DNA of 64,000 nt from Ceratorhiza oryzae-sativae (taxonomy: Eukaryota > Basidiomycota > Agaricomycetes > Cantharellales > Ceratobasidiaceae), in the NCBI GenBank assembly GCA_030998015.1, contig JARWMV010000234.1:2157703-2221702 (forward strand), given 5' to 3'. Below, piece by piece: positions 1-64,000 of this stretch (position 1 is the first letter of the stretch; each line of letters opens with the position of its first letter). The notes under the pieces are model-generated. The model did not search any database. It was not told where the DNA came from and worked only from the letters and a program-made list of their open reading frames with translations. The position numbers and the translations under genes are program-made.

Positions 1-600
1 GTGAGTCCACCAGAAAACTGGGTAAGTGAGTGGATAAAATGAACAAGGGCAAGATACATGAAAAATTTACCAACATATATAAGCCAGTCACAAGTGCCAT
101 AAGCACCAGAGAACACCAAAACTCAACACCAATCATGTTCTGCCTCAGCATTCAAGTGATTAATTCCACTTCAACAGTGTTTGCAACCAAAATGAACTGC
201 TTTATCAATGCCCTCAATGTTGTTTCAAGTTTGAGTGTGATGGCCTACTCTCTCTCACCTCAGTTTGGAGGGTCAGACAGACCTGCCAGAGAGCTATTCT
301 GTCATGGCCTAGACCATGAGCACAGATTTATGCTGATTTTATCTTATTTTATTTTCATCTCTATCTCATGGTTTTTGGACAAGTCCTGTTTATTCAGATA
401 TATGCATAGAATTATTGACTGAGTCACATGACCTTGTTGTTGTTGACCACTGTTGACATATTCTGGAATATTCTGTTGACATGGCACCACTTTCATAGAT
501 TGTATGATTTTGTATTTCATATGTACTGCCTTGAGGAATATATAAGGGAGGGTCTGAGAGCCTTAAGCCTCAGAACTTGACCTCCTGTTGAACACCTACC
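1..600. other. AT-rich flank with a possible decayed chromovirus LTR end
   Basis: No convincing gene is seen. A 130-codon open frame at 30-422 has no recognisable motif and is probably chance. Near the right end there is a TATA-like stretch (about 538-548) followed about 25 nt later by a segment resembling the transcript-start region of the family B LTRs (AGAACTTGACCTC then TGTTG, about 575-592). This suggests an old related LTR. CpG is almost absent, as in the rest of 1-3700. Confidence 0.3.
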
Positions 601-2578
601 TGTTATGACCTGTCAAACAGACATAACAGAGTAACCAAATATTTCACAGATTTATGGCATTTTTCCCAAAGCAGAACAAGTAAGGATGCTGTGCCAGAAT
701 TTTGCAGGAGTCTGCCTCCTGCAGGTGGACTCCTGGCATTTTTTTTGATTCCTGCTCCAGCTCCAGCTCTGGCAGGCCAGGAGCTGGACTCCATACGGAA
801 TTCCGGCAGGTGCAGGAGCTTGCTGGAATTCTGGGGCTCCTGCACCTGATTATGCTCAAATGTCATCACATCGAGTTGTATAATAGCTTATTAGATGCGC
901 ACTACTGAGAGCTTTCAAATGGTATATAGCACGTCTGGTAGAAAATCAATTCTGCTGAATCACCTGCAGTTTTCTATTCTTGAGCCTTAAGGCCAATATT
1001 TCAGTCACCTTGAAACCCACCACATTCACCTCTTTAGTAGCTCATAAAATGCGCAAAACTCAGAGAATTCTGAATATGTTGTTTATATGGTGTACAAAAT
1101 TCATTTACATGTAGATCACAGCAGATTAATGCTCAGAAAATATTGCTACAAGTGCACAGTTACTATTTCAGGTCTAAGACAACATTTTAGACCCAAGGCA
1201 ACAAGCCAGGTGTGTTCCTGGACCTCAAAAACCACTACTAAAAATGTATCTATTTTGTACATACATTGGATTGTGATGAACTGGTGTCTGTCCATCTGTT
1301 GCTGGGAACATCTAAGCTGAATGGTTGCACATGGTTGGAAAAATTTGTTAAAGTACTGTTTTGGAGTTCACCAGGCTTGTGGGATAGGGTAATAAATGTC
1401 TCTGAGTTGATCTATGGGGCTCAGAGAGCCTGTAGTCAAGTGTGTGCTTGTGCAGAGGCAATTTAGGGGTATTTTAAGCATCAGGGGTGTATGTTCCCTG
1501 GATGTCACCCACTAATACACCTCCAATCATGCTGATTTTTGGTATACAGCATGAGTACAGTGGTTCACATCAACCTATCACAGGGGAGCAAAGTTTCCAT
1601 GGCTGGTTTCACTAGTGCCTGTGGCACTGTTCAGGGGCTAACCCCCTGTATATTGCTTATATCTCCTCAGAAATGAGTTGGATTGAAATGTGAGTGAGCT
1701 CATTTGATTCCCCTCAGCAAGACAAGTTGAATGGTACAAACATGTTTCTGTTCAACACTTAGTTAGGGGAGCATCAGTGGTTGTGCTTACCCTTGATTAT
1801 TTCCCAAAGACTAAAATGTGTGGATATCACTCAATTTCAACTTCGAATACATGATGTATATATCGATTGGATGCCCTGATTTTTGCACATTTAATGGTGT
1901 ATTGGACACTACAAATGGCTGGGGTCATGCAATGGTGCAGGAATGCCAGTCTGCAGGAATGCAGGAATGCAGGAGCTGCAGGACTCTGCCCAGGACTCCA
2001 GCACCCCTGGGGCAATTCCTGCACTGTCTCCATCTCCTGTAGTGCCAGAATATGCCAGAATTTTATACAGAATTCCTGCACATTCCATCTGCAGGTGCCT
2101 GGCACAGCACCCTTAAGAACAAGCCATAAACAAGGTCACATGACCTCAGTGCTTACCCAGCACTTACAGTGGTTACCCTGAACTCACTCCAGCATTTCTC
2201 TCCCATGTTACTTGGAGTGAGGAGTGAGTTATCATGTTACCTCAGTGCTTAAATCACATGACCCTGGGACCTTGTGCAGCTCTATAAGATTTGGAGCCAC
2301 ACAAACTTAAGATAAACAATTACCTAACCCATAGTACTGTATATAACCTGTACCTACTGTGGACTGCACTTAGATAAGACATCTGCAGCCACCACAGCCA
2401 CAGGTATATAAGGAGGATAAAGCAAGACTGGATGCCTCAGCTTGCTTTATCTTGTCAATCACCATAGACCATAGCAAACACTGTAACTAGAACACTCAAT
2501 ACATACCACATAACACCAAACTGTCAATGCAGCCACTACTTAAGTGTTCTGCAAGGGAGCATCCAGAGGGTCACAACA
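601..2578 (+). repeat. 5' LTR of Ty3/gypsy element A1, split by a hAT-like element
   Basis: The LTR starts TGTTATGACC and ends TCACAACA, matching the LTRs at 3718-4272 and 14712-15492. A 1435-bp element (681-2115) splits it. Without that element and its 8-bp duplication the LTR is about 535 bp. It is strongly CpG-depleted: CACGTG boxes seen in the younger LTRs read CACATG here, and many CG dinucleotides read TG or CA. It is therefore older than the A2 LTRs. Confidence 0.85.
681..2115. mobile_element. Non-autonomous hAT-like element, copy 1
   Basis: The termini are inverted repeats: TAAGGATGCTGTGCCAG on the left, and on the right the complement of TAAGGGTGCTGTGCCAG (16 of 17 match). The 8-bp sequence AGAACAAG flanks both ends (673-680 and 2116-2123). 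The undisturbed LTR at 3718 carries that sequence once. An 8-bp duplication with short inverted termini is typical of the hAT superfamily. The ends are rich in CCAGAATTCTGGCA-like subterminal repeats. No transposase-like frame is seen, so it would depend on a transposase supplied elsewhere. Copy 2 (8142-9575) has nearly the same length in the opposite orientation. Confidence 0.85.
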
Positions 2579-3717
2579 TTATAAAGCAAGCTCCAAACTT
2601 AACTAGTGGTGAACATGAGTATACTACACAGATACTAAAGGGCTGAGTACACAAGAAACCAGCTAACTCCTGTGATACATAAGAGAACACTAGGAAACTA
2701 TGTCACAGAGACCACAAACCTGATCTCAAAGCAGAGTGGCCAATAGTAGACCACAATCACCCAAACCCATTATTCCCCCAGAGGCTGAAGGTAACCCAGA
2801 TGAGACTCTCCAGGGAATGCCAGGGGGGTTGCCACAAAATCCACAACCAGTGGCTCAACCTAAACCCACTTGGGCCTCTGTCCTGGGAGGGCAAATAGGG
2901 GGAATACCACTCCACAGTCCTCAGCCACCAAATCTCCCACTAAAATCAGACCCAGGAGATACTTCAAATCCAGAGAGGGACAAGGTAGAGGATATGACTT
3001 GGATCATATATGATCAAGGCACAGCCATGGCAGAAGAGGCAAGGACACAACCCCAGCCAGGTCCTGGAGCTATAACCACTGCCAACTCTATTCACACCAT
3101 TGCCATTGCCATCAGGGCAGGACTCAAGGAACTCAGAGATAATAACCATAGGGAACTGGAAAAGGCAATTGTGAGCATAAATCAGTGTCAAACATCACTA
3201 ACACAACAAGGAGACATAGCCTGGATGGTAAAATCAATAGAAACATCCAACAAAAATGTCCTCTATGTGGCAAAGAACCAGTACAACCTAAAAGCAGAAA
3301 TGGGGAACCTGATAAAAGAACTAAAGGATATCTCCATGGAGATAAACTGGGTATTGGGAATGCAAGAGCAAAAGCACAGGAGAAATCCTGACTGCACTAG
3401 AACAACAGGTAACCAACTTAGGAAATGAGCTCCAGAAAACAACTGGAGCAGGAAGGCAGACAGAAAATACAGAAGAGGCCAGGGGAAGAACTAGGGTGGT
3501 CATAGGAAGTCCCTCATAATCCCCCTCCATCTCCCCAGGACAAACACCCTTTCTGGGAAGAACCTTTCAGGCTGAATCGACAATAAGACCCCAAGCAAAA
3601 CCACCCCTTCAGAGGCCCACTCCAAGACCCACAGAACCCTGGTCCAACCCCCAATCCCAAGTAAACCAAACTACCCTTGTTGCAAACCACATTCCTAAGG
3701 AAGCACAACTAGGAAGA
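2579..3717 (+). pseudogene. Leader and 5' part of gag, element A1
   Basis: The LTR is followed directly by a TATAAAGCAAGCTC primer-binding segment, then by the gag start at 2700. The frame meets a TGA at 2721, where the younger copy A2 has CGA, so CpG decay made the stop. The frame is then open over 2736-3428 (Pro/Gln-rich N-terminal part). Gag is cut at 3717 by the insertion of A2. It resumes after A2 at 15493 for about 100 bp. The product would have been the capsid precursor of the retrotransposon particle. Confidence 0.8.
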
Positions 3718-3804
3718 TGTTATGACCCGTCAAACGGACATAACAAAACAACCAAATATTTCTACAGATTTATGGCATTTTTCCTAAGCAGAACAAGCCA
3801 TAAA

Positions 3805-3940
3805 CAAGGTCACGTGACCTTGGTGCTTAGCCGGCGCTTACGGTGGTTACCCTGAACTCGCTCCAGCATTTCTCTCCCTTGTTACTTGGAGCGAGGAGCG
3901 AGTTGTCACGTGATCTCGGCGCTTACAGCAGGATCACGTG
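3805..3940 (+). promoter_or_regulatory. CACGTG (E-box) cluster in the A2 LTR
   Basis: The perfect 18-bp palindrome CAAGGTCACGTGACCTTG lies at 3805-3822. Further CACGTG hexamers lie at 3907-3912 and 3935-3940. CACGTG is the known site of fungal bHLH factors (Pho4/Cbf1 type). In U3 of an LTR these are plausible activator sites; this is inferred from motif and position only. The motif is amplified in the 3' LTR. Confidence 0.45.
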
Positions 3941-4097
3941 ACCTCAGCACCTACCCCTCGGACCTCGCGCGGCTCTATAAGATTCGGAGCCACACAAACT
4001 TAAGACAAACAATTACCTAACCCATAGTACTGTACATAACCTACACCTACTGCGGAGTGTGCTTAGATAATATGTCCGCAGCCACCGCAGCCACAGG

Positions 4098-4144
4098 TAT
4101 ATATAAGGAGGATAAAGCAAGACTGGATGCTCAGCTTGCTTTAT
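4098..4144 (+). promoter_or_regulatory. LTR core promoter and 5'-end self-primer segment (family A)
   Basis: TATATATAA at 4098-4106 is followed 35 nt later by AGCTTGCTTTAT (4133-4144). Those 12 bases are the exact complement of the sequence just after the LTR (4275-4286). If transcription starts near 4131, the RNA 5' end can fold back on the primer-binding site, as established for Tf1/sushi elements. Confidence 0.5.
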
Positions 4145-4274
4145 CTCGTCAACCACCATAGACCATAGCAAACACTGTAACTAGAACACTCAATACATAC
4201 TGCATAGCACCAAACCATCAACGCAGCCACTACTTAAGTGCTCCACAAGGGAGCCTCCAGAGGGTCATGACATT

Positions 4275-4286
4275 ATAAAGCAAGCT
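4275..4286 (+). other. Putative primer-binding site, self-priming type (family A)
   Basis: ATAAAGCAAGCT starts two bases after the LTR end. It is fully complementary to 4133-4144 in R of the same LTR. The A1 copy keeps the same sequence at 2581-2592. It does not resemble a tRNA 3' end. Confidence 0.5.
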
Positions 4287-4393
4287 CTTAACTTAACTAG
4301 TGGCGAACATAAGTATACTGCACAGATACTAAGGGCTGAGTACATGAGAAAACCAGCTAACTCCTGTGATACATAAGAGAACATAAAGAAACT

Positions 4394-6229
4394 ATGTCAC
4401 AGACACCACAAACTCGATCTCAAAGCAGAGTGGCAAATAGTAGGCCACAATCACCCAAACCCATTGCTTCCCCAGAGGTGGAAGGTAACCCAGATGAGAC
4501 CCTCCAAGGAATGCCAGGGGGGTTGCCACAAAACCCATGACCAGTGGCTCAACCCAACCCCACTCGGGCCCCCATCCTGGGAGGGGAAATAGGGGGAATA
4601 CCACTCCGCAGCCCTCAACTGCCAATTCACCTGATAAATCCAGACCCAGAAGATATCTCAAATCCAGAGAGGGATGAGGTAGAAGATATGACCTGAACCA
4701 TATACGAACAAGGCACGGCCTTGGCAGAAGAGGCAAGGACACAACCCCAGCCAGGTCCCGGAACCATAGCCACTGCCAACCCTATTCACACCATTGCCAC
4801 GGCCATCAGGGCGGGGCTCAAGGAACTTAGAGACAATAATCATAGGGAACTAGAAAAGGCAATCACGGGTATAAATCAGTGTCAAATATCACTAACCTGA
4901 CAAGAAGGAAACGTGGACTGGATGGTGAGGTCAATGGAAACATCCAACAAAAATGTCCTCTATGTGGCAAAGAACCAGGACAACCTAAAAGCAGAAATGG
5001 GGAACCTGATAAAAGAATTAAAGGACATCTCCATGGAAATAAACCGGGTACTGGGAATGCAAGAGTGAAAGCTTGAAAGCTTAGAGAAGAAAACTGAAAA
5101 CACAGGGGAGATCCTAATCGCACTAGAACAATGGGTAACCAATCTAGGAAATGAGCTCCGGAAAACAACTGAAGCAGGAAGGCCAAGGGAAAGGACAGAA
5201 GAAACCAGGGGAAGAACTAGGGTGGTCATAGGAAGCCCCTCACGATCCCCCTCAGCCTCCCCAGTACGAACACCTTTTCTGGGAAGAACCTTCCAGGCTG
5301 AGTCCACAATAAGACCCCGAACAGAACCTCCATCCCAAGCAAACCAACCTACCCTTGCTGCAAACCACACTCCTAAGGAGGCAAGACTAGGGAGACCCAG
5401 CAAATTTAATGGGAAAAAGGGGAAGGAAGCAGAGAACTTCATAATCAGCATGGAACTTTTCTTTGCTGACTATGACGAATCAGCCTTTGATGACCGAAAA
5501 AAGATATCTGCGGTGCTAATGAACATGGAGGATGGGGAAGCAGCAAACTGGGCACAACCTTACTGCCGGAAACTACTAGCAGGTGAACACACAGGTATTC
5601 TTGCATCCTGGAAGGATTTCAGGAAGGGATTCCTGGATGCTTTTAATGACCCAGTCATAAAGGAAAAGACCATCTGGAAACTAAGGAAATTAACACAGAC
5701 CAAGAGTGCATTGGATTATGCTACCCAATTCCGGATCCTGATCCAAGAGGTAGACTGGAACCAGGAAGCCCTCAAGGACCAATTCAGGGAAGGGTAAAAA
5801 CCCAAAGTACAACAAGAGATCTTAAGGATTGAAGTACTGGCAAATGAGGCTGAAGGTCCATCATATACCTTAGATCAATTAATCGACTTTGCCTGCAAAA
5901 TGGATGACATGCAGTTTGTGAACCAGAAAATGAATACAAGGACCAGCAACTCATCAAATTCAGCCTGGGCACCAGTGAAATACAAACAAGGGGGGAACAA
6001 GCCTTTAGGGACCAGCGGCAAACAGGGGAATACCCAAACCAACAACATGGTAAGGATACCAAACAGTGAAAAAGACAGGCGAAGGAAAGAAGGACTCTGT
6101 ATCAAATGCGGTAAATCAGGACATGTCCTGAAGGAGTGCCGAGGCCAGTGGACCTATGACAAAGCTAAGATACAAGGGAAGGCCAGTAGACAAGTTGAGG
6201 AAGAAAGCAGCTCCGAGTCGGAAAACTAA
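4394..6229 (+). pseudogene. gag of A2 (capsid and CCHC nucleocapsid), five in-frame stops
   Basis: A single reading frame of 612 codons runs from ATG 4394 to the natural stop at 6227. It is broken by TGA at 4538, 4694, 4898 and 5066 and TAA at 5795. Comparison with A1 shows some stops came from C-to-T or G-to-A change. The N-terminal part is Pro/Gln-rich. The central part (about 5390-5800) looks like a retrotransposon gag capsid region. Near the C-terminus is a CCHC zinc knuckle, CIKCGKSGHVLKEC, at about 6100-6141. Pol starts 17 nt after the stop in another frame, which would fit reinitiation. Confidence 0.8.
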
Positions 6230-6246
6230 TTGGTCCTACCACTTCC

Positions 6247-8141
6247 ATGTTGGAGGACCCCAATATAACCCCTACTGCAGATGTATGTTACCTCAAGAAG
6301 TCTAGTAATCAATCAATAATATACACTATGGTAGAGGGAATCATGGAACCAGCTAAGACGCTGATTGACTCAGGATCTTCAACCAACTTCATCGATAAGG
6401 CCTATTCAAGGGAAAAAAGGATTCCAACCACTCCCCTCAAACACAAGAAATCAATTGTGGCCATTGATGGAAATGAAATCAAGGATGCCATAGAAGAAAG
6501 GGCAGAACTAAACATCGAAGTGGAAGGGAAGACACTAAAATGCTCCCTTTATGTAATGACCCTAGGTGACACAGACATAGTCCTAGGGAAAGAATGGCTT
6601 GAAGAAGCAGAACCTATCATAGATTGGAAAGACCTTACCATCTCATACCCAGACGAAATCAAGGCAAGGGCAGCAAGTGAAAGCCTACAAATCCCAGAAG
6701 AATTTAGGGATTTTGAAGACCTATTTGGGGAAGAAGGTTTCCAAGAACTTCCACCCCACCGAGGTAACCTAGACTTCAAAATGGACCTGATCAAGGGAGT
6801 GGAGCTGCCAAAGCCTGCAAAGAGGTACAGTATGTCACCAGCAGAAACAAAGGCGCTCAGGGAGTACCTAGAGGAGGAACTAAGAAACGGGAAAATAAGG
6901 CCCAGCCAGTCAGTTGTAGCTGCACCCTGTTTCTATGTGAACAAAGCAGATGGAGGGCTTAGGTTGGTAGTCGACTACCGTAAGATGAATGACATCACCA
7001 AGCCAGACAGGTTTCCACTTCCAATCCAAATAGAATTGATTGAGAGACTGAAGGATGCAACCATCTATTCAAAAATGGATGTTCGATGGGGGTTCAACAA
7101 CATCAGAAAAAGGGAGACGAATGGAAAACAGCTTTCAGGACAGGAGAAGGCCAGTTTGAATGCTTGGTCATGCCATTCGGAGTAAAAGAAGGACCAAGAA
7201 CCTTTACCAGGTTCATGATGGAAAAGTTCCGTGACATAATAGACGATTATGTGGTAATCTACATGGACGATGTACTAGTGTTTTCCAGAAACAGGGAAGA
7301 ACACGTACAACATGTCAGGGAAGTGTTAAGAAGAATGAGGGAAAACCACCTCTTCCTCAAACCCACAAGTGCAGTTCTTTGTGAAGGAGGTAAGCTTCAT
7401 TGGAATTGTCATATCCCCAGAAGGGATATCGATGGAAAAGGAAAAGGTAAAGGCAGTTCTAGAATGGCCAGAACCTAACACAGTAAAAGAAGTCCAAGCC
7501 TTCCTAGGCTTCGTGGGGTTCTATAGAAGGTGGATAGAGAAGTTTAGTACCTTAGCCAAACCCCTCACAGATCTCACCCAAAAAGATGTCAAATTCCTGT
7601 GGGAAAGAAAACAACAGGAGGCATTTGAAGCTATCAAAGAAGCAGTAGCAAGAGAACCGGTCCTGATCCACCCAAACCCAAACAGGCCATACATACTGGA
7701 AACAGACGCCTCAGGAGTGGCCATGGGGGCGGTACTAAGCCAAAAGGGTGATGACAACCAATTGCATCCAATTGCCTTCCTATCGAAGAGCTTCACCCCA
7801 CCAGAGAAAAATTATGACACCTACAACAAGGAGTTGCTTGCAATTGTTAGGTCCTTGGAGCACTGGAGGTTATACTTAGAAGGGACAGAGGAACCTATTG
7901 TGATATACACTGACCATAGGAACCTCCAGTACTGGCAAAATGCCCAGATGTGGAATAGAAGGCATGCCAGATGGTATCTCACTCTGGCACCCTTCAATTT
8001 TCAGATTGTGTATAGACCAGGGAAACTCTCACAGAAGCCAGATGCCCTTTCCAGAAGGAGCGACCATGGGGATACCCCTATGGAACCACAGATCATGATT
8101 CCAGAAGAAAGGTTCATAGGTTTCATGGCAGAAGTACAGGG
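6247..8141 (+). pseudogene. pol of A2, first part: protease, reverse transcriptase, RNase H
   Basis: Protease is shown by LIDSGSSTNFI (about codons 36-46). The RT palm follows, with YMDDVLVF at about 7258-7281. RNase H shows ETDASG near 7700 and YTDHRNLQYW near 7910. Two compensating indels, near 7100 and 7370, move the frame and back, so RT is interrupted. A hAT-like element sits at 8142. Removing that element and its 8-bp duplication keeps RNase H and integrase in one frame. The reading was therefore continuous before insertion. Confidence 0.85.
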
Positions 8142-9575
8142 TAGAGGTGCTGTGCCAGGCTCCTGCAGCCAGAACTTGCCAGAATTCTGGCTAAAATTCC
8201 AGCAGATTCCGGTGTGCCAGTTGCCAGTGCAGGTGCCAGAATAGCCTCAAGGGTGCCAGAGTCCTGGGTGGAGTCCTGCAGTACTGGCATACCTGCATAC
8301 CTGCATGCTGGCACATCATCACCTGTACATGACCATCTCAGATTGTGTATGTCAAGCACTCATAAAATGCGCAAAATTCAGCGGATCCGATTGTACTTTA
8401 CTTGATTACAAACGGCTAAGAAATGAGCAGTATCGGCGCAGATTTATCTAGGAAGAATATTCAGGGGGATGCGCAGATGTTGAAGCTTGCTATCCTGAGC
8501 TCCAATTGGCGTGATATACATACCAATCGACTCGTCTCATTGAGAGGAATCGAATGCATATACTTTCATCATAAACGAACACTTTTATCGAAAGTTATGA
8601 GCAATATAAAGGGAGGAAGCCCCTGAACAGTGCCACAGGCGCTAGTGAAACCAGCCATGCAAACCTTGCTCCCTTGTGCGGAGTCGATACGCACTACTAT
8701 AAGGACTCTATATACCAAAAATCAGCCTGATTGAAGGTGTTTTAGCCAGTGAAACTGGGGGAACAGTGCCCCTGATGCTGAAAACCCCCTGAAATGCGCC
8801 ATGGACACCCACACAGTGCAATTCTGTCTTTCTGAGTATCACAGACAGCTTCAGGGATACTTATTGCCCTATTTCAGATACCTGAAACATCTGGAACAAG
8901 CTTATAACTTAAATTTCCAACCATGTGCAGTGATTCTGCTGGGGTGACAGTGAGGATGTCTGCACACACCCCAGTTCATAGTCATCCTGTTGATGAATTG
9001 ACTAGATATTATGTCAGTAGGGGTTTCTTAAGCTCAGAAAAAAGGCTAGCTGGTCATATAAGCTTCAAATAGCTTTCTTTGTGGTGAAATGGCATGTGCA
9101 CATTTCCCAGAATATTTCCTGGGCACTAATCTGGTGCGAGCTATGTGTTATTGAATTTTCTGCGCAGAGCGAATGACATATTTGTGATCTACAGAGTTTT
9201 GCGCGTTTAATGAGCTACTTTGCAAGAGATTGTGGTGAGTTTTGTGGCCCTGGAAATATTGGCCACAAAGGCCCAAACAAAAGAACTGCGTACAATTTGC
9301 CAGAATCAATTTCTTATGAAACGTGCCTTATATCGTTGGAAAGCTCTCTCTTATGCGCATCTAATGAGCTACCACACAATCTGATGTGGTGAGTTCTGAC
9401 CATAGCCAGTTGCCGGAGTCCTGGGATTCTGGCATGCTCCTGCACCTGCCAGAATTCTGGCACAGTCTCTGGCAACTGGCATGCCAGTGCCAGTGCCAGT
9501 GCCAGAATGGCCAAAAAGCGCAGGAGTCTTGCTGCAGGTGCCGGAGTCCTGCAAAATTCTGGCACAGCTTCTCTA
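8142..9575. mobile_element. Non-autonomous hAT-like element, copy 2
   Basis: The target duplication GTACAGGG lies at 8134-8141 and 9576-9583. The termini are TAGAGGTGCTGTGCCAG and the complement of TAGAGAAGCTGTGCCAG. The element is 1434 bp. Its right end corresponds to the left end of copy 1, so the two copies are inverted relative to each other. Shared interior blocks, such as the stretch around ATGCGCAT and TTAATGAGCT, confirm common descent. No transposase frame is present. Unlike copy 1 it keeps many CpG sites, so it is the younger copy. Confidence 0.88.
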
Positions 9576-9583
9576 GTACAGGG

Positions 9584-11095
9584 GAATTTCTGGGAAGAGC
9601 TTAAAGAAGCTCAGGAAGAAGACAAATCTATCAGATCCTTAAGGCTGAGTGTGGCAAATAAAGAACAACTACCGCCCTCAGTACAGAAGGAATTTAGACA
9701 GTATGAAATGAAGGAGGGCCTATTAAGGTATGACGATAGGCTCTACATCCCGGATGACAAGGACTTGAGGTTGAGTCTCCTTGAGGAGTGCCATGACGCC
9801 CCAGTGGCAGGTCATCAGGGACAAGCCCAAACACTAGAATTACTATCAAGGGATTACTATTGGCCAGGAATGAAGGCCCAAGTAAACCAATACGTGGAAT
9901 CTTGTGAAACGTGTCAAAGAAGCAAAGGACACAAACAAGGCACTCCCCTGAAGTCCTTACCAATCCCATGGAAACCATGGGCAGATGTCGCATATGATTT
10001 CATTGTCAAATTACCTGTCTCAAAGGGGTACGACAGTATCTTGACAGTTGTAGATCGCTTCTCCCGGCAGGCCCATTTTGTACCATGTCTGGAGAGCACC
10101 AATGCAGAAGAACTGGCAGAAATATTCATAAGGGAAGTATGGAGACATCACGGGACCCAGAAACCACTGTCTCAGACTGAGGGCCAACCTTTAACAGCCA
10201 ATTCCTAAAAGCCCTATACAAAGGAATTGGGACAAAGCCCAGATTCTCCACTGCTTTCCATCCAGAAACAGATGGTCTGTCGGAAAGGACAAATCAATGG
10301 GTAGAAGGGTTCTTAAGAACCTTCTGCAATTATAGACAAGATGATTGGGTAAAATGGTTACCCATTGCCGAATTCTGCCATAACAACCACATAAATGCTA
10401 CAACAGGACAAACCCCATTTGAAACAGTATATGGAAAAAACCCAAGATGGGTTGTCCGAGAGGGAGAAGAACCATCTGAGGCACCCACTGCAGACAACAT
10501 GCGTAATCAAATGGAAAAGGTATGGGATGAGGCAAGAGCCTCAATGGAATTACACCAACAAATGGAAAAGAAAGGGAGGGAATTCAAGGTAGGAGACAAG
10601 GTTTGGCTGCTCCTAACAAACCTCTCGTCCAAGAGACCCTCCAAGAAACTGGACAACCGAAAAGGGGGGCCCTTTGAAATCACAGAAAAGATCTCATCCC
10701 ATGCATATCGCCTGGACCTACCTAAAACCATACGTGTACACAATGTATTCCATGTAAATCTCCTCTCGCCATTCACAGAAGATAAAGACTTCCGAAGAAG
10801 GCAGGCCAAACCACCACCAGTCATAACGGAAAAAGGAGAGGAGGAATATGAGGTGGACCACATTGCAAATTATGAATGGCGGAATGGCGAGTTGTTTTAC
10901 CAAATCAGATGGAAGGGCTACGACCCAATAGAAGACACAATGGAACGTGCCAGCAAGTTTGCTGACATGAAAGAGGTTCTAAATGACTTGCAAAGGTGCT
11001 TACCAGACGCACCAATGCCAGTCAAGACAAGTCAGCACTCAGGTGACTCGAAAGGCAGGCCAAAGAGAACCAAACGAGGATCTGGAAAGCTTTAA
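9584..11095 (+). pseudogene. pol of A2, second part: integrase, GPY/F module and chromodomain
   Basis: The integrase zinc domain has H...H and CETCQRSKG (about 9780-9930). The core starts at YDFIVKLP. A frameshift near 10153 and a CGA-to-TGA stop at 10178 break the region of the second catalytic Asp. The DGLSER segment holds the catalytic Glu region. The frame is then open to 11095 with GGPFEI (GPY/F) near 10665. A chromodomain follows at about 10850-10970 (FYQIRWKGYDPIEDTME), which in this family targets integration to modified chromatin. The tail is basic. Confidence 0.85.
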
Positions 11096-11182
11096 AAGGA
11101 GCCATCCAGGATACCCAAGAGAGTCCAGAGCCCACTCTTCCACCTCACTTGCACCACAACACACCTGCGAAACCCCAAAAAC

Positions 11183-11590
11183 ATGCCTTTCGTCACTCAC
11201 CCAGTTGCACATCCCAACCGTTACACCCCACTTGCTGAAAATCAGGTGGCCCCACTTCGGCAGCCACCCACCACCAGGCGGCCAGCACCCTACCCTGGCA
11301 GGGAAAATCGTCCTAAACCAGGGATGTACTGCTCCAGTGTGGAAGACGCCCAGAGGTACGCCGAACGACTGTTGCCAGGGGCTAACCTAGTATACATCCC
11401 AAAGAAGTTAAGGGATGAAAGGAACTGGATTGACGATGACAAGTACCTGGATCCCAGGTTAGGGGTCCTGACATGGCATGGAAGCTGGAAGCCAACAACA
11501 AGAAACGCCTTGTTAAGAACACCGATGTATGTCGTCGACAATATCGTGGGACCAACAGTCGACGTGGTGACCAAGGCAGCAAGACAATAG
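11183..11590 (+). CDS. Cargo ORF 1 of element A2, unknown protein of 135 aa
   Basis: This open frame lies downstream of the pol stop inside A2. The N-terminal third is rich in Pro, Arg and Thr. The C-terminal part looks globular, with a segment NWIDDDKYLDPRLGVLTWHG (about residues 81-100). I do not recognise the family. It ends 18 nt before cargo ORF 2 in a different frame. It lies in the stretch where ordinary chromoviruses have only a 3' UTR. It may be acquired sequence, a viral structural gene, or a chance frame. Confidence 0.4.
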   Translation: MPFVTHPVAHPNRYTPLAENQVAPLRQPPTTRRPAPYPGRENRPKPGMYCSSVEDAQRYAERLLPGANLVYIPKKLRDERNWIDDDKYLDPRLGVLTWHGSWKPTTRNALLRTPMYVVDNIVGPTVDVVTKAARQ

Positions 11591-11608
11591 AGGAGGGCCA
11601 CAGGCCAA

Positions 11609-12004
11609 ATGGCAGACGGAGGGGACTGGGAGGTGGAGCGCCGGGCAAAGGCATTGCTGGAAGAATGGAAGTTGACACCAGCTGCACCGTATGTGGGACT
11701 GCTCAAAGCAACTACCACTGATGAGATGTTTACTGCTATCAGGATGAAGCAGGCAAACATGAGCGACTTCCGAAATTGGGTGAAGGTGCACCCAAACAAA
11801 AACACCAATTACGACACTGATATGACAAGCCTTACATCAAGCCTAGAATCACTGGTCGTGGCTGAGGAAGAAGCCAAGCCAGAAATAAAGGAACCCACCC
11901 TGGACCCAGCTGCAGAGGAAGCCAAACAGGACTGGGACCAGTGGGAAAACGAGCTTGTCGAAGCTCTGGAGGAGGTGCCACTGTTGGAACCAACCCCCAT
12001 ATGA
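11609..12004 (+). CDS. Cargo ORF 2 of element A2, unknown acidic protein of 131 aa
   Basis: It starts at ATG 11609, just after cargo ORF 1, and stops at 12004. Residues 1-75 are mixed and possibly helical. The C-terminal half is very acidic (runs of Glu with Trp, ending VEALEEVPLLEPTPI). I recognise no domain. It converges on the spliced minus-strand gene ending at 12155, with an AT-rich stretch between them (12005-12154) that could hold both 3' ends. Confidence 0.4.
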   Translation: MADGGDWEVERRAKALLEEWKLTPAAPYVGLLKATTTDEMFTAIRMKQANMSDFRNWVKVHPNKNTNYDTDMTSLTSSLESLVVAEEEAKPEIKEPTLDPAAEEAKQDWDQWENELVEALEEVPLLEPTPI

Positions 12005-12154
12005 CCACTTTGCCTCCCACAAATTGTCTCCCAAATGTATAAGAGTTTTATTTTTCTTTTTACACACCAAACTTAATACATTTCCTTTTACTCTCCATTT
12101 TTACGTTTGCCCTTGAGGGGCCGGGTATAGGGCTTCTTGCCCCTTTTATCCTTC

Positions 12155-12630
12155 TTATTGGTCTGAACCACTGACTGGGTAGTGGGCTGCAGCCAAGGAG
12201 CCTCCCCCCCTTGGGAAGTCGGCCATGTAGTTCTGGAAACACCCAGAACCAGACGCTGCAAAGGGCGAAGCCTCATCAAACAAGGGGGCAGAGCCCTCCT
12301 CAAAGAATTCAGCAAGAGCGGCCTGGTGAGACCGCTCCTCAAAGGACTTGCAGTCCCGATCAACGAGCGCCCAGACACGCTCAAGGGTGGCCTCATGGGC
12401 CCGACCATCAAGGAGGATGCACTCTTCTACAGAACGAGTCAGCTACGTGAGAACAACGAAGAACGAACACACATACCTGGCACCCCACAGAAGAACCAGT
12501 CCCCAACACCTTGATAGAAGTCTTCAAGGGAGGCGTCGCACACGGCATCACAGTAGGTGCAGTACTCCCCCTCAGGGAGAGACCAGCAGGTGCAGTCAAG
12601 GGGATTGTAGTTAAGGGAAATAACACGCAT
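12155..12630 (-). CDS. Spliced minus-strand cargo gene of A2, Cys-rich unknown protein of 141 aa
   Basis: Exon 1 is 12630-12477 (ATG at 12630-12628) and exon 2 is 12426-12155 (TAA). The intron at 12427-12476 is 50 nt with GTATGT donor, CTGAC branch point and TAG acceptor. Splicing joins the frames in phase and gives 426 nt. The N-terminus has CTC, then CTYC and a further Cys (residues 13-31), a possible metal site. The remainder is acidic with aromatic residues. The exon 2 frame looks protein-like, whereas the longer overlapping frame at 12088-12411 does not. The family is unknown. It is antisense to the retrotransposon and divergent from the Rep gene. An intron on the minus strand would survive retrotransposition because the element RNA is plus-sense. 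Confidence 0.6.
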
Positions 12631-13032
12631 AGTAAAGACAGGATGAGGAAGAAAAAAAAAAACAACAAAACCACAAACATTAAAAATCACAGTGCAACAC
12701 AATAACTTGCACAAACATCAAAACAAGGTCTGGTCAGGTGACACCAACAGACACGTGACCACCTGCCAGAAAACAAACAACAAAGCACAGGAATCACATG
12801 ACCTAGCCTAGTCACATGAATATACGCTATCCCCTAACTACTGGAGGGGTCGGAGAGGGGGCACCAACCGAAGTGGGGGAGCGGAGGCCCCGAGCGTAGT
12901 GAGGATCAAGGCCGACGCGGAGGAACGGATGGGAGGGCACCCCTCGGAGATGCGTCATCACCAAAATAAGGTCATGTGATCACAACAAATGCAAGACGGA
13001 GTCACGTGACAATCAAAATGGACCTTGCAGCT

Positions 13033-13038
13033 TATATA
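13033..13038 (+). promoter_or_regulatory. TATA box upstream of the Rep gene
   Basis: TATATA lies 35 nt before the first ATG (13073). A CACGTG hexamer lies just upstream near 13003-13008. Together they suggest a promoter separate from the LTR. Position and motif are the only evidence. Confidence 0.4.
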
Positions 13039-13072
13039 GACAAGCACAAGGCCCGAGATAACCTGCACTCTC

Positions 13073-14402
13073 ATGCTCTCTTCCCAGTCCCCAAATACCT
13101 CTAAAACTGTAAACAATGCTAAGCGGAAATGGATCGAACGCGGCAACACCCCAGCCAAGCGGATCAAGCGAAGGGCAGAGGTCGGCGTCGCCATCGCCAG
13201 CGCCCTCGGTATCAAGCTGAGCCCCCTCACCCACTTCTATGCGGCCTACGCCGACGGATCAAGGGTCCGAAGAGCTGACCGAAACTGCGCCGGCCCCTCG
13301 GTTCTGCGTCCAGACCAGGGCAGTGCTGCTGACCTGGTCGAAGCTACACGATCAGCCCTCAAGTGGGCTTGTCGCCTGATACAAGGCGTTCTGCCACCAA
13401 CGGCCAAATCATTGGGCGACTTTGGCGGTGGTGGAACGCCACAACCCTGAGGAACCGAACTACGACCTGGTCCGGCCCCTCCATGTCCACGCCCTCTCCA
13501 TCAGTCAGGAGCGGAAGGGTGGCTGGAACACCCAGAATGCCTGGTTCTGGGACTTCGAGGGGCAACACCCCAACATCCTGCCGAAGGACCTCAAGGACGG
13601 ACCAGGAGGCAACCCAGCAAGGGATGCCTTCAACTATCTCTGGAAGGACGTTGGAGCTAATGGCGAGGAGATAGAGGACCTGATGGCGGGGGACCTGACC
13701 TTGGAAAGGTTGGAGGAGATTTTGGTAAAGGGAAAGGGCGGAAAACGGTCAAGGATGGAGGCAGACTTGGAGGATGGGACGGAGATTGTTGCCTCAGCAA
13801 CAAAACAGGAGTACTACCAGGCATTCAAGCGCCTCTGCCCCCTCCAGATGGTGACGACGTGGAACTCAGTACGAGCATATGCCGAGTACACATACAAGGA
13901 AGACCGGGGTTGCATGCCTGCAATCCCTGTGGAGTTAGAGGTCCCGGAGGACCGGGAGCACATCGACCGAGCAGACAGATGGTTTGCCGAGGAGGTTGAG
14001 AAGAAGGGAAGAGGGGTGCGCCATCGCATCCTGGTGATAGAAGGAGAAACTGGAACGGGGAAAACGGCATATGCACGATCCAAGGGCTGCCACAGCCGGA
14101 TGTGCAATGTGTGGAATATGGGCAACTTGTCGGAAGATGCTGACATTTGGATCCTGGATGACAAGGTCCAGTCGAACAGGAAGTACTCGCTCAAGGCCCT
14201 GAGCCAGTATGAGGCGGACTTCACAGGTAGGTACGCGCACGTGAAATCGATGAAGGTACGGCCAACAGTTATTCTGGGAAATAGCCGGTCGGCAATCATG
14301 AAATGTTGGTCGGACATAGAGGGGGAAGAAGGGGACTTATGGGTATCAAGAAATGTGGAATGGGTGTATGCAGGAGGAAAGCCATTCTTTGTATTCCCTT
14401 AG
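13073..14402 (+). pseudogene. CRESS-DNA (geminivirus/genomovirus-like) replication initiator Rep, broken, inside A2
   Basis: The Rep frame is open from 13239 (ATG) to 14402 except for a TGA at 13377. HUH endonuclease motif I is LLTWS just before the stop. Motif II is HVH (codons at 13482 and 13488). Motif III is YLWK with the Tyr codon at about 13635. The SF3 helicase follows, with Walker A GETGTGKT (14044-14067), Walker B WILDD (about 14148) and motif C VILGN (about 14266). The first ATG after the TATA box (13073) opens a different frame of 125 codons with a basic KRIKRR stretch, so the true N-terminus may be joined by an indel. Such proteins nick circular ssDNA to start rolling-circle replication. 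Length and order fit geminivirus-like Reps, and the breaks make this copy a probable relic. Fungal genomes are known to hold such integrations. Confidence 0.85.
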
Positions 14403-14519
14403 AATAATTTATGGTACTGTACAACTTCAGCTATGCCCATCCAAACAGTTGGGGCTTTCTGAGAAGAAGCAGACAAATCCTCACCCCTAAATAACCTCCA
14501 CAACAAAGAAAAGAAAAAC

Positions 14520-14646
14520 AATCTCATGTAACAGAGAGGTTAAGGGGTCTAGCCTGACTCAGCCTGACCTCATCGAACGATACTGAATCAGCCGAAAGGT
14601 TGTTGGTTCGAGTCCAGTGCCCTTAACCTCCTTGGTGCATGAGATT
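14520..14646 (+). other. tRNA-like fold with a perfect B box
   Basis: AATCTCATG (14520-14528) pairs with CATGAGATT (14638-14646). Inside it, an 11-bp stem pairs 14536-14546 with 14620-14630. GGTTCGAGTCC at 14605-14615 is an exact RNA polymerase III B box/T-loop. The stretch AGAGGTTAAGGGG resembles the D-loop region of Leu/Ser tRNAs. The acceptor and T-stem spacing is not that of a working tRNA. I read it as a decayed or inserted tRNA-derived sequence, or a structured RNA signal near the 3' end of the element. Confidence 0.4.
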
Positions 14647-14697
14647 CCTTTTGCATAAGGAACTAAACCATGTCTCGAGGTCCCCCAAGACATGTCC

Positions 14698-14711
14698 AAA
14701 GGGGGGGATAA
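14698..14711 (+). other. Polypurine tract of A2
   Basis: AAAGGGGGGGATAA directly precedes the 3' LTR. It would prime plus-strand DNA synthesis. Its position shows that the cargo lies inside the retrotransposon RNA. Confidence 0.75.
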
Positions 14712-15492
14712 TGTTATGACCTGTCAAACGGACATAACAAAACAACCAAATATTTCTACAGATTTATGGCATTTTTCCTAAGCGGAACAAGCCATAAACA
14801 AGGTCACGTGACCTTGGCGCTTAGCCGGCGCTTACGGTGGTTACCCTGAACTCGCTCCAGCATTTCTCTCCCTTGTTACTTGGAGCGAGGAGCGAGTTGT
14901 CACGTGATCTCGGCGCTTACGGCAGGATCACGTGACCTCAGCGCCTACAGTGGTTACCCTGAACTCGCTCCAGCATTTCTCTCCCTTGTTACTTGGAGCG
15001 AGGAGCAAGTTGTCACGTGATCTTGGCGCTTACACAAGGGTCACGTGACCTCAGCGCTTATGGTGGTTACCCTGAACTCGCTCCAGCATTTCTCTCCATT
15101 GTTACTTGGAGCGAGGAGCGAGTTGTCACGTGATCTCGGCGCTTACAGCAGGATCACGTGACCTCAGCACCTACCCCTCGGACCTCGCGCGGCTCTATAA
15201 GATTCGGAGCCGCACAAACTTAAGACAAACAATTACCTAACCCATAGTACTGTACATAACCTACACCTACTGCGGAGTGTGCTTAGATAATACGTCCGCA
15301 GCCACCGCAGCCACAGGTATATATAAGGAGGATAAAGCAAGACTGGACGCTCAGCTTGCTTTATCTCGTCAACCACCATAGACCATAGCAAACACTGTAA
15401 CTAGAACACTCAATACATACTGCATAGCACCAAACCATCAACGCAGCCACTACTTAAGTGCTCCACAAGGGAGCCTCCAGAGGGTCACAACA
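14712..15492 (+). repeat. 3' LTR of element A2 (781 bp)
   Basis: It has the same ends as the 5' LTR but is 226 bp longer, because a 113-bp unit occurs three times instead of once. The rest is nearly identical to 3718-4272, which marks a fairly recent insertion. Confidence 0.9.
14834..15172 (+). repeat. 113-bp tandem unit, three copies, in the 3' LTR
   Basis: Unit starts are at 14834, 14947 and 15060 (exact 113-bp spacing). Each begins at the GGTGGTTACCCTGAACTCGC region, with small changes (CGG, CAG or ATGG). Each unit carries two CACGTG boxes, so the expansion multiplies presumed activator sites in U3. Confidence 0.85.
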
Positions 15493-15589
15493 GAAGACCC
15501 AGCAAATTTAATGGGAAAAAGGGGAAAGAAGCAGAGAACTTTGTGATCAGCATGGAACTTTTCTTTGCTGACTATGATGAATCAGCCTT
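15493..15589 (+). pseudogene. Continuation of A1 gag after A2
   Basis: It begins with the duplicated GAAGA and continues A1 gag exactly where 3717 broke off. It matches A2 gag from about 5395. It is cut at 15590 by the LTR of B1. The rest of A1 is not found in the window. Confidence 0.85.
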
Positions 15590-16998
15590 TGTCATGAACT
15601 GACATGCATATATCTATCCTATAATATTTTCTTGATTTACTACATTTTATGAGATCATTTTCAAAAACATACTTGCCTTTTATGGTATATCTGTGTCATG
15701 TGGCTCAAAGGATGTTCCGGACCAATAACCAAGATGCATTTCAACTCTGATGTGAAATTCTGCAGCTCCACAGTCACTTCTATCTCTTATCTGTCATGAC
15801 TCACTGTATGGACTTGTTTGTTATGATGTGGCTTGTATCATGTATATAAACTGGGTCAAGTTTGCAGAGGACTCCTCAAGAACTTGACCTCTTGTTGTAT
15901 ACAAGTTCTTTCCTTATTTTCTTCATTGCCTGACTTGTCATCATCAACATCAGGTCAAGTTCTTGTTCAATTGTAAGTCTCAGTGTTGCCTGGGATACGT
16001 CTGGAATGCCATTGGCGTCATCTTGAGATAACACTCTGTTGCCTTCCCCAATCCTACACCACCTATCCACAGCCACAAGACATTGTTGCCCTATACATGC
16101 CTCTGTGAAACCTTGCATACCTATATCAGTTGAAGTGCTATTGGTCTTTGCAGACATGGCAGCTCACTGACCAAAGGTTGGGTCCCTCACACATTGTAAC
16201 AAGCTTTGGTTCTCTAATCTCTTTTGTCAACAAGAGGTGGGGTTGCTCATTGCCCTTAAGTAGCTGAGCAACAGAGGTCACCTTCCTATTCCAATAGACT
16301 TGGGAAAGCGTCTATCTTTTCTTGTTCTGTCTTGCTCTTGCTTGAGTACGTCTCTGACAGAATGCACAGCCCTCAGTTGCACAACCCTTTACAGAAGACC
16401 AGCACTGCCATTTGTGTGGGTGGTTCAGACACCTGTCCATCTACTGCTTCACTCTCAACTTGGTTGAAGATATCCTTGAGGAGGCCAGGCACATCAATTT
16501 TAACCATGTGAAAATTGTCAAAGTCTGTCCCCAGAAAGTTGGACAAGCCCAACAAGCCTTCATCACTGAGCCAGGTGCCCCCAAGTGCAAAATTTGCCAT
16601 CAGGCAAATGGAGCCACTTTCCCAGCATGCTGTCCTTATTGTCCTAAAAAGGACAAATTTTTATACTACTACACCATCCCCTGCAACCAGCTATAAGCTG
16701 GAGAACCTTGGGCAACAACTCCTTTGTCACCTACTAGATACCATTGAAAACTTCCAAGAAAAGTATTGTCACTACCATAATAGGTACAAACAACTTGTGG
16801 AAAACTCCACAAAGCTGAGGCCCACTGTGCATACCTAACTGAGCAGTTGCATGAACACCAGGAGGATTATTTGTCCCTCCTCCACAACCATCTTGAACTA
16901 CAAGCACTAGTCCAAGAAACAACTGGACCCCACAAGTATGCTTTCCCTACTTTCTCAACCCCTTCAGACCTCCCTCATCCCATCCTTCTAAGTGGCAC
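15590..16998 (+). mobile_element. Chromovirus B1, 5' part (LTR, leader intron, start of ORF0)
   Basis: The LTR is 15590-15949 (TGTCATGAACTG to ATCAACA). The PBS region GGTCAAGTTCTTG follows. The leader intron runs from GTAAGT at 15973 to CAG at 16376. Then comes decayed ORF0 coding sequence (zinc-knuckle part at about 16400-16690, coiled-coil part to 16998). CpG is depleted throughout. It is cut at 16999 by B2 and its 3' remainder is absent. Confidence 0.8.
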
Positions 16999-17395
16999 TG
17001 TCACAAACTGACATGCATATATCCACTCTATAATATTTTCTTGATTTATTACATTTTATGAGACCATCTTCAAAACATACTTGCCTTTTATGGTATATCC
17101 ATGTCATGTGATTCAGGGGATGTTCCAGGCCAATAACCGAGATGTATTTCAACTCTGATGTGAAATTCCACAGTTCTGCAGTCGCTTCTACTGCTTCTAT
17201 CTCTTATCAGTTGTGACTCACTGTACAGACTTGTTTGTTATGATGTGGCTTATACTATGTATATTAACCAGGTCAAGTTTGCAGAGGACTCCTCAAGAAC
17301 TTGACCTCTCATCAAATACAAGTTCTTTTCTTTCTTATGATTTTCCTTGCCACCTGACTTGTCATTGTCAACATCAGGTCAAGTTCTTGACAATC

Positions 17396-17741
17396 GTAAG
17401 TCTCAGTGTCGTCTGGGATATGTCTGGAACACTGTCGGCATTGTCTTGAGATAACTCCCTGTTGCCTTCCCCAATCCCACTCCACCTACCCACAGCCACA
17501 AGACATTGTTGCCCTATATGTGCCTCTGTGAAACCTTGCATAGTCAGGTCCCTCACACATTGTAACAAGCTTCAGTTCTCTAATCTCTTTTGTCAACAAG
17601 AGGTGGGGTTGCTCATTGCCCTTAAGTAGTTGAGCAACAGAGGTCACCTTCCTATTCCAATAGACTTGGGAAAGGGTCTATCTTTCTTGTTCTATCTTGC
17701 TCTTGCTTGAGTACGTCTCTGACAGAACACATGGCCCTCAG
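17396..17741 (+). other. Leader intron of B2
   Basis: GTAAGT donor at 17396 and CAG acceptor at 17741. The assignment rests on comparison with B5, which lacks exactly this segment. The same intron is seen in B1 (15973-16376) and B4 (38681-39025). Confidence 0.7.
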
Positions 17742-18636
17742 TGGCACAAACCTTTACAGAAGATCAGCGCTGCCATTGGCGTGGGTGGTTTGGACACCTA
17801 TCTATCCACTGCTTCACCCTCAACTTGGTCAAAGACATCCTTGAACAGGCTGGGCACATCAATTTTAACCATGTGGTAATTGTCAAAGTCTGCCCCCAGA
17901 AAGTCAGATGTGCCCAGCAAGCCTTTGTTACCAAGCTGGGTGCCCCTGAGTGCAAAATCTGCTGTTGGGCGAACAGAGCCACCTTCCCAGCATGCTGCCC
18001 TTATTGTCCTAAAAAGGACAAATTTTTATACTACTACACCATCCCCCACAACCAGCTATAAGCTGGAGAACCTTGGCCAACAACTTCTTTGTCACCTGTT
18101 AAACACTATTGAAAATTTCCAAGACAGGTATTGCTATTACCAAAATAAGTACAAAGAAACTTGCAAAAAACTTCACAAAGCTGAGGCCCACTGTGCACAC
18201 TTAACTGAGTGTTTGCACAAACACCAGGAGGACTACCTATCCCTCCTCCAAGACCATCTCAGACTAGAAGCTATAGTCCAAGAAACAATTGCACCCCACA
18301 AGTACGCTTTCCCTGTTTTCTCAATGCTGTCAGACCTTCCTCACCCCACCTTTCTAAGTGGCACAAGCTTGCCAATTCAGGAAGAAGCACCCCTTCCAGC
18401 AGCCCAAATCGCCCCTCCCCAAGGAAGCACTCCTTCAGGATCAAACTAAATTGAAGAGGGTGGAGTGCCCATATCATTGCCAAAACACCAAAAGTTGGGA
18501 CTTGGATGACATGTGGTTAAGGTTCAAGGGAATCAGAAACTTTGAATTTTATAGACTTGTGCAGGGAACCAAAATCCTCTATTACCAAAACAATTCTAAA
18601 TTCCCTGTACTTCCTTATCATCTCTGTCACCTTTAA
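17742..18636 (+). CDS. ORF0 region of B2: zinc-knuckle and coiled-coil reading region before gag
   Basis: Three consecutive frames, each +1 to the previous, show protein-like sequence conserved in B1, B2, B4, B5 and the inverted segment. The first (to 18061) has a knuckle-type motif in family copies (CHLCGWFGHLSIHC; here the second Cys is Arg) and a C-x2-C...C-x2-C ribbon ending CPYCPKKD. The second (about 18062-18449) is a predicted coiled coil (LENLGQQLL to LRLEAIVQE) with a Pro-rich tail. The third (to 18636) has VECPY..C..TKSWDLDD. No AUG precedes it in the spliced leader, so how it is translated is unclear. Frameshifting, non-AUG start or a further splice are possible. No known domain was recognised beyond the zinc motifs. 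Confidence 0.5.
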
Positions 18637-18660
18637 AAATTTACCTGAATCCTTCCTGAA

Positions 18661-20016
18661 ATGGCATCACCAGCCCCTGCCCCTGCTTGGGCAAATATGT
18701 CTGATGAAGACAAAGTAATCTATATGCTCTGGTCTATGGATGAATTGCGAGAACAAACCAACAACCTCCAAAATGACATTGGAGACGTTGAACACAACAA
18801 TAAAACCTACACAGACTCGCTCAAAGCAAAGCTCACAACAAACCAAGCAAAGATAGATGCTGATGTGGTGGGACTGGCCACCAATGTAAACAATCTGGTT
18901 GGCATGCTAGCAATTTTACAAACCACCATCACATGCATTGAAGTGCAAATCAATGCCTCTTTGGGAGGCACAAACATCACCCAATCACAACCTTCCTCAA
19001 GCATGACCCAGCCACAACCCCCAGCTGCCACTCACCCTAGCGGATCAACCACAAAGGTTAAGATGGCTGCCCCCCAAAAATTTGATGGCACAAAGCGTGA
19101 AGATGCCATCTCATTCAGGATTGCATGTTTGCAATATATCAATACGAACACGAGTGGGCATTCTGCTGACCAAGTGGTCACCTTTATTACATCCTACCTT
19201 GAAGGGTCTGCAGCCAAATGGGTTAACTTGTATGAAGAATTTGAAATCTTAAACCCTGGAACCGCAATCCCATGGCTTCACAATGCCAACCTATTTTGGC
19301 AAGAATTTACCACCTGCTACAGGGACTTGAACTGCACTGAAAACAACCAGGATAAATGGTGGAAACTGAAGCAATCCAAGACAGTCCAGGACTACCTCAC
19401 CCTGTTCAACTTATACTCAACAGGGCTCAACTACAATGATGCAGCTATGTGGGATAAATTCTACAATGGTCTATCGTCAGATATAACAGACAGCATGGTG
19501 GCCCAAAACTATGATCCCTGCACCAAGACTTTTGCCCAGCTCACCCAGTGGGCCCTGGAAATTGACCATCACCTCATCTTGTTCAGCAGCAAAAGGACAT
19601 CCCATGGGGGTAACAAGTCCAGCAGCAACAATGCCTTGTCCAGTAGGCTGACAAATAACCCCCAAAGCACTCTCCAAAAGGAGAAATTCAAGAATGGGGA
19701 GTGGGTATACAAGATTAAGGACAGCAGGGCTGTAAAGGGTCAAATTGTGGCCATCAGGCCCAATGCCAAGGGTTTCATGGTCCCAACCATCTGCTACGAC
19801 AGCAGCAACACCAATGTACAAGAATCCTTCAAGGACATAAAGAAGGATAATCATCCACCAGCAGCCCCAAAGGCAAAGGATCCAGATGCAATGGATCTGG
19901 ATAGCACCAGAAAAGGGAAGGGGACAAACACCTGCTATAACTGTGGGGGGCGCAGCCACATTGCTGCCAAATGCCCCTCAGCCAAGATGTCAGGATACAA
20001 GGCAGTGGTTGAGGAT
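18661..20016 (+). CDS. gag of B2, nearly complete
   Basis: It is open from ATG 18661 to the junction with B3, about 452 codons. Residues 20-110 are helical and partly coiled coil. A Pro/Gln/Thr linker follows. The capsid domain (about 135-300) contains KFDGTKREDAISFRIAC and the W-rich segment WKLKQSKTVQDYL. The nucleocapsid CCHC knuckle is CYNCGGRSHIAAKC (about 19933-19974). The few codons after 20016 come from the LTR of B3. The product would be the structural precursor of the virus-like particle. Confidence 0.85.
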
Positions 20017-23000
20017 TGTCAACAACGACAAGTCAGGCAACAATGAAAATAGTGAGAGAGTAAAAGAACTTGTATTTGACAAGAGGTCAAGTTCTTGAGG
20101 AGTCCTCTGCAAACTTGACCTGGTTTATATACATAGTACAAGCCACATCATAACAAACAAGTCTGTACAGTGAGTCATGACTGATAAGAGATAGAAGCAG
20201 TAGAAGCGACTGCAGAACTGTGGAATTTCACATCAGAGTTGAAATACATCTTGGCTATCAGTCCGGAACATCCCCTGAGTCACATGACACAGATATACCA
20301 TAAAAGGCAAGTATGTTTTGAAGATGATCTCATAAAATGTAGTAAATCGAGAAAATATTATAGAGTGGATATATGCATGTCAGTTCATGACACTTCCCCC
20401 CTTCAAGGCACAGGGGTCATGGGGTGCCTTTGGATGTGACTTGACATAGTTAGTAATGAGTTCTGGTGCATTCACCAGGTCATCAAAAGTTAACCATTGT
20501 TGCTTGTCGTAGCCAAGCCATTTGACATAGTATTTGAAGGCATTAGACCTTTTGTTGTATCATGACTTTATGATCTGTTCCACTTTGAATTCTTCTTCCC
20601 CTTCAGGAGTTACCACAGGTGGTGGTGGGGGAACCTGACAGCCATAGGGGTTGTCTTTATATCTGGTGAGAAGTGAAACATGAAACACTGGGTGTATTTT
20701 CATGGTTATTGGTAGGTCCAGTTTGAAAGCATGTGTGCCATGTTGTGCTACCACCTTGAATGGTCCAACTCTTTTGTGGGCCAGTTTCCTGGAGGCCTGT
20801 TGTGTCCGTATGTTCCTGGTATCAAGCCAGACTTTGTCTCCAACCTTAATAGCTTCTGGGGTCTGATGCTTCTGGTCATAGTATTCCTTGATCCTCTGGT
20901 TTGCTATTTCCAGAGCTGCCTTAAGTTTGTTGTGGCCCTTTTGGAGCCATTCTGCATGGTTGTCTGCTAAGGGGAGTTCTTGTTCCTCCCTGTCCCCAAC
21001 TGCCAGCCTTGGATGGAAACTGTAGTTTGCAAAGAATGGTGATTTGCCAGTTGAGGCATTGACACAATTATTGTAGGCAAATTCAGCCAATGGTAGGAGC
21101 AAGACCCAGTTGTCTTGCCAGTCTGATACATAATGTCTGATGTACCCTTCCACTACTTGGTTGGCCCTTTCAGACTGGCCATCTGTCTGAGGGTGATATG
21201 CTGTGGAGTAGGAGGGTTTTATATCCAGCTGTTTGTATAAGTGCCTTAGGAATTTGGATGCAAAGTTGGGGCTGCAGTCTGCGATTGTTTTCCATGGTAA
21301 CCCATGAAGTTTCCATACATATGTTAGGGACAAGTTGGCGCAATCCATAGCACTGGCTTCCGATTGACATGGAATAAAGTGGACCATTTTTGTCAAGTGG
21401 TTGACAACTGTAAATATGGCGTCAAACCCCTCTGACAGGGGTAGCCCAGTGATCAGGTCATAGGTAATTTCCTCCCAAGGTTTTTCTGGTGCTGGTATTG
21501 GGTTTAGGAGCCCTGGAGGAACTTGGTTGCTGTGCTTGTTCCTGATGCATGACTCGCAATGTGTGATGTATTCGTTGACTGATTTTTTCATTGATAACCA
21601 CATGTATTTGCAATTTAGCAATTCATATGTTCTGAACTGCCCTGGGTGTCCTGTTGCTGGGCTATTGTGATGGCTTTCAATGATCAGTTTGCAAAGTTCT
21701 TTGTTATTCAGGACATAGATTCTGCCCTTGTGTTGTAAAAGTCCTTCATCCCATTCCCAATCTTTAACCTTCTCATTGTCATCTAGGGCATTTAGCACTT
21801 TTGATAGGTGTTTGTCCCCTGGGATAGCATCCCTAATGAGTTGTTTCCAGGTTGTGGTCTGGTGTGATTGCTTGCAGGCACAGTGATTTCAGCTCAAAAA
21901 ATTGGTTTTGTGCAAGCAGAGCTTGGCTCTCACCCGCCTCTTTAGGGATGTGTCTTGACAGCCTAGAGAATATGTCTGCCTGGCCATTCTTTGCCCCTTC
22001 GATGTATAGAATCTTGAATTTGAACCTGGATAGGAACTTGTGCCACCATGTGACTCGACTGTTCAGTGGCCAATTTGTCTTCCAATACTCCAAATTCTTG
22101 TGGTCACAAACAATGTTTACTGGGTGTTCAGCCCCTTCTAGTAAGTGATGCCAGTGTTTGAGGGCCTTTATAATCGCCAGCATTTCTTTGTTGTAAATAT
22201 CATAAGTTCTTTCTGCTGGGACCATTGCCTTGGGGTAGTAGGAGATTGGATGAAGCATTCCGTCTTCTCCATATTGCAATAATACAGTGCCTGTGGCGTA
22301 GCCTGAGGTGTCTGTTTCCAGGATGAATGGTTTGCTGGGTTCTGGCTGAATTAGGAGGGGGGCTTCCTTTAATTTCTGCTTCAGCAGGTTCCATGCCCAG
22401 TCCCTTTCTTCTGTCCATTCCCACTTTATGTCCTTCTTGACAAGTTTGTAAAGACATTTTGGGATTTTTGAAAAGTCCTTTATGAAGTGCCTTAACCAAT
22501 TTGCAAACCCCAGCCCTTCCAGGACTTCAGTTGGGTTGGTAGGGGTTGGCCATTCAGCAGCTTTTTCTACCTTGGCTGGGTCTACTTTAATTCCCTGGGG
22601 AGTCACTACTATTCCCAGGTAGTCCACTTCAGTGACATCAAAAACACATTTTTCCAGGGCGCAGTATAGGCCAGCCTCTTGGAGCTGATGCAAGACTTCT
22701 CTGACATGTTCATCATGTTCCTCTTGGTTTTTTGAGAATACTAATATGTTGTCCATGTAAATTACAATGTAAATGCCTTCAATGTCCTGGAATTCCTCTT
22801 GGATCATGGCCATGAAGGTTCCCAGTGCATTCTTTTGGCCAAATTGCATGACTAAGGGCTTGTACAGCCTGTATTTGGTCTTAAAAGCAGCCTTCCATTT
22901 GTCTCCTTCCCAAATTTGTATGAGGTTGAAACCCCACTTTAGGTCAAACTTGGTGAATATCTTTGCCCCACGCAAAGTTTCCACAATATCATTGATGTGT

Positions 23001-23287
23001 GGGGGTGGGTATACATTGGAGACAGTCATTTCATTTAGCCACCAGTAGTCAATGCACATGCGCAGCTTCCCATTCTTCTTTTTATCAAATATGACTGGGG
23101 ATGCCATTGGTGACCTTGAGGGTCTAATATGCCCTGCCTTCAATTGGCAGTCTAAGGTTTTGTGCAATTCTGCATCTTCTTTGACACCCACACTGTATAT
23201 GGGGCCATGCCTTGGTTTTGCATCTGGTTTCAGATCTATCTCCATATCCCACTTCCTATGGGGTGGTAGTGGTTGGACATCGTCTTC
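20017..23287 (-). mobile_element. Chromovirus B3, 3' part in reverse orientation
   Basis: The 3' LTR is 20017-20392 (reverse). The purine-rich complement of TTCCCCCC adjoins it as polypurine tract. Pol follows to 23287, where a copia element interrupts with 5-bp duplication TCTTC (23283-23287 and 32937-32941). B3 continues at 32937-34220, and its 5' part lies inverted at 35530-37532. Confidence 0.88.
20409..23287 (-). pseudogene. pol of B3: RT, RNase H, integrase, chromodomain
   Basis: The frame 23245-21833 carries RT (IVIYMDNILVF, where the catalytic motif has MDN instead of MDD) and RNase H (ETDTSG). The frame 21798-20560 carries the integrase zinc domain (HCESCIRNKH), the core and GPF module, and the start of the chromodomain. 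A CGA-to-TGA change at 20560-20562 stops the frame inside the chromodomain. The MDN change and the stops would abolish activity. Many CpG sites read TG or CA compared with B5. Confidence 0.85.
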
Positions 23288-23540
23288 TGTTGAATAAATG
23301 CACAGTTAACTATATAGATTGAGCAGAGGAATATGCAGGTACAGTATAAGCATATGTACATAGGCATATATATACTATGTAGTGTCCGTAAAGCTATACT
23401 ACTGTAGATAAGATACAAGGCAATACATCAAGTACAAACCGCTAAGCAGTACATGATCAGGGCGGCGCGTAAGTGCCATCATCACAGCCACGCTGTGGCT
23501 AGGTATCAATCAGCAAGTCTTTTTGTGCGTATACTCAACA

Positions 23541-24291
23541 CTCCCCCTCAAACATAAGACGAGCTCATTAAAACAGAAAATAAATGGGAGAAATCAGGAG
23601 CAGGTAAAGGCTTAGTAAAGCCATCAGCAAGGTTGTCAATTCCTGCAATATGAGGGGTCACGATTTTGCCATTCTCAATGTGTTCATGAATAAAATGGTG
23701 TCGAATATCAATATGTTTTGATTGACCGTGAAATTGTGAGTCTTGCAATAGCGCAATGGCTGAACATGAGTCAGTGAGTACTGGTGTAGCGTGTATGCGC
23801 TCGAATCCAAGTTCAGCAAGGAAAGAGTGCAGCCACAGTGCATGTTGTATACCATAAGCCATAGCCATATATTCGGCTTCCATTGACAATAGCGATACAG
23901 TCGCTTGTTTCTTTGAACTCCATGCGATTGGCCCTGATGCAAGTATAAATACCATGCCGGATACAAATCGGCAGTCAAGTATGTTGAGTCCCCAGTTGGC
24001 GTCGATGTAGCCAACTTCTAGTAGATTACCACCATCTGCCAGACCGTTGTAAGTAATCGATCAGTCGGTTGTTCCAGCAGCGTATCGCAGTATGTGCTTC
24101 AGCACTGTCATGTGCTCTGGACTGTAGCAAGTTGAGAACTGTGCAAGATGCTGCACAGGGTAGGTGAGGTCTGGTCAAGTGCCTAAGGCCACATAAATAA
24201 GTGTGCCTATAATTGTTGAATACAGGTAGTCTGGTGATACACCAGTATATCAGTCAAGTACGGTGGTGCAAGACATAGGGGTATTGGATGG
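23541..24291 (-). pseudogene. copia pol 3' end: RT thumb and RNase H
   Basis: The minus-strand frame 23955-23548 has the typical copia RNase H signature PIAWSSKKQATVSLLSMEAE and HIDIRHHFIHE near the C-terminus. Upstream (to 24291) is the RT C-terminal region in broken frames. A CpG-rich state and few stops suggest a fairly young element before the deletion. Confidence 0.85.
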
Positions 24292-24667
24292 TGTCACAAA
24301 CTGACATGCATATAACCACTCTATAATATTTTCTCGATTTACTACATTTTATGAGATCATCTTCAAAACATACTTGCCTTTTATGGTATATCTGTGTCAT
24401 GTGACTCATGGAATGTTCCGGACTGGTAACCGAGATGTATTTCAACTCCAATGTGAAATTCTGCAGTTCTGCAGTCGCTTCTACTGCTTCTATCTCTTAT
24501 CTGTCGTGACTCACTGTACAGACTTGTTTGTTATGATGTGGCTCATACTATGTATATAAACCAGGTCAAGTTTGCAGAGGACTCCTCAAGAACTTGACCT
24601 CTCGTCGAATACAAGTTCTTTTATTTTCTTACCATTTTCCTCATCGCCTGACTTGTCGTCGTCGACA
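24292..24667 (+). repeat. Solo LTR of family B inside the copia element
   Basis: It is a complete 376-bp LTR, forward strand, from TGTCACAAACTG to GTCGTCGACA. The flanking 5-mers GATGG and TTTGC do not match. The copia integrase and most of RT are missing at exactly this point. It probably marks LTR-LTR recombination plus loss of flanking sequence rather than a simple solo LTR. Confidence 0.8.
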
Positions 24668-25649
24668 TTTGCGCTATATGCGCGGTTTCCAGCGCTTTTG
24701 CCTTTTTGCATTGTACCTCTAGCATTACTACATAGAGGCAGCCATTTTCTCTGGCGGGGCGCTTGATTGCCCTTCCAATCATTGACTTATTTGGGCTGTA
24801 AATGTCAAACCAATCGTCTTGGGCCTTAAGCGACATGCCGGCATTCGTCATTCTCCCAACGGTGAGGAGATTATTTGGCGCTGTTGGTACATGGGCGACA
24901 TCATGGAGGCACAGCATTGTGTGCTTGCCATTCTGGCCTATGAGTCATACTACAACTTCTCCATGGCCGATAATGTTGGCATCTCTGCCTATGCTGCTAA
25001 CTGTAGTATCTGAGGGGGTATAGCTCATGAAATCGACTCAATCTGCAACTATATGCGATGATGTGGCACTATCAAGCAGCCAGCTACCCCTCGGGATAGC
25101 TTCTTTATGGGCCATGCAGGCCATTTCGATGGCAGCATTGGCTTTGTCACTCTTGCCATTCCCTCGTCCTCCGCGCTTCTGACGTCCACCTCCAGGTTTG
25201 TAGGCTCCTCCCCCTTCGGCCCAATAATCCTTTATGATGTGCCCCTTTTTCTTGCAGTTATGGCACTCAAGATTAGACTTGTTCAATTTAGGGCAATTGG
25301 GGGTCGATTTGGTGAATAGGGCAACATCAGATCTGTTCATAGTGCCTTGGTGGCGACGTTCTTCATCCATTAGTCTAGCCAGTAAGTCCAACACATATTC
25401 GTCGCGTTTATTGGGCTTAGTTCGGTCTACACGCCAGGATATTGTACCTATAAAAGTTTGCCAAGCAACAGGCAGCGATCCAACAACCTGTAGAGCATAA
25501 TCAAGCTTGGTCAAGGTCTCTCCTAGCATGGTAAGTTCGTCCGCAGTGATTTGTAAATCACGCATATGTCCTTCGAGTGACTGATTGTCCTGCATAACAG
25601 TGCGGTAGAAGTGATTTTGTGTGGAAATTAATCCAAGTAGAGACGAAGA
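24668..25649 (-). pseudogene. copia gag C-terminal part and protease/pre-integrase region
   Basis: The minus-strand frame 25664-25038 carries gag with a CCHC knuckle (CHNCKKKGHIIKDYW, where Tyr-Trp replaces the last Cys) and a basic Gly-rich tail. It ends LLDSATSSHIVAD, the copia protease active-site region. The frame 24917-24668 continues with LHDVAHVPTAPNNLLTVGRM, the pre-integrase region. The gap between the frames reflects a stop or frameshift around 24990-25040. Confidence 0.8.
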
Positions 25650-26015
25650 TGTCGACGACGACAAGTCAGGCGGCGAGAAAAATAGTAAGAGAATAAAAGA
25701 ACTTGTATTTGACGAGAGGTCAAGTTCTTGAGGAGTCCTCTGCGAACTTGACCCGGTTTATATACATAGTACAAGCCACATCATAACAAACAAGTCTGTA
25801 CAGTGAGTCATGACTGATAAGAGATAGAAGCAGTAGAAGTGACTGCGGAGCTGCGGAATTTCACATTGGAGTTGAAATACATCTCAGTTACCGGTCCGGA
25901 ACATCCCCTGAGTCACATGATACAGATATACCATAAAAGGCAAGTATGTTTTGAAGATGATCTCATAAAATGTAATAAATCGAGAAAATATTATAGAGTG
26001 GATATATGCATGTCA

Positions 26016-29000
26016 GTTTGTGACACTTCCCCCCTTCAAGGCACGGGGGTCCTGGGGTGCCTTTGGGTGTGACTTGACATAGTCGGCGATGAGTTCTGGT
26101 GCGTTCACCAGGTCGTCATAAGTTAACCATTGTCGCTCGTCGTAGCCAAGCCATTTGACATAGTATTCAAAGACGTTAGACCTTTTGTTGTATCGTGATT
26201 TTATGATCTGTTCTACTTCGAATTCTTCTTCCCCTTCAGGAGTTACCACAGGTGGTGGTGGGGGAACCTGACGTCTGTATGGATCGTCTTTATGTTTGGT
26301 CAGGAGCGAGACATGAAATACTGGATGTATTTTCATGGTTACTGGCAAGTCCAGTTTGAAGGCGTGAGTGCCGTGTTGTGCTACCACTTTGAATGGTCCG
26401 ACTCTCTTGTGGGCCAATTTCCTGGAGGCCTGTTGTGTGTGTATGTTCTTGGTGTCAAGCCAGACTTTGTCTCCCACCTTGATGACTTCTGGGGTCCGAT
26501 GTTTACGATCATAGTATTCTTTGGTCCTCTGGTTTGCTAGTTCCAGAGCAGCCTTGAGTTCGTCGTGGCCCTTTTGAAGCCATTCTGCATAATTATCTGC
26601 TACAGGGAACTCCTGTTCCTCCTTGTCTCCAACTGCCAGCCTTGGGTGGAAACTGTAGTTTGCAAAGAACGGTGTTTTGCCAGTTGAGGCATTGACGCCA
26701 TTGTTGTAGGCAAATTCGGCCAGAGGTAAGAGTGAGACCCAGTTGTCCTGCTGGTCCAATACGTAGTGTCTCAGGTACCCTTCTACTACTTGGTTGGCCC
26801 TTTCTGACTGGCCGTCTGTTTGTGGGTGATATGCTGTAGAGTAGGAGGGTTTTATGTCTAGCCGTTTATACAGGTGCCTTAGGAATTTGGATGCAAAGTT
26901 GGGGCCACGGTCTGAAATGGTTTTCCGTGGCAGCCCATGAAGTTTCCATGTGTAGGTCAGGAACAAGTTTGCGCAGTCCATGGCACTGGCCTCTGACTGA
27001 CATGGGATAAAGTGGACCATTTTTGTTAGTCTGTCGACTACTGTGAATATGGCGTCAAACCCTTCTGACAGGGGTAGTCCTGTGATCAGATCATAGGTGA
27101 TTTCTTCCCAAGGTTTTTCTGGTGCTGGTATTGGGTTTAGGAGCCCTGGGGGAACCTGGTTGCTGTGCTTGTTCCTTATACAAGATTCACAATGTGTGAC
27201 ATATTCGTTGACTGATTTTCTCATTGATGACCATGTATATTTGCGGTTTAACAATTCGTATGTTCTGAACTGTCCTGGGTGTCCTGCAGCTGGGTTGTCA
27301 TGTCGGCTTTCCATGATCAGCTTGCGAAGTTCTTTGTTATTTGGGACGTAGATTCTGCCCTTGTGTCGTAAGAGTCCTTCATCCCATTCCCAATCTTTGA
27401 CCTTCTCATTGTCATCTAGGGCTTTTAGCACTTTTGACAGGTGCTTGTCCCCTGGGATAGTGTCCCTAATGAGTTGTTCCAGGTCATGGTCTGGTGTGAT
27501 TGCTTGTAACCACAGCGATTTTAATTCCAAAAATTGGTTTTGTGCAAGCAGAGCTTGGCTCTCACCCCCCTCTTTAGGGATGTGCCTTGATAGCCTAGAG
27601 AGTATGTCTGCCCGGCCATTCTTTGCCCCCTCAATGTATAGAATCTTGAATTCAAACCTGGACAGGAACTCATGCCATCGTGTGACTCGGCCATTCAGTG
27701 GCCGGTTCATCTTCCAACATTCCAGATTCTTGTGGTCGCAAACAATGTTTACCGGGTGTTCAGCCCCTTCTAGTAGGTGACGCCAGTGTTTGAGGGCTTT
27801 TATGATCGCCAGCATTTCTTTGTTGTAGATATCATAGTTTCTTTCTGCTGGGACCATCGCTTTGGAATGGTAGGAGATTGAGTGAAGCATTCCGTCTTCT
27901 CCATATTGCAATAATACAGCACCTGTGGCATAGCCCGAGGCATCTGTTTCTAAGATAAATGGTTTGCTGGGTTCTGGCTGAATTAGGAGGGGTGCTTCTT
28001 TCAATTTCTGCTTTAGCAAATTCCACACCTGATCCCTTTCTTCTGTCCATTCCCACTTTGTGTCCTTCTTGACAAGTTCGTAGAGACATTTTGTGATTTT
28101 TGAAAAGTCTTTTATGAAGTGCCTTAACCAATTTGCAAACCCTAACCCTTCCAAGACTTCGGTTGGGTTTGTAGGGGTTGGCCATTTAACAGCCTTTTCA
28201 ACCTTGGCCAGGTCTACTTTAATCCCCTGGGGAGTCACCACTATTCCCAGGTAGTCAACTTCAGTGACATCGAACACACACTTCTCCAGGGCACAGTATA
28301 GGCCAGCCTTTTGGAGGCGACGTAAGACTTCCTTGACATGTTCGTCATGTTCTTCTTGGTTTTTGGAGAATACTAGTATGTCGTCCATATAGATTACAAC
28401 ATATATGCCCTCGATGTCTTGGAACTCTTCCCGGATCATGGCCATGAAGGTTCCCGGTGCGTTCTTTTGACCAAATTGCATGACTAAGGGCTCGTACAGC
28501 CCATATTTGGTCTTAAAAGCTGCTTTCCATTCGTCCCCTTCCCGAATTCGTATGAGGTTGAAGCCCCACTTTAGATCGAACTTGGTGAATATCTTTGCTC
28601 CACGCAGAGTCTCCACTATATCATTGATGCGTGGGAGTGGGTACACATTAGAGACTGTCATTTCGTTTAGTCAACGGTAGTCGATGCACATGCGCAACTT
28701 CCCATTCTTCTTTTTGACAAATATGACTGGGGATGCCATTGGTGACCTTGAGGGTCTGATATGCCCTGCTTTCAGTTGGCGATCCAAGGTTTTGCGCAAT
28801 TCTGCATCTTCCTTGACACCCACGCTATATATGGGACCATGCCTTGGCTTGGCATCTGGTTTTAAATCTATTTCCATATCCCACTTCCTATGGGGTGGTA
28901 ATGGTTGGACATCGTCTTCTTCAGCGAATATTTTCTGGAATTCTTTATATTTTGTTGGGAGGGGGTCTAGGGAGTCCAGCTGAAGCTCCTTAGGTTCATT

Positions 29001-29543
29001 TGCACGCACGTGCAAAGGTTTTGTGATGCAATGCCTCAGGCATATTGGCGAGTTGAACTTCATGTCTTTTTCATCCCAATCAATGTCAGGGTTATGGAAT
29101 TTGAGCCATGACATGCCCAGGACTAGGTCATTTTTGCCAACATTCACAACATAAGCACTGAGGATTTCTCGGTGCTCTTGAATGCACAACTCAAAGGTGC
29201 AGTAATGGGTCACAGACCCAGAGTCTATCTCCCTTCCATCGATTACCCTCAGTTTCTTGGGTGTTTTTAGGGCGATGGTAGGAATACGGTATTGTTTAAC
29301 CAAATCTTCATGTATAAATACTGACGTGGCCCCTGAGTCAATCATGGCCCATCCATTGAATTTTTTCATGTTATATGCAGACTTTTGTTCAGGGGTTATG
29401 CGCAGAGGAAATGCATGAAAGAAAAACTGTAGTTGTGATTGGTTTCCTAACGACATACATTCCATTTCCATTTTTTTATTTTCATTATGTGCATTTTGTA
29501 ACATAGCGCCCAAGACCGCCCCCCTGGCACGGTTTGAGCTCAT
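26016..29543 (-). pseudogene. pol of B5, one in-frame stop
   Basis: It starts at 29543 with ATG overlapping the gag stop (ATGA), which suggests stop-restart coupling. Protease is AMIDSGATSVFI. RT carries YMDDILVFSK. RNase H begins ETDASGYATGAV. Integrase has the HHCC domain (HCESCIRNKH), the core (DLITGLPL, SDRGPNFAS, HPQTDGQSERAN) and GPFKVV. The chromodomain is near the end (YYVKWLGYDERQWLTYDDL). One TGA at 28671-28673 (from CGA) splits RT just after CIDYR. Apart from that about 1,170 codons are open. Confidence 0.9.
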
Positions 29544-30927
29544 TCTTTTACCGACTCATCGTCGGTTGTTTCTACATCCTCGACCACAGCCTCGTATCCT
29601 GACATTTTGGCCGAGGGGCATTTGGCAGCGATATGGCCCCGTCCTCCACAGTTATAGCAGGTGTTCGTCCCTTTCCCTTTTCCTGCACTATCCAGATCCA
29701 TTGCGTCTGGGTCCTTTGCCTTGGGGGCCGCCGGTGGGTGATTATCCTTCTTTATGTCTTTGAAGGATTCTTGTACATTGGCATTGCTGCCATCGTAGCG
29801 GACAGTTGGGACTGTGAGACCCTTTGCATTGGGGCCAATGGCTACAATTTGACCTTTTATAGCCCTGCCATCTTTGATCTTGTAGATGCATTCCCCATTC
29901 TTGAATTTCTCCTTTTGGGGAGCACTTTGGGGGTTATTTGTGGGCCTGCTAGTCGAAGCATTGTTGCTGTTGGACTTATTACCCCCATGAGATGTCCTCT
30001 TGCTTCTGAAGGAAATGAGGTGGCGGTCAATTTCCAGGGCCTGCTGTGTGAGCTGGGCGAATGTCTTTGTGCAGGGATCATAATTTTGGGCCACCATGCT
30101 ATCTGTTACGTCTGATGACAGACCATCATAGAACTGATCACGCATGGCGGCATCGTTGTAGTTGAGGCCTGTGGAATATAAGTTGAATAGGGTGAGGTAG
30201 TCTTGAACCGTCTTGGATTGTTTCAACTTCTGCCACTTGTTGCGGTTATTTTCGGTGCGGTTCAGATCCCCATATCGGGTAGTAAACTCTTGCCAGAATA
30301 AATGGCATCGTGAAGCCAGGGGATTGCAGTTCCAGGGTTGAGAATTTCAAATTCTTCATACGAGTTAACCCATTCAGCTGCTGACCCTTCGAGATAAGAG
30401 GTGATGAAGGCAACCACTTGGTCAGCCGAGTGCCCACTCATGTTTGTATTGACGTATCGGGCACATGCAATTCTGAATGAGATGATGTCTTCCTGTTTTG
30501 TGCCATCAAATTTTTGAGGGGCGGCCATCTTAACCTTTGCAGTCGACCCTCCAGAGGGAGCAGGTGCTGTTGGTTGTGATTGGACTGTACCAGTGGGAGC
30601 TAGTACTTGAGCCGTGCCTGAGCCGCCCATGGAGGTGTTGATTTGCGCTTCGATGTGTGTGATAGTTGTTTGGAGAATGGCTAGCATTCCCACTAGGTTG
30701 TTGACATTGGTGGCTAGTCCGGCCACATTCACATCTATTTTTGTCTGATTCGTGGTAAGTTTGGCCTCGAGTGAGTCTGTGTAGGTTTTATTATTGTGTT
30801 CGACGTCCCCAATGTCATTTTGGAGATTATTGGTTTGCTCTTGCAGTTCGTCCATTGATCGAAGCATATAGATGACCTTATCTTCATCAGACATTTGCCC
30901 AAGCAGGGGCAGGGTTGGCGATGCCAT
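29540..30927 (-). pseudogene. gag of B5, one frameshift
   Basis: ATG 30927 opens MASPTLPLLGQMSDEDKVIY. The first frame runs to 30262 and the second from about 30300 to 29540. One base is missing near 30303 compared with B4 (AATAAATGG against AATAAATTGG). The nucleocapsid knuckle CYNCGGRGHIAAKC lies near 29650. With the base restored it would be about 460 residues like B2 gag. Confidence 0.85.
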
Positions 30928-30950
30928 TTCAGAAGGGACTGAGTAGATTT

Positions 30951-31853
30951 TTAAAAGGCGAAGCGGTAAGGAAGTACAGGGAATTGAGAGTTGTTTTGAT
31001 AATAAAGAATTTCCGTTCCCCTCACAAGTCTATAGATTTCAAAGTTCCCGATTCCTGCGAACCTCAACCAAGTATCGTCCAAGTCCCAGCTTTTGGTGTC
31101 CTGGCAACGATATGGACACTCCACCTTCTTTAGTTTAATTTGGTCCTGAAGGAGTGCTTCCTTGGGAAGGATTGATTTGGGCTGCCGGAAGGGGTGCTTC
31201 TTCCTGAATTGGCGAGCCCGTGCCACTTAGAAAGGTGGGGTGAGGGAGGTCTGACGGTGTTGAGAAGACAGGGAAGGCGTACTTGTGGGGTTCAATTGTT
31301 TCTCGGACTATAGCTTCTAGTCTGAGATGGTCTTGGAGGAGGGATAGATAGTCCTCCTGGTGTTCGCGCAAACGCTCAGTTAGGTATGCGCAACGGGCCT
31401 CGGCTTTGTGAAGTTTTTCACGGGTTTCTTCGTACTTATTCCGGTGTAATCGGTACCTGTCTTGGAAGTTTTCGATAGTGTTTAGCAGGTGACGAAGAAG
31501 CTGTTGGCCGAGGTTCTCCAGCTTAGAGCTGGTTGCGGGGATGGTGTAGTAATAAAGGAATTTGTCCTTCTTAGGACAATAAGGGCAGCGCGCGGGGAAG
31601 GTGGCTTCGTTTGGCCGACAGCAGATCTTGCACTCAGGGGCACCTGGCTCGGTGACAAAGGCTTGTTGGGCATGTCCGACTCTCTGGGGGCGGACTTTGA
31701 TAATTACTACTCGGTTGAAATCGATGTGCCCCGCTTCTTCAAGGATACTTTCGACCGAGTTGAGGGTAAAGCAGTGGATTGATAGGTGTCCGAACCACCC
31801 ACACAGATGGCAGCGCTGATCTTCTGTAAAAGGTTGTGCCAGATTGTCAAGAA
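30951..31853 (-). CDS. ORF0 region of B5
   Basis: Here the first two ORF0 parts are fused in one open frame (to 31135), because one base is missing at the junction where other copies have a TAA. It contains CHLCGWFGHLSIHC (CCHC knuckle), the CKIC...CPYC ribbon and the coiled-coil segment. The third part (31226-30951) overlaps in the +1 frame. Upstream the frame stays open through the LTR without an AUG after the presumed transcript start. It follows directly on the exon junction left by loss of the leader intron (near 31843). Confidence 0.5.
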
Positions 31854-32240
31854 CTTGACCTGATTGTCGACGACGACAAGTCAGGCGGCGAGAAAAATAG
31901 TAAGAGAATAAAAGAACTTGTATTCGACGAGAGGTCAAGTTCTTGAGAAGTCCTCTGCGAACTTGACCCGGTTTATATACATAGTACAAGCCACATCATA
32001 ACAAACAAGTCCGTACAGTGAGTCACGACTGATAAGAGATAGAAGCAGTAGAAGCGACTGCGGAGCTGCGGAATTTCACATTGGAGTTGAAATACATCTC
32101 AGTTACCGGTCCGGAACATCCCCTGAGTCACATGATACAGATATACCATAAAAGGCAAGTATGTTTTGAAGATGATCTCATAAAATGTAATAAATCGAGA
32201 AAATATTATAGAGTGGATATATGCGTGTCAGTTTGTGACA

Positions 32241-32599
32241 GAAGACTTGTATAATGAATCTAGGTGGTTCCAGCACTCTTTCAAGGACTTGAATCAGACG
32301 AGTTGGATGGATATAGCATCGGAGCAGCGTAATCATATTGCACTAAGTACTTTTCTATCATTCGTTGTCCATTTCACGCTGTCAATGGCCTTACTAGGGC
32401 CTGGGTCAACAAGTGTTCTGTTGACGTAATCATATAAGCCACAGTCAACTAGAATATCGACCATTCGCATGCGCCAGACAACATAGTTGTCTTGGCTGGT
32501 AAGTTTGTCTATTTTGTGCATACCCGAACTGATTGACACCGAAACTTCGGCAGCACTTGACGTAGAGGGGTTGGGCATAGGGGCACCAGGAGAGGCCAT
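32241..32599 (-). pseudogene. copia gag N-terminal part
   Basis: ATG at 32599 opens MASPGAPMPNPSTSSAAEV, then KLTSQDNYVVWRMRMVDIL, the typical copia gag (UBN2-like) opening. It is cut by B5 at 32240 and continues at 25649. Confidence 0.85.
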
Positions 32600-32670
32600 A
32601 GTGAGGCAGCGTATGCAATAAAATATGGAGGTCAGTAGTCAGTATTGCAGCTAGTAGGTTATAGTCTGCC

Positions 32671-32683
32671 GGGGCTCATAACC
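32671..32683 (-). other. copia primer-binding site matching the initiator tRNA-Met anticodon arm
   Basis: Read on the minus strand, GGTTATGAGCCCC directly follows the 5' LTR. It is complementary to GGGGCTCATAACC, which is the anticodon stem-loop sequence (CAU) of initiator tRNA-Met rather than its 3' end. Drosophila copia is known to prime from an internal tRNA-iMet fragment, so a half-tRNA primer is the likely mode here. Confidence 0.6.
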
Positions 32684-32936
32684 TGTTGAATAAATGTGCA
32701 GTTAACTATATAGATTGAGCAGAGGAATATGCAGGTACAGTATAAGTGTATGTACATAGGCGTATATATACTATGTAGCATCTGTAAAGCTATACTACTG
32801 TAGATAAGATACGAGGCAATACATCAAGTACAAACCGCTAAGTGGTACATGATCAGGGCAGTGCGTAAGCACCATCATCACAGCCACGCTGTGGCTAGGT
32901 ATCAATCAGCAAGTCTTTTTGTGTGTATACTCAACA

Positions 32937-34220
32937 TCTTCTTCAGCAAATATTTTCTTGAACTCCCTGTACTTTGCTGGGAGCAAATCTAAAGAGTCCA
33001 ACTGGAGCTCCTTGGGTTCATTTGCTTGCATGTGTAGGGGTTTTGTAATACAGTGCTTCAGGCATATTGGTGAGTTGAACTTCATGTCCTTTCCATCCCA
33101 ATCAATGTCCGGATTATGGAATTTGAGCCATGACATGCCCAGGACTAAATCATTTTTGCCAACATTCACAACGTAAGCACTGAGAATCTCTCAGTGCTCC
33201 TGAATGCACAACTCAAAGGTGCAATAATGGGTCACAGACCCAGAGTCTATCTCCCTTCCATTGATTACTTGTAATCTCTTTGGTGTTTTTAGGGCGGTGG
33301 TAGGGATGCGATATTGTTTAACAAGATCTTCATGGATAAATACTGATGTGGCCCCTGAATCAATCATGGCCCATCTGCTGAATTTTTTCATATTATATGC
33401 AGACTTGTGTTCAGGGTTTATGTGCAGAGGGAATGCATGAAAGAAAAACTGAAGCTGTGATTGATTTCCTAACAACATACATTCCATTCCCATATTTTTA
33501 TTTTACTTCTGTGCATTTTGTAGTATAGTGCCCAAGACCACCCCCTGGCACAGTTTGAGCTCATTCTTTTACCAACTCCTCATCAGTTGTTTCTACATCC
33601 TCCACAACTGCTTCATAACCTGACATCTTGGCTGAGGGGCATTTGGTGGCAATATGACCACGTCCTCCACAGTTATAGCAGGTATTTGTTCCTTTTCCTT
33701 TTCCTGCACTATCCAGGTCCATTGCATCTGGATCTTTTGCTTTGGGGGTTGCCAGTGGATGATTGTCCTTCTTTATGTCCTTGAAGGATTCTTGTACATT
33801 GGAATTGCTACCATTGTAGCAAACAGTAGGGACAGTGAAGCCCTTGGCATTGGGCCTGATGGCCACAATCTGGCCCTTGACTGCCCTGCCATCCTTGATC
33901 TTGTATATCTGCTCCCCACTCTTGAATTTCTCCTTTTGGGGGTTGCTTTGTGGGGTAGCTGTTGGCCTGCTTGACAAGGTGTTGTTGCTGCTGGACTTGT
34001 TACCCCCATGAGACGTCCTTTTGCTACCAAACGATATGAGGTGGTGGTCAATTTCCAAGGCTTGCTGAGTGAGCTGGGCAAAGGTTTTGGTGCAGGGGTT
34101 GTAGTTTTGGGCCACCATGCTGTCTGTTATGTCTGATGATAGAACATCATAAAACTGGTCACGCATGGCTGCATCGTTGTAGTTGAGCCCTGTTGAATAT
34201 AAATTGAATAGGGTGAGGTA
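32937..34220 (-). pseudogene. B3 pol start (protease) and gag 3' half
   Basis: It resumes B3 after the copia duplication TCTTC. The minus frames 33493-33191 and 33169-32906 carry the protease (AMIDSGATSVFI) and the following region. The frame 34166-33561 is gag with the knuckle CYNCGGRGHIATKC. The sequence breaks at 34220 in the codons for the gag motif YLTLF, where repeat D1 begins. Confidence 0.85.
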
Positions 34221-35529
34221 TGTTATGGGTCAGGGTACACTAGAATATCTAGAGCTTAAGCAAATGTAGATATGTTAGTATACACTAATCATACTCAATA
34301 CTTCTTAGACTAGAGTAAGAAGGCTCAAAGTAGTTGCAATGCAATCAAGTAACAATCAAGGTAGTCTTAATCTTTCACAGTGTAAACTGACTAATTTATA
34401 GGTATAAAGAGCAAGACTACTATGGTCAGGTTCCCTTAAATATCTTAAATGTAGTTCAGCCCTAGTCACTTGGACTAACTGATACTAATCTTAATACTAG
34501 ACTTAAGCGATAGCTTATAGGATAGATGGTGGGCTGCCTAATGTGTGTACTTCCTCAGCTACAGGTACTTAGATATCCTCTAATAGCTGGTACTTAATGT
34601 CATGCTCAATCAGGCAATATTGTATCCTTATATATCTCTGTATATAAGATACAATGACTCAGACAGTATATAACTAATATGGTACTTTATTCCTCAGTAC
34701 TAGTTATATAAGAAATCACACACAGACAAGAGAAATAGAAAGAGAAAAAGGAAACCAATAACCGGTCTGGGTTGAGTAGTGAAGGGAAGGTGGTCTGGAA
34801 GGGCCTCAGAGGAGGTCCTTTTATACCCTGAGGAGGGCATTCCAGAGCCAAATAGATACATGCATGCCAGTGCGATCATCAAAAGAGGGTACTGCTATAC
34901 TTGGGGTACACCCTAGCCCAGTATAGGATAAAAGAGTAAAGACAGGGTGTGGATCAAAGGCATTGATGCATCTGAGACCTGCTATTGGCTTGTAGATCAT
35001 ATTATCATAGTATACATGTAATGAATGGAGGCTACATCTCAGTGAGTCATAAAGTGAGTCAGAGAAGCTTCTGGATCAATTTGGGAAGCTCTCCTGACTC
35101 ACTGGAGTCATTAGATCTTGATTGATGGTCCAGTAAGATTTCTAATGATCTTCGGGCCATTCCGGCGCGAGGATCCGGTGGATCGCGACGATCTTCGGGC
35201 AGCAGATACCGCCGAAGATTAGCTATCGATAGAGCACAAGATCGCTTTGATAGCGTAAGCGGTTGCCGAGATATGAGCGGTGCAATGTTGTAATCAATAT
35301 CTCCTGATAAGAGGAAATATCGCAACCTCTGTATCTCTCTGAGATCTTATCGTAAAAACTTAATAAAATATGCGTTGGAGAGCGGGAAATTTGTACTATT
35401 TAATGGAACGGAAAATAGTACAATTCAGAGCACATACAAATTCAAGTATTTCACAATTTAATTACAGAGGCATTGCTTGAGGTTGGCAGAGCAGACTAAA
35501 ATAATAGAAAATGTTAGTGATCCATAACA
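34221..35529 (+). repeat. LTR-like repeat D, copy 1 (1309 bp)
   Basis: The ends are TGTTATGG...CCATAACA (TG...CA). Two other copies are at 37533-38282 (reverse, truncated) and 43737-45040. It is AT-rich except for a CpG-rich core around 35150-35240, which gives an 88-codon minus-strand frame kept in all copies without recognisable motif. Family internal sequence is not in the window. It is best read as a solo LTR of an unidentified LTR element. Confidence 0.65.
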
Positions 35530-37532
35530 TGTTGTCTGGAATATGTCTGGAACACTGTTGGTGTCATCTTGAGATAACTCCCTGTTGCCTTCCCCAATCC
35601 CACTCCACCTATCCACAGCCACAAGACATTGTTGCCCTATATGTGCCTCTGTGAAACCTTGCATAGCCAGGTCCCTCACACATTGTAACAAGCTTTGGTT
35701 CTCTAATCTCTTCTGTCAACAAGAGGTGGGGTTGCTCATTGCCCTTAAGTAGTTGAGCAACAGAGGTCACCTTCCTATTCCAATAGACTTGGGAAAGGGT
35801 CTATTTTTCTTTTATCTTGCTCTTGCTCAAGTATGTCTCTGATGGAACACATGGCCCTCAAGTGGCACAACCTTTTACAGAAGACCAGCGCTGCCATTTG
35901 TGCAGGTGGTTCGGACACCTGTCTATTCACTGCTTCACCCTCAATTCAGTTGAAGATATCCTTGCAGAGGCTGGACACATCAATTTTAACTGAGTAGTAA
36001 TTATTAAAGTCCACCCCCAGAAAGTTGGACAAGCCCAACAAGCTTTTGTCACCAAGCCGGGTGCCCTGGAGTGCAAAATTTGCCACTGAGCAAACAGAGC
36101 CACCTTCCCTGTGCGCTGCCCCTATTGTCCTAAAAAGGACAAATTTTTATACTACTACACCATCCCCCACAACCAGCTATAAGCTGGAGAACCTCAGCCA
36201 ACAACTCCTTTGTCACCTGTTAAACACCATCAAAAACTTCCAAGACAGGTATTGTTATTACCAAAATAAGTACGAAGAAACTTGCGAAAAACTCTATGAA
36301 GCCAAGGCCTGCTGCGCACACTTAACCAAGCGTCTGCACGAACACCAGGAGGACTACCTATCCCTCCTCCAAGACCACCTCAGACTAGAAGCTATAGTCC
36401 AAGAAACAATTGCACCCCACAAGTACACCTTCCCTGTCTTCTCAACACCATCAGACCTTCCTCACCCCACCTTTCTAAGTGGCATGAGCTCACCAATTCA
36501 GGAAGAAGCACCCCTTCCGGCAGCCCAAATCACCCCTCCCCAAGGAAGCACTCCTTTGGGATTGAACTAAATTGAAGAGGGTGGAGTGCCCATATTGTTG
36601 CCAAGACACCAAAAGTTGGGACTTGGATGACACGTGGTTAAGGTTCAAGGGGATTGGAAACTTCAAAATTTATAGACTCATGCAGGGAACTGAAATCCTC
36701 TACTACCAAAACAATTCTCAATTTCCTGTACTTCCTTATCGTCTCCACCACTGTTAGAATTCACTTGAATCCTTCCTGAAATGGTGTCACCAGCCCCTGC
36801 CCCTGCTTGGGCAAATATGTCTGATGAAGACAAAGTAATCTATATGCTCCAGTCTATGGATGAATTGCAAGAATGAACCAACAACCTCCAGAATGACATT
36901 GGAGACATTGAACACAACAATAAAACCTACACAGACTTGCTCAAAGCCAAGCTGACAACAAACCAAGCAAAGATAGACACTGACATGGCAGGACTGGCCA
37001 CCAATGTAAACAATCTGGTTGGCATGTTAGCAATCCTCCAAACAACCATTATGTGCATTGAGGTGCAAATCAACACCTCCTCAGGGGGCACCGGAGTCAC
37101 CCCAGCACAACCCTCCTCCAGCATGGCCCCACTGCAACCAGCAGCTACTACTCCCTCTAGTGGGTTGACAGCAAAAGTTAAGATGGCCACCCCACAAAAG
37201 TTTGATGGCACCAAGCGAGAAGACACTATTTCATTCAGAATTGCATGTGCCTGATACATCAATACAAATATGAGTGGGCACTCAGCTGACCAAGTGATTG
37301 CCTTTATCACATCCTATCTTGAAGGATCTGCTGCTGAATGGGTCAACTGGTATGAAGAATTTGAAATCCTGAACCCTGGGACTGCAATCCCATGGCTTCA
37401 CAATGCCAACCTATTTTGGCAAGACTTTACTACTGTTTATGGGGACTTGAACCACACCAAAAATAACTGCACTGAAAATAACTGCAACAAGTGGTGGAAA
37501 CTGAAACAATCCAAGACAGTTCAGGATTACCT
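35530..37532 (+). pseudogene. Inverted 5' part of B3: leader intron, ORF0, gag 5' half
   Basis: It starts inside the leader intron and contains ORF0 (about 35880-36750, open at 36025-36570) and gag from 36781. Gag stops include a TGA at 36874 and another at 37252, both at former CGA codons. It ends ATTACCT at 37532. B3 gag breaks on the other side of D1 at AGGTA (34216-34220), the reverse complement of TACCT. This is therefore the missing half of B3, flipped. Confidence 0.75.
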
Positions 37533-38282
37533 TGTTATGGATCACTAACATTTTCTATTATTTTAGTCTGCTCTGCCAACCTCAAGCAATGCCTCTGTAA
37601 TTAAATTGTGAAATACTTGAATTTGTATGTGCTCTGAATTGTACTATTTTCCGTTCCATTAAATAGTACAAATTTCCCGCTCTCCAACGCATATTTTATT
37701 AAGTTTTTACGATAAGATCTCAGAGAGATACAGAGGTTGCGATATTTCCTCTTATCAGGAGATATTGATTACAACATTGCACCGCTCATATCTCGGCAAC
37801 CGCTTACGCTATCAAAGCGATCTTGTGCTCTATCGATAGCTAATCTTCGGCGGTATCTGCTGCCCGAAGATCGTCGCGATCCACCGGATCCTCGCGCCGG
37901 AATGGCCCGAAGATCATTAGAATCTTACTGGACCATCAATCAAGATCTAATGACTCCAGTGAGTCAGGAGAGCTTCCCAAATTGATCCAGAACCTTCTCT
38001 GACTCACTTTATGACTCACTGAGATGTAGCCTCCATTCATTACATGTATATACTATGATAATATGATCTACAAGCCAATAGCAGGTCTCAGATGCATCAA
38101 TGCCTTTGATCCACACCCTGTCTTTACTCTTTTATCCTATACTGGGCTAGGGTGTACCCCAAGTATAGCAGTACCCTCTTTTGATGATCGCACTGGCATG
38201 CATGTATCTATTTGGCTCTGGAATGCCCTCCTCAGGGTATAAAAGGACCTCCTCTGAGGCCCTTCCAGACCACCTTCCCTTC
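37533..38282 (-). repeat. LTR-like repeat D, copy 2 (reverse, truncated)
   Basis: It matches D1 from its right end back to about 34781. It is cut at 38282 by the LTR of B4. The left flank TACCT pairs with AGGTA at D1. Confidence 0.7.
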
Positions 38283-38543
38283 TGTCACGAACTGACACGC
38301 ATACATCCACTCTACAATATTTTCTCGATTTACTACATTTTATAAGATCATCTTCAAAACATACTTGCCTTTTATGGTATATCCGTGTCATGTGACTCAG
38401 GGAATGTTCCAGACTGGTAACCGAGATGTATTTCAACTCTGATGTGAAATTCCGCAGTTCCGCAGTCGCTTCTACTGCTTCTATCTCTTATCTGTCGTGA
38501 CTCACTGTACGGACTTGTTTGTTATGATGTGGCTTGTACTATG

Positions 38544-38675
38544 TATATAAACCAGGTCAAGTTCGCAGAGGACTCCTCAAGAACTTGACCTCTCGTCGAA
38601 TACAAGTTCTTTTATTCTCTTACTATTTTCCTTGTCGCCTGACTTGTCATCGTCGACATCAGGTCAAGTTCTTGA
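38544..38675 (+). promoter_or_regulatory. LTR promoter and self-priming pair of family B
   Basis: TATATAA at 38544-38550 is followed about 30 nt later by TCAAGAACTTGACCT (38577-38591). The segment just after the LTR, AGGTCAAGTTCTTGA (38661-38675), is its perfect 15-nt complement. The same pair is kept in B1, B2 and B5. This is the arrangement known from Tf1/sushi elements, where the RNA 5' end primes reverse transcription. Confidence 0.65.
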
Positions 38676-38680
38676 CAATC

Positions 38681-39025
38681 GTAAGTCTCAGTGTCGTCTG
38701 GGATACGTTTGGAACGCCGTCGGCGTCGTCTCGAGATAACTCCTTGTTGCCTTCCCCAATCCCACTCCACCTATCCACAGTCACGAGATATCGTTGCCCT
38801 ATATGCGCCTCTGTGAAACCTTGCATAGCCAGGTCCCTCACACGTCGTAACAAGCTTCGGTTCTCTAATCTCTTTCGTCAACAAGAGGTGGGGTCGCTCA
38901 TTGCCCTTAAGTAGCTGAGCAACGGAGGTCACCTTCCTATTCCCATAGACTCGGGAAAGGGTCTATTTTTCCTTTTATCTTGCTCTTGCTCGAGTACGTC
39001 TCTGACGGAACGCACGGCCCTCAAG
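38681..39025 (+). other. Leader intron of B4 (345 bp)
   Basis: Donor GTAAGT follows CTTGACAATC; the acceptor CTCAAG precedes TGGCACAACC. In B5 CTTGACAATC is joined directly to TGGCACAACC. The B5 copy thus looks like a reverse-transcribed spliced RNA. Confidence 0.8.
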
Positions 39026-39920
39026 TGGCACAACCTTTTACAGAAGATCAGCGCTGCCGTCTGTGTGGGTGGTTCGGACACCTATCGATCCACTGCTTTA
39101 CCCTCAACTCGGTCAAAAGTATCCTTGAAGAAGCAGGGCACATCGATTTTAACCGAGTAGTAATTATCAAAGTCTGCCCCCAGAGAGTCGGACGTGCCCA
39201 ACAAGCCTTCGTCACCGAGCCAGGTGCCCCGGAGTGCAAGATCTGCTGTCGGCCAAACGAAGCCACCTTCCCCGCGCGCTGCCCTTATTGTCCTAAGAAG
39301 GACAAATTCCTCTATTACTACACCATCCCTCGCAACCAGCTATAAGCTGGAGAACCTCGGTCAACAGCTTCTTCATCACCTGTTAAACACTATCGAAAAC
39401 TTCCAAGACAGGTACCGTTATTACCGGAATAAGTATGAAGAAACCCGTGAAAAACTTCATGAAGCCGAGGCCCGTTGCGCATACTTAACTGAGCGTTTGC
39501 GCGAACACCAGGAGGACTACCTATCCCTCCTCCAAGACCATCTCAGACTAGAAGCTATAGTCCGAGAAACAGTTGAACCCCACGAGTACGCCTTCCCTGT
39601 CTTCTCAACGCTGTCAGACCTTCCTCACCCCACCTTTCTAAGTGGCACGGGCTCGCCAATTCAGGAAGAAACATCCCTTCCAGCAGCCCAAGCCAATCCT
39701 CCCCAAGGAGACACTCCTGCGGGATCAAACTAAATTGAAGAGGGTGGAGTGCCCATACCGTTGCCAAGACACCAAAAGTTGGGACTTGGACGATACCTGG
39801 CTAAGGTTTGCGGGGATCAGAAATTTCGAAATTTATAGACTTGTGCAGGGGAAAGAAATCCTATATTACCAAAACAATTCCCAATTCCCTGTACTTCCTT
39901 ACCGTCTCCGTCGCTTGTAA
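39026..39920 (+). CDS. ORF0 region of B4
   Basis: It has the same three-frame layout as B2. The first frame (to 39345) has CRLCGWFGHLSIHC and the CPYCPKKD ribbon. The second (39346-39733) is the coiled coil and Pro-rich tail. The third runs to 39920. The TAA at the first junction overlaps AGCTATAAGCTGG, conserved in B1, B2, B4 and the inverted copy. The AUG codons in the coiled-coil part are C-to-T changes relative to B5. Confidence 0.5.
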
Positions 39921-39944
39921 AAATTCTATCAAACCTTCTCTGAA

Positions 39945-41336
39945 ATGGCATCACAACCTCCTGCCCCTGCTTGGGCGAATATGTCTGATGAAGATAAGGT
40001 CATCTATATGCTTTGATCAATGGACGAACTGCAAGAGCGAACCAATAATCTCCAAAATGATATTGGGGACGTCGAACACAATAATAAAACCTACACAGAT
40101 TCACTCGAGGCCAAACTTACCACGAATCAGACAAAAATAGATGCGGATGTGGCTGGACTAGCCACCAATGTCAATAACCTAGTGGGGATGTTAGCCATTC
40201 TCCAAACTACTATCACGTGCATCGAAGCACAAATCAACACCTCCATGGGCGGCTCAGGCGCTGCTCAAGCACTAGCTCCCACTGGTACAGTCCAATCACA
40301 ACCAACAGCACCTGCTCCCTCTGGAGGGTTGACTGCAAAAGTTAAGATGGCCGCCCCTCAAAAATTTGATGGCACAAAACGGGAAGACGCCATCTCATTC
40401 AGAATTGCATGTGCCCGATATGTCAATACAAACATGAGTGGGCACTCGGCTGACCAAGTGGTTGCCTTCATCACCTCTTATCTCGAAGGGTCAGCAGCTG
40501 AATGGGTTAACTCATATGAAGAATTTGAAATTCTCAACCCTGGGACTGCGATCCCCTGGCTTCACGATGCCAATTTATTCTGGCAAGAGTTTACTACCCG
40601 ATATGGGGATCTGAACCGCACCGAAAATAACCGCGACAAGTGGCGGAAGTTGAAACAATCCAAGACGGTTCAGGACTACCTCACCCTATTCAACTTATAT
40701 TCCACAGGCCTCAACTACAACGATGCTGCCATGCGCGATCAGTTCTATGATGGTCTGTCGTCAGACGTAACAGATAGCATGGTGGCCCAAAACTATGATC
40801 CCCGCACAAAGACATTCGCCCAGCTCACACAGCGGGCCCTGGAAATTGACCGCCACCTCATTTCCTTTGGTAGCAAGAGGACATCTCATGGGGGTAATAA
40901 GTCCAGCAGCAACAATGCCTCGACTAGCAGGCCCACAAATAACCCCCAAAGCGCTCCCCAAAAGGAGAAATTCAAGAATGGGGAACGCATATACAAGATC
41001 AAAGATGGCAGGGCTGTAAAAGGCCAAATTGTAGCCATTGGCCCCAATGCAAAGGGCTTCACGGTTCCAACCGTCTGTTACGATGGCAGTAATGCCAACA
41101 TACAAGAATCCTTCAAGGACATAAAGAAGGACAACCACCCACCGGCGGTCCCCAAGGCAAAGGATCCAGACGCAATGGATCTGGATAGTGCAGGAAAGGG
41201 GAAGGGAACAAACACCTGCTATAACTGTGGAGGACGGGGCCATATCGCCGCCAAATGTCCCTCAGCCAAGATGTCAGGATATGAGGCAGTGGTTGAGGAT
41301 ATAGAAACAACCGACGATGAGTCGGTAAAAGAATGA
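39945..41336 (+). pseudogene. gag of B4, one stop near the start
   Basis: ATG is at 39945. A TGA at 40014-40016 replaces a CGA codon, and the frame is then open for 438 codons to 41336. It contains the helical N-terminus, the capsid (KFDGTKREDAISFRIACARY) and the knuckle CYNCGGRGHIAAKC (about 41217). The stop codon overlaps the pol ATG as ATGA (41333-41336). Confidence 0.87.
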
Positions 41337-43736
41337 GCTCAAACCGTGCCAGGGGGGCGGTCTTGGGCGCTATGTTACAAAATGCGCATAATGAAAATAA
41401 AAATATGGAAATGGAATGTATGTTGTTAGGAAACCAATCACAACTACAGTTTTTCTTTCATGCATTCCCTCTGCGCACAACCCCTGAACAAAAGTCTGCA
41501 TATAACATGAAAAAATTCAATGGATGGGCCATGATTGACTCAGGGGCCACGTCAGTATTTATACATGAAGATTTGGTTAAACAATACCGTATTCCTACTG
41601 TTGCCCTAAAAACACCCAAGAAACTGAGGGTAATCAATGGAAGGGAGATAGACTCTGGGTCTGTGACCCATTACTGCACCTTTGAATTGTGTATTCAAGA
41701 GCACCGAGAGATCCTCAGTGCCTACGTTGTGAATGTCAGCAAAAATGATCTAGTTCTGGGCATGTCGTGGCTCAAATTCCATAACCCAGACATTGATTGG
41801 GAGGGGAAAGACATGAAGTTCAACTCACCAATATGCTGAACACTGCATTACAAAACCCTACATGTGCAAGCAAACGAACCAAGGAGCTCAGTTGGACTCT
41901 CTAGACTCCCTCCCAACCAAGTACAGGGAGTTCAGAAAATATTGCGGAAGAAGACGACATCCAACCATTACCACCCCATAGAAAGTGGGATATGGAAATA
42001 GATTTAAAACCAGATGCCAAGCCAAGGCATGGTCCCATATATAGTGGGTGTCAAGGAAGATGCAGAATTGCGCAAAACCTTGGATCGCCAACTGAAAGCA
42101 GGGCATATCAGACCCTCAAGGTCACCAATGGCATCTCAGTCATATTTGTCAAAAAGAAGAATGGGAAGTTGCGCATGTGCATCGACTACCGTCGACTAAA
42201 CGAAATGACAGTCTCTAATGTGTATCCACTCCCACGCATCAATGATATAGTGGAAACTCTGCACGGGGCAAAGATATTCACCAAGTTCGATCTAAAGTGG
42301 GGCTTCAACCTCATACGAATTCGGGAAGGGGACGAATGGAAAGCAGCTTTTAAGACCAAATATGGGCTGTACGAGCCCTTAGTCATGCAATTTGGTCAAA
42401 AGAACGCACCAGGAACCTTCATGGCCATGATCCGGGAAGAGTTCCAAGACATCGAGGGCATTTATGTGGTAATCTATATGGATGACATATTAGTATTCTC
42501 CAAAAACCAGGAAGAACATGATGAACATGTCAAGGAAGTCTTACGTTGCCTTCAAAAAGCTGGCCTATATTGCGCCTTGGAGAAATGTGTTTTTGATGTC
42601 ACTGAAGTCGATTACCTGGGAATAGTAGTGACTCCCCAGGGAATTAAAGTAGACCCAGCCAAGGTTGAAAAGGCTGTTGAATGGCCAACCCCTACCAACC
42701 CAACCGAAGTCCTGGAAGGGTTGGGGTTTGCAAATTGGCTGAGGCACTTCATAAAAGACTTTTCGAAAATCACAAGATGTCTTTATGAACTTGTCAAGAA
42801 GGATGTAAAATGGGAATGGACAGAAGAAAGGGATCAAGCATGGAATCTGCTGAAGCAAAAATTAAAAGAAGCCCCCCTCCTAATTCAGCCAGAGCCCAAC
42901 AAACCATTCATTCTGGAAACCGACGCCTCAGGCTATGCCACAGGCGCTGTATTATTGCAATACGGAGAGGACAGAATGCTCCACCCAATTTCCTATTACT
43001 CCAAGGCAATGGTCCCAGCAGAAAGAAACTACGATATCTACAACAAAGAAATGCTGACAATTATTAAGGCCCTTAAACACTGGCGTCATTTGCTAGAAGG
43101 AGCTGAACACCCAGTAAACATTGTTTGTGACCACAAGAATTTGGAGTATTGGAAGACAAATCGGCCACTGAACGGTCGGGTCACACGGTGGCATGAGTTC
43201 TTATCCAGGTTCGAATTCAAGATTTTATATATTGAAGGGGCGAAGAATGGTCGGGCAGACATACTCTCTAGGCTGTCTAGACACATCCCTAAAGAGGGGG
43301 GTGAGAGCCAAGCTCTGCTTGCACAAAACCAATTTTTGGAATTAAAATCACTGTGGTTACAAGCAATCACACCAGACCATGACCTGGAACAACTCATTAG
43401 GGACACTATCCCAGGGGACGAGCACCTGTCAAAAGTGCTAAAAGCCCTAGATGACAATGAGAAGGTCAAAGATTGGGAATGGGATGAAGGACTCTTACGA
43501 CACAAGGGCAGAATCTACGTCCCAAATAACAAAGAACTTTGCAGACTGGTCATTGAAAGCCGTCACGACAGTCCAGTAGCAGGACACCCAGGACAGTTCA
43601 GAACATATGAGTTGTTAAATCGCAAATACACGTGGTTATCAATGAAAAAATCAGTCAATGAATATGTCACACACTGCAAGTCATGCATCAGGAACAAGCA
43701 CAGCAACCAAGTTCCCCCAGGGCTTTTAAACCCAAT
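41333..43736 (+). pseudogene. pol of B4, truncated in integrase
   Basis: Protease (AMIDSGATSVFI) is open to 41839. Indels at about 41835-41990 and at 42045 disturb the linker. From 42130 the RT (YMDDILVFSK near 42475), RNase H (ETDASG near 42920) and the integrase zinc domain (HCKSCIRNKH near 43675) are open to the D3 junction. The integrase core and chromodomain are missing. Confidence 0.87.
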
Positions 43737-45040
43737 TGTTACGGGTCAGGGTACACTTGAATATCTAGAGCTTAAGCAAATGTAGATATGTTAGTATACA
43801 CTAATCGTACTCAATACTTCTTAGACTAGAGTAAGAAGGCTCAAAATAGTTGCAATGCGATCAAGTAACGCTCAAGGTAGTCTTAATCTTTCACAGTGTA
43901 AACTGACTAATTTATAGGTATAAAGAGCAAGACTACTATGGTCAGGTTCCCTTAGATATCTTAAATGTAGTTCAGCCCTAGTCGCTTGGACTAACTGATA
44001 CTAATCTTAATACTAGGCTTAAGCGATAGCTTATAGGATAGATGGTGGCTGCCTAATGCGTGTACTTCCTCAGCTACAGGTACTTAGATTTCCTCTAATA
44101 GCTGGTACTTAATGTCACGCTCAATCAGGCAATATTGTATCCTTATATATCTCTGTATATAAGATACAATGTCTCAGACAGTATATAACTAATATGGTAC
44201 TTTATTCCTCAGTACTAGTTATATAAGAAATCACACACAGACAAGAGAAATAGAAAGAGAAAAGAAACCAATAACCAGTCTGGGTTGAGTAGAGGGAGGA
44301 AGGTGGTCTGGAAGGGCCTCAGAGGAGGTCCTTTTATACCCTGAGGAGGGCATTCCAGAGCCAAATAGATACATGCATGCCAGTGCGATCATCAAAAGAG
44401 GGTACTGCTATACTTGGGGTACACCCTAGCCCAGTATAGGATAAAAGAGTAAAGACAGGGTGTGGATCAAAGGCATTGATGCATCTGAGACCTGCTATTG
44501 GCTTGTAGATCATATTATCATAGTATATACATGTAATGAATGGAGGCTACATCTCAGTGAGTCATAAAGTGAGTCAGAGAAGCTTCTGGATCAATTTGGG
44601 AAGCTCTCCTGACTCACTGGAGTCATTAGATCTTGATTGATGGTCCAGTAAGATTCTAATGATCTTCGGGCCATTCCGGCGCGAGGATCCGGTGGATCGC
44701 GACGATCTTCGGGCAGCAGATACCGCCGAAGATTGGCTATCGATAGAGCACAAGATCGCTTTGATAGCGTAAGCGGTTGCCGAGATATGAGCGGTGCGAT
44801 GTTGTAATCAATATCTCCTGATAAGAGGAAATATCGCAACCTCTGTATCTCTCTGAGATCTTATCGTAAAAACTTAATAAAATATGCGTTGGAGAGCGGG
44901 AATTTTGTACTATTTAATGAAACAGAAAATAGTACAATTCAGAGCGCATACAAATTCGAGTATTTCACAATTTAATTACAGAGGCATCGCTTGTTGGCAG
45001 AGCAGACTAAAATAATAGAAAATGTTAGTGATCCATAACA
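43737..45040 (+). repeat. LTR-like repeat D, copy 3 (1304 bp)
   Basis: It is a full-length copy from TGTTACGGGTC to GATCCATAACA. The left flank CCAAT is B4 integrase; the right flank is the start of the LINE. There is no matching duplication. It is very close to D1 in sequence. Confidence 0.7.
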
Positions 45041-45136
45041 TGGGGAGCGGAGCCGGAAGGCAAAGCTTGTTGGGATGCCGCGGAGACTGGGAACCAAGGG
45101 AGGCCACAGGGCGGCGGAGGAAGCTATGCAGCAGCG

Positions 45137-46333
45137 GTGGAGAGAGGAGCAGTCTGGCCTCCACCAGGCGAGACCCCCCTAGGAAGCTCTCTGTTGGAGA
45201 AGCAAATCCAAGAAGGGGCAGAGAGATTGAGACAGGGAGAGCGACGAGAGAGACAGTTAATGATTGACCCAGAGGTGGTCTTGGGTCAGAGAAGCTTACA
45301 GAACGTTACTGAACAAGACCTACTTGAACAGGCGCGGAAGGCAGTCAAGAGGATTCAAGAGTCGGATCTGCTGAGAGGAAAACCCAAGGCTGTCAAGTTC
45401 AACTCAGTGGTGAGACAGGCAAACGGAGGACTACTCTACAAGTTGAACTCAGTAGAAGCCAGGAGATGGCTGGTGCGCCCAGACGTCTGTAACAGGTTCA
45501 CTGATGGCTTCGGTTGCACAGTGCAAATCAGAGAGCGCAAGTTTCCCGTCCTAGTACAACACGTCCCGATCAGCCTCGATGTCGCCAAGAAAGCGACAGT
45601 CGACAGCCTTGAGGAGACCAACAAACTACCGAAGGGCTCAATACTCAGCTTAAGGTGGATTAGGGACCCCTCAAGACATGAACCGGAACAGTGACATGCA
45701 CACTTGATTATTCACTGCTCGTCGAAAGAGTCTGCAAACAGCTGGATAGAGAATCGGATGACACTGGAAGGAAAAGACTGCTCTTCGGTAAAGTTACTAT
45801 CTACCCTGTTAAGATGTTATAACTGCCAATTGCCAGGACACCAGGCAAGAGTGTGCACAGCCCCTCAGACTTGTGGCACTTGCGGAGGTGGTCATCGGAC
45901 TGAGAACTGTACGAACAGACACGACACCTATTGTGTGACCTGCAAGACCAAGGGACACCCAACCTGGTCAACTTCCTGCCCGGGTTATGCTACCAGGTGT
46001 GCCAACCTATCTGATCGAGTCCCAGATAACCGCTACCGATTCTATGTTACTAGTGAACCATGGACTTGGGAATTCCTGGGCTCTGAGCAATTGGAACAAC
46101 GTTTTCGTCCCCCGCGCACCCGCAGGGAACCTCCAGCACCTGCCACACCTTTGGGTCCCAGCGCGACTGAACCAGGCACCCAGGCAGAACACCCTTGGCC
46201 AGACAACCTAGCGCAGCCTACACCCGGAGGAACAGTCATCCCACCTTGGCAGGCGACGATAACTGAGTACACCAACACCCCAACCACCACCACCCAACCC
46301 TCGCTAGTACCTCCTGCCTCTGATAATGCCTAG
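45137..46333 (+). pseudogene. LINE ORF1 (nucleic-acid-binding gag-like protein), one stop
   Basis: A single frame of 399 codons has one TGA at 45692-45694, probably a former CGA. The N-terminal half has a charged helical segment and a probable RNA-binding fold (about residues 95-180). The C-terminal half holds three knuckles: CYNCQLPGHQARVC, CGTCGGGHRTENC and CVTCKTKGHPTWSTSC. A Pro/Thr-rich tail follows. ORF2 starts at 46326, overlapping the last codons. Confidence 0.85.
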
Positions 46334-49300
46334 ACGACCCAACGAGCCCAACACCAGAGAACTCAGAAAACTTAGAATCTGGCAGCAAAACGCCAACACG
46401 TCCCCACTAGCGCATCACGACTTAATGAGAGCGGCCACCCCGGACAACTGGGACATTCTAGCCATCCAGGAACCGGCACTTAACGACAGAAATGCTATTG
46501 GAATCACGTCAAAGTGGATTTCGGTTTACCCCACAAACCACCTTCGAGACGGCCAACCCCGATCCAGATCCTTGCTACTAGTTAACCGGAAGTTGTCGAC
46601 AAATTGCTGGAGAACGGTAGCACTCGGTTCGGCAGATGTCACGGCTATCGAACTGGAAACCACACGAGGGAAGACCCAAATCTACAATGTCTACAACGAC
46701 GGCGCCCACGATAACACGATCGAACTACTAGAGTCCCACTTAGCCAACACGCCAAGGAACATCAACGTGATACTAATGGGCGACTTCAATAGGCACCACC
46801 CGTACTGGGACGAACCTAGGAACGAGCACTTGTTCACAGACGCAAGGCTGGAGGCAGCTGAACGGCTACTAGACTTAGTTTCGAATAACAACCTAGTGAT
46901 GACACTACCCAGTGGGATGCCAACTCATGAATTGTTCACTACTAAAAACCTGTCTAGGCTAGACAACGTGTTCGTTTCATCAAGGCTCAAGGACGAAGTA
47001 GACCTTTGCACAGCCCAGCGCGCTCCTAGAATCTCAGCCACCAACCACTTTGCGATACACACAGTGATCAATCTCGCCTGCGAACAAGCAAAGACCAACC
47101 TGAAACGAAATTACCCAAAGACAAACTGGGATGAGTTTAACACTTTGCTAAAAGCCCGAACTGAAGCACTGCCTACAGGGATAATCACAACAGTCAGACG
47201 GTTCAACAAGCGACTAGAAGACTTGATGAAGGCCATACAGTCGACAATTGAAGAGACTGTACCCACCACAAGACAAAGCCCGCACACAAAGAGATGGTGG
47301 ACACCGGAACTCAAGCAGTTATGGAAGGAAAAGAACAAGCTGAGTCGACTAATCTGCCGGTATGACTATGAGAACAATCACCCCATTCATGAAGAATATA
47401 GGCAAACAGAAAACGACTTCAGAAACGCACTGAAGGAGTCCCAACGGTCCTGCTGGAATAACTTTATCGACACAGCGGATGCGGACAAACTCTGGGATGC
47501 ACACTGCTACTTAACTGGTACCAAAGGAGATGGAGGCGCGACTAGGATCCCCACCCTGATTGTAGACGAGCCAGGCGGAGGGAAGCGCACTTGCGAGACA
47601 AACGGGGAGAAGAAGGGAGCATTTTATGAAACTTTCTTCCCTACGCCAGCGGAATGCAATATCCCGGAAGACGAGGACTACGTTGACGATGTAGAACAGT
47701 TCCGAAGGGTGACAGGTGCACAGCTGCATCGCATTATAGCTAAACTTGAACCGCACAAAGCACCTGGCCCGGATGGAATCCCAAACTGCGTCTTTATCAA
47801 CTGTGCAGATATCCTAGTCCCGCTGCTGATTCCGCTGTACCAAGCAACGTTCACCCTCAAACTACTACCCACAAGCCTGGCGCGAATCAATCACAGTGGT
47901 TCTGCGTAAACCCAGCAAACCAGACTACTCTAAGCCAAAAGCTTACCGACCTATCGCACTCTTGAACGTCATCTCGAAGCTTCTCTCTGCATGCGTAGCA
48001 GAGGAACTCAACAGAATAGCAGAAAAATGGAACCTTTTACCGGAACACCACTTCGGGGGACGACAAGGCCGTACGACTTCAGACTCTATGCACACTTTGA
48101 CCTCGTTCATCAAGAATGCCTGGCGAAATGGAGACGTAGTAGCTGGACTATTTCTAGACGTATCTGGCGCCTTCCCAAACGCGAGTCCTCCGATGCTAGC
48201 CCACAACTTACGGAAAAGCGGAATTCCAGAAGACTATGTCACCTGGATGGAACGAAAACTAGCAGGCCGGACTACAGTACTAAAGTTCGATGATTACGAG
48301 TCGGACAAGCTCGAGATCAAGCATGGCATTGACCAAGGTTGTCCGCTGTCGTGTATCTTTTACATCTTCTACAACAGCGACTTGGTTAGGGTGGCGAGAG
48401 CACCAACGGGGCGGAGCAAGAGGGAGGAGCTGGCGGTGGGCTACATCGACGATGTTGCGCTGCTCACAAGGGCAGCCACGATGGAGGAGGCGGGAGAGAA
48501 GCTGAAGGATATGATGGAAAGAGAGGGCGGAGCTCTAAAGTGGGCAGAGTTGCATACGTCAGAGTTCGCTCTGGAGAAGACTGCGCTAGTTGGGTTTTCG
48601 AAGAGCAAGGAGAGGAAATCGGGGCCGCTGCACATAGGAGGGGTGTTGATCAAGCCAGTCAAGTCACACCGCTTCCTGGGAGTGATCTTCGACGAGGGGC
48701 TGAGATGGGGAGATCAGAGGGCGGAGGTGCTAAAGACCGGGTCCACCTGGGTCAACCTCTTAAGGAGGGTGTCCAGGACGCGACACGGGCTGAAGCCGGA
48801 GGCCGCACGGCGGTTGCACCAAGCAGTGTTTTTGCCAAAAGTGACATACGCGGCTGACATTTGGTGGGAGCATGTTCGCAGGAACGAATCGGATACAAGG
48901 GACCTTGGCGCGTCGGGATTCACAAAGAAGCTGCAATCAATACAGCGCATCTCGGCACTCAACATCACGGGTGCATTGAGGACTTCACCAACAGACGCAC
49001 TTGACGCACACGCCGGAATCCTGCCGATAAAGCTTGAGCTGCAACGGGCCTGCCACCGAGCCGCGATACGATTAGCCTCAGTCCCAAAAAGTCACCCACT
49101 ACGGCAACTCGTGGATAAAGAAGGGAAGCACCTACCAGCTGAGCATCGCTCCCCACTACAGATGCTATTCTCGTCCACTGAAGTAATAGTAGCAGAATAC
49201 ACACCGAAAGCTCAGAGCAACGACCTCCAGAAAAAGCTCATGAAACTACAGGTCACAATTGCGGAGACGCGAGAAGAAGCTATAGACTATGAGAAGACAA

Positions 49301-50208
49301 CTACAGCGGACGTCAAAGTCTTTACCGATGGGTCGATGAAGGACGGTGGTGTGGGAGCGGCAGCGGTTCTGGTTAGGGAAGGGGCGGAGGATCGCACACT
49401 CAAGGTGTATCTGGGATCGGACGAGGAGCACGAGGTGTACGAGGCTGAGATAGTGGGATTGCAGCTAGGCTTGCGCCTGCTGGAGACAGAGAGATGGCCG
49501 ATGGACAATGCGGTGATATTTATGGACAATCAGGCGGTGCTGCGCACGCTGTTGGCTGGGAAAACGAAACAGCTATCGAATATGTTTGCTGACTTAAACG
49601 CTATATTACACAGGGTATTTAGGAAACACGGCCAAGTACGAGTCGAGGCAAGGTGGATACCGGGGCACGAGGGGGTGGATGGAAACGAGAAGGCGGACGA
49701 GGCGGCCAGGGAGGCAGGCCAGGGAGGCAGAAGCGCACGGGAAGCACTCCCCGAGAACCTGAGAGAACGGGTACCAACAAATCCCACGGCGGCCAAACGA
49801 GTATTTCGGGAAATCCTACTCCGGAGGTGGAAACAGGAGGTCGACGACACGAGGAAAGAAAAGCTACAAAACCTGGACCCGAGCTACCCGTCGCTGAAGT
49901 TCTTCGAGGCGGCCAAATCACTCAGCCGACGCGAATATGCAGTTTTAGTGCAGCTCCGGCTCGAGCACTTCCCGGTCGCAGTGTACCTAGAACGTTTCAA
50001 GAAGGTCGACTCTCCGATGTGCCCGGACTGCGGTATGAGTAAACAGACAGTGTTTCACCTATTGATGACTTGCCCAGCGCATAGAGAGGCACGGAAGCTG
50101 CGAACGAGAGAATTAGGAGACGCATCAAGATCATTCAGAGCACTTTTGCAACCGGGGAAAGCAACAAGACACCTTATCCAATATCTAGAGCGAGTAGGAG
50201 CCATATAG
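46326..50208 (+). pseudogene. LINE ORF2 polyprotein, one frameshift
   Basis: About 1,294 codons. The AP-type endonuclease shows WQQNANTS, AIQEPALN, LMGDFNRHHPYWD and SATNHFAIH (46380-47080). A one-base shift near 47870 separates this from RT. RT has YRPIALLNVISKLL, LFLDVSGAF, GIDQGCPLSC and the catalytic YIDDVALL (about 48440). RNase H has FTDGSMKDGGVG, EAEIVGLQLG, FMDNQAVL and WIPGHEGVDGNEKAD (49320-49700). A C-terminal CPDCGMSKQTVFHLLMTC motif lies near 50020. This order fits Tad1/I-group fungal LINEs. Confidence 0.88.
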
Positions 50209-50460
50209 AGTCGCAGGGCGACGATTTTAATTACGCGACGGGACGCTCTGGAGCACTAAAACGGTCGAAGCGGCCGGACGGCAGGGGGGCGTAGGCTCGT
50301 CTGTCGGGCATTGCTCGGAGCGAAAAGAAGGGGGCTCAGGGGCCGACGATGGGGCGGAGCAGAAAGCACCCTTTTGTACCTAGAACGTTGTAACTGTCCT
50401 ACATAGCCGCGGGCTGAGCGGACAGAATAAACAGGATTCCAAAATATATATATATATATA

Positions 50461-51456
50461 GATCATGCCCAAGGCATTTGAATCTATTATTTTATTTGAA
50501 GAAGCTGGCTAGAGCAACTTTATCATGTCATTGCGGTGGGGAGCCTGGCCTGAATCGCATAGGGGTCATCGACAAACTGCCGTCCACAGAGCCATTTGCT
50601 CCAGCCATCAGCGAGTCGCAGCGGGGGGGGGGAGCTTACACCCAATTTCAGAAGGTTTGGGCAATTTTAGGGACCACAATACAAGTGGATTTCGCGGTCA
50701 GCGTCATCACTGTTTAGTTAGTGAAAATGTCACTATGGCATGTCGATGTATTGTTTGCTCAATCATTGGCATTTTGAGTAAGCTCAAACACGATCATATT
50801 CGTATGGGTCGGCACACACATCACGCCCAAAGCCGTTGAAGCGGGATAAACGGGCGCTTCAATATTGGATAGCGCAGGGGCTACCAAGCGACCGAGCTCA
50901 ATAAAGTAGAACGCAAGTGAGGGTGGTAAATGCCGCTGAGGATGGAGGGGACAGTGTTTTCGTTCATATATGCTGTGCAACGGACAAAGCGGAGCGGGTA
51001 AACGGAGATACATCGTTTTGAAAACGATGGTACAGAGGGTATGATTCACATGTATGATATAACAGAACGCACAACGGAAATGTGAGTTGACTCACGCGCA
51101 TAACGTCGGGCTTACATGCGAAGAATCACATTCGTTCAACAACAGCTGGCGCGCCTCAAGTTCAATTCGCCCTGGGCTACCAAGTTGTTTTCGTCACAGC
51201 ATCAAATCGGCGCTAAGCCCAAGCTCTCTAACTGCGAGAGATCAGTACATGCGGCTGTGGAGTAGCCATCGGCATCCATGACCCAAAGAATTCGGTGGAG
51301 CTTAGATATGCTAATGTGCCCGAAAAGCGGATAGGCGCATATGCATAGAAATATCAAAAAAATTGATTCAAGAATGGGAGCCAAGAAGAATCGAGTATAG
51401 CACTGGTTGCTCCACAAATTTGGTGTCAAGGGGGCAACAACACAAGAGGCTCGTGT
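50461..51456. other. Intergenic sequence, nothing recognised
   Basis: No frame with protein-like sequence, RNA gene or repeat was recognised. It separates the repeat block from the 3' end of the metallopeptidase gene. CpG content is normal from here on. Confidence 0.6.
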
Positions 51457-52919
51457 TCATGGAGCCTCTGCAAAGTATTCGTACGAGTCTGCATTCCTGA
51501 CGGCCCGGGCTGGGTTATCGTTGGCCAGGTCTCTGCAGTTTTTCTTCCCATAGACAACATCACCCGTGCCCCCCGCAACGTCGACAAAGTGAGATGCCCT
51601 ACGATGCAGTTATTTAACACGACTGTTTAAATGAGATACAGACCGATATGCTCACTCGTGAATAATTGTGCCAGCTGATAGTTCAATAAATACCATGAGC
51701 ACCTAGGTCCAGCCAGTAACGAGAAATCCTCCCTTACCTCGAGTGTCTGAGCCTTGATCAACAGCAGCCGCCCAGAACTTGGGGCAAAGAAACACTTGGC
51801 GATACACAAGGGGATAGACATACGCATATGTCAAAGCGTCACCCTTTGGACAATTGCAAAAATACTTGATAAACGCGAGATAGGGTTATATTGAGCCCGA
51901 CCAGAGTTGGGGGTCACTTGCCTGGTAGTTCCTCAACTCGTCCTGCCTCAAGCGACCAAGGATACTCTTGACCGTTTGGACACGAGCGTTGTCCCATCCG
52001 CCGAACCATTCCTGGGGAAGGGGGCCCCAGGCGCCCTGATTGACATTTGCTCGTGTAAATGCTATTTGTGCTCTTCCATTGGCTAGTCTAGCTGCTTCCT
52101 GGATTTCAATTCTTTGATTCGGGTTACAGAAGTCCTGCATCGTGGAGCTGTATTCGTTGTCTTGAAGAATTTGCTGGCCTGTTTGGGAGGTATAGGAGGG
52201 GAGGATGCTAAGTTGGAATCCTACGCTCGGCTGGGACTTGAATTTCATGACATTGATCCGGCCTCCTTCATCAACCAGTTCGATGTATTGAGCGATTGTC
52301 GCGGTGTAGTCCCCAGAAGTTGACTTGGAAAAATCATAGAGGGGTGCAACTACCCGATTGACCCCGGTGATGAGCTCGAGGCCTCGGTTCAGAGAGTTGC
52401 TCACGTTGTTGAGTGACTTCCAACCGGCCGTTCTTCTTCAAAATCGCTACATATGTCGGGTCACGCGAGGCTGCTGCCGCTTCCTCATCCCATTTGACCT
52501 AATGGTAATGCGTGAATTTCAAGCGAACAAAATCCGTAAAATATAGAAGCTATTTACTTTCACCCCCTTGAAGACAGGTGCAATGACCTTGCTGTTCTTT
52601 GGTGCGATATTGAACCGTTCGGTTTCGAACGAACCCGAAAACGGAGACTCGGGGGTTTTGAGGATCTTGTAATCTTGGTTTCCGGTGTTGATGATGGTCA
52701 CCTTGATTCGAAGGTCTTTAGACGTCGAAGATTCAACTAGAGCAAACGATCCAGCATGTCAGACGCTTGAACGGAGATTCGAGGCGCTCATGTCCCATGT
52801 ATTTCCATACCTTTGAGTGTCACGTCCGCCGCTATAATAGGGATGTCACCAAAAGCAGAGGCTTGAAGCACGTTGGCACAAGAGCATAAGAAGACCACAA
52901 ATATGTCCAAGGCTTTCAT
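51457..52919 (-). CDS. Secreted M35 metallopeptidase (deuterolysin / peptidyl-Lys type)
   Basis: Six exons: 52919-52811, 52736-52558, 52498-51922, 51864-51738, 51674-51656 and 51598-51457. The N-terminus is a signal peptide (MKALDIFVVFLCSCANVLQA). A domain with VTIINTGNQDYKILKTP and FKGVKVKW is typical of the M35 prosegment. The catalytic part has CNCPKGDALTYAYVYP, then GTIIHEASHF (zinc ligands HExxH) and GTGD (the third, Asp, ligand of aspzincins). It ends NADSYEYFAEAP. The HExxH motif is split by intron 5 within the Glu codon. Intron 3 (51865-51921) is of GC-AG type. One extra base in exon 3 near 52426 (between NGR and WKSLNN) breaks the frame; it is either a sequencing error or a disabling change. 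The product would be about 383 aa, secreted, cutting extracellular protein. Confidence 0.85.
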
Positions 52920-52957
52920 GTTTTACTGCTGCGTGTCTGCAACGTTCCCTGGTGGTC

Positions 52958-52966
52958 TATTTTATA
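52958..52966 (-). promoter_or_regulatory. TATA box of the M35 gene
   Basis: TATAAAATA on the minus strand, about 40 nt before the ATG at 52919. Confidence 0.5.
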
Positions 52967-54393
52967 GATACGAGCAACCCAACTGGTACCCGTCCGGCTG
53001 AGAGTGCCCACCTGCGTGACGCTACTTGAAATCTAAAACCCGGCCTGGCGTGTGAGGAGAGTAGTATCATGGCCGGTGAAGGACACTATAGCCGTGCTCG
53101 GTCGCATCCTCCGATGGTTGCCGTACGACATGGGCACAACATGGCTCGAGTTGCATGTCGGGTATCACTTGTCGGACAGCGATAGCTTGACTTGTCAAGG
53201 TAATGGCGGGGCGGTAAAGGGCAATGTATGTGAGCTGTAAGCGTGCACTAAATTTCAATACAAGCAATGACTTTATCCGGTCGGGTACAACCTAATGCAG
53301 GGAGGATGCCGCTGAAATGGCTCAAGGTTACGGTTCAATTACTTGACGACATTTGTCTTGGATAGTATAAATGATTCATTTTGATGTTTAAACCTCGAGG
53401 AATATCTGGGAGTTCTAGGCGAGATCATTTGCCATGCACGCTAGTTGACCGATGTGCCATGGTGTGGCCCCTACAGTTGTTCTTTGCGTGCCCCATGGTG
53501 GCGTTAGCTTGTGTCAAGGCTAAGAATGAATGATTCGTTTTGATAGAAACCTGACTTCACTGTTTCGGGTATGATTGCAGGACACGAGCTGTCAACTTGC
53601 CATGTGTTGACCGTAACCATAACATTTCTGTTTTGATTGTATCGATTCCGGTGCATCGGTGTTGGGAGAATCGCCGAGGCGGGAATGTGGCCGCGGTTTG
53701 GTCCAATTGAATGTATGTTGGTGCCGGGTTGATGGAGGATAGGGAGAAGCGACTATCTGCATGCCGGAGTATGGTCAAGACCGTTGTGCGCCTAACGGAG
53801 GCGTCCCTCATCTTCCACCAACTGGACTCTGAGCCGCATCGAAAGTGCTCGGAGCACTATATATGCTGAATTTGTCGCCTGCGAGGGCGAACGTGTATAA
53901 TCCCTAAAGACTGCTTTTTTCTTTAGGCTGTCAATGCCCTCACGTAAATAGTTTTTCTTGTCGTTCAATGAATGTCTATACCATGGGACGTCCGCGAGTG
54001 CCCGGCAACCCCACCTTTGGCAGAAAGAAACTACCCTCCATTAGCGGATGTACATGCGGGTCCCAGAATTTACTGTTTTCTGGCGCTCACAGATGTCCTA
54101 GGATATCATGAACGACAAGTGTAACTGTTTACATGAGCATCAGCAGACTCAAGAAAATATGTTATCCTTGACGATCGCCCGCATTCGCCCTCACTGGGGC
54201 ATATACCCGTGGTTTGCACCCTTTTGATGGGAGCGGGATGCGTGATGGCCCTTGCAATGATTGATGACAGCGCTTGGCACCAAGGAGCGATGTATGGCCA
54301 CGTGACCGCGGCGCAACCATCAACATCTCCAAGGCCAGCACTGTAAACGATTTCCGTTGATGACTTGTTGGATGCGCTAATGGAGAGTACAGG
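52967..54393. other. Intergenic region between divergent genes
   Basis: No gene or RNA was recognised. It lies between the 5' ends of the M35 gene (minus) and the coiled-coil gene (plus) and should hold both promoters. A short imperfect repeat (AATGATTCATTTTGAT near 53369 and AATGATTCGTTTTGAT near 53528) is present. Confidence 0.6.
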
Positions 54394-57300
54394 ATGAACG
54401 TTCCGTCGACGCCTGCGCCGCCTGGCGCACTACGCTCCATGTTCCGGTCGATCCTGCGGGAGCAGAACACGCCGGGGTCGGGGCGCAGCGTTCGATGGGG
54501 CGCCCGCAACGCCTTTCGCACGATCACGCCCGAGACGTCGGCCAACTCGACCGAAGGCGCGTTGACCGTGCCCAGCACGCCGCTGCTCGAGCACGAGGAG
54601 CACACGTCGTTTCTGGACCGACTGCGAGACGACAGCAACGACAGCAACGACGGGCGACCCCCGAGCGGGCGAGAAAAGATCGAGCAACTCGCTGCGCTTG
54701 GACAGAGTGTTGGTTCGAGGCTAGCGTCGGGTCCGTCGGTCGCCAGCGCGCCCCCTGCTCCTCTCTCCAAGTCGATGGCCCCCATTCCTCGGCCGCAGTT
54801 TGGTGGGCCTTGGACATCATCACCGCTGTCCCGAGACGACTCGAGCTTATCTCTTCCTCATTCCATGTCCCCTGCACAAGACTATTCCGTCTCCCACCGG
54901 CCGTTTGACATGTCGCGCGAGCTGGATGCTATCCCGATGCAACTCGGCAACGACAGTATGGCTTCTACCACTAGAGGCGCCGCTCTAGCCGCAGACCAAG
55001 ACACCCGGTACCATTCCGACTCCTTAGACGTGTCACGCAGTGCCGCCCAAGATGTCCTGCCCTCTTCTGGCCCCAACGAAACCGCAGCAGGCGGCATGAC
55101 CACACGGTACCCGCCCGGCATGTTCAACCTGACGAAAACACAACAACGCATTCCCTCTTTCTCCATCGACCCCGACTCGTCGGCCGAAAAGACGCGCATG
55201 TCGGGAGAACGAACCAGGGCATCGGCCCAAACAAGGACGAGAGATACAACCGGCTCGAGCTCGCTTGATTTCATCACTGCGAGCGCTGGCTCAAGAGGGT
55301 CTACACCTGGGCCTGGCCCTGTGCTCGATGCTGAACCGTCGCCGGGCTCTGCACATGCTCGCTCCCAATCCCTTTCCATGTCCGGCTCTCGATCCAGGTT
55401 TTTGTCTCGTGCGACGACGACAGCTCCGCCTCGAGAGCTACTCGAGCCTACGGAAATCACCGCCCAGGAGCTCCCCACCCTTTATCCTCCTGGTTATGCC
55501 AAGTTCAACCAGACCACGGTCGTCCAGGTCGATCCCGAAAACATCCCTGAACTGTCGAGATTTTTCACGCCGATGCTCGGCGAAGAGGATACCACACGAC
55601 TCGGCCTCGGCCATGAATCCCACTCGAACCAGGACCAAACCGGCATCACGATCGCAGCAGCCGCAGCCGAAGACATCCCCCTTCCCATCTCCCCTCCTAC
55701 CTCGCTCTCGGGCTCGACCTCGTCGACGTCCTCGCTCCCCGCCCCAGCGGACCTAACCGCCCTCATCGAATCGCAATACAAAGCCGACCTCGCCGCGCAC
55801 GCCGCACTCGTCCCCATCCTCCTCTCCCGCGCCGAATCCGCCGAATCCAACGCCCGCCGGCTGACGACCGTCGTCAAACAGACCCGAGGACGCGTCAGGG
55901 AGCTCGAAGCGCTGTGCATCGAGTTGGGCGAACAGGTCGGGGTGTTGCGCGAGGAGCGAGAGTGGGTGATGAACACGGAGCGCACCGAGCTCGTTGGGCA
56001 GGTCTCGGATCGGTCCGGTGTCGGGGTCGGGGAGGAGGATGAGGAATCGGAGGACAAGATCGAGCTGTCTGGCGAGGCGATTCGAGATATCGACGAGGCG
56101 CTTCGACGGGCCGAGATCGAGGCGGGCCGGAGTCGGAGACGAAAAGACGAGCGGGACGCGGCTCGAAACACGATCAAGGACCTCGAGCGGCGGTTGAGAG
56201 AGATGGAGATTCGCGAGCGCGATTGGGAGGTGCGGGTCGAGAGGGAGCGCGACGGGCAAGGCGCGCGAGAGCGGGTTCAGGTGGAAAAGCAAGGTTGGGA
56301 GCGGGAGCGGATCGAGTTGCTGGATCGGTGCGTTCGGGCTGAAAAGGCCTTGGCGGATCTTCAGTCTGGTTCGGTTGTTGCTGCGTCGGGTGGGGCGGAA
56401 GAGGACAGGCTCAGGCGCGAGCTGGAGAATTACAAGTCAGAGGTCAACGCGCAGTGGAAGTATGCCGAGCAGGCCGACGAGAAGAATAGGCGCTTGGAGG
56501 AAGAGATCAAGGTCCTAAAAGCTCAGGTGAAAGAGTCTCGGGCGTCGAGTCCGCGAGGAGACGTCGACTGGCGTGCCAAAGAGGCGGAATGGAAGACCAA
56601 GGAAGCCGATTGGAAAGCCCGAGAGGCGGAATGGGAGCGCGAACGCCAAGAATGGGTCCCCACGCACCGATACGGCCAACTCCAGACCCAAATCGCCGAT
56701 CTCCAGGCGGAACGGGAAGCCCTGGCCGCCCAAGCAGGCGACATGGACCGACTGGAAACCGAGCTGGAAAACATGGCGGCCGAACTCGACAAGGCGGATA
56801 GCGAGATGGCGGTCTTGACCGATCGGGCGAGGCACGCGGAAGAAATGTACGTCGCTGCGCAAAAAGAGGTCGAGCGTGCCGAGGCGCGTGTGCAGGAGCT
56901 CGAGAACCGGTCTCGGTCGCCTGATCAGCGGACGATCAGGCGTCTGGAGCTGGAAAAGGAGGAGATGCTCGACGCTGTTCGGGATGCAGAGGATCGGTTG
57001 CGCGAGATGGAGGAGCGTGCCAAGGCGTTGGAGGCACGGTGCGCCAAGGCCGAGGAGGAGCGGAAGGACGTTCTTCGGGACCGGGCCGAGTTGGAGGATG
57101 AGCTGGAAAAGGTGCGGGTCAAGGCCGAGGACGGCATGCATATTGAGCAAGAGAGGAACGCTGTGAGTCGTTTGCCGTCGTGGTCGTCGGCAGGTATTCA
57201 TCGTTTGCGTGCAGCTGGCAGCAGAGCTTCGATCCGAGCAAGAGGCTCATGCAGCGCTGGCCCACGAACACGAACACCTCGTACGTCAGTTTGACGAGAT

Positions 57301-58212
57301 CGAGCGCGAACGCCAAGTTGCGCTCGAGAACCAACAGCGCCTCGAGGGCGTCGTCCGCACTCGCAACCAAGAGATTGCAGATGTAGAAGAGCGGTTGCTC
57401 GTTCAATCCCGCGAGGCCGAACAACTACGTGCCGCGACTCGAGAATTGGAAAAGGTCAAGATCCAGCGAGACGACGCGATCCAGGCCGAGGAACATCTCC
57501 GGGCCCAGCTCGAGGGTCGACAGAGCGTGGAAGTCAAGGCCTTGCGGGACAAGGTCGCCAAGCTCACGGACGAGACGAGTCGGCTGCAACGGCGGGTAAA
57601 CGAGCTCAAGGCCGAGAGCGCAGACAAGGAGGTCAAGATTGTGCAGCTGCATAAAGCCCGGGCGTTGGAAGCAGAGGATCGAGAGGGTTTGAATGTGGCG
57701 TTGCAGGCGAAGCAGCAAGAACTCGAGCTGGTGAGCCTTGTGGTTGGTGCCCTCGGGCCTTGGTTTACTGATGAGCGTAGATCAAACGAAAACTTGGCGT
57801 ACGCGGGACGGCGGGTGCGACTCCAGCACCCGGACGTGTTGCGAGGTTGAGCAGCACCCGACGAGAGTCTTTGGCGTCATCTGCGGCGTTTGAGACTCCT
57901 TTGCCCCGTGCTGCGCTAGCGCTTCGAGATGCGGCTCCGCCTCCCCCATCTGATTCGACTGCGTCGGTTCTCTCGTCGTCGGTGTCGAGCAACCTGCATT
58001 CCATCTCGACCAATCCCCTCCAAACGAGCACACGCGCGAACATATACGACGCGATGAGTAGTACCCCTGCGACGGTGAAACCGGTACGATCCTCATTACG
58101 AGGATTCTCGTCTTTGAGCGTGTCTGGCATCCGGGGGGTGCATTTCGCTCCGTCCGAGAGCAGTACGACCGAGAGTGGGACAGAAGACGCGGATGTGACG
58201 ATTCGCGAGTGA
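54394..58212 (+). CDS. Large coiled-coil protein, about 1,238 aa
   Basis: Three exons: 54394-57162, 57215-57730 and 57781-58212. Introns are 52 and 50 nt (GTGAGT...CAG and GTGAGC...TAG), both phase 0. The N-terminus has a short ordered motif (MFRSILREQNTPGSGRSVRW, residues about 15-34). About 400 residues rich in Ser, Pro and Thr follow, likely disordered. From about residue 450 to 1100 there is continuous heptad-like coiled coil, with a WKxKEAxW repeat at about 728-757. The C-terminus is basic and Ser-rich (IKRKLGV then SLASS). No enzyme motif is seen. Such a layout fits a cytoskeletal, spindle-pole or cell-end scaffold, but no named family was recognised. The GC-rich coding sequence is intact. 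Confidence 0.85.
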
Positions 58213-58866
58213 GAAGGGTCGCTCAATGATGATTTATGCTCTCTATACCTCAGGTTTTTGTTGGTGCCGATTGCGGATCATATATATGCACTCCCCAGCT
58301 TGACATTTTGTAGTTTATAGTTCATTATTAGTTTTTGGTTCCATTTTGATTCGTGCTTGGGGTGTTCGTTCTGCGTGTGGCTGGTGTACTATAGACTCCG
58401 TGACGCATACAATTGATGATTGTGGAACACATGCCCCACCGTTCTCCAAGCCTAGGCTGACCAATTAGCAACCTCGCAGCAAACCGTTTGCGACCGATTG
58501 CAAGGACCGTGCAACGTAATTCGTGAGTTATCTCGACGTGATTTGGAATTCATCGGCTCCGTACCAACCCTTGCACTGTTTTGCCCATGTGATATAATTC
58601 ACGGTTCTGGTGTGGTCGGACCGAGCCGATGCGAATTGGTTCCTGGTCCCCTCTTATTTGTTTCCTACTCGATCACCCTGTACAAGGCGTTTTGGTGGTT
58701 TATGCAGCATACGATCGATCCCTCCGATTAAATGCTATCGATGGTAAATATCTCGGCTCCAAGGTGGACCTTTCAAATCCGGCGGGTGGCAACGTGTTGT
58801 CACGTGCATCACATTCGGCTGATTGAAACTACGACGACACGATATCACAACCACATCGTAAACACA
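58213..58866. other. Intergenic region before the kinase gene
   Basis: It holds the 3' UTR of the coiled-coil gene and the 5' region of the kinase gene. A 77-codon open frame at 58498-58731 has no motif. No RNA gene is seen. Confidence 0.55.
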
Positions 58867-61800
58867 ATGGATTGGAACAAGTTTTATTTTGGACGATTTG
58901 TGGTGATTTTGGCTCATCCTCATGCTTCTGGCTGTATGGTTGACTGATTGATATTGTATAGGAGGTAAGAAGGCTGCCCAGACAGCTGCCCCACTACTCG
59001 CAATGCTTTTCTCCATAGGGGCATGAATCGGTAAAAGGAAATGTATGTATTCTATCCGCTTAACGGCTATTTATGCGCTTTGATAGACTTGTAACATTAC
59101 TCCAGCGCAATATTCGACCTATCCTTGGAGAATGGGTGCGTCGCATGTCTCCCACTGCACATGTGGCTATCTTTTCAAATTAACATCACATGACTTTAGC
59201 TTGTGAGCTGCCCTAGCTCACTCGACTCGCGACCTGTTTGACATATTTATGGTTGTTTTCGATGGCTTTCAGGTCGTGAGTACTTGGAGATCCTTGATCC
59301 TCATAGCAAATACCATCTGTGAATTTAGGATGTACGTGGGAGCCATTCGTCATATTTATCTTGACTAACGTTACGTACGAAAGAGGGTACGTGTTCTAGC
59401 CGGCTTGATCATGCCGTTCCAACAGTCCATCGGTGACATCTGTAGCGTGTGAGTGTCATTTGTTTCCTTGGCCGGCGACGTGTTCAAATACTTTTTGTAT
59501 AGCCGGTAGGTATTGTGAATGGTTCTGGTCTGTTTGTCTACTCAAACGGCAGGGTGTACGGCTTGTTATTCTATAGAAAGTAAGTGGCCCTTGGGTGCGC
59601 TGAATCTTATCGAAATCCCATGGCTTACTTTGTTTTAGGGCGTAAGTCGACCCACTGTTGGACAGGCCCTTAATCTGACGCTGCTGACCCCTTGATGGAT
59701 ACGATAGACAGTATGTGTTGTCCCATAGTTCTTCTTACATTTCGCTCAAGGGACATGTCCCGCTTTTTTACAGATGGTAAGTACACTCGCTGTTGGAGGC
59801 ATACAAGCATCTCATGAAGGATTTCTGCCATCATTAGCTCGTGAGTATCTGGTTCCTTGTGAGCTCTTGAAACACCCTGCTTATATGCAATGTCATTCCA
59901 ACAGTGGGTAAGTAATTTTTGTTGCCTGTCTATTCATGACTAAACGAAAACACTGTGTACAGGATGTGAGTCGCTTTGGTCTTTTCTAACAATTAACTCG
60001 CTCAATCGATGGAGGTTCCAGGATGTGAGTGGTTCGATGCTCGCTTACCGAGTTGGATTTAAGTCTTGTCATATAGAAAGTAAGGGAATTTATGGGCGAC
60101 CCGAATGAGCACTGATAAAAAGCGCTCTTCGTGTTCTCAGCGTGTAAGCGGCCAAGTTGCCCTGTTTTCTCATCTGACGAATCGTTCTAGGATGTAAGCC
60201 GGTATTCTATCGACTCCTCGAGCTCTTACGTTCAATTTGTTGCTTCAACCTAGCTTGTATGTGAATTGCCCTCATTTTTAGATTTATTTGTCGATGACAG
60301 GCGCTAGTTTGTGAGCTACCTTTGGATTAACGGACCAGTAGTGCTGAAGTAGGATTAATCATATCACACATGCGGTAGTTCGTAAGTCAGCTTCGAACTT
60401 CCTGCTGTGCTATTGATTTACCTGGCAATTCGCCGATAGTTTGTAAGTCTGTTTGGCTTTTAAGTAAGATTAAAAATGACAATTGACGTTGTGCCGACTC
60501 GCAGAAGGTGATACTATTTGCGCGCAATGATTGATTGTGGGACTGACGGATTCGACCTTACAATCCGATGCCCTCATTCAGCAAGTAAGCAGAATTTCTA
60601 GAAATTATGTCCAGAGTGACTGGAACTTATTTTCATTTCGTAGGATGTATGTTTGGATATAGCCTGGCCATGCTCAATCGCTTACCATAGCCGATACCAT
60701 AAAATAATCTATATATAGCTTGTGAGGCCTCCCCGATTCTTCTCGAATTGGTTGATTGATTTTTTTTCTAGGACGTAAGTTGCCAAACCCCTACAGCGTC
60801 TAAGCCACGGCTGAGCTTTATCTTAACTAGTCGGTAAGCCTACTTACCATCGGTGCGTAGGCGGCTGGCTGAGGATGCCGGCTCCTCACATATATAGTCC
60901 GTGAGTAACCCGAAAAAATAGTGGTGCTGATTTGAAGTGCATGATTGCCACGTTAATATATGCAGGAAGTGAGTACGATTTATTAAATTGATTATATGCG
61001 CTATATACACGTACTCGAATAGATGGTACGTCTTATTGCGGTGAGAATGATCCCATACTTTGACTGTGCAAATAACCCCTAGGAGGTAAGCCTATCATTG
61101 CAGCATATACTCGGAAATCCTAATGCTGCGAAATTTTGCAGGTGGGTCAGAGCCAGTACACCATCCGATCATTAGCCAAACTCTTTTCTAGGATGTAAGT
61201 TCCATCGTTCGTTCCTTCTATATTGGGCATATATTCATGGCGCTGTCAGTTTCTTCGCACGCACCCGGTCTATCGCAAGCCAATCCATATTCCATCGAAT
61301 CTCGTAAGAACTCGAGTTTTTCCTAGTACTGACTGACTACATTTGCACAGGCTGTTTCCGACATGGTGGCCTACTTGACTAAGCACGCCGGTATTGCTGA
61401 CCTCACAGCTGAATTGACGAAGTGGCAGACTCCTGACTACCCAACTGCCACGGGCGGGCAAGGCAATATCTATCTTGGGACCAAGCCAGGAGGTAGCTTG
61501 TTTGCTATAAAATGCATCACCCAGGCCGATGAGAAATATGCCAAAGTAGCTAGACCAGTGTTTTTGTTGCAAGTTACTCAACTTCCATTTCTAGCATACT
61601 GCTCGGGAATTAAGCACTTGGGCCAAGCTTAAACACCCAAATGTTTTGGAGCTATCCGGACTGGCGATGTTTCGCGGTCGGCTAGCAATGGTATCTCCGT
61701 GGATGGAAGGTGGCAGCGTCAAGGCTGTTTTGAAGAACAATCCTTCGATGGATCCTTATGCTATGGTAAGGGTTACAGTGTATTCCACTTGCGATTTTGA

Positions 61801-62597
61801 TTCATTCTTCGCAGTGCGAACAGCTTGTTGCAGTAATCAGTTATTTGCACCATCGGAATGTGGTACGTACAATGATTTTAAATATTAAGCTAGACCGCTC
61901 TTACCTTGGGTGATCAGATTCACGGAGATATAAAAGGAGTAAGTGTTGGCCTTGCTTCTAGTGTTCGATTGAAGACGACTTAGCTATGGCAGGACAATCT
62001 GCTCATGGGCCCTGATGGTAACCTCAAGTTGACCGACTTTGGACTCACTGTTATGCACGACAAAACTTTGCAATTCAGTGAAACCGATCCGGCTGGCGGC
62101 ACATTCCGCTGGATGGAACGTGTTGTTTACTCTTTGTTATTTTTGAGACTAACCGGTTATCCATACAGGCCCCAGAGTTATATCTCGAAGGAGCTGAGAT
62201 CTCGAAAGAGGGAGATATGTATGCGGTTGGCATGGTAGGTACCTCTGTTCGGAATTTACTTCTAATGATTCTTGTTGTTCAATTTATTGACTCATTGTGC
62301 AGACCATGCTCGTAAGAAAGAGTTTAACAGCGGGGCCAATGATGTACTAATCTTTCCTAGGAAATAATCACGGGCGACATTCCGTTCCGCGAGATTCGGT
62401 CTACCATAGCTGTCATTAAAGCCGTCAGTGAAGAGAAACTGACCCCCAATATTTCGGAACTGGAAAAGAAGCCCGTCTCCCCTCGGGCATACGTTATGAT
62501 TGCCGCTATGCATCGTTGCTGGCGAACTGACCCGAAGGAACGAGCGACTGCAGAGGAGATCGGTAACCTGGTATGGTCGGACCTACTCTTCCCATGA
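58867..62597 (+). CDS. TKL-like protein kinase with an extreme micro-exon N-terminal region
   Basis: The model has 45 exons and about 368 aa. First exon 58867-58902, then 58962-58964, 59019-59030 and 59106-59135, then 32 exons of 3 nt, then 61250-61303, 61351-61545, 61595-61765, 61815-61862, 61918-61938, 61993-62121, 62169-62234, 62303-62311 and 62361-62597 (TGA). All joins are phase 0. Kinase motifs: glycine loop ATGGQGNIYLG, catalytic Lys in FAIKCI, HGDIKGDNLL (HxD loop with Gly for Arg), TDFGL, RWM..APEL, GDMYAVGM and the final RATAEEI. Most resemble the TKL-type kinases abundant in Agaricomycetes. Two extra residues (ER) before APEL follow from the weak GTTGTT donor at 62122. The segment before the kinase domain has no recognised domain. 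The first exon and its GTGATT donor are the least certain part. Confidence 0.82.
59200..60193 (+). other. Single-codon exon array, part 1 (17 exons of 3 nt)
   Basis: Exon first bases and codons: 59200 CTT, 59273 GTC, 59329 GAT, 59384 AGG, 59446 CGT, 59503 CCG, 59577 AAA, 59639 GGC, 59708 ACA, 59774 ATG, 59838 CTC, 59905 TGG, 59963 GAT, 60022 GAT, 60077 AAA, 60141 CGT, 60191 GAT. Each is preceded by AG and followed by GTRNGN (mostly GTAAGT, GTGAGT or GTACGT). Intervening introns are 47-71 nt. None of the codons is a stop. Confidence 0.83.
60254..61194 (+). other. Single-codon exon array, part 2 (15 exons of 3 nt)
   Basis: Exon first bases and codons: 60254 CTT, 60308 TTT, 60379 TTC, 60440 TTT, 60505 AAG, 60582 CAA, 60644 GAT, 60719 CTT, 60772 GAC, 60831 TCG, 60898 TCC, 60966 GAA, 61023 ATG, 61083 GAG, 61192 GAT. 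Introns are 50-74 nt, except 61086-61191 (106 nt). That long gap contains GCAG followed by GTGGGTC at 61138-61148, at half distance. It may be a degenerate further unit (GTG codon with a lost GT donor) or a zero-length recursive site. Confidence 0.82.
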
Positions 62598-63128
62598 ATA
62601 TCTCGCTGAATTGAATCTAGCTGAAGCATATGGGCAAGTTTTAGCTTGGGGGCATTGGATCATGTAGAAATATGGTGAATGGGAATGAGATTCAGGATGA
62701 ACCCGGTTAATATCTGAGTGGAATTCTGTATAGAGGGTGATGATTCGATTATCCTCGGGTTTTTGAACTGCTCTACGCCTATGCATGCGCTGTGCGTACG
62801 AAGAGCGTTAGCGTCCAGTAACATAAGCTGCTCTGACAGCGCCTGGCGCTTCTCGCGATCAGGCAATCAACGACCCTCATCACTCTTCTTTGCTCGTGCG
62901 AGACTATCTCAACCAAAGGTGGTATTCAATTGATATATCAAGCAGCGTCGAAATCAACGGCTCATCTAAAAACGAGAAGACTACGAAGAGCTTGCAGCCC
63001 ATTCTTGCCAGATTTACCGGCCTTTATCCTCCTCTACCTGAAGACGACCGTGCTACGGCCTCGGGTCTTTTGCATATTTCCGTATATCTCGCTTTCATAT
63101 TCTTCAACTTTGATTCAATTTGCCGAGC
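62598..63128. other. Intergenic region, nothing recognised
   Basis: It lies between the kinase stop and the DUF4470-like start, both on the plus strand. No gene or RNA is seen. It should hold the kinase 3' UTR and the next promoter. Confidence 0.55.
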
Positions 63129-64000
63129 ATGTCGCACCCAATAGTGTGGATGTTCGACACAATGTTTTATCCCCTCGGGAATACGCCTGCATTGTGTCTT
63201 ACCCAAGATCTTTCGCCCGAGCAAGACGCAGAGATTCTTCTGCTTGGGTGTGGAGATCCTCGTAATCTCTTGTACACCCTATACGTGGACCTTACGACCA
63301 AAGGTATGGATCTTCCTCTTGGTCAGAGGGCAAAGTACTCATGAGCGGAATCCAGATAATCGAAAAATTGATGCCACATGTTGTGATATGGAACCGGCTG
63401 TGCTTGGTATACCACATTTTTAAATAGATCTTCCTTCCTACTTAAATTTCTTCTACTAGCCCGCAATGGTCTTCTGTTTGCGTTGATAGAACAAGACGTG
63501 GCCGCTTCGTGTTTATGGGACATATTTTTTCATTTCAAAATCAACAAGTCTGTAGCTTCTCAGTTGACAGCTACCGCTAGTAAGCTCTCGGAGGCTTCAA
63601 CGACAATTGAAGATTGGAAGCGGTCTAAATGGAGCTCTTACATGAAGCCGGTCGACCTGCAGACGCTCTCTGCACTTCGTCGGCACTGGAAATTCTACGC
63701 AACTTTTTTGAATTGCCTCCTAGCAAGATAGACGGATTTCGCCGAGAGCACTCCCAGCTTTCAAAGCGATTCACGGACACGATGGGGCAGAACGCTGGTA
63801 TCGGTCGATCTGCTGGGATATTCTGGGCTGATGCCATGACTCCCATGGCCAAATTATTCGAGCAGTATTGGGACAATGGCACTACATTTATCTCTCCCGA
63901 TGATATCAAGTCAGCGACAGAGCTCAATCCAACATTCGGATACTCTATGTCGGGCGAGAGGTTTAAACCACACTACGGAACTTTCCCTCAGGGTTTCCAT
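63129..64000 (+). CDS. DUF4470-like protein, 5' part, runs off the window
   Basis: Exons 63129-63303, 63356-63406 and 63460 onward, with introns of 52 and 53 nt in phase 1. The N-terminal part reads PLGNTPALCLTQDLSPEQDA, then LLLGCGDPRNLLYTLYVDL, CCDIEP-like CCDMEPAVLARN and LRRHWKFY. This series is typical of DUF4470 (often N-terminal in fungal MYND-finger proteins). A six-T run at 63702-63707 appears one base short: the frame ends at a TAG at 63729, while the +1 frame continues as LPPSKIDGFRREH to the window end. This is either a sequencing error or an inactivating indel. Function is unknown. Confidence 0.75.

Follow-up and report, generated by a model that had tools for sequence, protein, structure and literature searches.

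The window analysed here, a stretch of 64,000 nucleotides, contains a protein kinase gene whose 5' part reads, as far as the sequence can say, as a run of 32 consecutive exons of one codon each (59200-61194), and the same genome carries further arrays 5' of kinase genes, in which near-identical introns separate differing codons. We propose, with a probability of about 0.6, that the one-codon exons are spliced in frame into an N-terminal segment of the kinase, and that this segment is fast-evolving, its residues being reshuffled by recombination in the introns.

The gene model extends from the ATG at 58867 to the TGA at 62597 and comprises 45 exons and 369 codons, with GT-AG at all junctions and a frame that is open throughout; if the 0-nt place is taken as a single intron, 43 of its 44 introns have phase 0, and those between the kinase exons measure 47-68 nt. 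The claim of an earlier, sequence-only reading that the single codons are in phase with the kinase ORF is borne out by this model. A Pfam search with the hand-assembled window protein, in which two kinase exons were joined differently from the final model, gave PF00069 at 147.3 bits and PF07714 at 123.1 bits, and FAIK (the VAIK-type lysine), HGD (HxD) and DFG can be read in the model. With the hand-assembled proteins of the window and of its paralog L046, Pfam returned only kinase-type families and sub-threshold matches, with no NACHT, no ANK and no repeat domain. The APE motif is absent from the spliced model (62110-62190), which has RWMEQLYLEG; the AG-Ba relative P0052 has RWMEKLYLDG.

Several counts support the array. 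On its + strand, the 64-kb window has 42 matches to the pattern YAG-NNN-GTRNG, of which 32 fall within 58860-61260, where each exon length from 0 to 12 nt other than 3 gives 0-3 matches. The 32 matches comprise 30 of the 32 array exons, the upstream GAG at 58962 and a false GGT at 59553; the two other array exons, at 59384 and 60505, have slightly weaker splice signals and lie outside the pattern. GGT 59553 was rejected as an exon because the resulting intron would be only 21 nt long. A chain search between donor 59136 and acceptor 61249, with exon length left free (0-400 nt), a stop-free frame and, for the window only, a relaxed donor threshold, gave the identical solution whichever of the eight penalties was applied, with 32 exons of 3 nt, 34 introns and a single 0-nt AG|GT junction; the resulting peptide is LVDRRPKGTMLWDDKRDLFFFKQDLDSSEMED. 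Under a stricter donor threshold no chain was obtained for the window, nor for the paralog L054. When 40 Markov shuffles were searched with one penalty, 38 yielded a chain, the best scoring 42.7 vs 211.1 for the window, and none held more than two 3-nt exons; the longest strict chain was 21 in the window vs 2 in 1000 Markov shuffles. The sequence-only reading had counted the 32 exons correctly. Its remark that they contain no in-frame stop also holds, but a stop-free run of 32 codons is not evidence by itself because its probability is about 0.14. Unspliced, all six frames over the array contain 29-48 stops each. The array introns end in TAG or CAG in 33 cases and in AAG in one, and they resemble one another no more than shuffles do (mean pair score 11.32 vs 11.22 +/- 0.09). 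At the 0-nt junction, introns of 56 and 50 nt abut. Rfam gave no match over 55000-64000.

Table. Predicted exons and junctions of the window kinase gene (positions in the window)
Feature	Position	Strand	Basis or remark
Start exon MDWNKFYFGRFV	58867..58902	+	open from ATG, donor GTGATT
Single-codon exon GAG (E), upstream of array	58962..58964	+	GAA counterpart in four paralogs
Exon GHESVKGN	59019..59042	+	paralog counterpart EHDEIKGR
Exon RNIRPILGEW	59106..59135	+	paralog counterpart SEIRAEIARW / SEIRGEIGRW
Array: 32 one-codon exons alternating with 34 introns of 47-74 nt; one 0-nt junction	59136..61249	+	pattern count and chain search
Micro-exon 1 CTT L	59200..59202	+	chain search
Micro-exon 2 GTC V	59273..59275	+	chain search
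Micro-exon 3 GAT D	59329..59331	+	chain search
Micro-exon 4 AGG R	59384..59386	+	chain search
Micro-exon 5 CGT R	59446..59448	+	chain search
Micro-exon 6 CCG P	59503..59505	+	chain search
Micro-exon 7 AAA K	59577..59579	+	chain search
Micro-exon 8 GGC G	59639..59641	+	chain search
Micro-exon 9 ACA T	59708..59710	+	chain search
Micro-exon 10 ATG M	59774..59776	+	chain search
Micro-exon 11 CTC L	59838..59840	+	chain search
Micro-exon 12 TGG W	59905..59907	+	chain search
Micro-exon 13 GAT D	59963..59965	+	chain search
Micro-exon 14 GAT D	60022..60024	+	chain search
Micro-exon 15 AAA K	60077..60079	+	chain search
Micro-exon 16 CGT R	60141..60143	+	chain search
Micro-exon 17 GAT D	60191..60193	+	chain search
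Micro-exon 18 CTT L	60254..60256	+	chain search
Micro-exon 19 TTT F	60308..60310	+	chain search
Micro-exon 20 TTC F	60379..60381	+	chain search
Micro-exon 21 TTT F	60440..60442	+	chain search
Micro-exon 22 AAG K	60505..60507	+	chain search
Micro-exon 23 CAA Q	60582..60584	+	chain search
Micro-exon 24 GAT D	60644..60646	+	chain search
Micro-exon 25 CTT L	60719..60721	+	chain search
Micro-exon 26 GAC D	60772..60774	+	chain search
Micro-exon 27 TCG S	60831..60833	+	chain search
Micro-exon 28 TCC S	60898..60900	+	chain search
Micro-exon 29 GAA E	60966..60968	+	chain search
Micro-exon 30 ATG M	61023..61025	+	chain search
Micro-exon 31 GAG E	61083..61085	+	chain search
0-nt junction CAG|GTGGGT	61141..61142	+	TAG|GTGAGT at corresponding place in 68-nt paralogs
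Micro-exon 32 GAT D	61192..61194	+	chain search
54-nt exon FLRTHPVYRKPIHIPSNL	61250..61303	+	paralog counterpart FFHEHPGRKKPIHIDADT
Kinase exon	61351..61545	+	
Kinase exon	61595..61765	+	
Kinase exon	61815..61862	+	
Kinase exon IHGDIKG	61918..61938	+	
Kinase exon with DFG	61993..62119	+	sole intron outside phase 0 follows
Kinase exon	62176..62234	+	
9-nt kinase exon TML	62303..62311	+	
Last exon	62361..62597	+	stop TGA

Three further copies of the window locus (57700-63990), on contigs C15, C39 and C61, are 99.5-99.9% identical to it and are perhaps haplotypes. Over 59136-61249 the four copies differ at 21 positions (counted by hand, adjacent inserted bases once), none of them in the 96 exonic nt, which is weakly consistent with conservation of the codons, about one exonic variant being expected from so few variants. 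A single exonic variant, at 59042, is synonymous. Many of the differences among the copies lie inside the array, and several are indels in short runs. The copy L033 has a 3-nt insertion at the single-codon exon GAG (58959-58964), possibly an in-frame variant of exon length.

A protein search of the same genome revealed four more genes with arrays: L046 and L053 on contig C12, L054 on C47 and L055 on C251. Their layout is that of the window, with the array 5' of a related kinase; the array sequence itself is unrelated to the window's. The exons ahead of the array follow the same order as in the window (MSGRAWDNVDFGQIA or a variant of it, a single-codon E, EHDEIKGR, and SEIRAEIARW or SEIRGEIGRW), and the residues ahead of the FL/FF exon that follows the array are E-I-E-(0 nt)-A vs E-M-E-(0 nt)-D in the window. 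The repeat unit of these arrays measures 68 nt, a 65-nt intron plus one codon, and the four gene copies hold 66 such units. One identical intron sequence is present in 49 of the 66, followed by nine different codons, and site for site the codons are 55 times as diverse as the introns. No more than 11 codons occur among the 66 units, with few synonymous alternatives (three for Arg) and no stop codon. The codon strings share no evident order, as in RDRWIIWRDAQWIIW of L046 vs WIWARAARWAARLARD of L055, and they differ between copies whose flanks are 93-97% similar. The compared kinase exons, open in all four copies, differ by 10-23 of 681 nt (1.5-3.4%); nonsynonymous differences (6-18) outnumber synonymous ones (3-7) in all six pairs, so this comparison does not show strong constraint on these kinases. 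The chain search at the stricter threshold chose the tandem codons in L046, L053 and L055, plus longer exons outside the tandem units, and used the 0-nt junction in L046 and L053, not in L055. In one unit of L046 (about 4298 of the reverse complement) the codon and the acceptor CAG are apparently exchanged, leaving a 0-nt junction TTGGCAG|GTGAGT. Inside an intron of the C47 array (L054, about 1843-2011) lies an element of ~170 nt that by eye appears MITE-like, with inverted ends CTCGGCCAAAA...TTTTGGCCGAG and TA on its flanks.

A third array, on contig C24, consists of about 77 units of 62 nt 5' of a kinase and is unrelated to the window array. Its codons are mostly GAA, CGA, TTC, CTC and GCA, with one unit reading TGA, and their per-site diversity is 21 times that of the intron. 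Most of the 76 junctions leave 3 nt (63), the others 2 nt (six), 1 nt (three) or 0 nt (three), and one acceptor is damaged; the kinase exon has an apparent frameshift. Assembly error may account for the odd junctions, since several resemble single-base losses in short runs.

DNA searches of the genome placed matches to the 68-nt unit on C12, C47 and C251 alone and matches to the 62-nt unit on C24 alone; at this sensitivity the two units are mutually unrelated, as each matches its own arrays only. A genome scan by codon class, with clusters recognised by eye, pointed among the matches listed only to C15, C39, C61, C12 (two), C47, C251 and C24. The places listed were 100 of 156 for GAN (the window's own place not among them), 100 of 110 for NTT, and all 83, 81 and 93 for NGG, GCN and CGN, respectively; because the scan covered these places and codon classes, arrays with other codons or donors may be missed. 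The pattern YAGNNNGTRAGT was no commoner genome-wide than its reversed control (705 + 737 vs 777 + 813), and in the 16 other loci from the kinase search (L036-L045, L047-L052) 3-nt exons never occurred three or more in a row.

How might such genes be expressed and evolve? On the reading that we favour, splicing would assemble the array codons, in frame, into the N-terminal segment of the kinase. Intron definition is the probable route, since 3-nt exons are too short for exon definition and each array intron would be recognisable across itself, 47-74 nt being normal intron size here. Two adjacent introns can hardly be occupied simultaneously across a 3-nt exon, so their removal would probably be sequential; every step would add a codon, except at the 0-nt junctions, which add none. 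The sequence-only reading had already argued that intron definition or ordered splicing would be needed, and the argument from the one-codon exons supports it. The 21- to 55-fold difference in diversity rules out equal mutation of introns and codons; the best fit is that intron+codon units are duplicated and reshuffled under selection that favours varied residues. In the sister arrays, unequal recombination inside the near-identical introns would add, drop or permute single amino acids and leave the frame intact, because what repeats in the DNA there is an intron together with its codon; the window array would represent an older, settled version whose introns have since drifted apart. By analogy with fungal non-self recognition genes, the segment would most likely serve as a fast-diversifying interaction or recognition module steering the kinase. 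More tentatively, at somewhat less than even odds, the system could be regarded as exon shuffling at its finest grain, in which introns act as homologous spacers and recombination permutes, adds or deletes single residues in frame; it would merge, at one locus of a kinase family, repeat reshuffling with 3-bp mini-exons, both already known as ways in which recognition genes of fungi diversify, and would add an ordered, codon-by-codon splicing.

Variation could also arise at the RNA level, and this is the alternative that survives best, if still somewhat unlikely; it is compatible with the assembly of codons by splicing that we favour. Donors would pair with later acceptors and skip codons, giving a family of isoforms as in the NLR genes of truffles, where this is stated for Tuber in the available text of PMC9815663 and PMC4986451. 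Because the array introns all have phase 0, any codon can be skipped without loss of frame, and the donors and acceptors of the tandem arrays are near-identical copies. However, the window introns differ from one another, and skipping a single codon needs an intron of about 100 nt or more vs 47-74 nt elsewhere in the gene.

Less probable is the insertion of mobile introns, introner- or stwintron-like, at codon boundaries, the codons being old coding sequence. This would account for near-identical introns around different codons, and duplicating introns are documented in other fungi in the accessible part of PMC12403724. Against it, the genome DNA searches of the 68-nt and 62-nt units gave no match outside their own arrays, and so no sign of introner-type dispersal; codon strings differ in copies with flanks as similar as those described above; and the small codon sets (11 codons in 66 units), with their few synonymous alternatives, are those expected of copied units. 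Intron insertion into old coding sequence is less likely for these reasons: strings that differ in young copies, small codon sets and no solo units matched. The massive intron gain of the sequence-only reading fits the paralog arrays poorly, as the same intron is tandemly repeated there and the codons differ between copies whose kinase exons are 1.5-3.4% apart; the window's 34 unrelated introns allow no reading on this point.

It is improbable that splicing removes the entire stretch as a single intron or a few, the triplets never being translated and the kinase starting downstream. Among the kinase relatives listed (120 of 316 found, with a hand-assembled L046 query), five Ceratobasidium kinases labelled partial (P0004, P0010, P0024, P0041 and P0046) begin exactly at the FF exon, and P0001 begins further in. 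The N-terminus itself has no protein match: a search with window residues 1-82 (the query having one extra residue) gave one candidate and none at E<=10. Starts at the FF exon are expected if nothing is coded upstream, but missing annotation is also expected if gene finders skip, or cannot follow, 3-nt exons. Exactly 3 nt between good junctions in 32 unrelated units would hardly be expected of untranslated DNA, nor would triplets whose per-site diversity exceeds that of the adjacent intron 21- to 55-fold. A decaying minisatellite in a pseudogene is about as improbable: the apparent frameshift and irregular junctions of C24 and the excess of nonsynonymous changes among the 68-nt copies would suit it, but the frame of the window gene has no interruption, nor have those of the four 68-nt copies over the 681 kinase nt compared, and the variation is concentrated in the triplets. 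We consider least probable of all the suggestion of the sequence-only reading that the introns form a splicing-based gate limiting kinase output, for which the full kinase does need removal of 44 introns (45 if the 0-nt junction is used), because a gate has no need for differing codons between near-identical introns.

The kind of structure is already known. The sequence-only reading knew of no such run, yet the NACHT-ANK (nank) genes of Tuber melanosporum contain 3-bp mini-exons by the dozens, according to the available portions of PMC4986451, PMC9815663 and PMC10197012, which credit Iotti et al. 2012. As described in those portions, the truffle family strings together dozens of codon-sized exons and is thought to act in recognition. 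The family found here shares the many consecutive 3-nt exons (32 in the window, 66 units in the four 68-nt copies, and 63 of the 76 junctions of C24) and, by analogy, would share the role. The truffle genes encode NLRs whose recognition domain is C-terminal, they belong to an ascomycete and their alternative splicing is reported, whereas here the gene is a kinase, the array N-terminal and the fungus probably a basidiomycete. New are the kinase family, the probable basidiomycete host and the tandem intron+codon units; the open literature searched contained no kinase family with near-identical introns and variable codons.

Other systems share single features. The recognition genes het-d, het-e and het-r of Podospora combine instability of WD repeats with concerted evolution, in the text available from PMC2873952. 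NLR repeats of high internal conservation, as presented in the consulted parts of PMC2873952 and PMC9815663, are near-identical, with few variable positions, and are reshuffled by recombination; the 68-nt and 62-nt arrays resemble them, unlike the window array. In the Podospora genes, to judge from the same text, the constant part is protein (the WD repeat), whereas here it is the intron and the whole exon varies, the repeat unit being an intron plus one codon and not a protein repeat such as WD40, TPR or ANK. The single-nucleotide exon of Fusarium CYP621A, described in the accessible section of PMC12940212, likewise sits between short fungal introns, but it is isolated, and the runs here count 32 to about 77. 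Xylariales stwintrons (PMC12403724) and zero-nucleotide recursive splice sites (PMC13149111) have, in the excerpts available, abutting or nested introns that are excised stepwise, and AG|GT junctions occur here too; unlike the arrays here, they deposit no codon between steps, and sister stwintrons lie at new intron positions.

Should the codons be spliced in, the assembly of a protein segment from exons of one codon would be known from two gene families, probably of different fungal phyla, and this would suggest convergence. With introns near constant and the residue varying, the 68-nt and 62-nt arrays allow mutation to be told apart from selection, and offer a natural experiment on how the spliceosome copes with exons smaller than its footprint. 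With the codons spliced in, annotations of related kinases would lack part of the N-terminus.

Judging by the closest named protein matches, the fungus probably belongs in or near Ceratobasidium. Among the listed relatives, the Ceratobasidium kinases that start at the FF exon may mark related arrays in other species of the genus; others listed have varied residues upstream of this exon. One of the latter, P0034, is an intron-free kinase on a contig of 1338 nt, with ...ARELERELEFARYLGRLPIELNEIAK directly before the FF exon, which counts in favour of the reading proposed above; because the introns are missing, the contig is probably a transcript (cDNA). Its predicted structure has helices at residues 2-18 and 24-35, at modest confidence (block pLDDT 57-73).
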